From: Methanosarcina barkeri str. Wiesmoor
Lineage (GTDB): Archaea; Halobacteriota; Methanosarcinia; Methanosarcinales; Methanosarcinaceae
DNA: 64,000 nucleotides
Direction: 5' to 3'
NCBI RefSeq assembly: GCF_000969985.1
Contig: NZ_CP009526.1
Coordinates: 3,100,001 to 3,164,000, forward strand
Positions 1 to 64,000 of the stretch are shown here, piece after piece; positions within the stretch are counted from its first letter, which is position 1; each line of letters starts with the position of its first letter. The notes below the pieces were generated by a model. The model was not told the origin of the DNA. It searched no databases and saw only the letters and a program-made list of their open reading frames with translations. The position numbers and the translations under genes are program-made.

Positions 1-198
1 GAGGTAATCAAGTTCCTCAGGGTCCAGTCTCTCCAGTCTTTTTCTGAAATCTTCAGAAGACTCGGCAAACTTATGTGATACCGGGCGCAGGATAAAGGGG
101 AACTGGTGTCCTGCTTCCCTGGAAATTAAGTTTCCTCTGGCTTCGGGAGCAAGCTTGTTAAAAATTTCAATGTCCTTCTGTGTAAATTCTCTGGGCAT
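1..198 (-). CDS. Hypothetical protein, 3' part cut by window edge
   Basis: The ATG lies at 196-198 and the frame stays open to the window edge, giving at least 66 residues beginning MPREFTQKDIEIFNKLAPEA. The visible part is charged and soluble, with no membrane segment or familiar catalytic motif. I do not recognise the family. It is the first gene of a minus-strand pair with coaD downstream on the other side of a 135-base spacer holding short TTCTTAGTGTTCAA-type repeats (about 290-350). Confidence 0.6.
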   Translation of the reverse strand, partial: MPREFTQKDIEIFNKLAPEARGNLISREAGHQFPFILRPVSHKFAESSEDFRKRLERLDPEELDYL

Positions 199-333
199 AT
201 TATCACTTTATGGCTCTACCCTGATTTATAGTTACTTTAATATAATTATAATAAAGTCTAGTTGTTTAGTGTTATTACTAATTTTTAGAGTTCAATTTTT
301 AGAGTTCAATTCTTAGTGTTCAATTCTTAATGT

Positions 334-819
334 TCAATTCTTAGTGTTACAATGCTTAATGTTCTTTTTCAATCTGCCGTGCCTGTCAATCTCCCCTTTT
401 GCAATCCTTGTCGAGGAAATCGGGATTCCATCCTCAGCCATTACATACTCAACATATACGATTTCAAGGAGCTTCTTTCCTTTTTCTTCCCTGATGCGGT
501 TCATTTTAAGGGCGACCGGATAAGTCTCAGGAGACACAATTATATAATCGAAATCCTCTTCGAGAGCAGGGCCGTAGGGATCATTCAGCTTTGTAATTTC
601 ATATCTGTCATCTGGTATTCCCATTTCTTTTATGTATTGCAGCAGCCAGTTTCTCCTTTTTTCATAATTATCGACGCTGTGGCTTTTACTTAGCATCTCG
701 TCCGAGGTAAGACCTATGTGGACTTTTCCATCCTCTGCTATCTCAAATGCTTTTTCAATCAGTTTGGCGTGGCCGTCATGAAAATACTGAAACGTACCGC
801 CGACTGCGACCTTTGGCAT
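334..819 (-). CDS. coaD: Phosphopantetheine adenylyltransferase (archaeal type)
   Basis: Transfers AMP from ATP to 4'-phosphopantetheine to make dephospho-CoA, the penultimate step of CoA synthesis in the cytoplasm. The protein starts MPKVAVGGTFQYFHDGHAKL, which carries the nucleotidyltransferase GGTF-x-x-x-H-x-GH motif near the N-terminus; the second nucleotide-binding motif (ISSTRI) lies near residue 135. At 161 residues it fits the family. A longer frame reaches 885, but its 22 extra residues precede the family's normal N-terminus and come from a pyrimidine-rich tract, so the ATG at 817-819 is preferred. It is unrelated in detail to the bacterial CoaD subfamily, so the symbol is used in the functional sense. 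Confidence 0.9.
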   Translation of the reverse strand: MPKVAVGGTFQYFHDGHAKLIEKAFEIAEDGKVHIGLTSDEMLSKSHSVDNYEKRRNWLLQYIKEMGIPDDRYEITKLNDPYGPALEEDFDYIIVSPETYPVALKMNRIREEKGKKLLEIVYVEYVMAEDGIPISSTRIAKGEIDRHGRLKKNIKHCNTKN

Positions 820-844
820 GATGGGTGATAATCTACCAAGTAAA

Positions 845-1105
845 AAGAATTTTTGGTTTTTTCCCAGCTTTTTGGAAATTTTCACTTATTTTCTCTCTTT
901 TTCTTCTTTCTTTTTCTTCTTTTTTCTGCTTTTCTTCTTTTTTCTTTTTTACACTTTTTCCTTTCTTTTTCTTGGTATTTTTCCTCTCTTTTTCTCCCTC
1001 ATCCTTATTTCTCTTCTTTTTCCTCTGATTTTTCTTCGACTTTTTTAAATGTGAGTGCCAAAAAAAAGCCTTCTTCTTTTCCCTCTATTTACCTGGTTTT
1101 CCGGT
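845..1105. repeat. Long pyrimidine-rich tract between coaD and radA
   Basis: About 250 bases of almost pure T/C on the plus strand, with runs such as TTTTTCTTCTTTC. It lies between the divergent coaD and radA genes. All frames are open because stops are rare in T/C sequence, which yields spurious Phe/Ser/Leu-rich ORFs. No promoter motif is visible inside it. It may form a poly-purine leader or flexible spacer; no function can be read from it. Confidence 0.6.
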
Positions 1106-1159
1106 AATATAACCGTGTTTTAGAGGCGCTTTAGAACACTTTCACCTCGCTTCCTCTAG

Positions 1160-1168
1160 TTATTTATA
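1160..1168 (+). promoter_or_regulatory. Candidate TATA box for radA
   Basis: TTATTTATA about 70-78 bases before the radA ATG, preceded by a purine/pyrimidine-mixed BRE-like stretch. It predicts a transcript start near 1190 and a leader of roughly 45-50 bases containing the AGGAGA ribosome-binding site at 1225-1230. Confidence 0.45.
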
Positions 1169-1237
1169 CCTGCAAAACCATTGTGGAGCAACTGTTATGC
1201 ACCTTATACAAACATGTGCATCTTAGGAGAATTTGTA

Positions 1238-2215
1238 ATGAGCCAAATAACACTCGAAGAGTTGCCCGGAGTTGGCCCTGCAACCGCAGAAAAACTCAAA
1301 GAAGCTGGATTTAACACCATTGAAGCTGTGGCCGTTGCCTCTCCTTCTGAACTTGCAACTACAGCCGAAATAGGGGAATCAACGGCTGCAAAAATCATTA
1401 ATGCTGCAAGGCAAGCTGCTGATATCGGAGGTTTTGAGACCGGAGACATCGTGCTTGAAAGACGGAAAATGGTAGGCAAGCTGACGACCGGTTGTATGGA
1501 ATTTGATGAAATGATGGGTGGGGGCATAGAAACCCAGGCAATTACCGAACTGTACGGAGAATTCGGTTCAGGAAAAACCCAGCTGGCCCACCAGTTTGCA
1601 GTCAATGTCCAGATGGACAGGGAACACGGAGGGCTTAACGGTTCGGTTATTATCATAGACACTGAAAACACTTTCAGACCTGAAAGGATTGCCCAGATGG
1701 TAAAAGGGCTTTCCGAGAAATACGGCATGGAGCTTGACCCAGAAGAGTTCCTCCAGAATATCCATGTCGCCAGAGCATATAATTCCAATCACCAGATCCT
1801 TCTTGTTGACTCTGCAACAGACCTGGCAAACGAACTTAGGGAGATGGGAAAACCCGTTCGTCTGCTGATCGTTGACTCGCTTATGGCTCACTTCAGGGCT
1901 GAATATGTAGGAAGGGGAACCCTCGCCGACAGGCAGCAGAAACTCAATAAGCACATGCACGGCCTGCTCCGCTTCGGGGATTTATTCAATGCCTCTGTGG
2001 TTGTAACAAATCAGGTAATGGCAAAACCCGATGCTTTCTTCGGTGACCCTACAAGGCCTGTAGGAGGCCACGTTGTGGGACACACAGCAACTTTCAGGCT
2101 TTACTTGCGGAAATCCAAAGGAGACAAAAGGATTATACGTCTGGTGGACTCTCCCAATCTGCCCGAAGGAGAAGCTGTTATCGCAGTCACTACAGCCGGA
2201 CTCACAGACCAGTAA
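1238..2215 (+). CDS. radA: DNA repair and recombination protein RadA
   Basis: Archaeal RecA/Rad51 recombinase that forms filaments on single-stranded DNA and catalyses strand exchange in recombinational repair. The 325-residue protein has an N-terminal helix-hairpin-helix domain (residues about 5-60, [13 protein letters not shown]), Walker A GEFGSGKT at 107-114 and Walker B RLLIVDS at about 208-214. The DNA-binding loop region follows, including [20 protein letters not shown]. The start at 1238 has AGGAGA seven bases upstream; an upstream in-frame ATG at 1181 lacks a ribosome-binding site and would add 19 residues absent from RadA. The gene appears monocistronic. Confidence 0.97.
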
Positions 2216-2369
2216 TACGCAGATCAAGTGGTACGCAGATCAGTGAGCAGACCAGTAGGATTCAGGTCAGCGTAAAGACCATTATAAGTGAGAATTGGGC
2301 ACATTAAGAAGCAACTGACTGAAGTAAACGATCAGTAAACGGTAGATATATTCAAAGCCGGGTAGGGAA

Positions 2370-2380
2370 ACATTTTATCC
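2370..2380 (+). promoter_or_regulatory. TATA box; the downstream mRNA is probably leaderless
   Basis: ACATTTTATCC is centred about 26 bases before the ATG at 2401, the spacing at which archaeal transcription starts. There is no Shine-Dalgarno sequence in the CT-rich stretch before the ATG, so transcription and translation probably start together. Confidence 0.45.
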
Positions 2381-2400
2381 ACCCTTACCTAATCTTTTTT

Positions 2401-3081
2401 ATGAAATTCAAAGCTATTGTAGCCGATATAGACGGTACAATCACCTGTGAGAAAAGGGAACTTCATCTGGGGGCCATGAAAAAGATCCGTTCTCTTAAAA
2501 TTCCTGTAGTGCTTGCCACAGGAAATACTCTATGTTATGCAAGGACAGCTTCAAGGCTTATCGGCCTGGAAGGGGCTGTAATCGCAGAAAACGGAGGGGC
2601 TGTTACCGTCCGCTTTGATTTGCAGGGCGCTTTTGAGGAAAGCCTTGAGGAATGCGAGAAAGCCTATTCTTTTCTTTCCGACTATTTCAAGCTCACCAAA
2701 CTTGACCCTTTATACCGAAAAACCGAAATTGCCCTCAGGAGAGACTTTGATATAGAAAAAGCCAGAACCCTTCTCAAAACTCTGGATCTGGATGTAGAGA
2801 TGGTTGATACCAAATATGCCATCCATCTCAAGAGCACGAAAATCAATAAAGGGATCGGCCTTCAGAAGCTTGCAGGCATGATGAGCCTAAAATCCAAAGA
2901 TTTCGTAGCCATAGGAGATTCCGAAAACGACTTAGAAATGTTTGAAGTCTCAGGTTTCGGAATTGCTGTCAGAAACGGGGATGAAACAATAAAAAAAGCT
3001 GCTAATTATGTTACAGCGGCATCATTTGGGGATGGGGCTGTAGAAGCCATCGAGTATCTAGAGTCAAAAGGCTGGATTTGA
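2401..3081 (+). CDS. Phosphoglycolate phosphatase, HAD superfamily (archaeal PGP/Cof type)
   Basis: Hydrolyses 2-phosphoglycolate or a similar small phosphate ester; in this context it would salvage phosphoglycolate released during repair of oxidised DNA ends. HAD motif I is DIDGT at residues 9-13, motif II is the ATGNT of residues 39-43, the conserved lysine is near 150, and motif IV is GDSEND at 172-177. The C2B-type cap lies between. Length 226 residues is normal for archaeal phosphoglycolate phosphatase. Substrate is inferred from the family; related HAD proteins include sugar-phosphate and phosphomannomutase-like enzymes. Confidence 0.82.
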   Translation: MKFKAIVADIDGTITCEKRELHLGAMKKIRSLKIPVVLATGNTLCYARTASRLIGLEGAVIAENGGAVTVRFDLQGAFEESLEECEKAYSFLSDYFKLTKLDPLYRKTEIALRRDFDIEKARTLLKTLDLDVEMVDTKYAIHLKSTKINKGIGLQKLAGMMSLKSKDFVAIGDSENDLEMFEVSGFGIAVRNGDETIKKAANYVTAASFGDGAVEAIEYLESKGWI

Positions 3082-3173
3082 AAATTTTTTGAAAAATAAT
3101 TAATCTCAATTCGATCCCTCTGCTCTGAGACTCCGATTTCACTGCTATTGGTGCAAACACGCTAAAACAGGAT

Positions 3174-3241
3174 AACTTTACTTTCTTTATAACTTTACTT
3201 TCTTTATAACTTTACTTTCTTTATAACTTTACTTTCTTTAT
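3174..3241. repeat. Tandem repeat, 17-bp unit, four copies
   Basis: Four uninterrupted copies of AACTTTACTTTCTTTAT in the spacer between two convergent genes (2401-3081 and 3279-4244). Copies are identical, implying recent slippage expansion. Confidence 0.9.
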
Positions 3242-3278
3242 TTATGTTGCTACCTAATTAAGCGCTTTTAGAATTAAC

Positions 3279-4244
3279 TTATGTTGAAATTCTCTCATCA
3301 ATCCGTCTAACCACGCTATATGTATAAGGAATAAAATGTTTATTCCAAAACCTGCTTCCCGTAATATTTATGGATTCGAAATCTACTCCGCAAAGAGTAT
3401 ACCCGTTTTTTAAGAGCCACTCCTGTATTGCTCCCAATAACATAGTTCCTATACCCGCTTTTCTTTCACTCTCCATAACGTATGCACCGGTTATGTTCAT
3501 AATGTCTTTGTGTTCCGAAACAAAAGTTTCAGCGTTTGGTTGAATTCTCATATACCCCAACGGTTTTTCATCTTGATAAGCTGCCCATAAATGGTGATTG
3601 ACTTTTTTGAGCCAATCAGTTAAATCTTGAACCGGGTCTTCATTTATTCTGGGCATGAAAATGGGTGAGTTCCTGTAATACATGTTATGCTGTCTATGAA
3701 TATTTGCTAAAGCTGGTATATCAAGCTCATTGGCTTTTTTAATTATAATATTAGAAGGATTATTTCCAGGAATCTTTTTTGATTCACAAATAGAGTCTAC
3801 ACAGCGCAGGCCAAACCCCTGCCAAAACCATAAATCAATAGTTTCTGTGTCATGTGCGAAAAATGTTAATGCATGGGTAAAACAAGCATTCTTTACCCAT
3901 TTTTCAGCTACATGCATATATAACTCCTGATATAATATGCCCCTATATTCTTTTTTCCCGCCGTGTCCATATAGAGGACTATAAATTCCTTTATATTTCC
4001 CGAATAGTTCTTCAACTTCAAATCCGGCTATAAACCCGATTAGTTCCTCACTTCTGACAGCAACAATGCCTGTTCCATTGTTAAATAAATTCTTAATTAA
4101 CTTTCTGAGAAAATATAATTGCTCCTCTTCGTAAGGCAAAAAAGGAATCGCTGTTTTTTCTTCGATGTATGCAGACATAACTAAATCCGCTGCTGCATTC
4201 ACATATTTTTCATTTAGCTGATCGAGTTGAATTTCAAGTTTCAT
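3279..4244 (-). CDS. GNAT-family N-acetyltransferase with two GNAT domains
   Basis: A 321-residue protein, about twice the length of a single GNAT domain. The C-terminal half (about residues 165-321) carries a clear acetyl-CoA loop, ERKAGIGTMLLGAIQEWLLK, followed by the motif B region. The N-terminal half looks like a degenerate GNAT fold (SYIEEKTAIPFLPYEEE...VRSEELIGFIAG) without an obvious Q/RxxGxG loop. The ATG at 4242-4244 is preceded by AGGTGA. The substrate cannot be read from sequence; double-GNAT proteins include mycothiol synthase-like and antibiotic-modifying enzymes. Stand-alone minus-strand gene in the accessory stretch. Confidence 0.8.
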   Translation of the reverse strand: MKLEIQLDQLNEKYVNAAADLVMSAYIEEKTAIPFLPYEEEQLYFLRKLIKNLFNNGTGIVAVRSEELIGFIAGFEVEELFGKYKGIYSPLYGHGGKKEYRGILYQELYMHVAEKWVKNACFTHALTFFAHDTETIDLWFWQGFGLRCVDSICESKKIPGNNPSNIIIKKANELDIPALANIHRQHNMYYRNSPIFMPRINEDPVQDLTDWLKKVNHHLWAAYQDEKPLGYMRIQPNAETFVSEHKDIMNITGAYVMESERKAGIGTMLLGAIQEWLLKNGYTLCGVDFESINITGSRFWNKHFIPYTYSVVRRIDERIST

Positions 4245-4337
4245 GCTTCACCTTTATCATTTTTCTAGTAAGAAGTGAAGTCCAGAGCTATTTTCTAACG
4301 GTGACCGGAAGGCGATTTTCCAACTTTGAATTAATTT

Positions 4338-4952
4338 TTAAGTACGAAATAAATCCCTCAGCCCAAGATCCCATTGATCCCATAATTCTTTCATATCTTT
4401 ACTTGTCTTTAAGATTTCAATAACATTCGGATTGGGCTCTGCAAAGATTACTGGACTATCTTCTTCCCCAAGCTCTTTATTCACCTTCTTGGAAATCTTT
4501 TCTTCGTATATGGAAAACTGAGCATCACGGCCTGGCTTGTTGCCTCTTGCATCCAATCTTATCCATTTATCCATATCTTTTAAATATACCGCGTTTAAGC
4601 CGTGCAAGAATTTCACGTTAACATTCCGACTTGAAGAAAGTTTCTGATAACAGAACCCAGCCGGAACCCCGAAATATCTCAGCATGGCTGCAAACAGATG
4701 GGCTTTGGCACAACATATCCCGTGGCCGGCTTCCAGAACCTCTGATGCCTTGCAAGTAACTCGCATTTCCCCTATATCGCCTGAATGATGAATCTCATCC
4801 CGAACAAACTCATAAACCTTTTTAATCAGGCTTATTTCGTCGTCGGTTCCCTTCTGTAATTCAAGGCACTTCTCAACGATCAGCTTGTTATCAAAGTCTA
4901 TGACTTCACTCTTTTTGAGGTAATCCTGAAGATTATCGCTTTCAGTGTACAT
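4338..4952 (-). CDS. Transglutaminase-like cysteine protease/peptidase fold protein
   Basis: A 204-residue soluble protein with the transglutaminase-core triad: Cys in GHGICCAKAHLFAAML (about residue 77-78), His in FLHGLNAVYL (about 116) and Asp in WIRLDARGN (about 132). In archaea and bacteria such proteins are usually hydrolases rather than cross-linking enzymes; the substrate is unknown. No signal peptide or membrane segment is seen, so it is cytoplasmic. A decayed partial copy of this gene lies at 6221-6345 in the same orientation. Confidence 0.8.
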   Translation of the reverse strand: MYTESDNLQDYLKKSEVIDFDNKLIVEKCLELQKGTDDEISLIKKVYEFVRDEIHHSGDIGEMRVTCKASEVLEAGHGICCAKAHLFAAMLRYFGVPAGFCYQKLSSSRNVNVKFLHGLNAVYLKDMDKWIRLDARGNKPGRDAQFSIYEEKISKKVNKELGEEDSPVIFAEPNPNVIEILKTSKDMKELWDQWDLGLRDLFRT

Positions 4953-5040
4953 TTTTACTCGCCTGTCAATAAGTACTAAAAGGCCTTTCTATATGAAATT
5001 TAAGTCTAATATGGGAAACTACTTTTCTAAAATTGCCTAT

Positions 5041-5166
5041 GAGATGATCCCAAAACTCAAGTTGCTCCTCTCAACCCTATATTCCGAATAGTCAATCGAG
5101 TTTTAATCATAAGAACAGTTCCGAAACTTTATGAATATGGGAACAGAATTGGTTTAGAATAAGCTC
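5041..5166. mobile_element. Degenerate MITE, family with GAGCCTATCCCAAAA ends
   Basis: Begins GAGATGATCCCAAAAC and ends TTTAGAATAAGCTC, which are decayed versions of the inverted ends seen at 62365-62494. The interior (CTCAAGTTGCTCCTCTCAA and following) matches the interior of that copy. The length of 126 bases fits the family. It has no coding capacity. Confidence 0.6.
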
Positions 5167-5500
5167 TTATTAAAAGATACGACTTTAAAGGAGTAGTATT
5201 GGAATTTAATGTATCATTTAGGGACGTAAATAGAATAAAAGTTTTAAAACCTTTGTTTTAATAATTAATTAATTTTAATTATTATTATATTGAGTATTCC
5301 ATTTATAACGTTTCTTTTTCAAATTAAACCTTTTAAAACTCGTATTTTATTAATTAATCTACTTATATATATTTCTATTTATAAGTATGTTTATATTTTA
5401 ACCGGCATATATTGGAATTGTCAAGCTGCAAATAGTCAGCGTGATAATGATAACTAAAATAAGGCTAGAAGGACAGCAAATATTTTGGGGTAGGTAAATA
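5167..5500. other. AT-rich leader or promoter region of the KYDGKN-repeat gene
   Basis: About 330 bases of very AT-rich sequence between the decayed MITE and the secreted repeat protein. It contains several TATA-like motifs (for example ACTTATATATATT near 5363-5375 and TATAAGTATGTTTATATTTT near 5381-5400) and an A/T-only tract at 5255-5290. The GGTAGG at 5489-5494 serves as the ribosome-binding site of the next gene. Confidence 0.4.
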
Positions 5501-5857
5501 ATGAAAATGAGAAAAATACTGGGTATTTTGCTGGCACTCTGTTTTGTATTGTCAGTGACAGCTGCAGCAGTAAGTGCGGCTCCGAATAATGTTAAGAGCA
5601 AATACGACGGTAAAAACAAGTACGATGCTAAGAACAAGTACGACGGTAAAAACAAGTACGATGCTAAGAACAAGTACGACGGTAAAAACAAGTACGGTAG
5701 TAAGAACAAGTATAACAACAATTATGGCAAGAAGAAATACTTTATGAAAGGTCACTGGGGATATAAAAAAGTAAAGCACAACAAGAATAGTAAACACAAA
5801 TCTTTCTGGTATACCTTTGATAAATACTGGATTCCTGGCTACTGGTACTGGAAGTAA
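5501..5857 (+). CDS. Small secreted protein with KYDGKN/KYDAKN repeats
   Basis: A 118-residue protein with a classical signal peptide: MKMRKILGILLALCFVLSV, then a small-residue cleavage region TAAAVSAA at about residues 20-27. The mature part starts with a string of five- to six-residue repeats (KYDGKN, KYDAKN, KYGSKN; about residues 34-73), and ends in an aromatic, basic tail (HWGYKKVKHNKNSKHKSFW...GYWYWK). No cysteines remain after cleavage. I do not recognise a family. The lysine/tyrosine/asparagine composition suggests a cell-surface or matrix-binding polypeptide. It is followed by short repeats and a strong terminator at 6012-6060. Confidence 0.75.
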   Translation: MKMRKILGILLALCFVLSVTAAAVSAAPNNVKSKYDGKNKYDAKNKYDGKNKYDAKNKYDGKNKYGSKNKYNNNYGKKKYFMKGHWGYKKVKHNKNSKHKSFWYTFDKYWIPGYWYWK

Positions 5858-5866
5858 AAACATATA

Positions 5867-6006
5867 AATGTGGCTGAAAATTGAATGTAAAAAACTAATT
5901 GGAAGGAAAAACGGATAACTGTGAACTGTGGCTGAAAGTTGAATGTAAAAAACTAATTGGAAAGAAAAACGGATAATGGTGGCTGAAAATTGAATGTAAA
6001 AACTAA
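5867..6006. repeat. Three imperfect tandem copies (about 50 bp) after the KYDGKN gene
   Basis: The phrase GTGGCTGAAAATTGAATGTA followed by AAAAACTAATTGGAAGGAAA recurs three times, the last copy truncated, between the stop codon and the terminator. The repeats contain no ORF. Confidence 0.8.
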
Positions 6007-6011
6007 ATCCT

Positions 6012-6060
6012 AACTGGCTAATGTTTAAATGTTTACATTAGCCAGTTGTGCTGTTTTCTT
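6012..6060 (+). terminator. Strong hairpin terminator after the KYDGKN-repeat gene
   Basis: A perfect 13-bp stem, AACTGGCTAATGT at 6012-6024 pairing with ACATTAGCCAGTT at 6035-6047, with a 10-base loop, followed by the T-rich tract TTTTCTTTTTCC. Confidence 0.75.
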
Positions 6061-6220
6061 TTTCCAACTCTGAGTGATGTAAGCAATATTATTTGGAATC
6101 TCAGTTCAAAAGCCCAGAATCCTGATTAAAGCTTCTCTGAATCAGGGATTTCTGATAATCAAGCGATTTTTGGGATTGACTATGGATAATGGAGTTATAA
6201 ACACGTAATTTCTATCTATA

Positions 6221-6345
6221 TCCAGCTGGTCCCAAAATGTCTCAGCATGGCTCCAAACAGATGAGCTTTAGTACAACATATTCCATGACTGGATTCCAGA
6301 ATCTCTGATGCTTTACAGATGACCCTCATTTCCTCTATTAATAGT
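6221..6345 (-). pseudogene. Decayed fragment of a transglutaminase-like gene
   Basis: This stretch matches the region of the intact gene at about 4650-4770, with substitutions: CAGCATGGCTCCAAACAGAT here versus CAGCATGGCTGCAAACAGAT there, then the cysteine-box region with changes. It has the same orientation as the intact gene about 1.5 kb away. Only around 120 bases survive, so it encodes nothing useful. Confidence 0.7.
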
Positions 6346-6441
6346 GCTGAGGAAGTTGCCATGGAACGCCATACAGTTTACATGAGGATTCTGCTGAATT
6401 TACACCTAAAAAAGTAACTTATTTTTCATTTTTTTCGTTTG

Positions 6442-6469
6442 AATACCCCGCAGCAAGCAACGGGGTATT
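6442..6469. other. Perfect 9-bp hairpin
   Basis: AATACCCCG at 6442-6450 pairs with CGGGGTATT at 6461-6469. It lies 3' of the PRC-barrel gene on the minus strand but is not followed by a T-tract on that strand, so a terminator role is uncertain. Confidence 0.45.
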
Positions 6470-6613
6470 TATCTGAAACAAATTATTCAATAGAAGAGAG
6501 TTTATTCTCAAAAATAGCAAGATTTTCGAGAACCTCAAGTCTTTCCTGTATTCTTCTGTAAGAAAATCGGATTGGAAACAACAATTTTCATCTCATTACT
6601 CAAAAATGAGCTT

Positions 6614-6985
6614 TTAAACTTTCCAGTAAGGAGGAACATTATACTTTTCATATATTCTAGTCAAATCATCATGAGTTAAAGTCCACACATCGTCACCCAA
6701 ACCTTCTGCATCTTTGAATGCTCCTTTCTCAACTCTAAGAATATAATCACCTCGAGTTGCTTTAAGAGCTTCCCAAGGAATGGCAAATAATTTACAGGAC
6801 ATACCAATAAAACAATCACAAGCAAGTATTACGTATGATATTCTTCCCCGTTCAGAGTCAATCATGACTTCTTCAATCTTTCCAAGTTCTTCATCTTTAA
6901 TAGTTACGACCTTAGATCCTTTAATTTCAGTTGCCGGTACAAAAGTCATTTTCTTTGGAACGTGCAGTTCTTCATTTATTCCCAT
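6614..6985 (-). CDS. PRC-barrel domain protein
   Basis: A 123-residue protein whose first about 85 residues form a PRC-barrel (VPATEIKGSKVVTIKDEELG, IEEVMIDSERGRISYVILAC), followed by a helical tail (WTLTHDDLTRIYEKYNVPPY). PRC-barrels are small beta-barrels of the photosynthetic-reaction-centre H subunit and RimM type, and are common in Methanosarcina as single-domain proteins of unknown role. The ATG at 6985 has TAGGAG nine bases upstream; an upstream in-frame TTG overlaps the ribosome-binding site and is rejected. It is related in fold to the protein at 17051-17305. Confidence 0.8.
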   Translation of the reverse strand: MGINEELHVPKKMTFVPATEIKGSKVVTIKDEELGKIEEVMIDSERGRISYVILACDCFIGMSCKLFAIPWEALKATRGDYILRVEKGAFKDAEGLGDDVWTLTHDDLTRIYEKYNVPPYWKV

Positions 6986-7435
6986 AAACTTCAACTCCTA
7001 ATGTATTATTCATACTTACTGTCTTTTATTTATCTCTTTCAAAAGTACAGAGAAGCATTACATTCTTTCCGCCTGTCTTTTCTCCATTCCAGACTTAAGC
7101 ATATAAGTTTTCTTGGTTATCCCAATGAACTATTCCATTAATATTAGTTATTCATTAATAATATACATTTCTTAAGAACTTGATGTCTTGTTCCCAGTAA
7201 AAAAACGGTGAGCAAGAGAATGTCTATAGATTCTCTCAAAGTTGGTGGTATTTTTACAACCGATGTAATGCTAAAGTACAGCAAGAGGACATTAATTGAT
7301 ACTTTTGTACCAGTTTTCGGTGGTGAAGCATTTTGAAAGAGTGTATGTTTTCGATATTTTGACCACCGAACAAGCGCATAAGAAACATGAAAAAATGTGA
7401 ACTAATTTTTGCTCCAAAGCTATTTGCTCCAAAAT
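6986..7435. other. Non-coding or decayed spacer
   Basis: About 450 bases with no sustained open frame. The part from 7300 to 7420 contains broken coding-like segments on the plus strand but no assignable family. It leads into the restriction-like fragment. Confidence 0.4.
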
Positions 7436-7788
7436 AGACGGAATTATAACAACTGAAGAAGAACTAGAAGGCTTACTATATCATAAAAGCAATTCTTCAT
7501 GACAGCCTAGATCTAAAAAGAGTTGCTATTAGAGACAAGAAGTCTTATTGCGGGGTATTGTTGGATGACAACAACAGAAAGCCAATTTGTCGTATGTATT
7601 TCAACACTAAACAAAAATATTTAGGTTTGTTTAATGAAAATAAGGATGAAGAAAAAGTTCCGATCGAATTTCTGGATTGTATATACAACTACGCAGATAA
7701 ACTGAAAAGTACAGTTAACAGTTATGACAATGAAAACAAAATTCGAAGGTGTAAATTAAGTTTTCAAATATTTTCATTTTTTAAATAA
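7436..7788 (+). pseudogene. Fragment of a type I restriction endonuclease (HsdR N-terminal-like) gene
   Basis: Two frames together read a run resembling DGIITTEEELEG, then YIIKAILHDSLDLKRVAIRD, then SYCGVLLDDNNRKPICRMYF, then NENKDEEKVPIEFLDCIYNY. This is the C-terminal portion of the roughly 350-residue proteins annotated as type I restriction endonuclease or HsdR-N proteins. There is a frame change near 7476-7485 (TTACTATATCATAAAAGC) and the N-terminal nuclease half is missing. The assignment rests on recalled family wording and is moderate; the broken state is visible directly. Confidence 0.55.
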
Positions 7789-7842
7789 AGATTATGAAAT
7801 GAAAAAAGAAATCCTATCGAAAATTATAGATTGAAAGTTCCC

Positions 7843-8205
7843 TTACTCTTCATCTCTCTTAATCCGTTTTCCCCCAAACGCATGAATAGTTCTAGTTCCT
7901 GCAATACATTTTCCCCACTGTTCTGTCCCTTTCGGAATGAATAATTCGTCCCCGGGATTAAGAACAAATTCCTCGTCATTCAATATTGCCGTATACTGGC
8001 CACTAACACAAACCATGTACTCATCAAACTCATGAATATGTTTCTTCGAAACCCTGTCCGAATAACAGGTCCAGAATGCCATCTGGCTGCCGTCTGCACC
8101 TTCGTAAAAATAGCCGTCGATGTCCTTAGTATTTTGCTCTTTACTGCTGATATGGTTACTTTTACTTTTCATAAAGTCCGGAAATTCTTTCACGCCTGAA
8201 ACCAC
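7843..8205 (-). CDS. Cupin-domain protein
   Basis: A 120-residue single-domain cupin. Motif 1 includes HIHEFDEYMVCVSGQYTAIL (metal ligands His, His, Glu) and motif 2 NPGDELFIPKGTEQWGK...RTIHAFGGKR. Such small cupins bind a metal and act as sugar or acid isomerases, dioxygenases or ligand sensors; no substrate can be assigned. The start is a GTG at 8203-8205; an internal ATG at 8170-8172 is an alternative. A decayed copy of the gene is at 8918-9120. Confidence 0.75.
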   Translation of the reverse strand: MVSGVKEFPDFMKSKSNHISSKEQNTKDIDGYFYEGADGSQMAFWTCYSDRVSKKHIHEFDEYMVCVSGQYTAILNDEEFVLNPGDELFIPKGTEQWGKCIAGTRTIHAFGGKRIKRDEE

Positions 8206-8466
8206 CCAGTATTTAAGTTATCTGCATAATATTATATCAATACATGAATTGTAATGTCAAATCAAAAAATAACTCACAGAGAACTTGTATTCCTGATTCG
8301 TAAGCTTAGACAACATAAAGCAGAAATTACAAAAATATCATAATGTTTTATACTATTGATTTACTATTTAATATAAGCGCAGGTTTGTATTAGCAAAAAA
8401 TTCAGTATAATAATTATTTCAGTATATTTTATTACTTTAATAGACATAAACTATTGAGGTGAAAAC

Positions 8467-8607
8467 ATGCCAGCAAGAAAGGTAAAGAATGATAATAAAG
8501 AAAGAGAATTAATAAAAAAACTGGAATCAATAGAAGAAATGAAAAAAGATACCGTAGAACAAATAAACATAGAAGAGGAACCCGATGAAAGTAAAAGGCC
8601 TAAATAA
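8467..8607 (+). CDS. Small charged hypothetical protein (46 aa)
   Basis: ATG at 8467 preceded by a good GAGGTG ribosome-binding site (8456-8461). It encodes 46 residues, beginning MPARKVKNDNKERELIKKLE and rich in Lys and Glu, probably a short coiled helix. No family is recognised. Existence is supported by the ribosome-binding site and a composition unlike random AT-rich sequence. Confidence 0.5.
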   Translation: MPARKVKNDNKERELIKKLESIEEMKKDTVEQINIEEEPDESKRPK

Positions 8608-8710
8608 ACAGTATGTTACAAACAAAGGATCCAATTCAAATATTCCATAAGTTTAATTCATCTACATTTATAGATCTTGTAAATAGAACCAACACGAAGA
8701 AAAATAAATA

Positions 8711-8891
8711 AAGTATCCTCTTCAAATTTTATGGGTAAAAGTAAATTTCATGTATTTACTGAGAATTTAAGAATTTAACCAGGTTTGAGAACCAACCTCA
8801 AGCGATGTATTCAGCTTGAAAACAGTATCATAAAATTGCCATAAATTTCTCGAATTGGAAAATTCTCCATTGAATTTGAAGAGGATACTAA
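8711..8891. repeat. Inverted repeat pair (17 bp, about 180 bp apart)
   Basis: AGTATCCTCTTCAAATT at about 8712-8728 recurs inverted as AATTTGAAGAGGATACT at 8874-8890. The interior has no plausible gene. It has the size and architecture of a MITE; no target duplication is evident. Confidence 0.55.
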
Positions 8892-8917
8892 AATAAAGTA
8901 GAATAAACTTTTTTTGA

Positions 8918-9120
8918 TATTGCCGTATACTGGCCACTAACACAAACCATGTACTCGCCAAATTCATGAGTATGTTTCCTGGAAATCCAGTCCAAATAAC
9001 AGTTCAGAAAGCCATCTGGCTGCCGTCTGAACCTTCGTAAAAATAGCTGTCAATGTCCTCAGTATTTTGCTCTTCACTGCTAAGTGGTTACTTTTACTTT
9101 TCATAAAGTCCAAAAAATTC
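8918..9120 (-). pseudogene. Decayed partial copy of the cupin gene
   Basis: Similar over about 200 bases to 7982-8190 of the intact cupin gene, in the same orientation. Shared stretches include ATTGCCGTATACTGGCCACT and CATCTGGCTGCCGTCTG. Single-base changes and small deletions (for example before AAGTGGTTACTTTTACTTTT) break the frame. The motif-2 half is missing. Confidence 0.75.
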
Positions 9121-9174
9121 TGTATATTTGAGCCCTCTCTGCAATTTGCCGTCAGATGAAGCGGTAATTAACAA

Positions 9175-9924
9175 CTACCAGTTTTTAAATGGCTTTTTTA
9201 ACCACAAAAATGTCTCTCCGTGGCTGTACTCAATTTTAACCTGTTTACTGTAATCATTTCTTAAATCAGCGAGACCGCATTCATGGTCATCGTTACTTAT
9301 CAAATGAAACATGGAATACCCTTTGTTTTCTACTAGCATTAAAAAATTCTTAGAGATTGAGTGCTTGTGATTTGCATCTGTAGTCTCTATCTTTGAAAAT
9401 ACAAAACCATTGTTAGTGGCACTTTCTACAATTTCAGGAATATCCGGGTATCTCTTTTTTTCCACTTTTACGGTTGCTGGAAAATATTTTGCCCAGAACC
9501 TCGATTCTATTTGTTTATGGGATTCGGTAACAATACAGAGAGAGCCGCCCTGTTTAAGTACTCTATTTAACTCTTTAAACATTACATTAATATTCGGTAT
9601 ATGGTGTATTACGTCAGTCATATATATAAAATCGAAAAAGTTATCCATAAAAGGTATTTTTTCATGATTGCCTTTTTCGAAAATGACATCTGTATTTTTG
9701 TCAATGGCTTTTTGCCTCATCTTGTCAGCCGGTTCAACCCCGTACACATTAGCATTTGTTATCCGTTTCAGAGCACAGGTGAAGTTGCCAGTTCCGCACC
9801 CAAAATCAAGTATATTTGTTTCTTCAGAAAAAGATAGATTTTCCAAAAATCGATTTATCGTATCCACGTTCTCTTTTCTTGTTAGATCATACTTTTTTGC
9901 CAGTTCATTATAATCAATTTCCAC
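9175..9924 (-). CDS. Class I SAM-dependent methyltransferase
   Basis: 249 residues with the Rossmann-fold motif I NILDFGCGTGNFTCALK at about residues 37-53, the acidic ribose-binding position in YGVEPAD, and motif IV DFIYMTDVIHHIPNI. The type matches the UbiE/COQ5-like or methyltransferase-11 group, which methylates varied small molecules. Substrate unknown. First of three methyltransferase genes within 4 kb, all on the minus strand and separated by GNAT and GrpB genes, each with its own spacer, so not a tight operon. Confidence 0.85.
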   Translation of the reverse strand: MEIDYNELAKKYDLTRKENVDTINRFLENLSFSEETNILDFGCGTGNFTCALKRITNANVYGVEPADKMRQKAIDKNTDVIFEKGNHEKIPFMDNFFDFIYMTDVIHHIPNINVMFKELNRVLKQGGSLCIVTESHKQIESRFWAKYFPATVKVEKKRYPDIPEIVESATNNGFVFSKIETTDANHKHSISKNFLMLVENKGYSMFHLISNDDHECGLADLRNDYSKQVKIEYSHGETFLWLKKPFKNW

Positions 9925-9984
9925 AAACAGTCCCCTCCAGTAGTAAAGGAGATGAGCCTCAAATTCAAAATTATTTCCTTTTTA

Positions 9985-10090
9985 TCTGACATTCTTAATG
10001 ATCAATTAAGTTTCTGATCAGTTTCTGCTCAGTTTCTGATCACAAACACAATCCTGAAATATTCTTAACGACTCTAATGATTAGGGCAGG
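9985..10090. repeat. Partial, decayed MITE interior
   Basis: Contains AAGTTTCTGATCA and CACAATCCTGAAATATTCTT, matching the interior of the MITE at 62365-62494 (CAAGTTTCTGATCATGAAAA and CAATCCTGAAAATTCTTGAT). Neither terminal inverted repeat is intact. Confidence 0.5.
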
Positions 10091-10200
10091 AAGGTTTTAG
10101 AGTCAACTCTATAAAAAATATTAAATACAGAATTGATATCAAATGTAGAATTAATGTGGAGACAATCAATTAACTTACAATTTCCAAAAAACTGATATAA

Positions 10201-10722
10201 TTATTTTTTTATATTTTTTAGAATGCTTTGTACAAACTCGTGTTTTGAATTTATATAAGCCGTAATATCAGTTCTGAACTGTTTAGCTAATCTCACTTTG
10301 AGTTCCCCATAAACTTTCACAGCTTCCGGATGAGTCCTTAAATAGTCACGAAAAACAATATGCTCAAGATAACCCTTTCCATCCTTTGGACATACGTAAA
10401 GGTTGTAAGGCATAAAATCGTCTATAAAAGTTCTTTTAAAAACCTCTCTGCCTTCGACGCCCAGATTTCCTTCGTGTTCAAATCCGATTTTTGAAAGCCT
10501 GTCTTTTACATCCGGAAAAACATCGTATGAATCAATGACTACGTCAATATCGATAATAGGTTTTGAAGCAAGACCTTCAACCGCTGTGCTTCCTACATGC
10601 TCAACACCAGTTATAAGGTCACCAGCACAATCAACAATCATTGCTTTTATTTTCAAAAACTCGTTTTTCCACTCAGGTTCGTATGGTACAACTCTTACGA
10701 TACCTTTCATTTTTACATCCAT
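10201..10722 (-). CDS. GrpB family protein (UPF0157, nucleotidyltransferase-like)
   Basis: 173 residues with the GrpB signature: VPYEPEWKNEFLKIKAMI, then VEHVGSTAVEGLASKPIIDI with the GS-x-A-x-x-G-x-A-x-K-P-I-I-D-I-D nucleotidyltransferase-like motif, and HIVFRDYLRTHPEAVKVYGE. The family belongs to the polymerase-beta nucleotidyltransferase fold; its function is not settled, and in some proteins it is fused to CoaE. The ATG at 10720-10722 has AGGAGA five bases upstream. Confidence 0.85.
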   Translation of the reverse strand: MDVKMKGIVRVVPYEPEWKNEFLKIKAMIVDCAGDLITGVEHVGSTAVEGLASKPIIDIDVVIDSYDVFPDVKDRLSKIGFEHEGNLGVEGREVFKRTFIDDFMPYNLYVCPKDGKGYLEHIVFRDYLRTHPEAVKVYGELKVRLAKQFRTDITAYINSKHEFVQSILKNIKK

Positions 10723-10897
10723 CTCATTCTCCTGAAAAATGTATGAAATATTGGAAAAAATTGCATGAATGCCTGAATACGTGATGGATTTATTCTTGCA
10801 GAATCAGAAACAGCATAGATATAGCAGCTTTAAATTACGTATAATTCACACTTTGTTGAATATTCATTAGAACTATAACTAACACAACAAATGATGA

Positions 10898-11392
10898 TTA
10901 TTTCATCTGTTTCTCCAGGATATAAGTGCCATTATATTTGTCTCTGGGATTTTCAATTTTTACAACTTTAAATCCACATTTATTTACGTAAAAATTATGG
11001 TTTCTTCTGGAAAATCCAGGCGTGTCTGTGTACCATTTTACAGTACCAGGATATTTTGATTCTATGAATCTCCAAATTATCAACCCTAATCCTTTATCCT
11101 GGAATTCAGGATCAAGAAAAATATTCCCTAAAAAGTTTACATTATTTTCCTTTATCCAGACTATTACAGCACCGATTGGTTTGCCGTCTTTAGAAACCTT
11201 ATATGCTTGAGACGCGGGATGCAGAGCATATTTGCGTAGAAAATCTCCGTTATCATAGCCATCAGGGCCCCCAGTTGGCTGATTTAAATGCCTTTGAGTA
11301 TCCTCATCAAATGCTCTTTTCATTATGGATGTAAGGACATCAACATCTTTTTCTTTAAATATGTTAAATTGAAGACCACCATATACTTCCAC
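10898..11392 (-). CDS. GNAT-family N-acetyltransferase
   Basis: 164 residues with the acetyl-CoA binding motif LDPEFQDKGLGLIIWRFIE at about residues 92-110 and the preceding beta-4 strand GNIF. The start is a GTG at 11390-11392 with AGGAG ten bases upstream. Substrate unknown; its small size and free-standing position suit a detoxifying or metabolite-modifying acetyltransferase. Confidence 0.82.
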   Translation of the reverse strand: MEVYGGLQFNIFKEKDVDVLTSIMKRAFDEDTQRHLNQPTGGPDGYDNGDFLRKYALHPASQAYKVSKDGKPIGAVIVWIKENNVNFLGNIFLDPEFQDKGLGLIIWRFIESKYPGTVKWYTDTPGFSRRNHNFYVNKCGFKVVKIENPRDKYNGTYILEKQMK

Positions 11393-11506
11393 TCAACTCA
11401 CACTCCTGTAAGTAAATAAAATTCATGTTTTTTTCACTAATTGCAGAATATCACTTATCGTCTTCAATTCTCTAATCTTTGTAAATTACGCTGAAGAAGC
11501 AAGTAT

Positions 11507-11577
11507 TATTAGGTCTGTTGTGCCAAGCTAGTATTAGGTCTGTTGTGCCAAGCTAGTATTAGGTCTGTTGTGCCAAG
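11507..11577. repeat. Tandem repeat, 25-bp unit, about 2.8 copies
   Basis: TATTAGGTCTGTTGTGCCAA plus GCTAG repeats twice in full and once without the last four bases. It sits between convergent-facing 3' and 5' ends of two minus-strand genes. The sequence following it (CCGAAAACGTCATTATACGCGTGAT) resembles the tail of the repeat block at 21345-21545. Confidence 0.85.
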
Positions 11578-11620
11578 ACATTACACCGAAAACGTCATTA
11601 TACGCGTGATAGCGTGTTTT

Positions 11621-12346
11621 TTAAACCATCTGTGCCATAATTACTACAAATGAAGGAATTCTACAATGATACTCTTGTTCCGGATACAATTCTATTAATT
11701 CTCTTGGAGGAACCGGTTCTCTAAGTGAACTCACATACATTCCTGCTTTTTCAACTGCTTCCATATATCTTGATAAAGGCCTATGATAATGTAGTGTCTT
11801 GCCCCAGAAATTTAATTCTTCTACCCTTTCCTCTAAATAATTCCCAATTTTTTTATATGTTTTTATGTTGTTTTCGTTTTCCTCCCAGTCACTTAAAAAG
11901 AAGCATGGATGTGTTATTGAGAAAATAAAAGTCCCAGGCTTTTTCAGTACCCGAGCTATTTCAAAAATAAGTAATTCAATCTCAGGAATATCCATTAGCA
12001 ACATATTCGCCACAACAATGTCAAAGAACTTATCTTCAAAAGTTAACTCTCTTGTCAAATCCATATTATAATATTGAAGATTATCATGGACATGCTTGTG
12101 TTTTGCTATACTTAACATGGCTTCAGAACTGTCTACAGCTGTAACTAACGCTCCTTTTTGTGCAAGTTCTAACGAAAAAAAACCATCACCACATCCTGCA
12201 TCGAGAACACATTTTCCTTTTACATTTCCTAATAACTCATTGACAGCAGCCAGGTATATCTGAGAATGAAAATTTCTTCCCCGATTATTTTCCTCACTAT
12301 AAGTTTCAGCAACAACATCCCAGTGGTTTATATTGTCTGTTCTCAT
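11621..12346 (-). CDS. Class I SAM-dependent methyltransferase
   Basis: 241 residues with motif I KCVLDAGCGDGFFSLELAQKG at about residues 44-64, the acidic loop VTAVDSSEAML, and motif IV VVANMLLMDIPEIE. A conserved SITHPCFF-type segment follows, seen in several small-molecule methyltransferases. Substrate unknown. The ATG is at 12344-12346 and has only a weak ribosome-binding site. Confidence 0.85.
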   Translation of the reverse strand: MRTDNINHWDVVAETYSEENNRGRNFHSQIYLAAVNELLGNVKGKCVLDAGCGDGFFSLELAQKGALVTAVDSSEAMLSIAKHKHVHDNLQYYNMDLTRELTFEDKFFDIVVANMLLMDIPEIELLIFEIARVLKKPGTFIFSITHPCFFLSDWEENENNIKTYKKIGNYLEERVEELNFWGKTLHYHRPLSRYMEAVEKAGMYVSSLREPVPPRELIELYPEQEYHCRIPSFVVIMAQMV

Positions 12347-12424
12347 AAATCAGCAGATCCTTTCAAATGAGATTTATTCAGCTAACCGAAGACACTAATA
12401 TTCCGCACCTTAACAAACTCTAAT

Positions 12425-13084
12425 TTACAATTTTGTAGCCACGATTGAAACCAGATTAAAGTAATTTCCACCCTCAGCTTCCATCATTACAATATCCCTG
12501 CGAGCGTATTCATTGTCGCACGAAAGCCAGTCCTGCCACGCCTCTTCCAAACACTTTAACTCTTTGCACTCCTTAATACTTACTGAATCACAGGTTTTCC
12601 AGAGATTATACCACCAGTCGCAAGAATGGAAACTGTTCATCTCATCAAACCAGTACGGCTGTAACTCCAATGGCACTCCGTTCGTGAACTCTTCCTTCAA
12701 TCCCGGAACTGTGACTCCTATTTGTCCTTCTTTTTTTACAAGAGGAACAAGATACTTTGCCAAATAGTCTTTTTCAACTCCAAAATAGTTATAGGCATCA
12801 ACACGTATCGCAAGGTCAAAAAACTCATCTTCAAACGGTAAATCGTGGGCTTCTGCATGGATTGGAATTATCTTATCTTCCAGTCCCGTCGACTTGATTC
12901 TTTCATAATTCTCGGTTGCACTGATCCAGAGGTCAGTTGCAAAAACTGTAACTTCATACTCGTTTGCCAGGAAAATCGAAGTTAGTCCTTTCCCACAGCC
13001 AAGATCAAGCACTCGCATACCTTTTTCAAGTTTTAAAGACTCTGACAATTCCTCAATGATTTTCATCGAGTTTGGGCCCATCAT
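12425..13084 (-). CDS. Class I SAM-dependent methyltransferase, N-terminus possibly damaged
   Basis: 219 residues with motif I GMRVLDLGCGKGLTSIFLAN and the acidic loop VFATDLWISA. Close homologues carry the phrase DFLKENMMGPN before this; here the frame upstream of the ATG at 13084 still reads KSLNYDADFLKEN for 13 codons to a TAA, without a start codon. So either the ATG at 13084 (no good ribosome-binding site) is used, or the original start was lost by mutation or frameshift. Catalysis would need SAM; the substrate is unknown. Confidence 0.8.
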   Translation of the reverse strand: MMGPNSMKIIEELSESLKLEKGMRVLDLGCGKGLTSIFLANEYEVTVFATDLWISATENYERIKSTGLEDKIIPIHAEAHDLPFEDEFFDLAIRVDAYNYFGVEKDYLAKYLVPLVKKEGQIGVTVPGLKEEFTNGVPLELQPYWFDEMNSFHSCDWWYNLWKTCDSVSIKECKELKCLEEAWQDWLSCDNEYARRDIVMMEAEGGNYFNLVSIVATKL

Positions 13085-13429
13085 GTTTTCTTTAAGAAAA
13101 TCAGCATCATAATTAAGGCTTTTTTAAGCACTTATTTGATCACCTTTTATTTGTTTATTTATTCAATAATTTATATACATTTTATACAGGTAACTGTAAA
13201 ATTGTGAATATAGTAACTGTCACAAAATAGATTATGCAGATTAATTATAAAGTTAATTTTTCAATTGATGATAAAGATCTTGAAAAATCAAGACATTCAA
13301 TCGAAACCTGTACATAATTTGTTCTGTGACTATTCCTTAGACTAAAAAGAAAATTACAAGCTTTTTTTACAAAAAAATATAAAAATATAAATATAAAAAT
13401 AATGAAGAACTAGCAAGAATATTGAAAAA
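13085..13429. other. AT-rich intergenic spacer
   Basis: About 345 bases containing the in-frame remnant of the methyltransferase N-terminus near 13085-13124 and otherwise AT-rich sequence with TATA-like motifs on the minus strand. The end (13370-13400) is a run of ATAAAAATATAAATATA. No gene is seen. Confidence 0.4.
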
Positions 13430-13969
13430 TTAGTCATTTTTTAATTTTAGTGGAATATAATACTCAACTTCTGAGTTTTCGTTATCCAGTCCAAAGTAAC
13501 GGTTTTTATGATAAGCTAATATCAAATAGGGATAAGCTTCTTCGTATTCAGAACTAGGCAGCCACTTTTTCCAGATGAATTCTCCTCCTCTGAACATTTC
13601 TCTTCCCTTGAAGGTAAATACTGCATATTTAGTGGAGGGAAAAATCTTGCAAAACATCTCTAGGGGCATTTCACCGGTTTCTCTAACTTCAAGGCCTATG
13701 TATACGTAGAATTTTCCAGTTTCATCATAGTCATCTGGTTGAATATGTGCCTCATAAGTGACTTCGCTTACCGTATTTTTCTCAAGCTTTTCATCATATT
13801 TTTCATAAAGGTTATAAAAACGCTTCCAGAGCAACCCTATTTCATTTTCTACGTTCCATTCTTCTTTTGAATGAAATGGATTACCATAATAAACACATCC
13901 CATTAATTTCAAGTGTTTTTCATCAATGATTTCTATTTTCAGGGGTTTTGGAAAGTTATTGGTAGCCAT
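13430..13969 (-). CDS. GyrI-like (effector-binding) domain protein
   Basis: 179 residues. The N-terminal EIIDEKHLKLMGCVYYGNPF and the C-terminal KYAVFTFKGREMFRGGEFIWKKWLPSSEYE...DNENSEVEYYIPLKL match the GyrI-like/AraC effector-binding fold, a small ligand-binding barrel used by MerR and AraC regulators and by GyrI. Alone, it is a drug- or metabolite-binding protein without a DNA-binding domain. It is encoded just downstream of the GyrI-TrmO fusion on the same strand (88 bases apart), which suggests a shared ligand. Confidence 0.75.
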   Translation of the reverse strand: MATNNFPKPLKIEIIDEKHLKLMGCVYYGNPFHSKEEWNVENEIGLLWKRFYNLYEKYDEKLEKNTVSEVTYEAHIQPDDYDETGKFYVYIGLEVRETGEMPLEMFCKIFPSTKYAVFTFKGREMFRGGEFIWKKWLPSSEYEEAYPYLILAYHKNRYFGLDNENSEVEYYIPLKLKND

Positions 13970-14057
13970 ATGGGTTCTTCCGAAAAAAGAAATAAAAAAT
14001 GTACTTCTCGATAGTACACTTTAAGTTAACCCCCTATTAACTACTTGCTTTTTATCC

Positions 14058-15023
14058 TTATTGGCCATACGCCCACTCTGGCCAGAGGAAAGAAAGCCAC
14101 CTGGGGATTTCTGGTTTTTCTACTCTGTCAAATGAGGGGAAATAAGCCTTTAAATCTATAATAGGAGTTCCATCACAAGCATCAAGATTGGATACATGTA
14201 CGACCCCCTCTTTTTCATTAACATCTTCTATTCTGCAGGTTGTTATTGATATGGGGTTTGGACGGTATTCTGCACGAGTCGCAAATATCCCTGTCAGCCT
14301 ATCCAGTGAATATGGAGGATAGACCTGAAGCACATTCCGATGTTCACTATTGTCAATCATATTTGCCCACCAGAGCACGATTACGTGACTGAAACTATTT
14401 AATTCTTTTAAGCCGGGAATGTATTTGTCAATAATTTCAAGGGATGTCTTCACGCCATCTTTCCTTACATATCCAATTGGCGAAATCTTAATGGGATTTT
14501 CTTGTTTTGTGAGCTCTTCAGGTTGTCCTCTTAAATTTGAATCACTGCTTGAACCTTCATAAGTTTCTAAATTTATAACAGGAAATACAACCTCTGTCAG
14601 GAGCTCGTTATCAGGCACTTCCCTCGGAGTGTTAATGTAAGCCTCTCGTGGAGCTCCTATCATCTCATAACCGCTTTCAATAATGTGCTGCATCATCTCA
14701 GCGTATAATGAACCTATTTCTGCATAGGGACCTTTGTGGATAGCTGATAAAATTTTGTGTTTTGGCATAATTTTTATTTTTACTCTCTCATCGCCGTTTG
14801 TATCTCCCTGAAAGGGTATCCCAATCTCGTATTGCATTTTTTCTGGCGGTACTTCTGTTGGGCTGGTATAATATACCGCAAAAGGAGGTTGAGTAATTTT
14901 GAGTCTTTTTTGTTTGATCCATCCTGCTAATTCTCCTATTATTTCTTCCATCTCCTCTACCAGACCTTCATGAGAAATGCTAGCTACCTGATGTTCTTCC
15001 ACGATTTTTAATTTGATTTCCAT
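14058..15023 (-). CDS. Fusion of GyrI-like effector-binding domain with TrmO (TsaA-like) domain
   Basis: 321 residues. Residues about 1-155 form a GyrI-like domain (MEIKLKIVEEHQVASISHEG; DERVKIKIMPKHKILSAIHK; TEVVFPVI). Residues about 176-321 form a TrmO/YaeB/VirR-type domain (ISPIGYVRKDG; LNSFSHVIVLWWANM; GIFATRAEYRPNPISITTCR; VSNLDACDGTPIIDLKAYFP). TrmO methylates N6 of t6A37 in certain tRNAs using SAM; the RPNPI and DGTPIIDLK motifs are intact. The ATG at 15023 follows AAAGGAGA. The fusion suggests a methyltransferase gated by a small ligand, but the substrate may not be tRNA. An ArsR-type regulator is divergent from it. Confidence 0.85.
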   Translation of the reverse strand: MEIKLKIVEEHQVASISHEGLVEEMEEIIGELAGWIKQKRLKITQPPFAVYYTSPTEVPPEKMQYEIGIPFQGDTNGDERVKIKIMPKHKILSAIHKGPYAEIGSLYAEMMQHIIESGYEMIGAPREAYINTPREVPDNELLTEVVFPVINLETYEGSSSDSNLRGQPEELTKQENPIKISPIGYVRKDGVKTSLEIIDKYIPGLKELNSFSHVIVLWWANMIDNSEHRNVLQVYPPYSLDRLTGIFATRAEYRPNPISITTCRIEDVNEKEGVVHVSNLDACDGTPIIDLKAYFPSFDRVEKPEIPRWLSFLWPEWAYGQ

Positions 15024-15293
15024 GTTAAATTCTCCTTTAACTTTTTACTTACGCAATTGAACTGAAAACCAGTGAGATAAAAACTGAAAACTGTTTAAAA
15101 TATGTATCAATTTATTGTTTATTGTGTTTGAGTTGTGTTTGAGTTGTATTTGATGCGTAAGCAGCATAATTGACTGTAGATAGAAATTGGATTTCATATT
15201 ATTAAAAATTCACTCTTTAGTGGAATATTAGTCCATAGTTTTATGAACAAATATTTTGAGAATGGGATATTTCGAGATAGTAATTGTAGAAAA

Positions 15294-15308
15294 GATATTT
15301 ATTTAATT
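15294..15308 (+). promoter_or_regulatory. TATA box for the HTH regulator, probably leaderless
   Basis: GATATTTATTTAATT is centred about 25 bases before the ATG at 15326, with no Shine-Dalgarno sequence between. Confidence 0.4.
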
Positions 15309-15325
15309 AAAAAAACAACTTAGTT

Positions 15326-15709
15326 ATGGATAAAAAAAGCGATTTAGATCTATCTCAAGAGTTTTTAATGAATTCCTCAGAGGATATCGTTTCTATTTTA
15401 AAAACAATCGCTCATATTAACCGATTCAGGATTCTAATCCTTCTTTTAAACGGACCTTTGACATTTCAGACGTTGCTTGAAAAGATAGATCTCAAAAAAT
15501 CGGCGCTAGCCAATCATTTAACTGAATTAAAAGATAGCAATCTTGTGGAAAAAACACACCACGGCACTTATGAAATAAGTGAAAATGGGAAAAATTACAT
15601 CAAATCAATTGAAAAAATTTATATAGAGAGTAAAGTTATTGAAAAAAAAGTATGGGAAGCAAAACAAAGAGAACAGCTTTCGAAATCCTTTTTGGAACGT
15701 AAACAGTAA
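15326..15709 (+). CDS. ArsR-type winged-helix transcriptional regulator
   Basis: 127 residues. The winged helix spans about residues 20-85: IVSILKTIAHINRFRILILL, then LTFQTLLEKIDLKKSALANH as the recognition helix region and GTYEISENGKNYI as the wing. A basic coiled tail follows. No metal-binding cysteine pair is present, so it is not a metal sensor of the classic type. It is divergent from the GyrI-TrmO gene with a 300-base gap and may repress it or itself. Confidence 0.75.
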   Translation: MDKKSDLDLSQEFLMNSSEDIVSILKTIAHINRFRILILLLNGPLTFQTLLEKIDLKKSALANHLTELKDSNLVEKTHHGTYEISENGKNYIKSIEKIYIESKVIEKKVWEAKQREQLSKSFLERKQ

Positions 15710-15791
15710 TTCAAGAAAATAAAACTTGGTAAAATTGGTTTATAATAAGTTTTATAAGTTTTTTTTGAATCCTACTTTCCGCACTATTTTT

Positions 15792-15960
15792 TCACGCATA
15801 ATATTTTTCGTATTCTTCTCCCATCAATCTCAGTACTTTAATTGCTTCCTCATCTAGATTTAATACTGACCTTCCGCAAATGCCCATTCAATTTTCATAA
15901 TTTTTCTTGCTATCGTTTTTTCTGAAAATTGCCCTACTTATTCAAGCATGTGTTTTTGAA
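15792..15960 (-). pseudogene. Remnant of an unidentified gene
   Basis: The minus strand reads SVLNLDEEAIKVLRLMGEEY to a stop at 15792-15794, which looks like a genuine protein C-terminus. Upstream, in another frame, it reads VGQFSEKTIARKIMKIEWAF. The two segments are joined by a frame change near 15890. Family unknown. Confidence 0.35.
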
Positions 15961-16368
15961 GTATTTTACACTTTCCAATTTTGTGCCTTCATTGAAAGCT
16001 TCTAACCTCTATTTCTGGAAGTTTAAGTTGAGATAATAATTGCAAAGAAGATAATAATTGCAAAGCATTGAGCAAATTCCCAAAAACGATAACAAGAAAA
16101 ACGTTAGTTTTTCAAGACATCTGCGGAAGATCGGGTCAATCAAATGGAATATCAAGTTCGTCAAATACGCAAGTAATAAGACCATAATGAACGAGATGAG
16201 TTGTGGAGTCAGAGCTGGGAGAGAGTTCACAAGGTAAAGGAGAGGAGATTTATAAAAAATAATAGGAGGATTCAAAAATAGAAAATGCGGAAATTTTGCT
16301 GCGGAAAGTAGAATATATTCAATTCTTGGATATATTTTTTGAATGCACATTCAAGCCCAATCATGGCG

Positions 16369-16585
16369 TTAATCATTTCCTTTTTTGTTTTTGTGCCTTT
16401 CATAGAAAATTATAAAAATTGTTAATCCGACAACAGTAACAATCCCATTTTTTATTCCATATGTTATGTCACTATGCATATATCCCGTAATAATACTTGA
16501 TGCAAGAAAAAAAATAGTCAATCGCGAAATATAATATAACTTCTTATTTTCATTTATATATTCATCAATTTTGTTCAGTGATCAT
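16369..16585 (-). pseudogene. Small membrane protein gene with an apparent frameshift near its start
   Basis: The minus strand reads KIDEYINENKKLYYISRLTI, then a membrane stretch TIFFLASSIITGYM, a second one GIVTVVGLTIFIIF, and YERHKNKKGND to the stop at 16369-16371. There is no start in frame, but an ATG at 16583-16585 with a GGGAAG ribosome-binding site reads MITEQ and would join if one base were removed. It looks like a recent single-base frameshift in a roughly 70-residue two-helix membrane protein. No family is recognised. Confidence 0.4.
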
Positions 16586-16639
16586 CACTTCCCATTATAG
16601 ATTATGCAATATTAAAGAATGCCCTTATACAGGATTAAA

Positions 16640-16868
16640 TTATTTTTGCCTCAGATGAAATTTCAAAACGAATTCAGAACCAGGAATTCCAGCATTTACT
16701 TTTAGAACTTGAATCTGTATAGTCATTGTGAGATTGTCATTCTTATCATATGTGTCGTATTTTAGAAGTATCCATTATTTCTTGGTCAACCCAAATTTTT
16801 CCATTTTTTTCTTTGCTGAAAGTAAAATTGTGGTTAAAACTGTGATTAGAAAAACCCCTTCGGGTTGA
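16640..16868 (-). pseudogene. Fragment of an unidentified gene with a frameshift
   Basis: The minus strand reads NHNFTFSKEKNGKIWVDQEI in one frame and then NDNLTMTIQIQVLKVNAGIP...GSEFVLKFHLRQK to a stop at 16640-16642 in another. The overlap is near 16750 at the repeated KIR/KYDTYD region. The beta-strand-rich pattern resembles the end of a secreted or lipoprotein domain; no family is assigned. Confidence 0.35.
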
Positions 16869-17050
16869 AAAATTGAGATTAAAATAAAATTCCTTTAACA
16901 AAAGCAGATTTTAACGAAATCAAGTTTCAATGAAAGCAAGTTTTAATGAAAACAGGCGGAACTAAAAGAAGAGTTCCTCTGTTAAAAGAAAAATAAGAAA
17001 ACAAATTTAATGTTCTAAAGGAAAGGGAATTTTCGTCCCTTCCCTCCTAT

Positions 17051-17305
17051 TTAGTTTATCTTTGCTTTCATTTTATCTATAATTATATAGTCCTTAATGG
17101 CACTTACAGAATCGAAAGGAACGAGAATAAAATTATCTGCTTTCCTGTACCTGGAAGTATCTAAATTGATATTAGGGGCAACCACCATGTCAATAATGTT
17201 TCCCCCTTTAATCTCGACTACAACGTTACTCAACGTTCCTATCTCTGTTCCGTCTGTAGCCATGACCTGCTTGTTAAAGAGGTTCTTTGCAAATTCCTTC
17301 GACAT
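17051..17305 (-). CDS. PRC-barrel domain protein (84 aa)
   Basis: A compact PRC-barrel: KNLFNKQVMATDGTEIGTLS, then NIIDMVVAPNINLDTSRYRK and FILVPFDSVSAIKDYIIID. The length equals one domain. Such proteins are frequent in methanogens, with no settled role; the fold suggests protein or RNA contact. The ATG is at 17303-17305. It lies just downstream of cdc48 on the same strand, separated by about 195 bases. Confidence 0.85.
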   Translation of the reverse strand: MSKEFAKNLFNKQVMATDGTEIGTLSNVVVEIKGGNIIDMVVAPNINLDTSRYRKADNFILVPFDSVSAIKDYIIIDKMKAKIN

Positions 17306-17501
17306 TTTTATCGTATCTCCGTGGGCAGTATATTATCGGTTTGGGTAAAGCTGGATTTTCACTTTAAATATTTTATTCCATTTGAAACCAGGATCTTTAA
17401 AGCTTTTTCCTTTTAAAACTAATCTTCTAAAGAGTTACTGGATTAAATTCTTACCTGTAATTTTTACCAGTAACCCTTAAATGTAATTCTAACCTGCAGT
17501 T

Positions 17502-19829
17502 TTACCTGTAACCGATGTAGCCAGCTGTTTCTGTGAGTCTCTGACCTCCCTTGAACTGTGCCTCGATTTTTTCGTAGAACTGAGCGATATTCTCCGTAAT
17601 TGTGGGTTTTACCTTCTTCAGCGCTTCTCTGAAGTGTCTCATTTCTACATATTCTGTATCGAAGTTTTCCCTCAGGGCAATCATTACGGCTTCCCTGCAA
17701 ACGGATTCGATATCGGCTCCCACGTAACCCTCAGTTTCATCGGCAAGAGTTTCAAGGTTTACATTTTCAGCAAGGGGTGTATCTTTTGTATGGATCCTGA
17801 AGATCTTGAGCCTTCCTTTCCTATCAGGAGAACCAATATAAACCAGCCTGTCAAAACGTCCTGGACGCAGGATCGCAGGGTCCAGAAGGTTAGGGCGATT
17901 GGTTGCAGCAATCACTACCACATCCCTAAGGGACTCAAGCCCATCCATCTCGGTAAGGAGCTGGTTAAGCACCCTCTCTGAAGTGTGACTGTCAGTAGAT
18001 TCCATCCCTGGCATAGAAGCAATCGAATCGATTTCGTCAAAGAAAATCACACAGGGAGCAACCTGTCGGGCTTTCCTGAAGGTCTCTCTGATAGCTTTTT
18101 CCGATTCTCCAAGCCACTTTGAGAAAATCTCAGGCCCTTTGACGCTTATAAAGTTCGCATTTGACTCTTTGGCAACAGCCTTTGCTATCAGAGTCTTTCC
18201 GGTTCCTGGCGGGCCGTAAAGCAGGATTCCTCTTGGAGCTTTTATGCCCATGTGAGAGAACTTTTCTGGATTTTTAATGGGCCATTCCACAGCCTCAGTA
18301 ATGGACTGCTTTGCTTCATCGAGCCCTCCAACATCATTCCAGCTAACTGTGGGCATTTCCACATAAATTTCTCTTAGAGCCGAAGGTTCGGCCTCCATCA
18401 AGGCATCTTCAAAGTTCCTCTTGGTTACAACGATTTTTTCCAGCCTCTCAGGTGGAATTGCTTCCTTTTCAAGGTCAAGGTCAGGAAGATTTTCCCTGAG
18501 GCACCGCATGGCAGCTTCCTGTACAAGAGCCAGCAGATCTGCGCCTACAAATCCCTGGGTTCTTTCAGCCAGATACATCAGATATTTATCTGCCTTTTCT
18601 TTTCTTTCCCTCTCCAGGGCAGCCTCATCAGCTTCGGTTTCGACTTTTCCGATCTCCTCGGTTTCCTCATCTCTTTCTATAGGCATACCCCTGGTATGAA
18701 TCTGCAAGATTTCATACCTATCCTTGGTATCAGGCACACCAATATGGATTTCTCTGTCAAAGCGGCCTGGTCTCCTGAGTGCAGGGTCAATCGCATCTAC
18801 ACGGTTTGTGGCTCCTATAACCACGACCTGACCTCTTTCTACCATTCCGTCAAGTAGAGTAAGGAGCTGGGCGACCACACGCCTTTCCACTTCCCCTGTT
18901 ACATTCTCTCTTTTTGGAGCAATTGAATCAATTTCGTCAATAAAAATGACAGATGGAGCATCCTGAGTCGCTTCTTCGAAGATTTTCCTTAGCCTTTCTT
19001 CACTTTCTCCATAGAATTTTCCTACAATTTCAGGGCCGGCAATGTAATGGAAACTTGCCCCGGATTCGTTGGCTACGGCTTTTGCAATCAGGGTTTTTCC
19101 GGTTCCGGGTGGGCCATAGAGAATGACTCCTTTAGGAGGCTCAATATTCAGGTGACCGAAAAGTTCAGGATGCTTCATAGGCAACTCTATCATTTCCCGG
19201 ACGCGCATTATCTCAGCCCCTAAGCCTCCTATGTCTTCGTAGGTGGTTACGCCTCGGGTTGCTTTTTCGTAGCCCTGTACCGGCTTCTTGCGAAGTTCGA
19301 TAAGTGTTTCTTCCGTAACAAGGACAATTGTGTTTGAAGGCTCAGTTTCAACAGCAACCAGAGGGATTACCTGGCTTGTAGTAAGAGATTCTGTCATTGG
19401 CTGAGACATCGAATTTATTATAGGAATAATGTCCCCCCTGAAAACCGGCCTTTTGAGAATATGTCGTTTTATGATTTCATTTGCATGTTCCCCAAACTGA
19501 AGTTCAGGTCCCCCCTGCATCATGCTTTCTGGAAGTGCCAGAACAAGCTTTTTTGCTTCTGGAGCTTCAACTTTTTTGATGGTTACCTTCTCTCCTATGG
19601 AAACGCCTGCATTTTGCCGGATGAAGTTATCAATTCTCACGAGTCCCTGGTCCCAGTCCTGCCTGTCAGCTCTCCATACTTTTGCCGTGGTCTTTTTCTT
19701 ACCTCTTATTTCCACGATGTCGCCTGGCGAGAGCTGAAGCTTCAGCAAAGTTGTAGGGTCAAGTCGGATAATTCCTCTTCCAAGGTCGATAGGATATGCT
19801 TTTTCAACCTTCAACTGTATTTCTTCCAT
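17502..19829 (-). CDS. CDC48/VAT family AAA ATPase
   Basis: Archaeal p97/VCP homologue: a hexameric unfoldase that threads proteins for degradation by the proteasome. The 775-residue protein has the CDC48 N domain (residues about 1-180, with a double-psi barrel [20 protein letters not shown]) and two AAA rings. D1 Walker A GPPGTGKT is at 239-246 with Walker B VIFIDE at 294-299. D2 Walker A is at 539-546 with Walker B VIFFDE at 594-599. Arginine-finger motifs RPGRFDR are present in both. An acidic and charged insert (about residues 386-415) lies in the D1 lid region and explains a length greater than the usual 740-750. Confidence 0.95.
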
Positions 19830-20108
19830 AGATCATCCCGAAAATAGTTGTCTTTTTGATTAGAACTTGTATTTGAATAATTGAATAAAATAAACGGACA
19901 CCGGGTTTCCCGAGTTATTCAGACTGCATATTATGGAGTTACCCGTTTTGTATATTAGATGTCTTTTTATTTCAATGCCGTTGATCAGGTAGATTTTTAC
20001 CCCGGAGGGTTTGTAATATAATATTTACGCCTTGAATTTTCTGTCCAGTCTTCCTATCCAGAGAAACCCCCTTTATAGCCTGTAACCCTATCCGAATAAT
20101 AATTTGTC

Positions 20109-20286
20109 GGTTAGAGGCGCATTTGATAACCAGTTATTGGTTAGAGGTACGTTTGATAATTAATTATTGTTAGAGGTACGTTTGATAATCAGTTATTGGT
20201 TAGAGGTACGTTTGATAATTAATTATTGTTAGAGGTACGTTTGATAATCAGTTATTGGTTAGAGGCGCATTTGATAATCAGTAATT
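20109..20286. repeat. Tandem repeat, 29-30-bp unit, six copies
   Basis: Copies of GGTTAGAGGTACGTTTGATA followed by ATCAGTTATT alternate with a variant ending ATTAATTATT. The first and last copies carry GGCGCATTTGATAA in place of GGTACGTTTGATAA. The array lies in the 690-base spacer between cdc48 and nadE. Confidence 0.9.
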
Positions 20287-20365
20287 TATATTATATTACC
20301 AGGCATATATTACTCCTATACCTTCCATTTATTAAATAAGTTTACCATAAGTCCATTTTTCCTCT

Positions 20366-20380
20366 GAGGTTTTATATATC
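20366..20380 (+). promoter_or_regulatory. Candidate TATA box upstream of nadE
   Basis: GGTTTTATATATCTG is the most TATA-like sequence in the spacer, but it lies about 165-180 bases before the coding region, which would imply a long leader. A closer AT stretch near 20500 is an alternative. Confidence 0.3.
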
Positions 20381-20545
20381 TGGAACTTCTGTGTATAAAA
20401 TAATTTAATCATCAAAATAGTCATTTAAATCTGAATAGTGATTTAAACCCTATGTCTTTCGAATCTACTACCTCAGGATCTTGAATTCTCAGGATCTTAA
20501 GGCTATTTAAATTATATGCCTGATGAGTACCAAGGAATTGACAGC

Positions 20546-21313
20546 ATGAACCTTGAAATCGCGCAGAACAGGATTATTGATTTTATCCGGAATGAAACCC
20601 GCAAAGCAGGTGTAAACGGAGCTGTTGTAGGCATTAGTGGGGGAATAGACTCAGCCCTTGCCGCAACGCTTACCGTAAAAGCTCTGGGGAAAGATAAAGT
20701 ACTTGGAATCCATATGCCAGAATCCGGCCTTACCCCTTCTGAAGACAGCAAAGATGCAAAAACTCTTGCAGACTGGCTGGGAATTGAGTTTCAGACTATT
20801 GACATTTCAGGAATTATCTCGGCTTTCGTGGCTTCAGTCCCTGAGAGTGAATCTACAGATCGTCTCTCCATGGGCAACCTGAAAGCAAGAATCAGGATGT
20901 CTCTCCTTTACTTCCATGCAAACCGGATGAACCGTATGGTCATAGGAACCGGCAATAAAACCGAGATCTTGCTTGGCTACTTCACGAAATATGGAGATGG
21001 AGGCGTTGATCTCGAACCCATAGGCAGACTTTACAAAACCGAGGTATGGGAGCTTTCTCGTAGGCTAGGAGTTCCTGACGCTCTTATCACGAAAAAACCC
21101 TCAGCAGGTCTCTGGGCAGGCCAGACCGATGAAGCCGAACTTGGAATCTCTTACTTAAAAGTAGATGAAGTACTCAAAAAACTTGAGCAGAACGAAGATT
21201 CTGAGACTATTCTGAACACTCTCGGGATTTCTGCAGAACAGCTGAAGTCGGTCATGAACCGTATAGAGAAAAGTGAGCATAAAAGAAATGCTCCTCCGGT
21301 GCCGCCCAACTAA
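20546..21313 (+). CDS. nadE: NH3-dependent NAD+ synthetase
   Basis: Amidates deamido-NAD+ to NAD+ with ATP and ammonia, the last step of NAD synthesis. The PP-loop is VVGISGGIDSALAATLTVKA, with the later ATP/NaAD contacts GTGNKTEILLGYFTKYGDGG and KPSAGLWAGQTDEAELG. There is no glutaminase domain, so it uses free ammonia. From the ATG at 20546 the protein has 255 residues, typical for archaeal NadE, with AAGGAATTG nine bases upstream. An in-frame ATG at 20516 would add ten residues and has no ribosome-binding site. Confidence 0.93.
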   Translation: MNLEIAQNRIIDFIRNETRKAGVNGAVVGISGGIDSALAATLTVKALGKDKVLGIHMPESGLTPSEDSKDAKTLADWLGIEFQTIDISGIISAFVASVPESESTDRLSMGNLKARIRMSLLYFHANRMNRMVIGTGNKTEILLGYFTKYGDGGVDLEPIGRLYKTEVWELSRRLGVPDALITKKPSAGLWAGQTDEAELGISYLKVDEVLKKLEQNEDSETILNTLGISAEQLKSVMNRIEKSEHKRNAPPVPPN

Positions 21314-21344
21314 GTTAGCCTAATCCCCTTCCGACTCCCACGAC

Positions 21345-21545
21345 CCTATTTAAAAAACTGCTTACCTGCAAGCCTTTTCAAAAAAAGCTTGATCAAAAAC
21401 CTTTTCAAAAAAGGCTTAAGCGCAAACTTTTTCAAAAAAAATTTGATCAAAAACCTTTTCAAAAAAGACTTGACCGTAAACCTTTTCAAAAAAAGCTTGA
21501 CCGAAAACGTCATTGTCGGCGTGATCAAACGGTGCGCGTTTGTGG
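21345..21545. repeat. Imperfect repeats with CCTTTTCAAAAAAGG hairpins
   Basis: Five or so variants of AACCTTTTCAAAAAAGCTT followed by GATC or GACC fill the spacer between the convergent nadE and tiaS genes. Each unit folds into a small CCTTTT/AAAAGG hairpin. The last unit is followed by CCGAAAACGTCATTGTCGGC. The same family occurs at 24065-24215. Confidence 0.75.
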
Positions 21546-21623
21546 TCAAGCAGGCTGATTACTAAATAGGTAGCTTTTCTGTGGTTCTTAATTATTGAAA
21601 GGGATTTTTTCTCCCTATTTTTC

Positions 21624-22910
21624 TTAGCGGGCAGGGTGGATCTCTATATCAGATTTCTGTTCCCTTACAAGAGGTTTTGCAAGATGCCGACGGGCGCAGG
21701 GCGGGACTTCATATAATCCCTCTGTAAGATTTCTTTTTGTTTCACACAGGATTTTTGAGGTAGCTTGAGTTCCGCATTTTTTACAACGGAAACCCTGGTT
21801 TTGGCCTGATGATTTCATATGTTTTCCGCAGGTCGGACATACCGGGTTTTCTTCCCTATAAAGAGGAACGAGATTTTTTATCTCTATTTTTTCGATGTTG
21901 AGAGTTCTGGAATTTACACTTCCAGATACTACAATTCTATCTCCGGGCCTGAGTCTCCTTATAAGCAGCCGGAAGTTCTTTGTGGGTTCGAAGGCTGCGC
22001 AGTCAATTTCGTTTTCCTCTTTATCCTGGATGGGAAAAATAACGTGTCCTCCGTGAAGAGTTTTTGGAATTGCCGAGACCGTGCCTTCAAGCGTGTAAGA
22101 GTGCATATCCCTTATTTCTGCAATACTTTCTGCGGAAATCAGGTGCATATCAGTACCCTGATTTGTTCTGTATATGGCAAAACGTTCTACAGGCTCAGCC
22201 CTGATCAGGGATACGGCTTTTGTAACTACAGCTGGATTTTTCCCTCTGATCCCGAAGAGCACGGGATCTGCCGAGTGGGGTACACAGACAACAAGTCTGT
22301 TTTTAAGGTCCACGGTGTCCCAGGTATCAGGATACGTCTTCTTATCAGCCTCAAAGAAACTTTCCTTTTCGATCTTGCGTGGGGTTCCCCAGTTTTCCTT
22401 TTGCCTGTATGCCAGGTACTCGAAAGTGTAATCCCATTCATTGAGATTAAGCATAGCCCCACATGCTGCAAGGGCGCCTATCAGTCCCCTTCCGTTTTTG
22501 AAGCCCTTTGAAGGAACCCCGGATTCCGAGATAAGGCTTTTTGCCTCCTCTATTTCGATCACGTCCTTCACGGCTTTCTCCAGAAAGTTCCTGAGGACGG
22601 GTTTGAGCTTTCCGTAAGCTTTTTCCGGGATAAAAACCGTGCCAGGGTTAGTTTTTTCGCATTCCATACGTGCAAATTCTTCTATTCTGGACACAACATG
22701 AGCAATTACTTTTTCAGGGCAGTTAGTCTTGAGTTTCAGTGCTACTGCAGCATTTCCTCTTGTTTTGTAGGGGATAGTCGGATTCAGGCGTATAAGGAGT
22801 GGACGAGTCTCTACAGTTCCGTAGGCTTGAAGTTCGTCCAGCAGCAGAGCCCCTAGATATGTTGTGCACATTCCTTCGTTTGAGTCGGTATCATCAATTC
22901 CGATAATCAT
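21624..22910 (-). CDS. tiaS: tRNA(Ile2) 2-agmatinylcytidine synthetase TiaS
   Basis: Modifies C34 of tRNA-Ile(CAU) with agmatine, using ATP, so that the tRNA reads AUA; essential in archaea. The 428-residue protein begins MIIGIDDTDSNEGMCTTYLG, the catalytic IDDTDS motif. A ferredoxin-like middle domain follows (SKGFKNGRGLIGALAACGAM), then an OB-fold (GHVIFPIQDKEENEIDCAAF), and a C-terminal zinc ribbon (VCPTCGKHMKSS...RCKKCGTQ). The tail CARRHLAKPLV is conserved in the family. The length is typical. Confidence 0.95.
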   Translation of the reverse strand: MIIGIDDTDSNEGMCTTYLGALLLDELQAYGTVETRPLLIRLNPTIPYKTRGNAAVALKLKTNCPEKVIAHVVSRIEEFARMECEKTNPGTVFIPEKAYGKLKPVLRNFLEKAVKDVIEIEEAKSLISESGVPSKGFKNGRGLIGALAACGAMLNLNEWDYTFEYLAYRQKENWGTPRKIEKESFFEADKKTYPDTWDTVDLKNRLVVCVPHSADPVLFGIRGKNPAVVTKAVSLIRAEPVERFAIYRTNQGTDMHLISAESIAEIRDMHSYTLEGTVSAIPKTLHGGHVIFPIQDKEENEIDCAAFEPTKNFRLLIRRLRPGDRIVVSGSVNSRTLNIEKIEIKNLVPLYREENPVCPTCGKHMKSSGQNQGFRCKKCGTQATSKILCETKRNLTEGLYEVPPCARRHLAKPLVREQKSDIEIHPAR

Positions 22911-23021
22911 TTTTTCGGTTCCAGTTTTTGCCTTTTAATTTCCCAGATATGCTTCGGACAATTACAGTTTTCGTTACTCACCGACGTTTTTTTCTACTGT
23001 GAGGATTGTCAAAAGTAAAGA

Positions 23022-23033
23022 AAAATATATATA
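23022..23033 (+). promoter_or_regulatory. TATA box for the HTH regulator
   Basis: AAAATATATATA ends about 27 bases before the ATG at 23061, so the transcript is leaderless or has only a few leader bases. GATACTGGA precedes the ATG and is not a clear ribosome-binding site. Confidence 0.45.
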
Positions 23034-23060
23034 GATGTTCAAACAGAGATTGATACTGGA

Positions 23061-24044
23061 ATGACAAAAGAGGTTCTCATACATCAAATTATCGATGTAT
23101 TAGCACGTGCGGGTTTTGCACTCTCCGATCGCTGTAATATTCGTCCGAGGAGCTTTGACGTTGCCGCACGGAAAGATGAAACACTATTACTGTGCAAGGT
23201 TTTATTTAATATTGACGGCTTGAACGAAGAAACTGCCAGGGAGATGAAGTACCTTGCCGAATACCTTGGAGGCTCTGCTATTGTTGTGGGGGCAAAGACC
23301 AGAGACCAGATGCTTGAAGACAGCGTTGTGTATATGCGTTATGATATCCTCGCCCTGAATGTACAGACTCTTTACGACTACTTTATTGAAAATGTTCCTC
23401 CTCTTGTTTCAGCAGCTCCGGGCGGATTATATGTCTCCATAGAAGGAGATATCCTTAAAAAAGCCAGGATGGGTCAGTCTATGTCTCTTGGGACTCTTGC
23501 CTCCATGGTAGGTGTTTCAAGGAGAACTATCAGCAAGTACGAAGAAGAAGGCATGGACGCATCGATAGATGTCGTACTCCAGCTGGAGGATATCTTTGGG
23601 GTCGAGCTTGCAAAGCCCATAAATATCCTGAAATCCTGTGGGAGCAGGAAGCCCCGAAAGAAAGCAGAATCCAGAACTGAAACCCAGGAAAAACCCTATA
23701 CGCTTTTACCGGAAGATTTGATCCTTAACACAATCTCCATGCTTGGATATGACGTCCTTCCTACTACACAGGCTCCTTTCAAGGCCATTTCACGGGACAA
23801 ATCCTCAGTTATCCTTACAGGAGTCAGCGAATTCAATACGACTGTGGTCAAAAGGGCTCATTTAATGAGCAGTATTTCCTGCGTCACTGAGACCCAATCC
23901 GTGTTTATCATTAACGGGCACTCAAAAATAAAATCCGTAGAAAACACGGTTATGATCGAGAAAAAGGAACTTGACAAAATAAGCGATTCTCAGGAACTCC
24001 TTAACTTTATAGAGGAGCGTAGAGAAACTCATGATGAAAAGTAA
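23061..24044 (+). CDS. Archaeal HTH-type transcriptional regulator (XRE-like)
   Basis: 327 residues. The N-terminal ~120 residues resemble a nuclease-fold-like sensor domain (DVAARKDETLLLCKVLFNID). The HTH lies at about residues 130-185: ILKKARMGQSMSLGTLASMV, then SRRTISKYEEEGM and the following helix. The C-terminal domain (residues about 225-327) is another conserved region. This is the euryarchaeal family annotated as putative HTH-type transcriptional regulatory proteins. The target is unknown; it sits one gene upstream of the tetrahydrofolate cluster. Confidence 0.88.
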   Translation: MTKEVLIHQIIDVLARAGFALSDRCNIRPRSFDVAARKDETLLLCKVLFNIDGLNEETAREMKYLAEYLGGSAIVVGAKTRDQMLEDSVVYMRYDILALNVQTLYDYFIENVPPLVSAAPGGLYVSIEGDILKKARMGQSMSLGTLASMVGVSRRTISKYEEEGMDASIDVVLQLEDIFGVELAKPINILKSCGSRKPRKKAESRTETQEKPYTLLPEDLILNTISMLGYDVLPTTQAPFKAISRDKSSVILTGVSEFNTTVVKRAHLMSSISCVTETQSVFIINGHSKIKSVENTVMIEKKELDKISDSQELLNFIEERRETHDEK

Positions 24045-24064
24045 AAGCCAAGTTTCCACTACCC

Positions 24065-24215
24065 TCGCCCCACAACCCTTTTTAAAAAACTACTTGACTG
24101 CAAGCCTTTTCAAAAAGGGCTTGACCGAAAATCCCAGCAACATTTGAATTTGAGGTTCTTATCCCCAAACCCTATCGGCGTGATCAACCGGCGCAACGGT
24201 TGTTCCAAAACCCTA
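24065..24215. repeat. CCTTTTCAAAAAGG repeat block
   Basis: Same family as 21345-21545: CAAGCCTTTTCAAAAAGGGC followed by TTGACCGAAAATC and, further on, CCTATCGGCGTGATCAACCG. The hairpin (GCCTTTT/AAAAGGGC) directly follows the HTH gene and could terminate its transcript. Confidence 0.65.
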
Positions 24216-24245
24216 ATATAGCACTGTTTCAATCTAAAAGCTTCG

Positions 24246-24854
24246 ATGACTGTAAAAATTGCAGTGCTGGTTTCTGGAAGGGGTTCGAATCTCCAGGCGA
24301 TTATGGACAGCATTGAAAAGGGTTACATAAAGAATGCTACAATTAATGTGGTTATTTCCAACAAGGCAAATGCATACGCGCTCGAACGTGCAAGAAATCA
24401 CGGAATAGACGCGGTTTTCCTTGATCCGGGCGAGTATGGCCGGGATGAATACGATAAAGCTATCCTGAATGTCTTGAGCCAGTATGATACGGACCTTCTT
24501 TTGCTTGCAGGCTACTTCCGGATTTTAGGAAATGAGATTATTAAAGCCTACAGGAACAGGATTATGAACATCCATCCTTCTCTTCTTCCGGCCTTCAAAG
24601 GACTTCACGCTCAGAAGCAGGCTTTCGAATACGGGGTAAAAGTTGCAGGTTGTACAGTACATTTTGTTGATGAAGGGCTGGACTCAGGGCCAATAATCAT
24701 CCAAAAATGCGTGCCTGTGCTCGCTGGGGACACGGAAGAAACCCTTACTGCCAGAATTCTGGAGCAGGAACACATTATCTACCCTGAAGCAGTCAGGCTT
24801 TTTACCGAGGGCAAACTTAAAATTGAGGGTAGAAATGTAGTAACCGGGATTTGA
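24246..24854 (+). CDS. purN: Phosphoribosylglycinamide formyltransferase (10-formyl-H4F dependent)
   Basis: Transfers the formyl group of 10-formyl-tetrahydrofolate to GAR, the third step of purine synthesis. The 202-residue protein has the N-terminal GAR phosphate loop VLVSGRGSNLQAI and the catalytic set of Asn, His and Asp in RIMNIHPSLLPAFKGLHAQK and HFVDEGLDSGPII. It is the first gene of the H4F cluster. Methanogens usually use the formate-dependent PurT or PurP routes, so PurN fits an organism that really makes H4F. Confidence 0.95.
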   Translation: MTVKIAVLVSGRGSNLQAIMDSIEKGYIKNATINVVISNKANAYALERARNHGIDAVFLDPGEYGRDEYDKAILNVLSQYDTDLLLLAGYFRILGNEIIKAYRNRIMNIHPSLLPAFKGLHAQKQAFEYGVKVAGCTVHFVDEGLDSGPIIIQKCVPVLAGDTEETLTARILEQEHIIYPEAVRLFTEGKLKIEGRNVVTGI

Positions 24855-25266
24855 GTAAACGCTTAAGATCATGTAAAACCGGAATAGATTTTACTGATTA
24901 ATAACTTCTTTAATCCCTGATAGTTATAAATATTCCAAACTTATAGGTATTCCACGAAACGATATAGGCCACAAGGGCTTGTCAGGTTTCGAAATTTCCT
25001 ATCTTCAAGATACTCAGGAGCTTTTTGCCGAAAGTTTTGAAACTCCAGAATGAAAAACCCCATCAGGAAGGTTATAGAGCCTGTTCGATTACACTCCTCA
25101 TTACTTAGTGATTCTATCGCTGAACGCCGACCTCTTGAGTAACTTTCCAATCTGGAAGGCAGTTCCTGTATACATGCACATGTTAACATTAATCAACCCA
25201 TCAATCCAAGCTATAAAGACTCTTGATTTTAAAAAATTTTAAAGGAATAGGTTACAGGTGACAGTA
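24855..25266. other. Spacer upstream of glyA, possibly a long leader
   Basis: Two TATA-like sites are visible: AGTTATAAATATTCC near 24919-24933 and GCTATAAAGAC near 25208-25218. The region between them is more GC-balanced than the usual spacers here and is open on the minus strand for 82 codons (24941-25189), with no recognisable protein and no ribosome-binding site. If the distal promoter is used, glyA would have a leader of about 300 bases. Confidence 0.35.
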
Positions 25267-26505
25267 ATGTCTTACATTGAAAAAACTGATCCGGAATTGT
25301 TCGAGGCTATAAAAAAAGAAGCCGAGCGCCAGGAATATAAACTGAACCTTATCGCATCTGAAAATTATGCGAGTAAAGCCGTAATGGAAGCTCAGGGATC
25401 GATTCTGACCAATAAATATGCCGAAGGATATTCCGGCAAGCGGTACTATGGTGGCTGCGACTTCGTGGACATTGCCGAGGATCTCGCGATTGCCAGGGCA
25501 AAGAAAATCTTTAACGCAGGCTACGTCAACGTCCAGCCTCACTCTGGTTCTGGGGCTAATATGGCTGTCTATTTCTCGGTTTTGAAGCCAGGAGACACCA
25601 TCATGTCCATGGATCTCTCTCACGGCGGTCATCTTTCTCACGGCAGCCCTGTGAGTTTTTCCGGAAAGCTCTTTAATATTGTGCCTTACGGGGTCAGTAA
25701 AAAGACTGAGATGCTGGACTATTCCGAACTTATGAAAAAAGCAAAGGAAAACAAACCGCAAATGATTGTTTGTGGAGCTTCAGCTTATCCTCGTGAAATC
25801 GATTTCAAGCAATTCCGCGAAATTGCTGATGAGGTAGGAGCCTATCTGCTTGCAGACATTGCCCACATTGCAGGTCTTGTAGTTGCAGGTGTGCACCCGA
25901 GTCCAGTACCTTATGCGGACTTCGTTACCAGCACAACCCACAAAACTCTCCGAGGCCCAAGAGGCGGAATTATTATCTCCAAGACAGAAGAACTTGCGAC
26001 CAGAATTAACAAAGCGGTTTTCCCCGGCCTTCAGGGTGGGCCTCTCATGCACATTATAGCCGGAAAGGCAGTAGCCTTTAAAGAAGCCATGAGTGAAAAG
26101 TTCAAACAGGATCAGGTTCAGACCGTAAAGAACGCAAAAACTCTCTGCAAATGCCTGAAAGAGAAAGGTTTTGATATGGTATCTGGCGACACGGATAATC
26201 ATCTTATGCTTGTCAATCTCAACAATATGAATATAACAGGCAAGGATGCAGAAGCCGCCCTGAGCAAAGCCGGGATTATTGCAAACAAAAACACGGTGCC
26301 TTTTGAGACACGCAGTCCATTTATCACAAGCGGTGTAAGGCTCGGAACCCCTGCCTGTACCACGAGGGGTATGAAGGAAACAGAAATGGAATTAATTGCC
26401 GACTATATTGAGACCGCAATCACAAACTCAGAAAACGATAAGATCCTGTCGGAAACAAGTGACAAGGTCAGAGAACTCTGTTCAAGGTTCCCTGTTTATT
26501 GTTAA
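25267..26505 (+). CDS. glyA: Serine hydroxymethyltransferase
   Basis: PLP enzyme that interconverts serine plus H4F with glycine plus methylene-H4F. The PLP lysine is in the [12 protein letters not shown] motif (about residue 226), with the N-terminal [11 protein letters not shown] and [14 protein letters not shown] motifs and [12 protein letters not shown] intact. From the ATG at 25267 the protein has 412 residues, the usual Methanosarcina length, with CAGGTGAC five bases upstream; an in-frame GTG nine bases earlier overlaps the ribosome-binding site. GlyA from M. barkeri has been shown experimentally to be H4F-specific. Confidence 0.96.
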
Positions 26506-26529
26506 TTAGAGAAGTGGGATGTTTTACCA

Positions 26530-27393
26530 ATGTTAGATGAAGGGTATGAATCACGAATTATAGATGGGAAAGTTCTTGCAAAGAAAATTGAAGATGAAGT
26601 GAGGTCTGGAGTTGAAGCCCTTGTAAGTGGCCGGGGAATTACGCCTGGACTTGCTACTGTCCTTGTTGGCGACGACCCTGCTTCCAAAATGTATGTCCGC
26701 CTGAAGCACAGAGCCTGTGAACGTGTGGGCATTCAGGCAGAAGACCACTTTCTTCCGGCAGAAACCAGTCAGGAGGAACTTATCTCCCTGATCAATACCC
26801 TTAACAAAGACCAGAATGTGCATGGAATTCTGCTTCAGCTCCCGCTTCCGAAACATCTCTTCCCTCAGGAAGCAATGGAAGCAATAGCTCCTGAGAAAGA
26901 TGCGGATGGCTTTCACCCCTACAATATGGGAAAGCTAATGATCGGTGATGAAGGGCTTGTTCCATGTACTCCACATGGAGTTATCCGGGCGCTTGAAGAA
27001 TATAATGTGCCTGTAAAAGGCAAAAACGTGGTTATTGTCGGGCATAGCAATGTTGTCGGAAAACCATTGGCAGCAATGTTCCTTAACCGGAATGCAACAG
27101 TCTCGGTTTGTCATGTATTTACAGATGACCTTAAGAAATACACTCTTGACGCAGATATTCTGGTGGTTGCAACTGGAGTCAAACACCTTATCAAAGCTGA
27201 CATGGTAAAGGAAGGCGCAGTAATCTTTGACGTGGGTATTACCAAGGAAAAAGATGGCGTATACGGAGATGTAGACTTCGAAAACGTGATCAAAAAAGCA
27301 GCCCTAATCACTCCTGTTCCTGGCGGCGTAGGCCCTCTGACAGTTGCCATGCTTATGAAGCACGTACTTGGATGTGCAGAAACGAATTATTGA
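26530..27393 (+). CDS. folD: Bifunctional methylene-H4F dehydrogenase / methenyl-H4F cyclohydrolase
   Basis: Interconverts methylene-, methenyl- and 10-formyl-H4F, linking GlyA to PurN. The 287-residue protein has the FolD signatures: [20 protein letters not shown] with the catalytic Tyr and nearby Lys in Y-V-R-L-K, the [13 protein letters not shown] stretch, [13 protein letters not shown], the NAD(P)-binding [15 protein letters not shown] and the C-terminal [16 protein letters not shown]. It starts 24 bases after glyA and is probably cotranscribed. FolD from M. barkeri has been shown to use H4F. Confidence 0.96.
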
Positions 27394-27404
27394 AACTTCT
27401 TTAG

Positions 27405-27440
27405 TAAGGCCTTTTTATCAGGCCTTTTAATCTTTTTTGA
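27405..27440 (+). terminator. Terminator after folD
   Basis: AAGGCC at about 27407-27412 pairs with GGCCTT about 14 bases on, followed by TTAATCTTTTTT. It separates glyA-folD from the rest of the cluster. Confidence 0.6.
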
Positions 27441-28545
27441 GATCTTTGTTTTTGATGGCACTTTTGTTTTCTGGCACTGTTTCTAGTGCATCGATTCTCA
27501 AATAAATACAATAATAAGATAGAATTTACGCACTTGAAGAACAAAATCAATTACGTCAAAAATTGTGGATTAAAGCCACATTTCAGACAGTTAAAATATT
27601 GTTGATTTTTCAGTTCAACTGCGTAAGTCCTATAAGAAAATAATTACAGCATATGACGCAAATATTATTTTAAAGTCACATCGAATTCTGTAACCGGAAA
27701 ACACAGCTATTCGCAGAGTGATTCAATCTGGATATTGCAACCACGGAAACTACGGAAAGCATGGAAGAACCGCGACTTTAATACTTATTTCCGTGTCTTT
27801 CGTGTCTTCCGTGCTTTCCGTGGTTTTCAAAAAATTCATTTTTGATATACTTTGGAATCAATGCATTCGGTTTGGTAAAAATCATTTACTCTAGGATAAG
27901 AAAAGTTGTATTCCCAATTGTGCCATATCAGGAAAATCAACCTTATTTTCTCTAGTTTGCCAGTTTACAATACAAGTAGTTGTTTTTAAAGACAATATCT
28001 TAATTAACGTACAATTCGCTTTCCTAATTGTATCAGATCAATTCTACACATCAATATTTTTATGTATTATTGAAGCTTATAATATTGCGATAACGTTTAC
28101 TGCAACTAATATTTGAAATAATTATTGAGTTTAAATTTATAATTTCATAATTATATAGTGCTCGGTCGGCAAAATGAGGCCTACAGCAAGGCTTGAAACC
28201 TGCTTTAACGCATCTTAAACATGCCTTAAGCATTATACATGATAAAGTCAGTTTTATATGTATTAATTAATATATGATTATAGTAATTATTTATCCAATC
28301 CTGATAATAATCGATAAATAAACTCCCCCCATCTGGAAGCCTCTGCGGACGGAATAGAAAGATTTTTTACGGAATGTAGTAAAAACGAAATAAACTATAT
28401 TTTCGCGATTTAAAGGCATATCGTTGGAATCTCCGATAGCGAGAAAGCTCTGTAAAGCGGCTTCCCTAAGTACCTGTTTACCGATGTCTATTAAGCGTCA
28501 GCTAGCGTTATTTAAATTGAAACTTATAGAGTCTGGTTGTCAAAA
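27441..28545. other. 1.1-kb non-coding spacer before the DHPS-like gene
   Basis: AT-rich region with no sustained reading frame. It holds an imperfect inverted repeat at 27738-27833. The last ~200 bases (28340-28545) are more mixed in composition, with a GCTAGC palindrome near 28500, and may be the leader of the DHPS-like gene. No known riboswitch pattern was seen. Confidence 0.4.
27738..27833. repeat. Imperfect inverted repeat around ACCACGGAAA
   Basis: ACCACGGAAACTACGGAAAG on the left mirrors CTTCCGTGCTTTCCGTGGT on the right, with internal TTCCGTGTCTTTCGTGTC copies. The two arms are built from repeated CACGGAAAG/CACGAAAGA motifs, giving a long cruciform-like structure with no ORF. Confidence 0.65.
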
Positions 28546-29772
28546 ATGGTTGTTGATACTGAAATTTGCGGTATAAAAATAGGAGATCGATACCCTGCGC
28601 ATGTAATGGGTATTATTAACTTTAGTCCTGAGTCTTTTTACGGAAATTCGGTCGTAAGTCCGGATTCTGCGCTTGAGACAGCTCAAAAAATGGTTGAGGA
28701 AGGAGCAACCTTTCTGGATTTTGGAGCCCGTTCAACCTGGTTACATGCCAAGCCCATTAGCAGGAAACAGGAACTTGAACGTATTTTGCCAGTGCTTGAA
28801 GCACTGGAAGGCAATGTGGATGCTGTGATTTCCGTGGATACAATGTTTTCTGAAATCGCAGAAGAAGCTCTCAAAATGGGAGCTGATATCATAAATGATG
28901 TTTCCGGTTTTACAGCAGATCCCAGAATGATTGAAGTAGTGGCAGATTACGGATGTCCTGCTGTTGTCATGGCCTCAAATAAAGTACCAGGTGATCCTCT
29001 TGGGATGGACGCCATTATCGAATCTCTTGATTCTATCATACAGGCCGCTGAAGCAGGTGGCATAAATCCAGAAAAACTCATACTTGACCCTGCATCCGGC
29101 AGGTGGATCGAAGAAAAACTTCCCATCTATGACTTTGAAACCCTTGACGATTTTGAACGCCTTAAAATTTTTGAAAAGCCTTTGTTAGCAGCTCTCTCAA
29201 GAAAATCTTTCATAGGAGATGTACTCGGAAAACCTGCAACTGAAAGGCTTTATGGCAGCCTGGCTGCAGCAGCTATTGCAGTCTACAAAGGTGCCCATAT
29301 TATCCGTACGCATGATGTACCTGAGACCGCTGATGTTGTAAAGCTTTCAGGAGCTATAAGGAGTAGGCCAAGTATAGTAAAAGAGGGCAGGTATGAGGTC
29401 TCTGTGGTCGAGGTAAAGACACCACAGGATGCAGCAATTGCAATGCGGAAACTTGGGGTTACTACGACAGGCTCAAAGGTAATGCAGAATAAAAGTATCC
29501 ATCTTATGCTGAAAATTCGTAATCTTACGACCACAGAAGCTTTGATAGTAAAACAGGAAATACTTGCCCGAGGAGGGGATGCAGCCCTGACAAGAAATGC
29601 AGTTTCTCACGAAACGGAGATGACTGATGTGCTTGTAATGGGCACTCTGCTTCAGCTTGGACGTCTTGCCAGGAAACTTGAAGGACAGGCGCGTTCCCTT
29701 CCACTTATTGCCGAAATGATCCGCGAATGTATTGCAGAGCGTAGCGATCTGGAATATCGATATTTGAGGTAG
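28546..29772 (+). CDS. Dihydropteroate synthase-like protein with C-terminal accessory domain
   Basis: 408 residues. The N-terminal about 270 residues are a DHPS-type TIM barrel: HVMGIINFSPESFYGNS, ATFLDFGARSTWLHAKPIS, DAVISVDTMFSEIAEEALKM, DIINDVSGFTADPRMIEVVA, LILDPASGRWIEEK, LLAALSRKSFIGDVLG and IIRTHDVPETADVVK. All pterin-site acidic and basic residues appear present. The C-terminal about 130 residues carry GGDAALTRNAVS and TDVLVMGTLLQLGRLARKL, a domain I know from the N-terminus of some bacterial FolP proteins. It would join p-aminobenzoate to the pterin for H4F. The ATG at 28546 is favoured over a TTG at 28537. Two bases separate its stop from metV. Confidence 0.75.
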   Translation: MVVDTEICGIKIGDRYPAHVMGIINFSPESFYGNSVVSPDSALETAQKMVEEGATFLDFGARSTWLHAKPISRKQELERILPVLEALEGNVDAVISVDTMFSEIAEEALKMGADIINDVSGFTADPRMIEVVADYGCPAVVMASNKVPGDPLGMDAIIESLDSIIQAAEAGGINPEKLILDPASGRWIEEKLPIYDFETLDDFERLKIFEKPLLAALSRKSFIGDVLGKPATERLYGSLAAAAIAVYKGAHIIRTHDVPETADVVKLSGAIRSRPSIVKEGRYEVSVVEVKTPQDAAIAMRKLGVTTTGSKVMQNKSIHLMLKIRNLTTTEALIVKQEILARGGDAALTRNAVSHETEMTDVLVMGTLLQLGRLARKLEGQARSLPLIAEMIRECIAERSDLEYRYLR

Positions 29773-29774
29773 TT

Positions 29775-30389
29775 ATGATTATAACTTCAGCAAAACCCCT
29801 TGAGGAAATCCTGAACTTGTTACAGGACGAAGATGACATATTTATTATCGGATGCAATGTCTGCGCTGCAAAACTGAAGACCGGTGGAGAACCCGAAGTG
29901 CTTGAGATGATCAGACAGCTTGAGAAAAACGGAAAGCATATAGTAGGTTGGGCTCTCCCCACAGCAGCCTGCAGTGTCCGGTCTTTTGACTCCCTGGTTC
30001 AAAAGAATGAAAAAATAACTGAGGCACGCTGTATTCTGGTTATGGGCTGCGGTAGTGGAGTTTCAACAGTTGCCAGTGTAACGGAAGTTCCTGTGTTCGG
30101 CTCAAATGATACGCTTTCTCTGGGAGGTTCAAGCGAAGGCAAGCTGCTTTTAGACCAGTGTAAAATGTGTGGAAAATGCACAATTGGTGAATTCGGAGGA
30201 ATCTGTCCCAAATCACGGTGCCCAAAAGGACTTCTAAACGGGCCCTGTGGGGGAGCTATTGACGGGATGTGTGAAGTCAACAGAGAGAACGATTGTGTAT
30301 GGACTTTGATTTATAATAGGTTGAAAAAAATCAATAGACTTGATCTCCTTTACACAGTTCATGCCCCTCAGGAGCATAGAGTTGACTAA
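29775..30389 (+). CDS. metV: Methylene-H4F reductase C-terminal domain protein (MetV-like)
   Basis: 204 residues. The N-terminal half (EDDIFIIGCNVCAAKLKTGG...GWALPTAACSVRS) and the cysteine-rich C-terminal half (CKMCGKCTIGEFGGICPKSR, CPKGLLNGPCGGAIDGMCEV) match the MTHFR C-terminal domain of acetogens, called MetV. It binds iron-sulphur or zinc and partners MetF. It overlaps almost directly with the DHPS-like gene (two bases between stop and start), so the two are cotranscribed. Methylene-H4F would be reduced to methyl-H4F by the MetFV pair. Confidence 0.85.
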   Translation: MIITSAKPLEEILNLLQDEDDIFIIGCNVCAAKLKTGGEPEVLEMIRQLEKNGKHIVGWALPTAACSVRSFDSLVQKNEKITEARCILVMGCGSGVSTVASVTEVPVFGSNDTLSLGGSSEGKLLLDQCKMCGKCTIGEFGGICPKSRCPKGLLNGPCGGAIDGMCEVNRENDCVWTLIYNRLKKINRLDLLYTVHAPQEHRVD

Positions 30390-30472
30390 ACTCATTTACA
30401 GTTTTTATTTAATTTCATAATCAGGTTTTATTCCAGCGCTTAAAATGCATACATTTGTGCATTAATGCATGT

Positions 30473-30552
30473 CTGCAATAACCCACTGAACTGCAATAAC
30501 CCACTGAACTGCAATAACCTCACTGAACTGCAAATCTCACTGGACTGCAAAA
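30473..30552. repeat. Tandem repeat, about 18 bp, four copies
   Basis: CTGCAATAACCCACTGAA recurs with small changes (CTGCAATAACCTCACTGAA, CTGCAAATCTCACTGGA) between metV and metF. Confidence 0.8.
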
Positions 30553-30620
30553 ACGGGATGATGCAGCATTAGAAGTTTTTGAAATTATATTAACCGACTA
30601 ATGCACTATCCAGGAGCATG

Positions 30621-30630
30621 GTTTTAAATA
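30621..30630 (+). promoter_or_regulatory. TATA box of metF, probably leaderless
   Basis: GTTTTAAATA lies about 25-30 bases before the ATG at 30655 and there is no Shine-Dalgarno sequence before that ATG. An upstream ATTATATTA near 30584 is a weaker alternative. Confidence 0.4.
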
Positions 30631-30654
30631 ATTTCATCCCTAATATTCTACTCA

Positions 30655-31533
30655 ATGCTCTTTAATTTTCGTGAAAAACTGAATTCCAGCAAATTTCTGG
30701 TTACTGCTGAAGTCTCCCCCCCTAAGGGCACAAAATTCTCAGTTTCCCTCGAAGATGTTCGCCAGCTCAAAGGCATTGCAGATGCTATAAACGTTACGGA
30801 CAACCAGTGCTCAATTATGCACATGAGCTCCCTGGCTTTTAGCAAACTTCTGCTTGATGCGGGGCACGAGCCTATTATGCAGCTTACCTGCCGGGACAGA
30901 AACAGGATAGGACTTCAGTCCGATCTTCTTGGAGCGTATGCTCTAGGTATCCGGAACATCTGTGTGATGACAGGAGATTTTCCTTCGTGTGGAGATCACC
31001 CAGGTTCAAAACCTGTATATGATCTTGATTCCGTACAGCTCCTGCAACTTGTCCGGAAACTTGACTCAGGCATTAATTTTACAGGAAACAGGCTGGACGG
31101 AGGGACCTCTTTCTGTGCAGGTGCGGTTTCTGGCATAGACCCCGAAAAACCTTTGCAACTCATAAAACTTGAAAAGAAAGTCAGGTGCGGAGCTGACTTT
31201 ATCCAGACTCAGGCGGTCTATGATGTGGGCATGTTTGAAGAATTTATGGAAGCTATAAGCCACATTGAAGTGCCTGTAATTGCAGGCCTGATTCCTCTAA
31301 AATCTTTAGGCATGGCTGAATTCATGAACAGGAATATTTCGGGGGTTCATGTACCTGAAGAAATCATGCTTCGTATAAAAGATGCACCTGATCCTGTCGA
31401 AGAAGGTCTTTCAATAGCTTCAGAGACTATAAAGGAGATTACGAAACTCTCAAGAGGGGTCCATATTATGCCTGTAGGCTCTCATAAAAATACCGCAAGA
31501 CTGCTTTCTATGGCAGGAATTTCCGGGAAATAA
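30655..31533 (+). CDS. metF: Methylenetetrahydrofolate reductase
   Basis: 292-residue TIM-barrel flavoprotein that reduces methylene-H4F to methyl-H4F. Visible signatures: LVTAEVSPPKGTKFSV (the catalytic Glu region), ADAINVTDNQCSIMHMSS, PIMQLTCRDRNRIGLQSDLL, NICVMTGDFPSCGDHPGSKP, and GADFIQTQAVYDVGMFEEFM. The methyl-H4F could feed methionine synthesis. The C-terminal extension of animal enzymes is absent, as in bacterial MetF. It is separated from metV by about 265 bases, with its own promoter. Confidence 0.92.
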   Translation: MLFNFREKLNSSKFLVTAEVSPPKGTKFSVSLEDVRQLKGIADAINVTDNQCSIMHMSSLAFSKLLLDAGHEPIMQLTCRDRNRIGLQSDLLGAYALGIRNICVMTGDFPSCGDHPGSKPVYDLDSVQLLQLVRKLDSGINFTGNRLDGGTSFCAGAVSGIDPEKPLQLIKLEKKVRCGADFIQTQAVYDVGMFEEFMEAISHIEVPVIAGLIPLKSLGMAEFMNRNISGVHVPEEIMLRIKDAPDPVEEGLSIASETIKEITKLSRGVHIMPVGSHKNTARLLSMAGISGK

Positions 31534-31812
31534 TTTTCGTATAAGTAAAAATCACTCTCTATTCCGGAAGACTCTTTTTTCCTCTTTTTCAGCGGTAAGG
31601 TTTTTTACTTCCGGTATTCTCCTACTCCGTTTTTTATTTTCATCGAGCACTTTATCTAGATATCTTCTCACATCTTTTGTATATCTTCTCATATATTTTT
31701 GGGAGCCATCGGATACATTTATCAATATCTTCCAGTATTTTACGATTTGATTTCGCATTTATTTTAGATTCAGCAAACCAATCCAATCACTAACTTATAA
31801 AGGCAGCAGAGT

Positions 31813-32622
31813 ATGAGTTCAGAAAACACTTCCATCCAGATATTTGGGATTAAGACCCCTATTATAAAGGAAGGGGATGATATCGTACAGATTCTAGATA
31901 AGGCTCTGGAGGAAGCAGGGCTTGTCCCTATTGATGGGGATATTTTCGTACTTGCAGAATCTGCAGTTGGCACTGCGGAAAGAAGAGTCGTCAAGCTTGC
32001 AAGCGTGACTCCCGGTGAAAGGGCAAAGATGCTTGGGGAACAGTATGGGATTGACCCCAGGGAAATGGAACTCGTGCTTCAGGAATGCGATGAGATTTTT
32101 GGAGGCGTGCCCGGAGCTGCTCTTACAATTACAAAAGGTGTCCTGGCTCCAAATGCAGGGATCGACGCTTCAAATGTCCCTGAAGGCTATGTAATCCTGC
32201 TTCCGGAAGACCCGCGAAAAAGTTCCGAGATTATCCGGTACAGGCTTGAGCAACGTTACTCATGCAGGCTAGGGGTAATTATAGGAGACAGCAGGACCCA
32301 GCCTCTCAGGCTTGGTTGCTCGGGAATTGCGCTTGGAGTATCAGGCTTTGTACCTGTGGAAGATGCGCGTGGAACTGACGATATCTACGGGAAACCTCTC
32401 CGTATTACATACAAAGCTGTAGCAGATAACCTTGTCTCGGCTGCCGAACTCCTTATGGGAGAAGCCGGGGAAAGAGTGCCATGTGTGCTTATCCGTGGTG
32501 CTCCTGTAAGCATGATAAATGAGTCGCCTGATATGCCAACGATCTCAATGGAAGGCTGTATGTATTTCGGCAACATAATCAAAGGTCGGCCTGAGAATAA
32601 AAACTGCAAGAGAGATGTATAA
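31813..32622 (+). CDS. CofE-family ligase; possible folate glutamate ligase (FolC2)
   Basis: 269 residues of the COG1478 family (F420-0:gamma-glutamyl ligase). Shared stretches: IFGIKTPIIKEGDDIVQILD, NAGIDASNVPEGYVILLPED, RLGVIIGDSRTQPLRLGCSG, IALGVSGFVPVEDARGTDDI and SAAELLMGEAGERVPCVLIRG. The loop DSRTQPLRLG differs from the usual TDTxGRxxRxG of CofE, which points to another substrate. A COG1478 protein has been shown to replace FolC in Chlamydia (FolC2). Given its place at the end of the H4F cluster, glutamylation of dihydropteroate is the best guess, but plain CofE activity cannot be excluded. An AACTTATAAAG box lies just upstream. Confidence 0.8.
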   Translation: MSSENTSIQIFGIKTPIIKEGDDIVQILDKALEEAGLVPIDGDIFVLAESAVGTAERRVVKLASVTPGERAKMLGEQYGIDPREMELVLQECDEIFGGVPGAALTITKGVLAPNAGIDASNVPEGYVILLPEDPRKSSEIIRYRLEQRYSCRLGVIIGDSRTQPLRLGCSGIALGVSGFVPVEDARGTDDIYGKPLRITYKAVADNLVSAAELLMGEAGERVPCVLIRGAPVSMINESPDMPTISMEGCMYFGNIIKGRPENKNCKRDV

Positions 32623-32996
32623 TTTCTAAAAGGATTCCCTGATAAAAGCGAATTTTTCTTTCTAGTTACTCTTCAATAAACTGAAAATTTTTTAGAGTTA
32701 GCTAGTCTTCTTGCAGGAATTATCACACTAATAAACTTAATAAATAGAATGCAAAGTCCAGATCTCATTCCTTTAGGAACTTCCGTTGGAGAGCCTGCAA
32801 TAGTTATCTAATATATTAAAAAGTATATTCCAAGAAAGGAAAAATAAATAGTCATCAGTTCAAGAAAAGATGAGTTTCGGTGACTTATCTGTCGCGCTAT
32901 GAAAAGATGGCTATTATGCTTTTTCCTTTCATACTGAATAATTATTTCACAATCAGCGTTATTGTTGACATCTACAGTCACGGTCACTTAACAGTC
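32623..32996. other. Spacer between convergent genes
   Basis: About 370 bases of AT-rich sequence 3' of both the CofE-like gene and the Gly/Cys-rich gene. No gene or obvious terminator was found. Confidence 0.35.
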
Positions 32997-33185
32997 TCAA
33001 CCACGACCACAGAATCTTCGGTGGTAATATCGACGACCTCTACCGTCGTCACAGCCAAAGCGTCTGCCACAGCCGCAGCCGCCAAATCCGCCACAACCGC
33101 CAAATCCACCATAGCCTCCATAGCCGCCCCAGCCACAGCCACCACGGCCATCGAACCTGTGTTTAAAGAATGGATATCCTCCCAC
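32997..33185 (-). CDS. Gly/Cys-rich mini-protein (62 aa)
   Basis: The GTG at 33183-33185 has GGAGG eight bases upstream. The protein starts with VGGYPFFKHRFDGRGGCGWG, continues with GGYGGYGGFGGCGGFGGCGC and ends with Arg/Tyr/Cys-rich RRYYHRRFCGRG. About 40 percent is glycine and there are seven cysteines. The cysteines are spaced like a metal-binding or cross-linked surface peptide. No signal peptide is seen. The antisense frame is also open but is Thr/Ala/Ser-biased and lacks a ribosome-binding site. I know no family; similar short Gly/Tyr/Cys proteins exist in Methanosarcina. Confidence 0.6.
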   Translation of the reverse strand: MGGYPFFKHRFDGRGGCGWGGYGGYGGFGGCGGFGGCGCGRRFGCDDGRGRRYYHRRFCGRG

Positions 33186-33772
33186 TATACTTGCCTCCGT
33201 AATTTTACGATGTTCTTTTTATGTTTTTAACACTCGTTCTGCATACTGGAGAAGATGAATTTTTTAAGATCAAAATTTAACCATCTGATCAAATTCCTCT
33301 TCAACCTCCACAATCATATAATGTACCCACGCCAGTTATTTTTCGAAATGATTAATTCTTTTCCTTTTTATTTGAGTTAAAATATTCAATATCAACTTAC
33401 ATGGGCGTAAATATAAATATAATTATATATTATATAATAACAATAGAATAATTCTTCCTTATTATCAATAATTTTGAAAAACTGGTAAACCTTTGATGAT
33501 AAAACAGATTTACTTACGCATTAGCAAACTACGTATTTTAGTTTCTGCCCAACTAGACCAGCTACAAAAACGAAGTATTATGAATAGAATCCGAAAAACC
33601 ACAAACTGGTGTAAGCAATAAATAATGCTTCATAAGCAGCTTTATCTCCGGATTGGAATATCAAGCTCTCTGGTATGGGAAAATACATTTATAAATTGGC
33701 ACTTTCAAAATATTATTCGGAGTATAATATTTGCAACGATCTCAGTTCTAATTTGGTTTCAATGAATAGTAT
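33186..33772. other. AT-rich spacer
   Basis: About 590 bases without a supportable gene. The stretch near 33410-33450 (TATAAATATAATTATATATT) is almost pure A/T. It leads into a transposase remnant at 33773. Confidence 0.4.
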
Positions 33773-33937
33773 CAATCTTATCCTTTTTGCGGAGTCATAC
33801 GCGATAGAAATATAAATGCAGCGATCAATATAGGACAATTGCACTTCGATATGGAAATAATTTACCTGGGATTCCAGGGTAGAGCCTGTGGATTTATTCT
33901 CGGTATAGAGAAATATGAAGCAGGAAGAAATAATTGA
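33773..33937 (+). pseudogene. C-terminal remnant of an IS200/IS605 TnpB (OrfB)
   Basis: The plus strand reads QSYPFCGVIRDRNINAAINI, the hallmark of the TnpB zinc-ribbon end and RuvC-III motif (CG-V-x-x-D-R-D-x-N-A-A-x-N-I), then about 35 residues including RACGF and EAGRNN before a stop at 33935. The first cysteine pair of the zinc ribbon and everything upstream are missing. Confidence 0.7.
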
Positions 33938-33979
33938 ATATATGGAAAATTATTTCACATCATCGAAGACAATATACAA

Positions 33980-34121
33980 TTATTGAGTCCCGACCCTGTA
34001 TTTGGTAAATCCAGCTTTCATGTCGCCTATCATCAGGATTGGGTTTCCGGCAGCTTTGTCGTACAGGCCTTTGAGGCAGTGTATGTACGACTCTTCTGTA
34101 TGCTTCCCGGAGTGGATTAAA
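33980..34121 (-). pseudogene. Fragment of an unidentified gene C-terminus
   Basis: The minus strand reads LIHSGKHTEESYIHCLKGLY, then DKAAGNPILMIGDMKAGFTK and YRVGTQ to a stop at about 33982. The composition is that of a real protein, but the frame is closed by a stop about 10 codons upstream. No family assigned. Confidence 0.4.
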
Positions 34122-34168
34122 CAAAAACAGAGAAAGTCTCAGACGTTTCAAAATAGAAGGGTGATTTT

Positions 34169-34435
34169 ATGAAACCAATGTTATTGGACTTTTCCGCAAC
34201 ATGGTGTGGACCTTGCAGGATGCAAAAACCGATTCTTGAAGAGCTTGAGAAAAAGTACGGGGATAAGGTTGAGTTCAAGGTTGTCGATGTGGATGAAAAC
34301 CAGGAAATGGCTTCCAAATACGGCATACACGCGGTCCCAACGCTGATTATCCAGAAAGATGGGACTGAAGTAAAGCGCTTCATGGGAGTTACCCAGGGTA
34401 GTGTACTGGCATCGGAACTCGATAAGATCCTCTGA
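34169..34435 (+). CDS. Thioredoxin
   Basis: 88-residue thioredoxin with the active site WCGPC (residues 12-16) and the cis-proline region HAVPTLIIQKDG. It lacks the first beta-strand and helix of bacterial thioredoxin, like several short methanogen thioredoxins. It reduces protein disulphides in the cytoplasm, fed by a thioredoxin reductase elsewhere. AAGGGTG lies upstream of the ATG. A hairpin terminator follows. Confidence 0.93.
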   Translation: MKPMLLDFSATWCGPCRMQKPILEELEKKYGDKVEFKVVDVDENQEMASKYGIHAVPTLIIQKDGTEVKRFMGVTQGSVLASELDKIL

Positions 34436-34458
34436 ACCTCAGTTTTTCTGACAAAGAC

Positions 34459-34496
34459 CGCCCAGGGTTCCATAAACCTGGGGCTATCTTTTTCCA
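34459..34496 (+). terminator. Hairpin terminator after thioredoxin
   Basis: CGCCCAGGGTT and AACCTGGGGC form a stem of about 9 bp with one bulge around a CCATA loop, followed by TATCTTTTTCC. Confidence 0.6.
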
Positions 34497-35040
34497 TATC
34501 CATTTTGATCTGTTTATTTGGGCTTTTTCGATATCCCTAAAATGGAAAAAGTCTTACTGCCTGCATCCCTCAGTATTTATTTTAAAACTGAATATACTTA
34601 TAGTGTTTTTAAAACTTATTTTAAGAATATAGGATCTGAATGGAAAATTGATGGGATTTAATGCTCTTTTTCTGGTTTTTAAATTAAACCATATAGTTAT
34701 TTTCAACTTCTTCATAGAAGCCCAGTAAATTCATTTTATACCGGAAAAACAATAGCAGGGCAACTATGTATGTACAAAATTTTGCTGTGGGAGGTGAGTC
34801 CCTGAGATTCCTGACTGAAAAATTATGAAATTCTGAAAGGGTCACAATAATTGGATAAGTTAACATAAAATAATTATATGAGTAAACTAGAAAATTTTAA
34901 ATAAAGAAATGTTTCTTGAATCGAAAATCCTAAATACTATCTAAATAATGTTAGTTCAATGGGATAAATATTTATAGTCAGTATATCCTAATACTATCAA
35001 TGTAAAAACGTAAAAAAATTTACAGTGAGTTGAGAAAAAC
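34497..35040. other. Spacer upstream of the DUF1699 gene
   Basis: About 540 bases with no supportable gene. AAATATTTATAG near 34966-34977 is a TATA-like box, placing a transcript start near 35000 for the DUF1699 gene. Confidence 0.4.
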
Positions 35041-35448
35041 ATGAAGATCCGAGTGGTTAGTTCCAGAGAAGAAATCTTTACACTTAATCCGAATGAGCGC
35101 GTTGTTCACCTGGCATTCAGGCCATCGAACAAAGATGTTTTGGGCCTGGTTGAGACCTGCCCAAAAATTGAGGTAATTCAGTTGCCGAAATCCTATATGG
35201 CTACAGTTTCAAAATCCATAGAAATGTTCCTTCAGATGCAGAGAATTCAGCTCATCGAAGGCGACGTATGGGGCCACAGAAAAGATATAAACGAGTATTA
35301 CACCATTCCGTCCTCAGTGACTGAAAAAATAAAGGAAATGAGGTCTGAAGGTATATCCACTGAGGATATTGAAGCAAAGATTTCCAGGGAAAATATGCTT
35401 AACCCTGAAATGGTCGCTTATATCATAACCAAGGAATCCCCTGCCTGA
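35041..35448 (+). CDS. DUF1699 family protein
   Basis: 135 residues with the lineage-restricted DUF1699 pattern: MKIRVVSSREEIFTLNPNER, VVHLAFRPSNKDVLGLVETC, KIEVIQLPKSYM, and EGDVWGHRKDINEYYTIP, then a helical tail. The family is essentially confined to Methanosarcinales and its role is unknown. No membrane segment. The conserved first half resembles a small nucleotide- or ligand-binding alpha/beta fold. Confidence 0.85.
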   Translation: MKIRVVSSREEIFTLNPNERVVHLAFRPSNKDVLGLVETCPKIEVIQLPKSYMATVSKSIEMFLQMQRIQLIEGDVWGHRKDINEYYTIPSSVTEKIKEMRSEGISTEDIEAKISRENMLNPEMVAYIITKESPA

Positions 35449-36123
35449 ATTTAAACTGGATTAAATACACTACAAGGCGTTTCACTGGAGATTAAACCGC
35501 AAAGACGTTGAATCTTTCGCGTTCTCGCGATCTGATCTCCGGCTTAGATATTTTACTTTAGAGAAAGATTATGCCTGGAGAATGTGAGGAAACCTGAAAG
35601 CAATAATTGAGATCCACTTTTCAAGAGGATTTCTTATTTATTAATTTCTTTTGCTACTTTTTAAGAGGTTTAGAATCTGGGAAGAAATTGGGACTCCCAG
35701 GGTTGCTGTCGAGGTTGCTTTCAATACTAACTGGAAAACAAGTTTTATAATTTCCTCAGTGGCGTAACTCACAATAATTTCATTTGTGACATCTTTTGTG
35801 ACATCTTTTACGAATGATTTTATGGGTGCTTGACTTTAATAGGAAAATATAGAACCAAAGGCAGAGGCGACAACAAACCTTACATCACCTCTACTGTCAG
35901 CAGTCAGTGTACGCAGATCATGCAGATCATGCAGATCATGCAGACCATGCAGACCACTCCAAGCTTGTTTTTATCTAGCATAAGAGGTCCGACACTTTAA
36001 AGGAAAATACAAAAAAGACTTATATTCCAACACACTCCATCATTTTTATAAGTCTGTGTATTACCAATCTACGTTATTTCCCTAACCTTAAATACCTTAA
36101 GTATTATTTCCTCAAGGATTTGC
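35449..36123. other. Spacer with short tandem repeats
   Basis: About 670 bases lacking a supportable gene. A GCAGATCAT tandem array is at 35913-35957. A TATA-like motif, GGAAAATACAAAAAAGACTT, lies near 36002. Confidence 0.35.
35913..35957. repeat. Tandem repeat, 9-bp unit GCAGATCAT, five copies
   Basis: Three copies of GCAGATCAT followed by two of GCAGACCAT or GCAGACCAC. Confidence 0.85.
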
Positions 36124-37143
36124 GTGATTTCTAAAAAACTGATTGATCTTGGTGTGCTGGCGCTCAGGCAGCGTAATTCTCGCGGGACTTTTAAACCGCA
36201 CATATCTCTCCGGTTCAGGGATAAAGTAGGGGACTTGCGCACCTTTTCCATTGATACTACCAGGACGGTTGGAAAGCGTCCCCAGCCCGATGCTTATCTT
36301 ATAACTCATGCCCATTCCGACCATCACGGAAAATCGGCTATGCTCTCCCCCAATGCTGTTTGTTCGGAAAAAACTGCGATTGCGCTTGAAATCAGGCACG
36401 ACAGAAAATATGCGGGCAGCATGTGCAGGCTTGGGGATGAAATCGACATAGAAGGAACAAAGGTAAAGACCTTCCCTACGGAACATACCAAAGGCGCGAG
36501 TGCTTTTTACTGGGAAAACGATGTAGGGACAAGGATTCTGGTTACAGGCGACGTCAAAGATGCAAGCAATCTTCCCCCCTGTGACGTCCTTATCACTGAA
36601 GCTAACTACGGAGATCCTGAAGATCCTTCCTGCCATTTTGCAGATGACCTTGAAGGCATGAAATCCGCACTTTTTGAAAAAGGGCCAGTGGCCTTTGGAG
36701 CATATGAATTCGGAAAGGCCCAGCGTGCAGTCGAACTCATAAGAGAATTCGGATATGATGGTGCCATTTGCATGGAAGCAAGGACAAGAGCTCTTACCCG
36801 CAGCATGCTTGAGGATGCCGGGGAACTGGCAGGGCTTGACTCCAGAGAAGGTGATGGGGTTTTTATAGTTGCTCCCTGGAACCTTGACAAGTTGCCATGG
36901 AATATGAAAAAATACGTTTTAAGTTGCCGCATGGATTATCCTTACCCAACAATCAGAATAAGCGACCACCTTGATGCTTGCGGACTTGAAGATATGGTCA
37001 GGAAACTTTCTCCTGAAGTTACTCTTGTCTATCACCCGGGAGGGAATAGGCCTTCAAAATTCTCAAAACATTTAAATTCGATAGGAATTGATTCGATATC
37101 TATAGATCAGATCGGTAATGTTTTAAGTAATGAATTTATTTAA
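36124..37143 (+). CDS. Metallo-beta-lactamase fold hydrolase, RNA-processing-like
   Basis: 339 residues. The metal-binding HxHxDH motif is THAHSDHHGKSAMLS (about residues 60-74), with later His in FPTEHTKGASAFYW and Asp in VTGDVKDAS. LITEANYGDP is the next conserved loop. The layout is that of exonuclease/mRNA 3'-end-processing-like MBL proteins, but the beta-CASP insert appears short. Nuclease action on RNA or DNA is the family inference. The start is GTG with AAGGA just upstream. Confidence 0.8.
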   Translation: MISKKLIDLGVLALRQRNSRGTFKPHISLRFRDKVGDLRTFSIDTTRTVGKRPQPDAYLITHAHSDHHGKSAMLSPNAVCSEKTAIALEIRHDRKYAGSMCRLGDEIDIEGTKVKTFPTEHTKGASAFYWENDVGTRILVTGDVKDASNLPPCDVLITEANYGDPEDPSCHFADDLEGMKSALFEKGPVAFGAYEFGKAQRAVELIREFGYDGAICMEARTRALTRSMLEDAGELAGLDSREGDGVFIVAPWNLDKLPWNMKKYVLSCRMDYPYPTIRISDHLDACGLEDMVRKLSPEVTLVYHPGGNRPSKFSKHLNSIGIDSISIDQIGNVLSNEFI

Positions 37144-37337
37144 AGCTGTGAAATCCAGTCTTAATATTACTTCCAACAATTCAATTTCGAGAGTCTTGTA
37201 TCAAAAACTAATTTAAGGATTTAATTCCGTATTGTAATTCAAGAATCCTATTTCAGCAATAAATTATAATTATCTAATATATAATTTAATTCTAATAATC
37301 TAAATATGATGATTTTAATCTGATATCTCAAGTCTGC

Positions 37338-37466
37338 AAATTAAAATCTTATGTACAAATCAAAGTCTTATGTACAAATTAAAATCTTATGTACAAATCA
37401 AAGTCTTATGTACAAATCAAAGTCTTATGTACAAATCAAAGTCTTATGTACAAATCAAAGTCTTAC
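37338..37466. repeat. Tandem repeat, 19-bp unit, about seven copies
   Basis: AAATCAAAGTCTTATGTAC and the variant AAATTAAAATCTTATGTAC, in register. The array sits just upstream of the EMC6-like gene, ending about 75 bases before its ribosome-binding site. No unique spacers, so not CRISPR. Confidence 0.9.
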
Positions 37467-37554
37467 AACTCAGGTCTAATTTTTTAACCGAGATTAGATT
37501 CTGACTACGACTACATCCCGGGAATGTTAATTGCCGTTCAGGAGAGTATACAGG

Positions 37555-37968
37555 TTGAGTAAGCAAAATCCGAAGTCAAAGTCCAGAAAGGAACCTGCAA
37601 AAATATCAGAGGCTACTTCAGAAGTTCCTGCATCAAAGATTGAGACTCCAGAGAAGAAGACTTTTATCAAGGAAAGGACGCCTGAAGAAAAACAAAAGGA
37701 GCATAGGGACGGAATTGTAAAGACGGTAGTAGCCGCATTACTTGGCACAATCGCAGGAGTTTTATGTTTCCAACTGTACGGGGCCGGAGAAGACAGGATC
37801 TGGTATGCTGTACTTACAATCGTCATCGGGCTTACGTACTACATACAGAAGTTTCTATATCCCCAACTCAAGATCAGTGTAAAGGAGTTCAAATTCAAGG
37901 ACTGGTTCTACGTCGAGTTTATAGTCATTGATTTTTTCCTTGTCGTCTGGACTCTCCTCCTGAATTAA
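37555..37968 (+). CDS. EMC6-like archaeal membrane protein
   Basis: 137 residues starting at TTG (37555) with AGGAGA nine bases upstream. The N-terminal about 60 residues are Lys/Glu/Pro-rich and soluble. Three hydrophobic helices follow: IVKTVVAALLGTIAGVLCF, IWYAVLTIVIGLTYYIQKFL, and FYVEFIVIDFFLVVWTLLLN. The pattern and the terminal WTLLLN match archaeal EMC6-like proteins, relatives of subunit 6 of the ER membrane-protein insertase complex. A role in membrane-protein insertion is inferred from that relationship. An upstream TTG at 37531 overlaps the ribosome-binding site and is rejected. Confidence 0.65.
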   Translation: MSKQNPKSKSRKEPAKISEATSEVPASKIETPEKKTFIKERTPEEKQKEHRDGIVKTVVAALLGTIAGVLCFQLYGAGEDRIWYAVLTIVIGLTYYIQKFLYPQLKISVKEFKFKDWFYVEFIVIDFFLVVWTLLLN

Positions 37969-38021
37969 AACCTTCTGTCCTGAACTGCAAAAGCAAAAAG
38001 GTTTTCGTAAATTTGAGGGCC

Positions 38022-38056
38022 TTTTATACAGCCTTTTTATCAAGGCTTTTATATTT
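38022..38056 (+). terminator. Terminator after the EMC6-like gene
   Basis: AGCCTT and AAGGCT form a short stem around TTTATC, followed by TTTATATTTTTTA. Confidence 0.5.
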
Positions 38057-38149
38057 TTTATTTACCCAATTCCAGTATTGTCCGTTATTTCATTAAACTC
38101 TGTATACTGAGTTTTGTGCTTGCTTTTCAAGGGGTTTTCCTTATAAAAA

Positions 38150-38395
38150 TATCCAGTTTTCAAAAAATTGATACTCCCACTTAATATCCGTATCATATTC
38201 TATAATTTCTGGTGGCAGTGAAATCAATTGGTTATAAGATATATCAAGTGTAGTAAGATTTTTGAGTCCTTTGATTTCCGGCGGCAGCGAAGTCAGTTCT
38301 TTGAAAGAAAATCTGGTGTAGTCGCATTGTTTTCTTTAGCTTTTATAATCAGACCTTCGATTTTTTTAGTTTCATCTGAAGTCCCTGCCTAAAGA
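38150..38395 (-). pseudogene. Decayed leucine-rich-repeat gene fragment
   Basis: The minus strand retains two LRR units matching those of the Roco protein next door (GG(C/T)GGCAGTGAAATCAATTGG and GGCGGCAGCGAAGTCAG equal the SLPPE repeats). It is followed by about 100 bases of other coding-like sequence and has frame breaks. The orientation is the same as the Roco gene 1 kb away. It looks like a tandem paralogue now dead. Confidence 0.7.
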
Positions 38396-39327
38396 AAAAC
38401 AATCAAAAGTTCAATAAGTCTTTGAAACCGCAATTATTGAAAACTTGTTACATAAAATGAAAACCGATTCAAAAAATAGAAATGGTTGTCGTATAAATAA
38501 CTTTTGATTTAAATCGATAATTTAGGAATAGTCGAAAACTATAGGATAAAAATATACCAACTATTGCAACACCAATTTTATTACACATATTCTAAAATCC
38601 TCACCGCCCCAAAAAGCCCCTCCTGTGGAGTGAAATTACTAGCGTCTGTAGAGAGCCAGGCAAAGTCAAGGAATTCCACCATAGACATGCACTGGAGCCT
38701 GGTGTGTTTATGGAAGAGATTATATAGGAGCTTACAAAACGAGATGTAAAGTTTGAGATAGAGGATACGGGAAGGTAGAGAAAGGTGGAGGATGCCAGAA
38801 TGTAAAGAAATTAGGTGAAAATCATTGGTTCCTGATTAACTGTTCCTGATTAGCTATTTGATTTATTTAAGAATTAAAAGAAGTAATCTTCATGTTTCTT
38901 TCTGCGTGTGGGTTTTTACAGGTGTCCGCAATGGCTTTTATTCATTGGTTTCCCCTCTATTTTGTATTTTTTTACGGGAAAGGCCGCTCTCCTGCGTCGA
39001 GCGGGACAAGAACGGTTCAGGATAGCAAATATGGCTATACTGGTCAGAGTTTGAGATTTTGAACTGATCATCTTTTTTCAAAAACATTAACTAACAAATG
39101 GAACAATGTTTAAAAGTTTTGCACAAAAAAGATTCACTTTTTACTTAATTCTACCAGAACCGCCGGAGAAAATCAGTTCTTATAACCCCAGGCTCTCACC
39201 GGTCGTCGCAGGCGACCGGCCTTTTCCTAAATAAGAATGTAGACAAAAAAGTGAAAACCTGAAGATATTATCTTTGAGACTTATCTGACTTTATTTTTCA
39301 ACGACAGAGGATTGGATTCCTTTTTGA
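38396..39327. other. Spacer with remnants and a hairpin
   Basis: About 930 bases. A 61-codon plus-strand frame at 38564-38749 ends in a stretch (SCGVKLLASVESQ...) that resembles a worn TnpB tail, but too weakly to call. A GC hairpin sits at 39199-39219. The remainder shows nothing recognisable. Confidence 0.35.
39199..39228. other. GC-rich hairpin 3' of the Roco gene
   Basis: CCGGTCG at 39199-39205 pairs with CGACCGG at 39213-39219, with a 7-base loop, and CTTTTCC follows on the plus strand. It could terminate a plus-strand transcript, but no plus-strand gene precedes it. Confidence 0.5.
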
Positions 39328-41919
39328 TTAGTATTTCTGTCTTTTCCTTTTGAAAAAAAGGTTAATTGCTTCGTTGAAATCAACTCCACATCCCGCCACG
39401 CTGGGTTTCAACATAATAACTTTATTTAATTTTCTAAATAAAGTTTCCTCATTATCAGACTCATCAGCTATTTTCTTTAAAAATTTAAAGATCTCCTCAA
39501 GTTTTTCGTCTTCGTTATTCTTCTTCAGAATGTTAAGGATTTCTTTTAACAATTCTTCTTGTTTACTCAAGTTGTTGACTGTTCCAAGCAAATCACTCAC
39601 ACGATATTTCTTTTTTGATCCTTCAGGTACAAATAAATCAATGCCCATTTCTTCCAGATTAACTAAGTGTTCGTAACTTACAGCTATCTCGGATTCATCA
39701 GGAAGGGGAATTTTCTCGATAGCTTTTAACTTTTCAAAACTCCGGTTAATTTCCCGCAAATTGAATAGTATACTTGAAAAATAGTCTCGTTTCTGACATC
39801 CATTTACATTAATATAAATTCTCTTTGCCTCGTTATCAGATTTTATCACAGCACAGGAATTAAATTGTTTGTTTTCGAGAACTACACCTGTTCTCCACTG
39901 CAAATCATCTTTTATATCCCTGTGCATCTTCACTATAAAACGAGGCATAATTGAACGTGGAAGAAAATCGTATTCAATGAAAAACTTCAGAGCTTCATTA
40001 GAATCAAAATCAAAATTTGGTTCTGGAACTGCTAGCAGGTCAGGAAGGAGCACAGTTTCTTCGTCGATTGAATAACATAATTCGAATTTTTTCATCAAAT
40101 TGATGATGTAACCATAACGTTCAGGAGGATAATAGTAGTCGCCTTCTTTCTTCTGCTCTAAAATTTCATCTAGCATACTGAATCGAAGAACTCCCTTCTT
40201 CTTAGCTAGAATCTCCGAATTTATGATCTTATAAACGCCTTCAGTAATCCACTTCGGTTCAAGCACATGTGTATCGAGCAATGAGATATCTTTAAAATGT
40301 ACAATTACTCCAAGATCATTGAGAAAATCAACAAGCGTGTTTTGAGATGACTTATCACCCACATTTTCTTCCAGACATATATTTCGATATTCTTCATAAG
40401 TAATAAAATTGCAACTCATTTTTTCTAATTTTGTCTTTACCTCGAACCAGCTTTTAGCCCATTCTATCTGCATATGTTCAACTTTTAAAAGTTCTTTTTT
40501 TAATTTTTGGGAAAATCCTTCAATTCCTCGATCCTCCTTACAAGAAATTCTGAAGAAACCTTTTATTGAGGGGTATTTCTCCTGCAAAAACTTCCTATTC
40601 AACTCAAAAGAGGGATTTTCATCAATCTTGTTCAAGGCGACCAGTACTGGAGAATCTCCTCCAAAACTCCTTATGTGCTTGAGCCAGTACTCGGCTTTTT
40701 CATCCCTTCTAGAATCCAGAACAAGAATGTAAAGGCTTCTTTTGGAAAGGAAAAATTGATGAGTAGCATGCATTATTTCCTGTCCACCAAAATCCCAAAA
40801 ATTAACTTTTATTTCCTTATCTTTGTCTTTAAATCCCCACTTTTTGATATTAATCCCTTGAGTCTGATGTTCATTTCCATCAAAACCTTCGCCTAAGAGC
40901 CTCTTTAACAGTGAGGTTTTTCCTGCCTCTCCATCTCCTACAAGCAAAACTTTAACTTCATTTAACGGTTTCTTTTCACCTTCCAATGACTTGAAATAAT
41001 TGATAACTGCCTCACGACCCTGTTTTACAATCTCTATTGGAGGCTTTTCAAGAGGATTTCCTTCTAAGAATATTCCTTTTTCTGCCGAATTATTTCCCCA
41101 CTCAATATCTATACCTAATTTTAAAATTTCTGGCGGCAGCGAAGTCAATTTATTAGAACTTATGTCAAGTTGAGTAAGATTTTTGAGTTCTGTGATTTCC
41201 AGCGGCAACGACGTCAATTGATTTCTAGAAATGTCAAGTTGAGTAAGGCTTTCTAAATTGGCGATTTCAGAAGGCAATGAAGTCAGTTGATTTCCAGATA
41301 TGGAAAGTTGAGTAAGAGATTTCAGCTCTGATATTTCATGAGGTAGCGAAGTCAATTGATTCTCATAGATGTTAATTTGAGTAAGAGATTTCAACTCTAA
41401 TATTTCAGGAGGTAACGACGTTAGTTGATTTCTAGAGATGGAAAGTTGTTTAAGGTTTTTCAACTTTGATATTTCAGGAGGTAACGACGTCAGTTGATTT
41501 TTAGAGATAGAAAGTTGAGTAAGATCTTTTAACTCAGTAATCCCAGAAGGTAGCGAAGTCAGTTGATTTTCAGATATATCAAGTTGCTTAAGATTTTTCA
41601 ACTTTGATATTCCAGGAGGTAACGAAGTCAATTGATTATTACGTATGTTGAGTTGAGTAAGATTTTTCAATTTTGAAATATCAGGGGGTAGTGAAGTCAA
41701 TTGATTGTAAGATATATCAAGTTGCTTAAGATTTTTCAATTCTGAGATTTCAGGTGGCAATGAAGTCAGTTGATTGTAAGATATGTAAAGCTTTGTAAAA
41801 TTTTTCAGCTCTGAGATTTCAGGTGGCAATGAAGTAAGATTTTTGTAAGACAAGCGTAATGCAGTTACTTTATTTCGTTGAGCCCTTCTTATTAGATCCG
41901 TAGTCTTGTTTGATTCCAT
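39328..41919 (-). CDS. Roco protein: leucine-rich repeats, Roc GTPase and COR domains
   Basis: 863 residues. Residues about 20-300 are a dozen 23-residue LRR units (consensus LTQLDISxNQLTSLPPEISELKN). The Roc GTPase follows: Walker A KVLLVGDGEAGKTSLLKRLL, switch II VNFWDFGGQEIMHATHQFF, and NKID as the guanine-specificity motif. The COR dimerisation domain (about residues 500-760) contains PPERYGYIINLMKKF and PRFIVKMHRD. A helical tail ends the protein. Roco proteins, relatives of LRRK2, dimerise through COR and hydrolyse GTP; M. barkeri Roco proteins have been studied as models. The cellular role in archaea is unknown. No kinase domain. Confidence 0.93.
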   Translation of the reverse strand: MESNKTTDLIRRAQRNKVTALRLSYKNLTSLPPEISELKNFTKLYISYNQLTSLPPEISELKNLKQLDISYNQLTSLPPDISKLKNLTQLNIRNNQLTSLPPGISKLKNLKQLDISENQLTSLPSGITELKDLTQLSISKNQLTSLPPEISKLKNLKQLSISRNQLTSLPPEILELKSLTQINIYENQLTSLPHEISELKSLTQLSISGNQLTSLPSEIANLESLTQLDISRNQLTSLPLEITELKNLTQLDISSNKLTSLPPEILKLGIDIEWGNNSAEKGIFLEGNPLEKPPIEIVKQGREAVINYFKSLEGEKKPLNEVKVLLVGDGEAGKTSLLKRLLGEGFDGNEHQTQGINIKKWGFKDKDKEIKVNFWDFGGQEIMHATHQFFLSKRSLYILVLDSRRDEKAEYWLKHIRSFGGDSPVLVALNKIDENPSFELNRKFLQEKYPSIKGFFRISCKEDRGIEGFSQKLKKELLKVEHMQIEWAKSWFEVKTKLEKMSCNFITYEEYRNICLEENVGDKSSQNTLVDFLNDLGVIVHFKDISLLDTHVLEPKWITEGVYKIINSEILAKKKGVLRFSMLDEILEQKKEGDYYYPPERYGYIINLMKKFELCYSIDEETVLLPDLLAVPEPNFDFDSNEALKFFIEYDFLPRSIMPRFIVKMHRDIKDDLQWRTGVVLENKQFNSCAVIKSDNEAKRIYINVNGCQKRDYFSSILFNLREINRSFEKLKAIEKIPLPDESEIAVSYEHLVNLEEMGIDLFVPEGSKKKYRVSDLLGTVNNLSKQEELLKEILNILKKNNEDEKLEEIFKFLKKIADESDNEETLFRKLNKVIMLKPSVAGCGVDFNEAINLFFKRKRQKY

Positions 41920-42267
41920 CTATAACTCCTACCTCACTGTCGTCACAAGTTTGCTATCATATCCAATAAAAATCCAAGAGTATTGCAGTTACTATCCAGA
42001 GATAGCCTCTATATAAAGAATAATTGAAATTAAAAAGTAGAGACGATTGTCAGCTAAATATTTTTCTATTTTATGATATAAAAAAGGCAAAGCTGCACAA
42101 AGCGCAGGAAATGAACGACATGAGATGCGAATCATGATATTTCGGAAATTAAAAATAGATCAACAACTATTAATGTGCGTGAGTCATTGAAAACCGTAAA
42201 CAAAAAAATTTTTCTGTATTGATCGATAACTCATGGACATAACCCAACAACTGTTAACCGGAATTTA
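41920..42267. other. Spacer upstream of the Roco gene
   Basis: About 350 bases between the Roco start and the mobA stop, with no supportable gene. AT-rich, with no clear repeat. Confidence 0.35.
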
Positions 42268-43002
42268 TTACAAAATCTCCTTTCTCATCTCAGACTCAAC
42301 CATATTCTCAAGATCTTCAACCGTATTTATGTTAGCAAAACTCCTCAATTCAGGATCAATTTCCCGAATTTCCGAAACCTCAACAAAAACAACATCCTTC
42401 ATTTCAAAAACCGGCGTAAGCACGGATCGTCTTCCATTCTTAAAGACTTTTTCAATTTCAGGAATCATTTTTTTAGAATAAACTGCATGCAGAGGCTCAA
42501 ATTTTTCATCTTCCCTTTTTGGAAGGGCAGCATCATGTCCAATAGCCTTCTCAAAAAGCAGGTCTACAACATTAGAATTTACAAAAGGCATATCCCCTGC
42601 ACAGACAAAAGAATATTCTCCTCTGGATTCGAGCAGTCCCACCCGGATACCTTCAAGGGGGCCGGCGTCTTCCAGAGTATCAAAACATAAACGGATCTCA
42701 CGGGCAGAAAATTTTTCAAGCACAGGTCTGAACTTTTCTTCCTGGTTTTTATCCCGGAACGAGATAATAACCTCATCTACAACCCGGAAAAGGCTTTCTA
42801 GAAGGCGCTCAAGAATTGTTTTTCCTTCAAATTTGAGAAGGGCTTTTTCGACCGTACCCATCCGCCTGCCCCTGCCGCCTGCCAGCACGACGGCACTTCT
42901 GAATTTCGTTTGTTTTATTTCTGGCTCCGCTTCTTTAATTTCAGCTCTTATTAATTTTGTTTTCCCTGTTTCTGATTCTTTAAGATCTGTTTTTCCGCCC
43001 AT
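42268..43002 (-). CDS. mobA: Molybdenum cofactor guanylyltransferase (MobA-like)
   Basis: 244 residues. The GTP-binding signature VVLAGGRGRRMGTVEKALLK begins at about residue 39; RVGLLESRGEYSFVCAGDMPF supplies the Mg-binding Asp. It would attach GMP to molybdopterin (or tungstopterin), making the bis-MGD cofactor used in formylmethanofuran dehydrogenase. The first 37 residues are a charged, low-complexity extension not typical of MobA; an internal start is possible but none has a better ribosome-binding site. It lies 58 bases downstream of the mobB-moaE fusion on the same strand. Confidence 0.85.
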   Translation of the reverse strand: MGGKTDLKESETGKTKLIRAEIKEAEPEIKQTKFRSAVVLAGGRGRRMGTVEKALLKFEGKTILERLLESLFRVVDEVIISFRDKNQEEKFRPVLEKFSAREIRLCFDTLEDAGPLEGIRVGLLESRGEYSFVCAGDMPFVNSNVVDLLFEKAIGHDAALPKREDEKFEPLHAVYSKKMIPEIEKVFKNGRRSVLTPVFEMKDVVFVEVSEIREIDPELRSFANINTVEDLENMVESEMRKEIL

Positions 43003-43060
43003 TTGATCATTTCCGGGTTTCTCTATAATTTCTATTTTCCTCTTTGCTTAGATCGGTTTT

Positions 43061-43921
43061 TTAATTTTCGTGATGTTCTCTATCGTGAACCCAGAATTCC
43101 TCTTTTTCTGTGAATTCCTTCTTCCAGATAGGAGCTTCGGCTTTTATGCGTTCTATGGCTTCGCTGAGGGCAGAAAAAAGCTCTCCCCTGTGGGCGGCTG
43201 TGACAACAATGTATACTATGTCTTCTCCGGCTTTGATAACGCCTGTTTTATGGTGGATCAGGACTTCAAAGATTCCTTCTTTTTGTTTTAGTTCTTCCCG
43301 GATCTGGTCAAGGGTTTTTGAAGCTTCTGGTTCGTATTTCTCGAATTCGAGCTTTGAAGTTCTCTCGTTTCCGGCCAGCTCGCGGACAATGCCGGCAAAG
43401 GTGCCGATTGCGCCTGCTTTTCTGATTGCAGGGTTTTTTCTGACTTTCTTTATAAGGGCTTCCAGAGTGTACCGGTCAGGCTGTGCAAGGGCTATCCCTA
43501 CAAGCGAGGCTGTAAGTTCTTCGTGCATATCGATTTCTGCCGGCAGCCTGAAAACGACATTGGAAACGCCCTGAAGATCACCAATTACAATTTTCGGAAG
43601 ATTGCTTTCCTTAAACCCCTCTACCACGGCAAAATCAAGCCCCTGGTCGCAAAGCACGTCAAGTGCGTCCTCAAGGTCCAGATCTCTGGAAAAACTGATA
43701 AGTTCAGTACCTGTTGCTTCTGTGCCTGTTATTCCTATTACTGTGTCAGCCCCGGCATCAAAGTGCCTGCCTACATCGGTCTCTGCGGAATTGAAGCGCT
43801 GCTCACCCATGTGTTTTATTGTGCCCACAGTTCCGAACCCGGAAAGATTCCGGACAAGGGATGAAACTACGGATGTTTTATCCGATTCTTTATACCCGAC
43901 AACTGAAATGACTTTCATCAA
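43061..43921 (-). CDS. MobB-MoaE fusion protein
   Basis: 286 residues. The N-terminal about 150 residues are MobB-like: VISVVGYKESDKTSVVSSLV (P-loop region), GTVGTIKHMGE, FDAGADTVIGITG and LDFAVVEGFKES. The C-terminal about 130 residues are MoaE, the large subunit of molybdopterin synthase: AGAIGTFAGIVREL, FEKYEPEASKTLDQI, VLIHHKTGVIKAGEDIVYIV and PIWKKEFTEKEEFWVH, with catalytic lysines in the KKEF region. The Walker A glycine before the Lys is Asp here (ESDKTS in place of xSGKTT), so nucleotide binding may be changed. It pairs with mobA. Confidence 0.88.
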   Translation of the reverse strand: MMKVISVVGYKESDKTSVVSSLVRNLSGFGTVGTIKHMGEQRFNSAETDVGRHFDAGADTVIGITGTEATGTELISFSRDLDLEDALDVLCDQGLDFAVVEGFKESNLPKIVIGDLQGVSNVVFRLPAEIDMHEELTASLVGIALAQPDRYTLEALIKKVRKNPAIRKAGAIGTFAGIVRELAGNERTSKLEFEKYEPEASKTLDQIREELKQKEGIFEVLIHHKTGVIKAGEDIVYIVVTAAHRGELFSALSEAIERIKAEAPIWKKEFTEKEEFWVHDREHHEN

Positions 43922-44040
43922 AGAGCGTTATGCACTTTCCGGTATAAGTAAAGGCCGGCATTTTATTCTTCTTTTTAATTTTATAAAGCGTTTTGTGAAG
44001 ATTCAAATATTGAAACTTTGATATAATCTATAAAGAGTTT

Positions 44041-44140
44041 GATTAACTTGTTTGATTAACTTGTTTGATCAACTTGTTTGATTAACTTGTTTGATTAACT
44101 TGTTTGATTAACTTGTTTGATTAACTTGTTTGACGAACTT
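44041..44140. repeat. Tandem repeat, 13-bp unit GATTAACTTGTTT, about 7.7 copies
   Basis: Units are identical apart from one GATCAACTTGTTT and the terminal GACGAACTT. The array lies in the divergent spacer between the mobB-moaE fusion and radC, ending about 55 bases before radC. Confidence 0.92.
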
Positions 44141-44194
44141 AAAATTTAGATTAATATAGAAATTTTCCGTTGACGGGAAAAGAGGGGGTTGATT

Positions 44195-44884
44195 ATGGAA
44201 ATAAGTAAGGTCAGAATTCAGGATATCCCTGAAGAGGAACGCCCAAGGGAAAGGCTTATTCGAAACGGGCCGGAATCGCTTTCGAACTCAGAACTGCTTG
44301 GAGTTATCCTGAGGACAGGATCAAATAAAGAGAATGTTGTCAGCCTGTCCAGTCGAATATTCTCAGAATACAGCATCAAGCAGCTCAGTCTTGCAAATGT
44401 TTCAAGGCTTATGAAGGTTCATGGGGTAGGAAAGGCAAAAGCTGCCCAGATAGCTGCAGTTTTCGAACTTGCTCGCCGTCTTGAGACTTTTGTTGAAGAG
44501 CCCAAAAGAAAAGTCTGCTCACCAAAGGATGTATATACACTTATGTATCCTAAAATGCGAGAACAAAAAAAAGAAAAATTTATAACACTTTGCCTTGATA
44601 CAAAAAACCAAATCCTGAAAGAAGAAGTCGTATCTATTGGCAGCTTGAATGCGAGCATTGTTCATCCTCGTGAGGTATTCAAGTCTGCCCTTATGGAATC
44701 ATCAGCATCAGTAATCATGATCCATAATCATCCTTCAGGGGATCCAAGCCCTAGCCGAGAAGACATAATGGTCACTGAGAAAATGGTAGAAGGAGGAAAA
44801 CTCCTTGGAATTGATGTGCTTGACCATATTATTATCGGGGAAGGCAGGTACGTGAGCCTCAAAGATGAAGGTTTTGTAAGATAG
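44195..44884 (+). CDS. radC: RadC family protein (JAMM/MPN+ domain)
   Basis: 229 residues. The N-terminal helix-hairpin-helix region is SRLMKVHGVGKAKAAQIAAV. The C-terminal JAMM metalloprotease-like motif is HNHPSGDPSPSREDI, with an upstream Glu in LKEEVVSIGSLNAS. The family was named for DNA repair but its true activity is unknown, and it is usually found near mobile DNA in bacteria. AGGGGG precedes the ATG at 44195. The alternative TTG at 44189 lies inside the ribosome-binding site spacer. Confidence 0.9.
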   Translation: MEISKVRIQDIPEEERPRERLIRNGPESLSNSELLGVILRTGSNKENVVSLSSRIFSEYSIKQLSLANVSRLMKVHGVGKAKAAQIAAVFELARRLETFVEEPKRKVCSPKDVYTLMYPKMREQKKEKFITLCLDTKNQILKEEVVSIGSLNASIVHPREVFKSALMESSASVIMIHNHPSGDPSPSREDIMVTEKMVEGGKLLGIDVLDHIIIGEGRYVSLKDEGFVR

Positions 44885-45090
44885 AAAGTTTTGTAAGATA
44901 GAAAGTTTTGTAAGAGAAATAACTTAAAGACCGAACTTCTTAATGTAGAGACTTGCAATATAAAAGAATTCAGTGTAGAGCAACTCTCAATACAGGAACT
45001 TTCATGCAAGAATTCTCATGCAAGAATTCTCATGCAAGAATTCTCAATATAGAAGCATTCAATATAGAAGCATTCAATATAGAAAGTCTC
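44885..45090. repeat. Patchwork of short tandem repeats after radC
   Basis: Three kinds are visible: GATAGAAAGTTTTGTAA (two to three copies, the first containing the radC stop), TGCAAGAATTCTCA (three copies) and ATATAGAAGCATTCA (two to three copies). Confidence 0.8.
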
Positions 45091-45190
45091 AGTACAGTTA
45101 CTTCCTGGTTACTTTCCGTAATTGAAAAAAGAATGAAATAACATGTTGATAAATACGAAAAAAATAGTTGAAAAAAAGTAGTTGAAGACT

Positions 45191-45769
45191 ATGAAAGTTA
45201 TAGGCATTAACGGAAGCTCACGAAAAGACGGCAACACTGCAATCTTGATTCAAACCGTATTTGAGGAATTGACAAAAGAGGGCATTGAAACCGAACTTAT
45301 TCAACTATCTGGAAAAAACATAGAAGGATGCAAAGCTTGTTGGGCTTGCCATAAAAACAGAAATAAACAATGTGTCATTACGGACGATTTTTTTAATGAG
45401 TGTTTTGCAAAAATGCTTGTTTCAGACGGAATTATTCTAGGCTCGCCGGTATATTCAGCTGGTGTGACCTCTCAAATGAAGGCCTTAATTGACAGAGCGA
45501 GTATGGTACTTGCAGGAAATCGAGGACTTTTCAAGCATAAAGTAGGAGCCTCAGTTGTAGCTGCTCGCCGAGGCGGTGCTATAAGTGCCTTTGGTACCCT
45601 GAACAATTTTCTACATAGCAAAGAAATGTTTCTGGTAGGGTCAAGTTACTGGAATATGGCTTATGGGAATGCAATCGGAGAGGTCGAACAGGATCAAGAA
45701 GGCATTGATAATATGAAAAACCTTGGCCAAAATATGGCATGGATATTGAAAAAAATTCATAATAGTTGA
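45191..45769 (+). CDS. Iron-sulphur flavoprotein (Isf-like) / NADPH-dependent FMN reductase family
   Basis: 192 residues. The FMN phosphate loop is GINGSSRKDGNTAILI at the N-terminus, then the compact cluster motif CKACWACHKNRNKQC (C-x2-C-x2-C-x7-C), the same spacing class as the [4Fe-4S] motif of Methanosarcina Isf. Other FMN contacts are GSPVYSAGVTSQMKALIDRA. Isf takes electrons from ferredoxin and is thought to defend against oxygen or peroxide. The start is taken as the ATG at 45191; a TTG nine bases upstream also has no better ribosome-binding site. Confidence 0.85.
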   Translation: MKVIGINGSSRKDGNTAILIQTVFEELTKEGIETELIQLSGKNIEGCKACWACHKNRNKQCVITDDFFNECFAKMLVSDGIILGSPVYSAGVTSQMKALIDRASMVLAGNRGLFKHKVGASVVAARRGGAISAFGTLNNFLHSKEMFLVGSSYWNMAYGNAIGEVEQDQEGIDNMKNLGQNMAWILKKIHNS

Positions 45770-46022
45770 GCATAATTAGCATTTCAAGTGGATTAAATAA
45801 GGTTTCAAGGTCTCCTTTAAATTTCCCCTTTAAATATCCTGGACAAAAGCAGCAAGTAAATCTACCGATAAAAAGATAAATATTTATTTTATAAAGGTTA
45901 GCTCGTATCGAGCGCGAATGATTTATTAGATTAGAACCTGTGGACATCTGTTATCAGGAACTATAATCGAATATCAAAATTAAGTTGTTTACATACGATT
46001 TATTATCCAACCAAACCCATAC
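45770..46022. other. Spacer after the flavoprotein gene
   Basis: No supportable gene. TTATTTTATAAAGG near 45882 is TATA-like and TCGTATCGAGCGCGA a short palindrome-like stretch. Confidence 0.3.
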
Positions 46023-46148
46023 TATCGAATTTCATCTCATCGAATTTCACTTATCGAATTTCACTTATCGAATTTCACTTATCGAATTTCATCTCATCGA
46101 ATTTCACTTATCGAATTTCACTTATCGAATTTCATCTCATCGAATTTA
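46023..46148. repeat. Tandem repeat, 14-15-bp unit ATCGAATTTCACTT, nine copies
   Basis: Units alternate ATCGAATTTCACTT and ATCGAATTTCATCTC. The array lies upstream of the marker-protein gene. Confidence 0.88.
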
Positions 46149-46247
46149 CAAGATTACGATATCTATATATAATCTTAAGAGATGGGCATTTCGATTAAAG
46201 AAATTTTCCTCCCAGTTTCTTATTCCCTTAAAAAGGAGGTTTTCTGA

Positions 46248-47234
46248 ATTACAAAACATATAAACGCCTGTGCACTGGACAGCAGGGATATTGAGGAAGT
46301 AATCCTGGATGATCCTTATACTGTGCCTTATAGAGGCATTTATGCTATCTGTGACGCAGCAAATGAGTATGCAGAGATAATTGAGCACTCCAATTGTTAT
46401 AGTGGGGCCTGTTGGTCCCGTTACCATTATGCAAAAGCGCCCCTTGCCTTGAAAGTCCGTTCGACTGGAAATATGATCCGTTATTTCATGAAAACCGGAA
46501 CCTCAAACCTGGAACTCAAACCTTCCATCGCGGCCGCAGGCATCGAATCAGTGGTCGTGAAGGGGGATGAAGTGGAGATCACCTATGCCGGGTTAGGGGG
46601 CGGAGGTGTTGGCGCAACCCGTTGCAGGGCATTTGCAGACGGAATTCTTCGTTATAAGATCTCAGAATCAGGAGGCGAAAAATGCGCAAAAGGGACGATT
46701 GCAGTTCCGCGCAGGGATCGTGTCCTCATAGGTATAGATGACACCGACTCAAAAGACGTAGGAGCCACCTGGACCCTGACCCACAACATTGCAAAAAAAC
46801 TGGACTGCCATGAAGCCGTTTATCTTTCCCATTCTCTTGTCCAGCTTTTCCCTGTTCCGGAAAAAACCCAGAACTGCATGTCTACAGTTCTTGAATTCGG
46901 CTGTGTGAATGAAAAAGCGAAATCAAGGCTTGTAGATACTTTCAAAAAAGCACTTAAGAAATACACCGTTTCACCCCAAACCGGCCTGGTTGTCCTTTCG
47001 GATTTCTATGCAAAAGGATTATATAAATACAGCAACCGCTGTCGGACTGAAAGGATCTTGAAAGCCGAAGCTTTGCAGTGCGCCAGAGAAAACGGTGTGG
47101 AAGTCCTGCTTGACGGCAACGGAGTAATAGGTGCACTTGCCTCTCTCCCCTGGTTCGGAAGACCTGATGAGTCCATAATTCCAGGTACTGCGATCAAGCC
47201 TCTTGATATCGAGGGGTTTAAAAACAACGTTTAA
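46248..47234 (+). CDS. Methanogenesis marker protein 11
   Basis: A conserved methanogen-only protein with the IDDTDS motif (RVLIGIDDTDSKDVGATWTL) shared with TiaS-like enzymes, and GLGGGGVGATRCRAFADGIL. The frame continues upstream of the first GTG (46323) for 25 codons that look coding (NACALDSRDIEEVILDDPYT) to a TGA. The canonical AAGGAGGT ribosome-binding site at 46233-46240 is seven bases before an ATT at 46248, with no ATG, GTG or TTG there, so translation probably starts at ATT (328 residues); GTG at 46323 (303 residues) is the alternative. Function unknown, linked to methanogenesis by its distribution. Confidence 0.85.
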   Translation: MTKHINACALDSRDIEEVILDDPYTVPYRGIYAICDAANEYAEIIEHSNCYSGACWSRYHYAKAPLALKVRSTGNMIRYFMKTGTSNLELKPSIAAAGIESVVVKGDEVEITYAGLGGGGVGATRCRAFADGILRYKISESGGEKCAKGTIAVPRRDRVLIGIDDTDSKDVGATWTLTHNIAKKLDCHEAVYLSHSLVQLFPVPEKTQNCMSTVLEFGCVNEKAKSRLVDTFKKALKKYTVSPQTGLVVLSDFYAKGLYKYSNRCRTERILKAEALQCARENGVEVLLDGNGVIGALASLPWFGRPDESIIPGTAIKPLDIEGFKNNV

Positions 47235-47393
47235 AAAATCTAAAAAACAGGTAAAAAGCAAGGATGCCGAAATAGAAACTTCAAACCGGATTTAAATTGC
47301 TTGAACACTGAGTTAGATGGAACTCAAGTTTTAAACCGGATATCATGAAACTTTGAATTCGGCATTTTCTGAATTCCGCAGCGTGGGATCAAT

Positions 47394-49259
47394 TTGAAAG
47401 AAAAAAAAGAAACATCAGAATACACCGGGTTTGAAGCCCTTTACCTTGCAGCTCTTGACAGTGATGTCAGCTTCATAACAGGTGTCCCCGGGTATCCTGT
47501 TACCTCCCTTATGGAACTTTTTTTGAGAATACCCGCGGAAAAAGAGCTTTTAAATGCTTCAGAAGAAAAAACTCTGGATTCCGGGGAGGCAGCAGATTTT
47601 GAGATAATGCGAGATGCCTCCAAAATACCGGATTATAATGCGAGATGGCTCACAAACGAGAAAGTTGCCCTTGAAACCGCTCTAGGAGCATCAGTTTCTG
47701 GCAGAAGGGCGCTTGTGCTTGTAAAGCATGTGGGGATGAACCTGCTTTCTGACCCTCTTATAACCTCGGTCACCCACACCATAGGAGCCGGCCTTGTCAT
47801 AATTGCAGGAGATGATCCAGGTGCAAAGGGCTCTCAGAATGAACAGGATTCTCGCTGGTATGGCCGGATAGCAGAGATTGCAATATTTGATCCTGCTTCA
47901 CCAGATATGGCATACAGGGCACTGAGGCGGGCCTATGAGCTTTCGGAAGAGACAAGGACGCCTGTTATCCTGAGGGTCACTGCAGGCCTAGAAAAAACTA
48001 AAGGGAAAATAAACCGCCTTCAGAAGGCTTCAACTCCTCATCCTGAATTTGACCGCGCAATATGGAAAAACCGAATGGTAGAAAAACACAGGCTTTTCCA
48101 TTCCAGAACCTATCCCCTGCTGGAAAAGGAAGCTGAAAACACCGACCTTAATGAGGTAAGGGAAAGGACAGCAAAAAATACAGCCGAAAATACAGAAGAA
48201 GGATCGGGTTTGGGGCATGGATATCTGGGGATCATTTCCTCAGGTTTCACGTCCTCGATCGTGGAAAAATTACTGAAAAAGCAGAACGAGTTTCATGCTG
48301 AGGTTTCTCACCCTGAAATTTCTCACCTGTCCCTTGGCCTTGTAAACCCTCTTCCCCTCGAAAAGATAAAGGCTTTTCTGAATAGCAATCAGAAGGTACT
48401 CGTTGTCGAAGAGTCCGAGCCTTTTATAGAGGAGCAGATCCGGGTTACTGGCAAGGTTTATGGAAAAAAGACAGGACATCTTCCATACGGGCAGGTCAGA
48501 TATGAGGATCTTGAATTTGCCCTTGAGCATATCGAAGAAGAAATTGTAAAACCTGCAGATACTACTTCTCTCAAAGCCAAAAAGAAAAACAGGGTTGGAA
48601 TCTGCGACGACTGCGCGTACCTTCCCCTTTACCGCTTTCTCAGCACGCTTGACGTGCGGATTGCCGGCGATATGGGCTGTTCTGTCCGGAGTGCACCCGA
48701 GCCTCTTGCGGCGGTCGATGTTAGTTTTGCGCTTGGCTCGGCAATCTCGGTTGCATGTGGCTTTGAGAAAAAAGGCATAGCTGTTATAGGAGACTTTGCT
48801 CTGGCACATTCTGGCATTCTCGGGCTCCTTAGTGCCGCGACTACAGGCTGCAATGTGCTTGTGCTTGTACTCCAGAATGAGGTTGCAGCGATGACCGGCG
48901 GGCAGTCCGTTCCCGATCTCAGGAAAATAGTTGAGGCAATAACCCCTGATGTTTCTGTCTTCAATATCGACGCCAGTAAAGAGAAAACAGTGGATGTAAC
49001 TCTGAAAGCGATAGACGAAACGGAGAAACGGGCGGATAAAACAGAAGAAGTAACGGATAAAACAGAAAAAGTGACGGATAAAACAGAAAAAGTGACGGAT
49101 AAAGCTGAGAATGAGATTAAATCAGGGAAAGAAATCGAAAAACTGATCTTGAATCCTAAACTTTCGGAACTGATCCTGGCAAAACTTGCGCTTCCCGGGC
49201 TTTCTGTAATATTTATAAAAGGGAAGTGCAGGAAGTATTGTTCTGGAGTATTTTGTTAA
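47394..49259 (+). CDS. IorA-like indolepyruvate ferredoxin oxidoreductase alpha subunit, ferredoxin end missing
   Basis: 621 residues. The pyruvate:ferredoxin-like pyrimidine-binding domain begins EALYLAALDSDVSFITGVPG. The TPP-binding domain is in the second half: DMGCSVRSAPEPLAAVDVSF, IAVIGDFALAHSGILGLLSA and NEVAAMTGGQSVP. IorA normally ends with two [4Fe-4S] clusters; here the end is only KGKCRKYCSGVFC. About residues 540-570 are a DKTEKVT repeat from a 21-bp DNA repeat (49030-49110). No iorB is adjacent. Start is a TTG at 47394 with only a weak ribosome-binding site. It may oxidise aryl or other 2-oxo acids with a partner encoded elsewhere. Confidence 0.8.
   Translation: MKEKKETSEYTGFEALYLAALDSDVSFITGVPGYPVTSLMELFLRIPAEKELLNASEEKTLDSGEAADFEIMRDASKIPDYNARWLTNEKVALETALGASVSGRRALVLVKHVGMNLLSDPLITSVTHTIGAGLVIIAGDDPGAKGSQNEQDSRWYGRIAEIAIFDPASPDMAYRALRRAYELSEETRTPVILRVTAGLEKTKGKINRLQKASTPHPEFDRAIWKNRMVEKHRLFHSRTYPLLEKEAENTDLNEVRERTAKNTAENTEEGSGLGHGYLGIISSGFTSSIVEKLLKKQNEFHAEVSHPEISHLSLGLVNPLPLEKIKAFLNSNQKVLVVEESEPFIEEQIRVTGKVYGKKTGHLPYGQVRYEDLEFALEHIEEEIVKPADTTSLKAKKKNRVGICDDCAYLPLYRFLSTLDVRIAGDMGCSVRSAPEPLAAVDVSFALGSAISVACGFEKKGIAVIGDFALAHSGILGLLSAATTGCNVLVLVLQNEVAAMTGGQSVPDLRKIVEAITPDVSVFNIDASKEKTVDVTLKAIDETEKRADKTEEVTDKTEKVTDKTEKVTDKAENEIKSGKEIEKLILNPKLSELILAKLALPGLSVIFIKGKCRKYCSGVFC
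49030..49110. repeat. 21-bp tandem repeat inside the IorA-like gene
   Basis: ACGGATAAAACAGAAAAAGT plus G occurs three to four times, giving repeated TDKTEKV in the protein. The repeat length is a multiple of three, so the frame is kept. Confidence 0.85.
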
Positions 49260-49483
49260 TTTTCTGAGGCTTAGAGTCCCAAAAAGTTATGAAGCAAAAC
49301 GACTAAAAACAGAACGACTAAAAAACGTAAGCACAAGAAGGATTCTTGAACAGAATGGCTCTTTAACAAAATGGCTTTCAAAAAAGGCAAAAAGTGTTTT
49401 GTCAGATTTGATCGATAACCCACTATCTGAAATAGCTCGTTCTTATCTATTTTCGTATCCTCTTCATATTGAGTGGAAATCTA
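49260..49483. other. Spacer with short direct repeats
   Basis: CAAAACGACTAAAAACAGAA and AACGACTAAAAAACGT form short repeats at about 49295-49330. A 12-base inverted pair, TGAGTGGAAA and TTTCCACTCA, lies at about 49471-49498. No gene. Confidence 0.4.
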
Positions 49484-49714
49484 TCAATTTCCACTCAATG
49501 AGCTTTTTTCTCTTATTAGTTGAGCCAGAGATGGTATCTCAAATGTACTGCTGGCTCTATCACATATGTACTGATATGTACTTGCCCCCAGTTTCTTTGC
49601 TGTCTGAACAATCGTCATAAATGTCATAAGTGTGTCATTTTTGGTAGAGAACATAATTAGATCAAGAAAGCATAAAAACGAAGAGGCAAAATTGAAAGCA
49701 TCTATAGAGGGCAC
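49484..49714 (-). pseudogene. C-terminal remnant of a transposase (IS66-like)
   Basis: The minus strand reads TLMTFMTIVQTAKKLGASTY followed by QYICDRASS, the end-helix pattern of IS66-type transposases. The sequence before it (MPSIDAFNFASSFLCFLDLI) does not look like transposase, and the catalytic domain is absent. The family call is tentative; the status as a broken fragment is clear. Confidence 0.5.
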
Positions 49715-49861
49715 GATTTAACCGTAACTGATTTTTAGGTCTACTTAGTTTAGTTTCGTATATAGTACCGACTCAGATATCATCAGACGATTACTTGGTA
49801 CCAGAAACACTTATTATAAAAGAGATAAAATACTAAAAATCTCTGCATACAATGATAACAT

Positions 49862-50506
49862 ATGATCGAAGACAATGTAAACGAACTTTTAAAAGTGCTA
49901 CCCCCTGATGTAACACTTGTCGCCGCAGTAAAATACGCGTCAAAAATACAAATAGACGAAGCCATAAAAGTAGGTGTTACAGACATCGGCTTCAACCATT
50001 ATCAACAGATGAAAGATTTGGCCCCATATTATCCACCTGAGATAAAAACCCACTTCATCGGCACACTTCAGTTAAACAAGGCAAAAAAAGTAGTAAACCT
50101 AAATCCCTACTTGATAGAAAGTGTTGATTCATACGAACTTGCCGAAAAGATAAATAATGCAGCAAAAGAAAATAAAAGAATTCAGAAAATCCTCATACAA
50201 GTGAAGACCGACGAAAAAAAACACACCGGATTAGAGCCCGGTGACCTCTTAAAGCTTCTAGACCAAATCTCAACCCTCGAATACTTAAGTTTTGAAGGCC
50301 TGATGACAATCCCGCCAAAAAACGAAGACCCTGAAGATTCAAGAAAATATTTCAAAGAATTAAAAGACTTAAAAGACAAAGCAGAGAAGCACTTAAAAAA
50401 ACATCTTCAGTATCTCTCAATGGGAATGACAGACGATTATCAAATAGCAATAGAAGAAGGTGCAAGCATCGTCCGCATCGGCAGAAAAATTTTCAAAGTA
50501 GTATGA
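49862..50506 (+). CDS. YggS-family PLP-binding protein (PLP homeostasis)
   Basis: 214 residues, TIM-barrel PLP protein of the YggS/PROSC group. The PLP lysine is in LVAAVKYASKI (about residue 24). Later motifs: GFNHYQQMKDL, HFIGTLQLNKAKKVV, LIQVKTDEKKHTGLEP, FEGLMTIPP and YLSMGMTDDYQIAIEEGASI with the phosphate-binding RIGRKIF end. The family buffers free pyridoxal phosphate and has no catalytic activity. It is slightly shorter than the bacterial 230. The TATA-like TTATAAAAG near 49813 lies 40-50 bases upstream; no ribosome-binding site is seen. Confidence 0.92.
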   Translation: MIEDNVNELLKVLPPDVTLVAAVKYASKIQIDEAIKVGVTDIGFNHYQQMKDLAPYYPPEIKTHFIGTLQLNKAKKVVNLNPYLIESVDSYELAEKINNAAKENKRIQKILIQVKTDEKKHTGLEPGDLLKLLDQISTLEYLSFEGLMTIPPKNEDPEDSRKYFKELKDLKDKAEKHLKKHLQYLSMGMTDDYQIAIEEGASIVRIGRKIFKVV

Positions 50507-50655
50507 TAACGTAGAATCATTCTAATTTTCTACAAAATTTTGGTATGATTTCTGTAAAACAACAATTTGGAAATGAGACCACCCTCATCCTTTATTCAGC
50601 GTAGCTAACACAATATCTTCGATGACGAAAAAAATGTTTTTCAGACATAGGGATA

Positions 50656-50796
50656 CCGCAGCGCCTTATTGACTCTGAAAGAGTTGTCAAATTTCTTTTT
50701 TAAATTCATCTGAAAACTTCCCTCCACGCCCGCATGCTGCGAAGAAACAGATATCGGGCGGTTACCTGCAAAAAAGAAGAAAAATAGAATCTGCAA
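50656..50796 (+). repeat. Structured repeat family, copy A
   Basis: Begins CCGCAGCGCCTTATTGACTC and contains ACTTCCCTCCACGCCCGCAT, then GCTGCGAAGAAACAGATATC and GGGCGG. Outer stem GCCCG/CGGGC is intact; the inner stem is damaged on the 3' side (GAAACAG). It lies about 150 bases after the YggS gene. Confidence 0.8.
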
Positions 50797-50916
50797 TTTG
50801 GAAATTCGCAATTCGTTCAGTTTGTGTATCAAAAAAGCATTGGAGAGATCTAAGAACTGGAGAGAAAATATCGTTATTGACTCCACAATTCTTACAGGCA
50901 AGCCTATTATCAAAGG

Positions 50917-50950
50917 ATTATCAAAGGATTATCAAAGGATTATCAAAGGT
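50917..50950. repeat. Tandem repeat ATTATCAAAGG, four copies
   Basis: An 11-bp unit in register (CCTATTATCAAAGGATTATC and onwards). Immediately upstream of the DUF433-like remnant. Confidence 0.8.
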
Positions 50951-50990
50951 AAACTCCATGTAGTATAGTTTATTATCGACCTGCTGTCTC

Positions 50991-51128
50991 ATGAGAACTG
51001 AGTCGGAAATCCTCTGGAACTATCCAGGCCTGGCCTATGAGGATATTCAAGCGTTTTGGATGTATGCGAGATATTTACTAAGGACAGAAAGAGGTTATCC
51101 TGTAGCGATTTCTCAGGAAATAGACTGA
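50991..51128 (+). pseudogene. DUF433 antitoxin-like fragment
   Basis: The plus strand reads MRTESEILWNYPGLAYEDIQ then AFWMYARYLLRTERGYPVAI and a stop. It is the C-terminal half of the DUF433 domain (consensus ILxNYPxLTxEDIxAxLxYA). The N-terminal half is absent. Its stop overlaps the next ATG (ATGA), as in an operon with the DUF5615 remnant. Confidence 0.6.
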
Positions 51129-51260
51129 TGAGCCTGCTGGCAAATGAAAATATTCCTCTGAGCTTGCTGCAAGCTGATGAGACTTTGCCAGCATCGAGAC
51201 TTTGCCAGCATCTGTAGAGCCAGAAGAAGTTCGATGATATATTGAAATAAAGAAAGTTAG
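51128..51260 (+). pseudogene. DUF5615 (PIN-like toxin) fragment with 17-bp duplication
   Basis: From the ATG at 51128 the frame reads MSLLANENIPLSLLQADETL, matching the start of DUF5615 proteins (FLADENIPLSLLQ). A 17-base tandem duplication, GAGACTTTGCCAGCATC twice at about 51180-51213, shifts the frame to a stop at 51215. Downstream, SVEPEEVR is read in another frame. Confidence 0.6.
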
Positions 51261-51374
51261 CCTCGAATTCTCTATTTTTATCGCGGAATCGCCCATTGAT
51301 TGCCTTCATTTTGGCTTTTGGATTACCTGATTGTTATGCGAGATTACTATTTCCGCAAGTTAAGAATCTCTATA

Positions 51375-51442
51375 AATCAAAGAACTCACTCAATCAAAGA
51401 ACTCACTCAATCAAAGAACTCACTCAATCAAAGAACTCACTC
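51375..51442. repeat. Tandem repeat, 17-bp unit AATCAAAGAACTCACTC, four copies
   Basis: Four copies run directly into the stop codon of the CDGSH gene on the minus strand (TGA at 51441-51443). Confidence 0.9.
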
Positions 51443-52166
51443 ATTCCAGGCCCCATTTCTTCCTGAACTCGAGCTTCTGCTGGCTGTTCATCCAGTGACT
51501 GCCGTCACAGTAGGGCTTGTTCTCCGACTTCCCGCAGCGGCAGAGGGTTACTCTGTTCTGAGATTCGTACAGGCTGCCATCGGCAGATTCAATGGAGATA
51601 CCACCTCGAACCCAAAGGGGGCCTTCACAACTTTTTTGTTTGTCGTGAACCAGTACAATAGATGGTTCAAATTCTTTTTCAAAGGGTTTGCCTGTCTTCT
51701 TGTCCCACAGGACCAGTCGTCCCGACGGGCATATCATGGCTTCCTCTATGGCGGTTTGTCTGGCTTCTGGGTCGTCTGATTTTTGCATGAGATTCCTTAT
51801 TCCGCCAGACCGCTGGCAGAAACGGGAATGATCGCAGAGCTCGTAGGCATCGGTGAGTTTTAGATCAGGACCTTCAAAAGTTTCCGCTTTTTCCAGGTAA
51901 GGCTTTCTGCTGGCTGTTTCGCTACCGTCAAAACCGATTTTGCGGTGGGTCCCATCACAGAAGGGCTTGTTTTCGGATGAGCCACAGCGGCATAAAATAT
52001 AGGATTTCCGCTGAGGGTATTCCTTTATATCAATTAATTCTCTTGTGTGGCCGGCGTCATCGGTAACAATTACCTGTTCTAAAAGCGGCACTCCACCTGT
52101 AACCCGATACGGTCCATCTTTGATTATCTTAATTCTCATTTCTTTCTCGTTGACTGCCATAATCAT
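51441..52166 (-). CDS. Double-CDGSH iron-sulphur protein with a divergent ferredoxin-like segment
   Basis: 241 residues. Two CDGSH motifs, CRCGSSENKPFCDGTH (about residues 56-71) and CRCGKSENKPYCDGSH (about 208-223), each binding a [2Fe-2S] cluster through three Cys and one His. Between them is a segment with CDHSRFCQRSGGIRN and MICPSGRLV, a pattern of the divergent single-cluster ferredoxin family (Fer4_19/DUF1271). A role in redox or Fe-S handling in the cytoplasm is inferred. The ATG at 52160 has GGGGA nine bases upstream and is as likely as the ATG at 52166. Confidence 0.88.
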   Translation of the reverse strand: MIMAVNEKEMRIKIIKDGPYRVTGGVPLLEQVIVTDDAGHTRELIDIKEYPQRKSYILCRCGSSENKPFCDGTHRKIGFDGSETASRKPYLEKAETFEGPDLKLTDAYELCDHSRFCQRSGGIRNLMQKSDDPEARQTAIEEAMICPSGRLVLWDKKTGKPFEKEFEPSIVLVHDKQKSCEGPLWVRGGISIESADGSLYESQNRVTLCRCGKSENKPYCDGSHWMNSQQKLEFRKKWGLE

Positions 52167-52511
52167 AATTCCCCATTACCTCTTATAATGCAGTACTGGA
52201 TGTTTAGTTTGACTATTCACCTCTTTGATTATTTCTATTGTTTTCCGATTCATACTGTCTCCAATAAGAGAGCATGTAATAGGATTGATCAAATCCTCAA
52301 CCAGGCAATAAGGTGGTTACTGCTGCGGACATATTCGATAGCTATCAGCTCAACTGAGGGTTTCAAGACTAAGGGAGAGGGATCAGAGACAGATGATGAT
52401 TACGGATTTCTAAATCTCATTTCTCCACTGGAGGTAAAATAAGGTTTATCAAGTCTAAGGGTGCTGGGTGAAATAAAAAATCTTTTAACTTATTAAAACA
52501 TATAAAAAAGC

Positions 52512-52946
52512 GTGAGCAATGAAAGTGCAATCATTGGCTCTGGCACAGGAGAAGTAGTAGCTTCGAGTCAGGCTGTAATAACGAGTCAGGCTGTAACATT
52601 ATACGGGATACCAGTTGTTTACATTGATATTGTAGCATTATTTGTATTATTTGGTTTATATTTATACTGTAGGATGACAAGAAAAGAAAGACACTGTATG
52701 AGTAAATTGAGTTACTTAAAATTGTTTTTTGCTTTATTTATCCCGCTATTTATTTATAATCTGTATAACAGTTCATTGTTTTACAATGTCTATGACAAAT
52801 CGTGGTGTAATAATACTTTCTGGTTTACTCATACTATTTTTATAATTATAAGTGCAAGTATTGTAACTATATTTGAATTTATTTTTCCGTATTTATTCAT
52901 AACTCTAAGTATATTAGTAATAAACTGCTATCGTAAACCAGCTTAG
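52512..52946 (+). CDS. Hypothetical membrane protein (about 144 aa)
   Basis: GTG start at 52512. A Ser/Ala/Val-rich N-terminus (ESAIIGSGTGEVVASSQAVI) precedes three membrane helices: VVYIDIVALFVLFGLYLYC, LKLFFALFIPLFIYNLY, and TIFIIISASIVTIFEFIFPY running on to LFITLSILVINCY. A single Lys/Arg-rich loop (RMTRKERHC) follows the first helix. No family recognised. It is followed 115 bases on by structured repeat copy B. Confidence 0.55.
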   Translation: MSNESAIIGSGTGEVVASSQAVITSQAVTLYGIPVVYIDIVALFVLFGLYLYCRMTRKERHCMSKLSYLKLFFALFIPLFIYNLYNSSLFYNVYDKSWCNNTFWFTHTIFIIISASIVTIFEFIFPYLFITLSILVINCYRKPA

Positions 52947-53061
52947 AGAGAGTCTTGAAATTAAACCTTTATTGCAAAAACATTTGTTTAGTCTGTCATA
53001 CACGGATATAACGCTAATAATTTCAACGGTGAAAAATAGGAGAGTTTTAGGTGTAAAGATC

Positions 53062-53190
53062 CAGCAGCGCCTTATTTACTCTGAAGGAGTTATCAAATCT
53101 CTTTTTAATTAACAATCTGAAAACTTCCCTCCACGCCCGCATGCTGCGAAGCAGCAGATATCGGGCGGTCGCTGGCAGAAAAGAAGAAGA
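53062..53190 (+). repeat. Structured repeat family, copy B
   Basis: Begins CAGCAGCGCCTTATTTACTC and contains CCTCCACGCCCGCATGCTGC, GAAGCAGCAGATATCGGGCG and GTCGCTGGC. The inner stem TGCTGC/GCAGCA with a GAA loop and the outer stem GCCCG/CGGGC are both perfect. Best-preserved copy. Confidence 0.85.
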
Positions 53191-53397
53191 GTAATCGATA
53201 GATGCCATAAAAACGTGTATAGATGGCACAATTGTTAGAAGTATCTATGCTTGTAATAAGTTAGTAAGCTCGTAGTAAAACCAAGGCAGCAATGAAGATT
53301 GCATATATCCAATTGAAAATTCTTGGCATACTATTCTACATCGCAAAAATATCCAAATGAGGAAGATAAATAAAACATTAATCAAAAAATAAAAACC

Positions 53398-53868
53398 ATG
53401 TTTGTTAATCATCGGTTATCTTCATCCCGAGAATTCAATTTTGATCTTAGTTCCAAAAAATGTCGCTCCGTCTGTAAAATGTGGTATCCGACTTTATCTA
53501 TTGATGACTTAGAAAAAAAGAAAACAAAATTATATCGTTTTTTGACCCTTGATAAGTTCGAAAAATTAATGACGGAGCATAAATTGTTTTTTGCTAGAGC
53601 TAGGATTTTATCGGATAAATTTGAGGGCGGATTTCAGATTAAAGAATTCACAAATGAATTTATAAAATATAAAAATAACACATTTGTTAGTTGTTGGACT
53701 AGAAACGATCCCCGAATTGAATCTTCGTTGTTTATGTGGAGACCTAACGATAAAAATGAAAATCATGTAGCCATAGAAGTTTCAATTGATAAATTTTTAT
53801 CAGATGATTATTCTTCATGTTTTCTTCAGGATGAAGACTATGAAAATTTTGAACCGTATATAGCTTGA
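53398..53868 (+). pseudogene. 5' half of a DUF2971 gene, cut by an IS element
   Basis: 157 residues in frame. From about residue 28 it matches the DUF2971 start: KLYRFLTLDKFEKLMTEHKL then FFARARILSDKFEG and the FVSCWTRNDPRIESSLFMWR motif. The last codons (after EPYIA) belong to the inserted element. The remaining half is at 55484-56110. DUF2971 proteins occur mainly in accessory regions and their role is not established. Confidence 0.75.
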
Positions 53869-55474
53869 CATTGTCAGATTATCTCTTTTTTGGAGTTGTT
53901 ACTACATATTTTTCCAATTGATTCCCCTATTTTGAATATTTTTGACTCGACATTTTTGTTTTCTCATTATTCACCTTGATCAATACAGTAATTATTTGTA
54001 ATGTCCTTCATTTTCACTTTCAAAATTGCATACTTATCAGTAACCAGAACGAAAATTCAGTAAAATCCTACTCATGTTTTTTGTCAAGAACCTTTCAATC
54101 TACTTGCTCTTGCTCTGTCTCTCATCTCATTATCATGATTTAATATTCTTGCAAGCTCTCCCGCATTTAATATCTTCAATGGATTATGGAATTTCATAAT
54201 CAAAATGACACCATGAAGTGAAATCTTATGAAATTTCATAAATTTTATTTTGTACGACAACAGAATAAGCATCGCAAGCATAACCAATGCCATATGGTGA
54301 TGCCATGCATTCCAGCTTCTCACCATGTATTCAGACATTCCACAATATACTTTTGCATCTTGAAATGCTCTCTCAATCCAGTACCTTGAGCTCTGCATTT
54401 TTGCAAGTTCGTCTAATGAAGTATCCTCAGAAGCGTTACATAATGAATATTTAATGTCATTAGACTCTACATCTTTACTTATGAGAAGCCATAATGGCTT
54501 CTCACAAGGTAATTTATTTTGACGTCTCCAAACTTTTTATAGCCTTAAAATAGACTTTTTTGTACCCTCTTTCCGTTTTTCTAACTTTGATAAGTTTCCA
54601 TCCATCAATTGAACTGGAAAGAGAATCAATTCTTGTTGATAATGTATTCAAAACCTTAGAAATTGTGGGTTTTCTTCCTCTTGTTCCCTTTTTTTCAGGA
54701 ATCCCAACTAATGGTTCCTCAATATAAACAAGAGTATCGACCGCTACATCTGCAACAAAAGTTAAGCCTCTATTTTCAAGTTCTGTCAATAACTCCGGAT
54801 TTTCACCGTAGAATCCATCCATTGTAACATAGGAAAAAGGAATACCTTCCTCTATTGCGTTATCAATCATTTCAAGGCCAAGCTCATGCTTGGTTCGGAA
54901 CTTTATTTTCTCAGGAGGAATTTTAGCCTTTAAACAACGTGCCTTGTCATTAATCCATTTTTGTGGGAGATATAATCTCTCATCAATCAACATTCTCTTC
55001 TGTTTCTTAAAATAAGCAAGGAACACACCAACCTGACAATTATTCTTTTTTCCAAGGTTGCCGCAATACTGATGAGAAACTCCAACAGAACTATTTCCAG
55101 ATTTTTTTATGCTTGATTCGTCAAGTATAAGAACACCATTTTTGCCTATAGTTTTAATGGCATATGTTCGAACAGATTTGAGGAGATCTGCAGGACGCCA
55201 AGGAGAAGTTGAGATAAAATGGCTTAGTGATTGGTTGTTAGAGCATTTACAACAATAGATTGCCATTTTTCTCATATTTTTCCTATAGGGGAGAAGAAAC
55301 AAACCATTAAGGTAATCAATGCCGGTTGAAACAACACAACGAGTTTTCGTTTGGAAATAGGATTCAAGATGTTTCTCTGAAATGTATTTTTCTACAGAAA
55401 TATTATTTGACTTGATAAAATCATCTGTTATTTGTTTCACTAAACCAAATTTATAGAGGAAAAATTAGGACTTC
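53867..55474. mobile_element. IS701-family insertion element
   Basis: About 1.6 kb inserted in the DUF2971 gene. It encodes one transposase on the minus strand, split by a frameshift. The ends are only weakly similar (GACATTGTCAGATTATCTCT on the left; GAAGTCCTAATTTTTCCTCT read inward on the right). The exact borders are uncertain by 10-15 bases, and no target duplication could be identified. Confidence 0.75.
54084..55440 (-). pseudogene. IS701-family transposase, split by a frameshift
   Basis: The first part (54514-55440, 308 residues) has DESSIKKSGNSSVGVSHQYC, VGVFLAYFKKQKRMLIDERL and FSYVTMDGFYGENPELLTEL, the DDE region of IS701. It stops at TAA after SLETSK. The rest is in the +1 frame, beginning RQNKLPCEKPLWLLISKDVE and continuing to SSRYWIERAFQDAKVYCGMS (the conserved catalytic Glu region), ending at 54084. 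Joining them gives a normal-length transposase of about 440 residues. A single lost base, or a programmed +1 shift, would explain it. Confidence 0.8.
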
Positions 55475-55483
55475 ACGGTTGAT

Positions 55484-56110
55484 GTGAAAAGGAAATGTGA
55501 CAAAGTCAAGATAGGAAAGATAGATTATCTCTATCAAGAAAATGAGGATTATCCGAAGAATTATGAGCCTAGTATATTAATTCCTTTCTTTTTAAAAAGA
55601 CGCAATTTCAAAGATGAAGATGAAATACGCATACTAATTCAGGATATGGATAGAAGAGGTTTCTTTCCTTTTAATATTGGGAGAGAATCAAAAGGAATAA
55701 ATATCTCCATAGACTTAACGAAAATTGATAAGTTTTATATTTCGCCAACAGCTAACGATGCTATTTCTGAAAAAGTAAATGATTTGATTATGAAAGCCGG
55801 ATTGAACAAGACTGGTGAAAAGGTATCGGTACTAACCGTGGATTATAAAAAAATAAGTAAAAAATTGGAATACATATCTAAATATAATAGTAAAAAGCCT
55901 TATCTTGATGAAAAGACCTCTAGTTTTAAGTTTAAGCAAAAAGAATATAGATTTTCAAAATTTATTCCAGATGCATCCGGAAATGTAAAAGTTGAAGATA
56001 ACGTTGTTATTACAATTCAAGCCACTCAATGTTATCAAAGAAATGATTTCCTTTGTCATCGTATATCGAAAGTTATTCATTTTCCTTTTAATTTAAATGA
56101 ACCCAGATAG
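55484..56110 (+). pseudogene. 3' half of the DUF2971 gene
   Basis: Continues the protein broken at 53868: KVKIGKIDYLYQENEDYPKN, FFLKRRNFKDEDEIRILIQD (the conserved KR-x-x-F-x-x-E-x-E-x-R motif of DUF2971), then about 140 residues to the stop at 56108-56110. It opens right after the IS end. Coding quality is intact over 208 codons, implying a recent insertion. Confidence 0.75.
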
Positions 56111-56129
56111 TTTCTAATAATCAATTATA

Positions 56130-56215
56130 GAGCCTATCCCATAACTCAGAACTGCTTCTCCTAATCTCGAATCAGGAATAATCAATGAGTTTCTTATCAT
56201 GGAAAATAGTTCTGA
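56130..56215. mobile_element. Partial MITE, left end only
   Basis: Starts GAGCCTATCCCATAACTCAG and continues AACTGCTTCTCCTAATC, ATAATCAATGAGTTTCTTATC, similar to the MITE at 62365. No right-hand inverted repeat is found. Confidence 0.6.
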
Positions 56216-56944
56216 ACTGTAAACCTCAATTTCAGTAATTTACTAATTTTTGCTTTCCTTTAAATGATGTTTTCCGAGTTCTGTGTAATTGACAGGAGCT
56301 AAAATAAATTTTCAACATGCGCCGGAAGCCAGTCTGAAGGTCATCCTTTTAGATCACATAGTGTCCAAAAGCTCCATTTCCCTTAAATTTTACTGATTTA
56401 CTTCTTATATTTCTGTCTGGCTTTGTATTCAAAAAAAATTTATATTCCGTCTCTTCATCCTGGTAATATATATAACTTCTGTTATTTATCTGGTAACAAA
56501 CTTAGAAGTCTTTGTATTCAGATCTGGGTTGAAAAAACATTATTAATTGCTAGTGCATTAATAGTGATTGGTGGTTATCGCAAAAATGTCAGACGATAAC
56601 TTAAATTGGCTCATGTACGATATCTACAGAAAAGTTTCATTTCCTTTAAACATACTGTGTAAGGAATGAAAGCACTTGCGTAGAAAATGCAAAGTACTAG
56701 GAAAGGTGATTAGTTTAAAAATAAGTTTAGAGATAACCTTACAAAGTCTATAGTTAGAGGGAGTACCAGTCCCATAGCATATAGACTTATGGTTTAGATT
56801 TAGAAAAGATTTCAAAACGTTGTAATAAAGTAGCACTAACAAATTGTACAATACAAGTACTTGTACTTTACGATTATGTTCTGTTCTGAAAATTGCAATC
56901 AACAGAAATCTTTTCTATAATCTTTGTACAGCAGTGAACACTTT
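56216..56944. other. AT-rich spacer with no clear gene
   Basis: About 730 bases. It includes TATA-like ATATATATAAC near 56466 and short open stretches (for example 56587-56670, 27 codons). None has a ribosome-binding site with a credible protein. Confidence 0.4.
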
Positions 56945-56969
56945 ACATGAGGTTAAAGTAACTCATGTA
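56945..56969 (+). promoter_or_regulatory. Hairpin in the leader of the 49-residue membrane peptide
   Basis: ACATGAG and CTCATGT pair around GTTAAAGTAA, about 30-55 bases before the ATG at 56997. The position fits a leader structure or regulator-binding site. Confidence 0.45.
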
Positions 56970-56996
56970 ACTAAATCAAGAAAAGGAGAATAAATC

Positions 56997-57146
56997 ATGA
57001 CCAGAGTAGTTCATGTTCATGCAGGTTTCATGACATACCTGTTGATTGCAGTATTTATCTTCATAGCACTTTGTTTTGTAGCTCCAGATATTGCTAACGA
57101 AGTGTTAATTGACCTGCATAAACTGGCACTTGCGATAAAGGTATGA
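56997..57146 (+). CDS. Small single-pass membrane protein (49 aa)
   Basis: The ATG has AAAGGAGA seven bases upstream. The peptide starts MTRVVHVHAGFMTYLLIAVF, continues IFIALCFVAPDIANEV and ends LIDLHKLALAIKV: one hydrophobic helix (about residues 12-29) and a second amphipathic helix. It has its own leader hairpin and a strong terminator right at the stop, so it is a stand-alone transcription unit. No family is recognised. The histidine pair at the N-terminus (VVHVHAG) is a noteworthy feature. Confidence 0.65.
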   Translation: MTRVVHVHAGFMTYLLIAVFIFIALCFVAPDIANEVLIDLHKLALAIKV

Positions 57147-57170
57147 CTTTTTATACCTTTTTCTTTTTTC
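57137..57170 (+). terminator. Terminator overlapping the stop of the 49-residue gene
   Basis: AAAGGTAT (57137-57144) pairs with ATACCTTT, around GACTTTTT, then TTCTTTTTTC. The stem overlaps the last codons and TGA. Confidence 0.7.
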
Positions 57171-57302
57171 AGAAACTGTTTGACCAAAAAGGTTCTGTAA
57201 ATTCAGAATCAGTTTGCAATATTTTTGGATCACTACTACCACCTCAATTCTCTTGATACGGATAATCAATACTACTGTCAAAGAATAACAGCACATATTC
57301 AA

Positions 57303-57405
57303 AGTTGTCAAATTCCTTTTAATTAACTCATCTGAAAACTTCCCTCCACTCCCGCATGCTCACGAAGGGAGCAGATATCGGGCGGTCGCTGGCAAAAAAG
57401 AAAAA
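57303..57405 (+). repeat. Structured repeat family, copy C
   Basis: Starts AGTTGTCAAATTCCTTTTAA and contains CTTCCCTCCACTCCCGCATG, CTCACGAAGGGAGCAGATAT and CGGGCGGTCGCTGGC. Inner stem is TGCTC-A-C / G-G-GAGCA with loop GAA, so the G-C pair of copy B is C-G here. Confidence 0.85.
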
Positions 57406-57817
57406 AAGTAAAAAGTAGAATTTGCAACTTGTAAAAATTACGAATATGTTTTTGGAGTATTTGCTTTCCTATTTTCTTAGTCGTTTGGTTAAGAAGGTAA
57501 GCGAGAATCTAGTTTGTGTGGCACACGCCCTGATAGAAGAAAATCTACTAGAGACTGACCAGATCCGCCTGATAAACTATCATCTCTTCACGCAGAATAA
57601 TTCTGTAGAAAATCAGATTAGGAGCTAACAGAGAGCAGGGAAGAAAATACAGTAATTTTTCCGGTAAAACAACTGAATTTTATAGGAAACCTTGATAGAT
57701 TAAACACAATTTAAACTATATATAGTAATAATATGGCAGTGTAACGAAAGTTCTGTAAATTATGATTGACTCTGTATCCTTTTTCTTCATCACAAAAAAT
57801 AGGAAACAGAGTCAATG

Positions 57818-57972
57818 GTTAATCTATTCTCATTCATCAAGATTATCTTGTTGATCAGGAAGACGGAATTCGCCAGTTAATTATCTGGTTTTTGAATCTT
57901 GTCATGGAGGAGGAAGCCCTCCTCCAATCTTGTGCACAACGTTATGAGGGCAATGTCCTGAATTTGCTGTAA
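57818..57972 (+). pseudogene. Fragment of an IS256 (mutator) transposase N-terminus
   Basis: The plus strand reads HQDYLVDQEDGIRQLIIWFL, then NLVMEEEALLQSCAQRYEGN, matching the MEEEALLQSGAQRYERT stretch of IS256-family transposases. A stop follows at once and nothing else of the gene remains. Confidence 0.65.
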
Positions 57973-58468
57973 ATTCTAAGTTCTGAATATAGAGAAAAAT
58001 GAATTAATTTTTTCTATTGGTGTTTTTTAGCCTGTTTATGACGTTCTTACTTTCTCATTTTTCTGCTTATCTTGAGGGTATATTTTTCTAAACTCAATTA
58101 TTCAATAGGATATAGGAATACATGGTATTTGACCGACAACCAAAACATCAAATGTAAAAATTCTATGATAAACACACAGACACTTTTCTCGAGGTCAAGA
58201 GATATCGATTTAACTAAGTGTTACTAAGTGGAAAATATAAAGATTTCTATGAGAAATTGACTATGGCAATTATAGAACCATTAAGTCAACTGGGAGTTTA
58301 GTAAAAAGTTCCAATACAGATAAATATATAGTCAACATATGTATGTTTACACATATTCCTTCCGGCAGATGAAAAATAATTTGAATTATTGCTGATGAAT
58401 TGTTTAAAAGATTAAAAGGATTAGTGGAAAAGGCCTGAGTTCAGACAGTAAAACTGGGGTAAGTGAAG
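57973..58468. other. Spacer upstream of the DUF1673 gene
   Basis: Contains a diverged repeat at 58050-58200 (see that entry) and a TATA-like box, AAATATATAGTC near 58322-58333. The TATA box would place the start near 58355, giving a leader of about 110 bases. Confidence 0.35.
58050..58200. repeat. Diverged direct repeat (partner at 63806-63955)
   Basis: Shares TTTTTCTGCTT, TTTTTCTAAACTCA, CATCAAATG and ACACTTTTCTC in the same order and spacing as the partner copy. Neither copy has an ORF. Confidence 0.55.
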
Positions 58469-58909
58469 ATGAATGTATTCTTTAAAAGTATAAGGAAACT
58501 GATGGGCTGGTGCCCTAATGCTGGAACACATAAAAGCAGACAAAACGCTAATCTTGAGGATTGTAACTTGAATGCTTTAGCAAGAACAAGCAGAAAAAAT
58601 GGCGATACAAAGAGAATGTTTAATTCAAAATCAACGGTAATAAAGGCTTATATTTTACTAATTTGGTTGAATATTCTCATAATTGCACTAATTGCAACTA
58701 AAATAGTGTTATATAATAGTGTTAAATATTTCTTTCGGGCGACATCGATCTCAATACCTTTGTTTTTTTACTTATTTTTGAAGGGGGAACCATCCGCATT
58801 ATCAATACAAGAAAGTAAAAAGGAACTCATATTACTGTCTATAAGTTTTATTTGTTTAATGGCAACAATTTTTTTGGCAATGATGAACAGTGTACCTAAA
58901 ACTTTGTAA
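58469..58909 (+). CDS. DUF1673 family membrane protein
   Basis: 146 residues from the ATG at 58469 (GGGGT eight bases upstream). The N-terminus VFFKSIRKLMGWCPNAGTHK is the DUF1673 signature of Methanosarcinales, followed by a soluble Asn/Arg-rich stretch and four membrane helices (AYILLIWLNILIIALIATKI, YFFRATSISIPLFFYLFLKG, ELILLSISFICLMATIFLAM). Slightly shorter than the roughly 200-residue members. The function is unknown. Confidence 0.75.
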   Translation: MNVFFKSIRKLMGWCPNAGTHKSRQNANLEDCNLNALARTSRKNGDTKRMFNSKSTVIKAYILLIWLNILIIALIATKIVLYNSVKYFFRATSISIPLFFYLFLKGEPSALSIQESKKELILLSISFICLMATIFLAMMNSVPKTL

Positions 58910-58926
58910 ATTTCAATTGCCTATAT

Positions 58927-58952
58927 GGGTAGTACCAACGTAGCTCTACCCC
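58927..58952 (+). other. Small hairpin after the DUF1673 gene
   Basis: GGGTAG and CTACCC pair around TACCAACGTAGCT. It precedes the larger hairpin at 58969. Confidence 0.4.
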
Positions 58953-58968
58953 TAATTTTAAATGATAC

Positions 58969-59018
58969 GCCAAAACACGAACATTTTCTTATAGAATGTT
59001 CGGATTTTGGCAAATTTT
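58969..59018 (+). terminator. Long hairpin terminator after the DUF1673 gene
   Basis: GCCAAAA-CA-CGAACATT pairs with AATGTTCG-GA-TTTTGGC (58969-59011), then AAATTTTTG. Fifteen of 17 pairs match. It is symmetric enough to act in both directions. Confidence 0.7.
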
Positions 59019-59044
59019 TGAAGATAAATTTAAGAATAATTCCT

Positions 59045-59100
59045 GAGCCTATCCCAAAAGTAATATTATGCTGAAATTATAAATTTACTTTTATGTCCTT
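59045..59100. mobile_element. Partial MITE, left end only
   Basis: GAGCCTATCCCAAAAGTAAT, with a further stretch ATTATGCTGAAATTATAAAT. The right end is missing. Confidence 0.5.
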
Positions 59101-59239
59101 TCATGAAATCGATGAGATGAGCCAGATTCTAAAAATTTTCTCCTTCCCTTAGTGCTGATACTGACAAAGATGTCAGAAAGGATATCATATCTGGTTGGCC
59201 TTAGCGTACACCTACGCAGAAATCGGGGTAGAACCCTTC

Positions 59240-59683
59240 TTAGGAACTTATTGTGTTACTGTATGAAAATCGAGTACTATCATATAACTTATCAAAATTC
59301 TCATACGTGGAATATATCTTTGCGAATAACTCGTCAGTCTTCTTAATATAAGGATCGCCATAATTATTCAACTCCACATAACGAATTATAGTCGCCATCT
59401 CATGAGAAAACCCCCAGATGCATTCACATAGAGATAAGCTCATCATACCAGAAGAACGAAATTTAACGGAAACTGTGTTTAGCATCTCAGCATACCTTTT
59501 AAGCTTAGCATCTGCTTTTTCTGGTCTGATAAATTCACTAAATGTTTTCCAATCAATATAACATCCTAATAGAGCTTCTTTCACGGTTGACTTAACAAAC
59601 TCTTCTTGTTCTTCTTCCTTCATTTGAGCGTCAAGCGCTCTATTTAATTCACCCAGTATATAAGAAACAAATATCTCGATCAT
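59240..59683 (-). CDS. Hypothetical protein (147 aa)
   Basis: A soluble, mostly helical protein starting MIEIFVSYILGELNRALDAQ, then EEEQEEFVKSTVKEALLGCY and a C-terminal run YGDPYIKKTDELFAKIYSTY. No family recognised. Codon quality is good over the full frame. A MITE lies 35 bases upstream of the ATG, so the native promoter has probably been displaced. Confidence 0.6.
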   Translation of the reverse strand: MIEIFVSYILGELNRALDAQMKEEEQEEFVKSTVKEALLGCYIDWKTFSEFIRPEKADAKLKRYAEMLNTVSVKFRSSGMMSLSLCECIWGFSHEMATIIRYVELNNYGDPYIKKTDELFAKIYSTYENFDKLYDSTRFSYSNTISS

Positions 59684-59717
59684 TATTTAAACACCCAAAT
59701 AACCAACATCATTATAC

Positions 59718-59849
59718 GAGCCTATCCCAAAACCTATTTTATTCTAAATCATCATGAGTTTTCGGGATTATTTTAGTGATTAGATATTCAATTGATTGTT
59801 CCAAATACGAGATTCAACAAATCAAATTCTGAGTTTCGGGATAGGCTTT
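59718..59849. mobile_element. Full-length MITE (132 bp) with TAC target duplication
   Basis: Ends GAGCCTATCCCAAAAC and GTTTCGGGATAGGCTT are inverted repeats. The flanks are TAC (59715-59717) and TAC (59850-59852), a 3-bp target duplication. Interior: ATTTTATTCTAAATCATCAT and onwards, not identical to the 62365 copy. Confidence 0.8.
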
Positions 59850-59852
59850 ACA

Positions 59853-60141
59853 AATAAAAACTATGGTTCCGTTGCAAAAAATCTCAGGAATAACTAAAAA
59901 ATAATTTCATACCTTAACTCCGCCGTCAATAGGGAATAAATAAATTAAAACTATAAGTTTTCAACATCAATTGCCTCTAAAATGAAAACTTTGTTTATTT
60001 TGAAAATATATCCAAAAACTTCTTCCTGCCCGCATACTCACGAAGGGAGCAGATATCGGGCGGTCGCTGGCAAAAAAGAAGATCATTAAGAGAGACTAAA
60101 TAGTTAAAAATTGAAAGAGATTTCTATACGCTGTCCAAAGT
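59853..60141. other. Spacer containing structured repeat copy D
   Basis: About 290 bases between the MITE and the HxlR stop. It holds copy D (60005-60085); otherwise AT-rich with nothing recognised. Confidence 0.4.
60005..60085 (+). repeat. Structured repeat family, copy D
   Basis: AAAACTTCTTCCTGCCCGCA, TACTCACGAAGGGAGCAGAT, ATCGGGCGGTCGCTGGC. Outer stem GCCCG/CGGGC intact; one mismatch in the inner stem. It is 3' of the HxlR gene, which lies on the other strand. Confidence 0.8.
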
Positions 60142-60477
60142 TCAGAAACTATGCCATCTCTTACTCCATTCAGCCATAGAAAGTAAAACACTTCTAAGAT
60201 CCTTACCTTTTTCTGTTAGGGAATATTCTACTTTTATAGGCATTGTGTTCTCAACATTTCTTTCTATAATACCATATAGCACAAGATCCTTGAGCTTTGA
60301 AGACAGCGTTTTGGAGCTTATTGGCTTCAGAGACTTTAGTAAATCGTTGAATCGCAAAGGACCATTTGAGAGATAAAATTCTCTTATTAATAATAGAGTC
60401 CACTTGTTCCCGATCAATGTGATTGTTTTTTCGATTGGACATGGGATATTCATTAAATCTTCTGGATAATGAAGCAT
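60142..60477 (-). CDS. HxlR-family winged-helix regulator
   Basis: 111 residues. The family signature CPIEKTITLIGNKWTLLLIR is followed by the recognition helix region LKPISSKTLSSKLKDLVLYG and the wing VENTMPIKVEYSLTEKGKDL. The N-terminal Cys (residue 13) is in the position used for redox or aldehyde sensing in some HxlR proteins. It is divergent from the alpha/beta hydrolase at 60688 and probably regulates it. Confidence 0.88.
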   Translation of the reverse strand: MLHYPEDLMNIPCPIEKTITLIGNKWTLLLIREFYLSNGPLRFNDLLKSLKPISSKTLSSKLKDLVLYGIIERNVENTMPIKVEYSLTEKGKDLRSVLLSMAEWSKRWHSF

Positions 60478-60687
60478 GATAGATTACCTCAAGGTTATCT
60501 GATTCCGTTATTGAAACTTCGGATTTATATACTTTCCTTTGTATATCTGGTGTACTTAGTAAAGTGCGAATAATAAATTAAATCTGATTAGATGTGAAAA
60601 AGATAAAAATGATTTTTGCAAAAGGATATATTTTTACAAAAGTGATGAGGGCTATTATTCAGGTAAAAAATAAGACTGGAGGAAAAA

Positions 60688-61356
60688 ATGAAAATTGAAC
60701 GTCTATTACTTGTGCAGAAAAATGAAAAGACAATTCCAGCTGTGAAAATCGTTCCTTTGCAGCCAGTTGGCAGCGTGGTTTTAGTGCACGGTTACGGAGG
60801 CTGTAAAGAGGAAGATCTGGGATTGGCTTGGCGCATAGCCGAAAAAGGTCTGGTAGTATGCGCTATAGACCTATGCGGTCATGGCGAGAATCTCTCGTTC
60901 TTGCACAAAGATATGCTGGTCGAGCTGGAAACAGCTATAGAACACTGTCGGCAATACGGGAAAGTAGCTACCATCGGCCATTCACTTGGAGGACGTCTGT
61001 CACTTTTAAGTAGTGCTGATTTTGTTATTGGTATATCACCTGCTCTAAATACAAAATATAGTGAAACAACCTGCGATAATCTTGAAACTTTCAGAAGCTA
61101 TCGTGTGAGAGAAAAATCCTTCAATTCTTTTATAAAAATTATAGGCCAACTGCCAGTATGGCAGCCCGATACAGCCCAGCCAACTTTAATTCTATTTGGA
61201 ACCCGGGATATTCCAGAAATCGTTCAAGACTGTCGGAAACTCCAGGCTAAGGGATTTCAGGTGCAGGAAATCGATGCGGCTTTTCATAACGATATTTATT
61301 TGCATGAAGAAACGTTTAGAGCAATAAATAAACAGTTAAAACTGTGGTTTAAGTGA
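60688..61356 (+). CDS. Alpha/beta hydrolase
   Basis: 222 residues. Oxyanion region VVLVHGYGGCKEEDLGLA, nucleophile elbow GHSLGGRLSLL (Ser about residue 99), and a catalytic Asp/His pair in LFGTRDIPEIV and AAFHNDIYLHEE. GGAGG lies six bases before the ATG. A serine esterase, lipase-like or C-C hydrolase is possible. It is 15 bases upstream of structured repeat copy E, and divergent from HxlR. Confidence 0.85.
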   Translation: MKIERLLLVQKNEKTIPAVKIVPLQPVGSVVLVHGYGGCKEEDLGLAWRIAEKGLVVCAIDLCGHGENLSFLHKDMLVELETAIEHCRQYGKVATIGHSLGGRLSLLSSADFVIGISPALNTKYSETTCDNLETFRSYRVREKSFNSFIKIIGQLPVWQPDTAQPTLILFGTRDIPEIVQDCRKLQAKGFQVQEIDAAFHNDIYLHEETFRAINKQLKLWFK

Positions 61357-61373
61357 AGAAATAACGGTGTGTC

Positions 61374-61425
61374 AACTCCACGCCCACATGCTTACGAAGG
61401 GAGCAGATATCGAGCGGAAATGGGG
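61374..61425 (+). repeat. Structured repeat family, copy E (most diverged)
   Basis: AACTCCACGCCCACATGCTT, ACGAAGGGAGCAGATATCGA, GCGG. The outer stem is weakened (GCCCA / CGAGC) but the inner stem remains. It follows the hydrolase stop by 17 bases. Confidence 0.7.
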
Positions 61426-61637
61426 AAAAAGAAGAAAAGTAAAAGCAATAGTGCCAACAAAAGTGTTTTACAGATGGTTGAGCCGGAAAGAAGCCGACAT
61501 AGGAAGCGAGGAGAAAGCACTTATTTAGAAGAAGTACAGGAATTGCTAGGACCCTTTTTTCACGGTCAATCCTAGAAAAGAAACGTGTAGTGACAGGTGT
61601 AGATCTGCTTTTTCTAGACGAAAAATAACTGAATAAT

Positions 61638-62585
61638 TCAGGGAAGTTTGAACGGTTTGCTCAAATTGATCCACCTATATTTAGGATTTTCAAACATCAA
61701 TCTATAGTGACCAGGAGGCAAGGAAGTAGTATTATTCAGTGAAATTTGATAATCACCTAGCGCTTGTGAGTACCCAAGCAATGTATTATTAAACTGCGTA
61801 CTTGAGTTGTTTGAATATAAATGCAGGGATGAGATTTGTTTTAAACCATCTGGATCATCACGTAACAAGAAAACAGATAATCCGGTATCTGGACCACCGA
61901 CTTTAACAGGAATTGGATCACCATTTTTACAATCCGAATCCATGTTGGCAAAAATATGTCCATTAATTTCATTAGAACCTTCAAAATATGCGATTTCAAG
62001 TGCAAAAAAACAACCAAAAAGCCACAAGCATATAAAACAAAGGACAGCCAGAAATTGACTATCGTGTGAATTTGAAAAGGCAAACAAGACACCTAATATT
62101 AAAAAACCAGCACTAGATAACTAAGCTCATGCTCATCAGGCACAGGTAAACCTAATATAAGAAGTATTCCACCAAAAATTAGAAAAACAATTGTAAAATG
62201 AGCGAAGAAACGACTAGCGTGAAAAGTAAATGCCCGTAAACCATCCAACATCATTGTGTATTTAAAAATAAATGATTTTAATAAAATGAAACTTCCATAT
62301 AGTATGATAGTTGCCGCTAAAAGTATTTTCAGTGCAGTATAATAAACTATCCAATTTTCTAAATGAGCTGATCCCAAAACTCAAAATTGCTTCTCTGAAT
62401 CCTGTATTTCGAATAATCAATCAAGTTTCTGATCATGAAAACAATCCTGAAAATTCTTGATGATTAAGGACTAAATGGCTTTTGGGATAGGCTCAATAAT
62501 AATGTTCTGGAATCGAAATAGACTGGAACAAAGAAATAATTTGCTTAAAATTTTCAAAACTGAATATTTCTTCTAGAAATGCCAT
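61638..62585 (-). pseudogene. Membrane protein gene interrupted by a MITE and a frameshift
   Basis: The 5' end is the ATG at 62583-62585, reading MAFLEEIFSFENFKQIISLF then QSISIPEHYY up to the MITE at 62494. The frame resumes at 62364 with LENWIVYYTALKILLAATII and continues to about 62110, where a shift joins FLILGVLFAFSNSHDSQFLA and the rest to the stop at 61638. Membrane helices are numerous in the first 200 residues; a soluble extracytoplasmic domain (GHIFANMDSDCKNGDPIPVK) follows. Removing the MITE and one target copy restores PEHYYLENW in frame. Family unknown. Confidence 0.7.
62365..62494. mobile_element. Full-length MITE (130 bp) inserted in a gene, AAT target duplication
   Basis: Inverted ends GAGCTGATCCCAAAACTC and GCTTTTGGGATAGGCTC. 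Flanks AAT (62362-62364) and AAT (62495-62497). No ORF. It splits the membrane protein gene 61638-62585, and deleting it with one AAT restores the frame. Confidence 0.88.
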
Positions 62586-62641
62586 TTCAAAAACAAATCA
62601 AACTTTTTATTAATAACGTTTCCGATTTTTTTCTTTTCGAT

Positions 62642-63739
62642 TTATACTTTCAAACGTTCCAACATCATTTCTGTGTCAGGTCTATGATCAAAAAGGTTAG
62701 GATATTTCTCTTTAAGTAATGAGCGTAGAGTCTCATTTAATCTTGCGCCGTGAAGTGTTTTCACTTTAGAAAGCATATCAATATCTAAGTTTCTAGCTCC
62801 ATAGAGATTAGCATCAGTAAAATCAGCACTTTCAAGTTTAGCCCCAAAACATTCGCTTCTTTCAAGATGAGCCTGTCTAAAATAAGCATGTTTTAGGCTA
62901 GCCACTGTAAAAGTAGCATCTTCTAGATGAGCCCTCCTAAATTTTGCCCATTCAAGATGAGATGCTGCGAAATTGGCTCCTTCTAAATGAGCATCTATAA
63001 AAATAGCACCGTGCAGATAAGACCCTCTAAAACATGCTCCTTCAAGATGAAATCCCTTAAAATTAGCTCCCATAAGATAAACATCTTGCAAATTTAGTCG
63101 GTTTGATTCTCCGTTAGAAAAATACTTTTGGCGTCTTCCGATCACAGTAAGGATAGCTTGAATATCTAAAGGCAATTTTCTTTCATTTATCTTTTCGGAA
63201 TTTGCGTTTTCATTAGCTTGAAAATCAATAGATTCAGGTTCATATGTCAGGGATTTTCCTTTTATTTGAAGATTAACACCACTATTTTTTCTAATATAAG
63301 CTGTTAAAATTTCTAGTACTGGCGAGTAATATTCTTCAGACTCACTTGCAATTTTTTCGAGGGCATATATTCCTCCCAATCTTATTTCAAGCTCTGTTCT
63401 ACCTAATTGATCGACTGCCCGGGTAAAACGCTCAGTTATTTGCTCTTGTTTAGCTATCTCTAGACTCTTCTGGGTAGCTTTTAGATTATCCTCTGCAATG
63501 TTTATTCGCTTCCAGCTCAGATAAACTCCATATAAAATAGCAATGCCACCAAATGCCTGAGTAAGAGTTACACGATATTGATTTTCTAAAGTCGCCATTT
63601 CGGAGATAGTTATTCCGAAACTAAACTGATAGACTGCCAATATTGGAAGAAACCACCAGATCAGTCCAATGATGATAAAACCGATAATTAGAAGAGCTAC
63701 TTTAATAACGAGATGAATCACTTTATATTTCTTTTTCAT
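62642..63739 (-). CDS. Pentapeptide-repeat protein with two N-terminal membrane helices
   Basis: 365 residues. Two membrane helices at the start (VIHLVIKVALLIIGFIIIGL, LIWWFLPILAVYQFSFG) and an amphipathic region (GGIAILYGVYLSWKRINIAE) precede a helical linker. From about residue 205 to 320 is a run of A(D/N)LxX pentapeptides, such as LQDVYLMGANFKGFHLEGAC, FRGSYLHGAIFIDAHLEGAN and AKFRRAHLEDATFTVASLKH, forming a right-handed beta-helix. Many Methanosarcina and bacterial proteins share this layout. Function unknown. Probably cotranscribed with the interrupted gene 56 bases downstream. Confidence 0.88.
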   Translation of the reverse strand: MKKKYKVIHLVIKVALLIIGFIIIGLIWWFLPILAVYQFSFGITISEMATLENQYRVTLTQAFGGIAILYGVYLSWKRINIAEDNLKATQKSLEIAKQEQITERFTRAVDQLGRTELEIRLGGIYALEKIASESEEYYSPVLEILTAYIRKNSGVNLQIKGKSLTYEPESIDFQANENANSEKINERKLPLDIQAILTVIGRRQKYFSNGESNRLNLQDVYLMGANFKGFHLEGACFRGSYLHGAIFIDAHLEGANFAASHLEWAKFRRAHLEDATFTVASLKHAYFRQAHLERSECFGAKLESADFTDANLYGARNLDIDMLSKVKTLHGARLNETLRSLLKEKYPNLFDHRPDTEMMLERLKV

Positions 63740-63805
63740 TTATCTCAATGTAGTTAAGATCATATGTTAGTTATAAATCACTCGAAATTTTTCGTTTGTC
63801 TTCGA

Positions 63806-63955
63806 TGTTTCTACTCTCCTCTTTTCTGCTTCTCTCTATACTATGCTTTTCTAAACTCATCCATTTTAAATGCTATGTGAATATAGAATATTTTGTCGAT
63901 TAACCCCCATCAAATGCAGAAATAGTGTACGAAATATATAGGCACTTTTCTCAGT
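63806..63955. repeat. Diverged direct repeat (partner at 58050-58200)
   Basis: Shares TTTTCTGCTTCTCTCTATAC-type pyrimidine text, TTTTCTAAACTCA, CATCAAATG and CACTTTTCTC with the partner, same strand and spacing. It lies upstream of the pentapeptide gene on the opposite strand. Confidence 0.55.
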
Positions 63956-64000
63956 GACTATTAATGTTGGTTTTTATCCCATAATAACAGTACAAAAATT

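Follow-up and report, generated by a model that had tools for sequence, protein, structure and literature searches.

A CofE-family paralogue at the end of the H4F gene cluster of Methanosarcina barkeri as a candidate archaeal dihydrofolate synthase

The H4F cluster and its last gene

In the 64,000-nucleotide stretch of Methanosarcina barkeri str. Wiesmoor analysed here (the window), a run of genes on the forward strand encodes enzymes that make or use H4F. The run starts with purN, encoding the 10-formyl-H4F-dependent GAR formyltransferase (24246–24854), followed by glyA, encoding serine hydroxymethyltransferase (25258–26505), and folD, encoding methylene-H4F dehydrogenase/cyclohydrolase (26530–27393), all assigned by profile matches. 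The gene folP (28537–29772) encodes dihydropteroate synthase (TIGR01496, 223 bits; cut-off 163), which makes the proposed substrate of the enzyme considered below. It is followed by a metV-like gene of the MTHFR C-terminal family (29775–30389; PF12225) and by metF of the methylene-H4F reductase family (30655–31533; PF02219). As the first-pass annotation had stated, the cluster is closed on the same strand by a paralogue of the COG1478/PF01996 family (31813–32622), a putative dihydrofolate synthase of the FolC2 type of glutamate ligase. This reading frame is intact, running from an ATG start to a TAA stop over 269 aa, and Methanosarcina sp. encodes a 91% identical protein at locus L104. Approximately 280 nt separate metF from the paralogue downstream, so that the gene is linked to the cluster without overlapping it.

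The cluster itself has been reported for Methanosarcinaceae and for several groups of ANME archaea, in which H4F serves biosynthesis (PMC9012536, citing Buchenau and Thauer 2004); the CofE-like gene goes unmentioned in that published description. The absence of a FolC-type gene from the cluster, also remarked upon in the first-pass annotation, extends to the whole genome, in which no TIGR01499 match was found. A search with PF08245 for a hidden FolC of the Mur-ligase family found none, since the only protein of this family matched in the genome is the F430 synthase CfbE, which scores 430 bits with NF033197.

Two further features of the window are recorded here. The FolP protein carries a C-terminal extension of approximately 130 aa past the DHPS domain, which is common to Methanosarcinia, Methanocellales and some Asgard archaea and absent in Methanomicrobiales. 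On the reverse strand (39328–41919), an 863-aa reading frame appears, by eye, to combine leucine-rich repeats with a following Roc-like GTPase-looking domain.

Relation to CofE in profile, fold and residues

The window protein belongs to the CofE family, in agreement with the first-pass annotation: PF01996 (F420_ligase) matches over the whole domain, positions 1–218 of 218, with 249 bits against a cut-off of 25, as in CofE itself, and it is the sole Pfam match, with no Mur-ligase domain present. On the two CofE equivalogs, the window protein scores 193 bits with TIGR01916, just over the cut-off of 181, and 191 bits with NF009809, under the cut-off of 274. TIGR01916 alone would therefore name it CofE, by an excess of 12 bits. 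However, the canonical CofE of the same genome reaches 335 and 365 bits on these models; its gene lies at G000:C2:156765-157394, about 3 Mb off in contig coordinates, and its product is 35% identical to the window protein. The window protein is thus not the CofE of this genome, and the objection that it might be the only one, which the first-pass annotation had raised against its own proposal, falls away because the canonical gene lies elsewhere.

The AF2 model of the window protein (pLDDT 91) has the CofE fold. In a Foldseek search, the top five PDB matches are all CofE chains and nothing else is convincing; the likeness to CofE of Archaeoglobus fulgidus (AF_2256; PDB 2PHN, 2G9I and 7ULD-7ULF) gives an E value of 4e-26 and a TM score of about 0.8.

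Comparison of 41 orthologues of the paralogue with 21 CofE proteins reveals 32 positions common to at least 90% of both groups, and the core held in common includes D109, N112, D150, D196 and E208, among others (A. fulgidus numbering). The differences concentrate elsewhere. In the A. fulgidus structures, F92, G153-C155 and R234 of the partner subunit surround the F420 chromophore (PMC10861534). The loop that the first-pass annotation had read as DSRTQPLRLG is present at residues 159–168 (nt 32287–32316, forward strand) and replaces the D[ST]xGRxFRxG of CofE with the DSRTxPLRxG of the paralogues (the DSR type). As judged from the alignment, this difference is in the chromophore site, since the loop aligns with D150-G159 of the A. 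fulgidus enzyme, within which G153-C155 lies on the F420 isoalloxazine. The pair G153-R154 occurs in 21 of 21 CofE proteins and in 0 of 41 orthologues, all 41 of which carry R directly before the G153 position, and the equivalent of F92 is G in 37 of 41. Two of the three CofE chromophore-contact sites are thereby replaced; at the third, R234, the alignment is uncertain, and the orthologues there carry an E-C-(M/L)-Y motif in place of the C-terminal motif of CofE. This pattern indicates a retained catalytic frame around a rebuilt chromophore site, and the rebuilt site might hold the pterin or the pABA group.

The orthologues also form a clade apart from CofE. In a tree of 62 Halobacteriota proteins, the two groups are split by one branch with 100/100 support, and in an unrooted archaea-wide tree, built with no outgroup from 51 DSR-type and 38 GR-type proteins, one branch separates them with an SH-aLRT of 100. 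The same split persists with an SH-aLRT of 99 after removal of the signature columns, which rules out the clade as an artefact of those columns.

Occurrence with FolP and FolC, and gene neighbours

Among 130 Methanosarcinia genomes, FolP is found in 127, the paralogue in nearly all and FolC in none. Across the Halobacteriota, FolP occurs in 151 of 237 genomes. The paralogue is present and FolC absent in 101 of these, the reverse holds for 45, five have neither, and the two proteins never occur together; by family, FolC is found in eight, the paralogue in about fifteen and both in none. The co-occurrence counts are not phylogenetically independent, and the Fisher p value computed from them takes no account of kinship and does not give a probability of chance. 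Halobacteriota in which FolP is missing mostly hold a CofE-type match alone; 84 genomes have none of the three proteins, and two draft genomes, G225 and G259, have the paralogue, which in G225 lies within a glyA–folD run with no recognisable folP. ANME-2c is a lineage reported to lack FolP. The paralogue was called at 175 bits or more, with the addition of one partial copy adjoining folP in G019; a 172-bit match in G241 was excluded, its loop DSHGRAFRDG being that of CofE.

Three of the five FolP-only genomes belong to one Archaeoglobi genus, the others being G301 and G309. In two of the three Archaeoglobi, which were inspected, folP stands beside a gene of the RFAP-synthase family (TIGR00144, over cut-off), an arrangement that points to a possible use of this FolP in methanopterin synthesis. 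The two genes are arranged head to head at both loci (L075:4494-6285 and L076:2718-4522).

Outside the Halobacteriota, 38 genomes were examined by way of named loci. FolP is present in 31 of them; the archaea among the 38 gave no FolC match, and the sole FolC is that of the bacterium Thermoflexus, whose CofE-family protein is of the GR type. The Asgard archaeon Harpocratesius, assembled as a single 4.36-Mb contig, holds one COG1478 gene, of the DSR type and 27 nt after folP, and gave no FolC match and no CofD match. Two Verstraetearchaeota (L127:2995-3753, forward strand, and L135) have a DSR-type protein and no FolP, FolC or CofD match; there, the protein may lengthen salvaged folate, or may do something else. 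In Thaumarchaeota, two COG1478 genes are present in 13 of 14 genomes, the Nitrosocosmicus draft showing one, and the idea that the DSR type is the only CofE of this lineage was accordingly rejected for those 13.

The neighbour of the paralogue in many lineages is folP. Among the 101 Halobacteriota genomes with FolP and the paralogue, 55 encode the latter on the strand of folP and no more than 1 kb from the FolP core. The gap is 4–38 nt in Methanomicrobiales and Archaeoglobi, and a larger gap in Methanotrichaceae and Methanocellales corresponds to the C-terminal extension of FolP itself. The order in Methanomicrobiales is glyA–folD–folP–paralogue, and folP is likewise a neighbour in Methanocellales and in Hermod-, Odin-, Baldr-, Loki- and Hadesarchaea (lineage names in part inferred), the order relative to folP varying among lineages.

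Two other arrangements were observed in related genomes. In Methanosarcinales outside Methanosarcina, a ThiC-family protein (TIGR00190, 414–445 bits, just under the cut-off of 460) is encoded beside the folC2-type gene (L049:5200-6465 and L041:5665-6909, forward strand; L042:6782-8113 and L038:6844-8262, reverse strand) and in three of these four loci lies between that gene and metF; it is absent from the window, and that it supplies a p-aminobenzoate-like precursor is speculation. Meanwhile, in Methanotrichaceae (L033:7015-8178, forward strand; L034:6715-7866, reverse strand), the proposed folate ligase is fused to a complete C-terminal cytidine deaminase domain (TIGR01354, 134 bits in L033, over cut-off), a fusion that ties folate to thymidylate precursor supply.

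Proposed reaction, alternatives and meaning

The window protein is very probably an archaeal dihydrofolate synthase in the role of FolC2, as the first-pass annotation had suggested. The proposal is strengthened, at the level of sequence comparison, by the complementary distribution with FolC, by the adjacency to folP, by the loss of F420-contact residues while the common core is kept, and by the occurrence of the DSR type in genomes that gave no CofD match. We infer the following reaction. FolP would join p-aminobenzoate and 6-hydroxymethyl-dihydropterin diphosphate to dihydropteroate, the benzoate carboxylate of which the window protein would activate to an acyl phosphate at the expense of a nucleoside triphosphate, which would be GTP if the analogy with CofE holds. 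Glutamate held in the conserved glutamate pocket of the family would then attack the acyl phosphate to yield dihydrofolate, and the enzyme may add further gamma-glutamates. Against this assignment stand the five FolP-positive genomes with neither enzyme, the DSR type in Verstraetearchaeota and two drafts that show no FolP, and the score over the TIGR01916 cut-off.

That cut-off, together with the common family, would also suit a second F420 gamma-glutamyl ligase, extending the F420 tail after the canonical CofE has added the first glutamates; F420 tails have 4–5 glutamates in methanogens with cytochromes and are long in Methanosarcina-type methanogens (PMC8498797). Nevertheless, the paralogue follows FolP in genomes with no FolC rather than F420, its ring contacts F92 and G153-R154 are replaced, and its presence in three genomes with no CofD match argues against an F420 role, so that we regard such a function as very improbable. 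Other glutamylated C1 carriers exist in Methanosarcina, and a member of the family adapted to one of them, such as methanofuran or a methanopterin, could place gamma-glutamates there instead of on folate. This would leave the company of folP and H4F-using genes, the mutual exclusion with FolC among FolP carriers and the occurrence in non-methanogens (Thaumarchaeota and Asgard archaea) to be accounted for, and it is given equally little credence.

Slightly less improbable, though still unlikely, is an action at another point of the folate pathway, either the formation of p-aminobenzoyl-glutamate before FolP or only the FPGS step, for example on salvaged folate. The Verstraetearchaeota with a DSR-type protein and no FolP, the variable gene order relative to folP and the attachment of several glutamates by CofE itself (PMC10861534) all fit such a function. 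However, an enzyme confined to the FPGS step would leave the dihydrofolate synthase step of all these archaea with no enzyme, because FolC is absent.

The kind of enzyme envisaged in the dihydrofolate synthase assignment is already known, since a COG1478 protein in the role of FolC, as invoked in the first-pass annotation, has been reported from Chlamydia, the protein CT611 being able to complement a folC mutant of E. coli (PMC1971073). Similar to the archaeal paralogue, the chlamydial FolC2 is a COG1478 protein encoded in a folate-gene cluster of genomes with no FolC (PMC1971073), whereas the hosts of the paralogue are archaeal and mostly have a canonical CofE as well. The nearest model, TIGR04132, has a cut-off of 350, and the archaeal proteins score 105–131 bits, the window protein 118; by HMM score, the latter is not of the TIGR04132 type. 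FolC, of the Mur-ligase family (TIGR01499), has the same proposed role and the same place beside FolP, with which it is encoded in one reading frame in FolC-bearing genomes of the haloarchaeal type. Its family is, however, unrelated to that of the paralogue, and no genome tested has both FolC and the archaeal FolC2 type. A description of the archaeal clade, its signature or its breadth was not found in the searchable literature, outside which most subscription papers lie, and the annotation models and literature searched assign no enzyme to the glutamate step in folate-making archaea with no FolC.

It is an evenly balanced question whether the DSR clade supplies the dihydrofolate synthase of archaea in general and split from CofE before the lineages that carry it diverged (methanogens, Asgard archaea, Thaumarchaeota, Hadesarchaea and some Archaeoglobi), with the bacterial-type FolC of haloarchaea as a later replacement. 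If so, the folate and F420 roles in this family would be of roughly equal age, given so early a split.

The likely enzyme of the glutamate step carries an F420 label, and correcting that label would complete folate synthesis for methanogens, ammonia oxidisers and Asgard archaea. The sequence signature would tell folate ligases from F420 ligases, and relabelling would remove a false marker of F420 synthesis, for example in Harpocratesius. Furthermore, the paralogue and CofE would constitute a matched pair of enzymes in which to study the change of cofactor within one fold.
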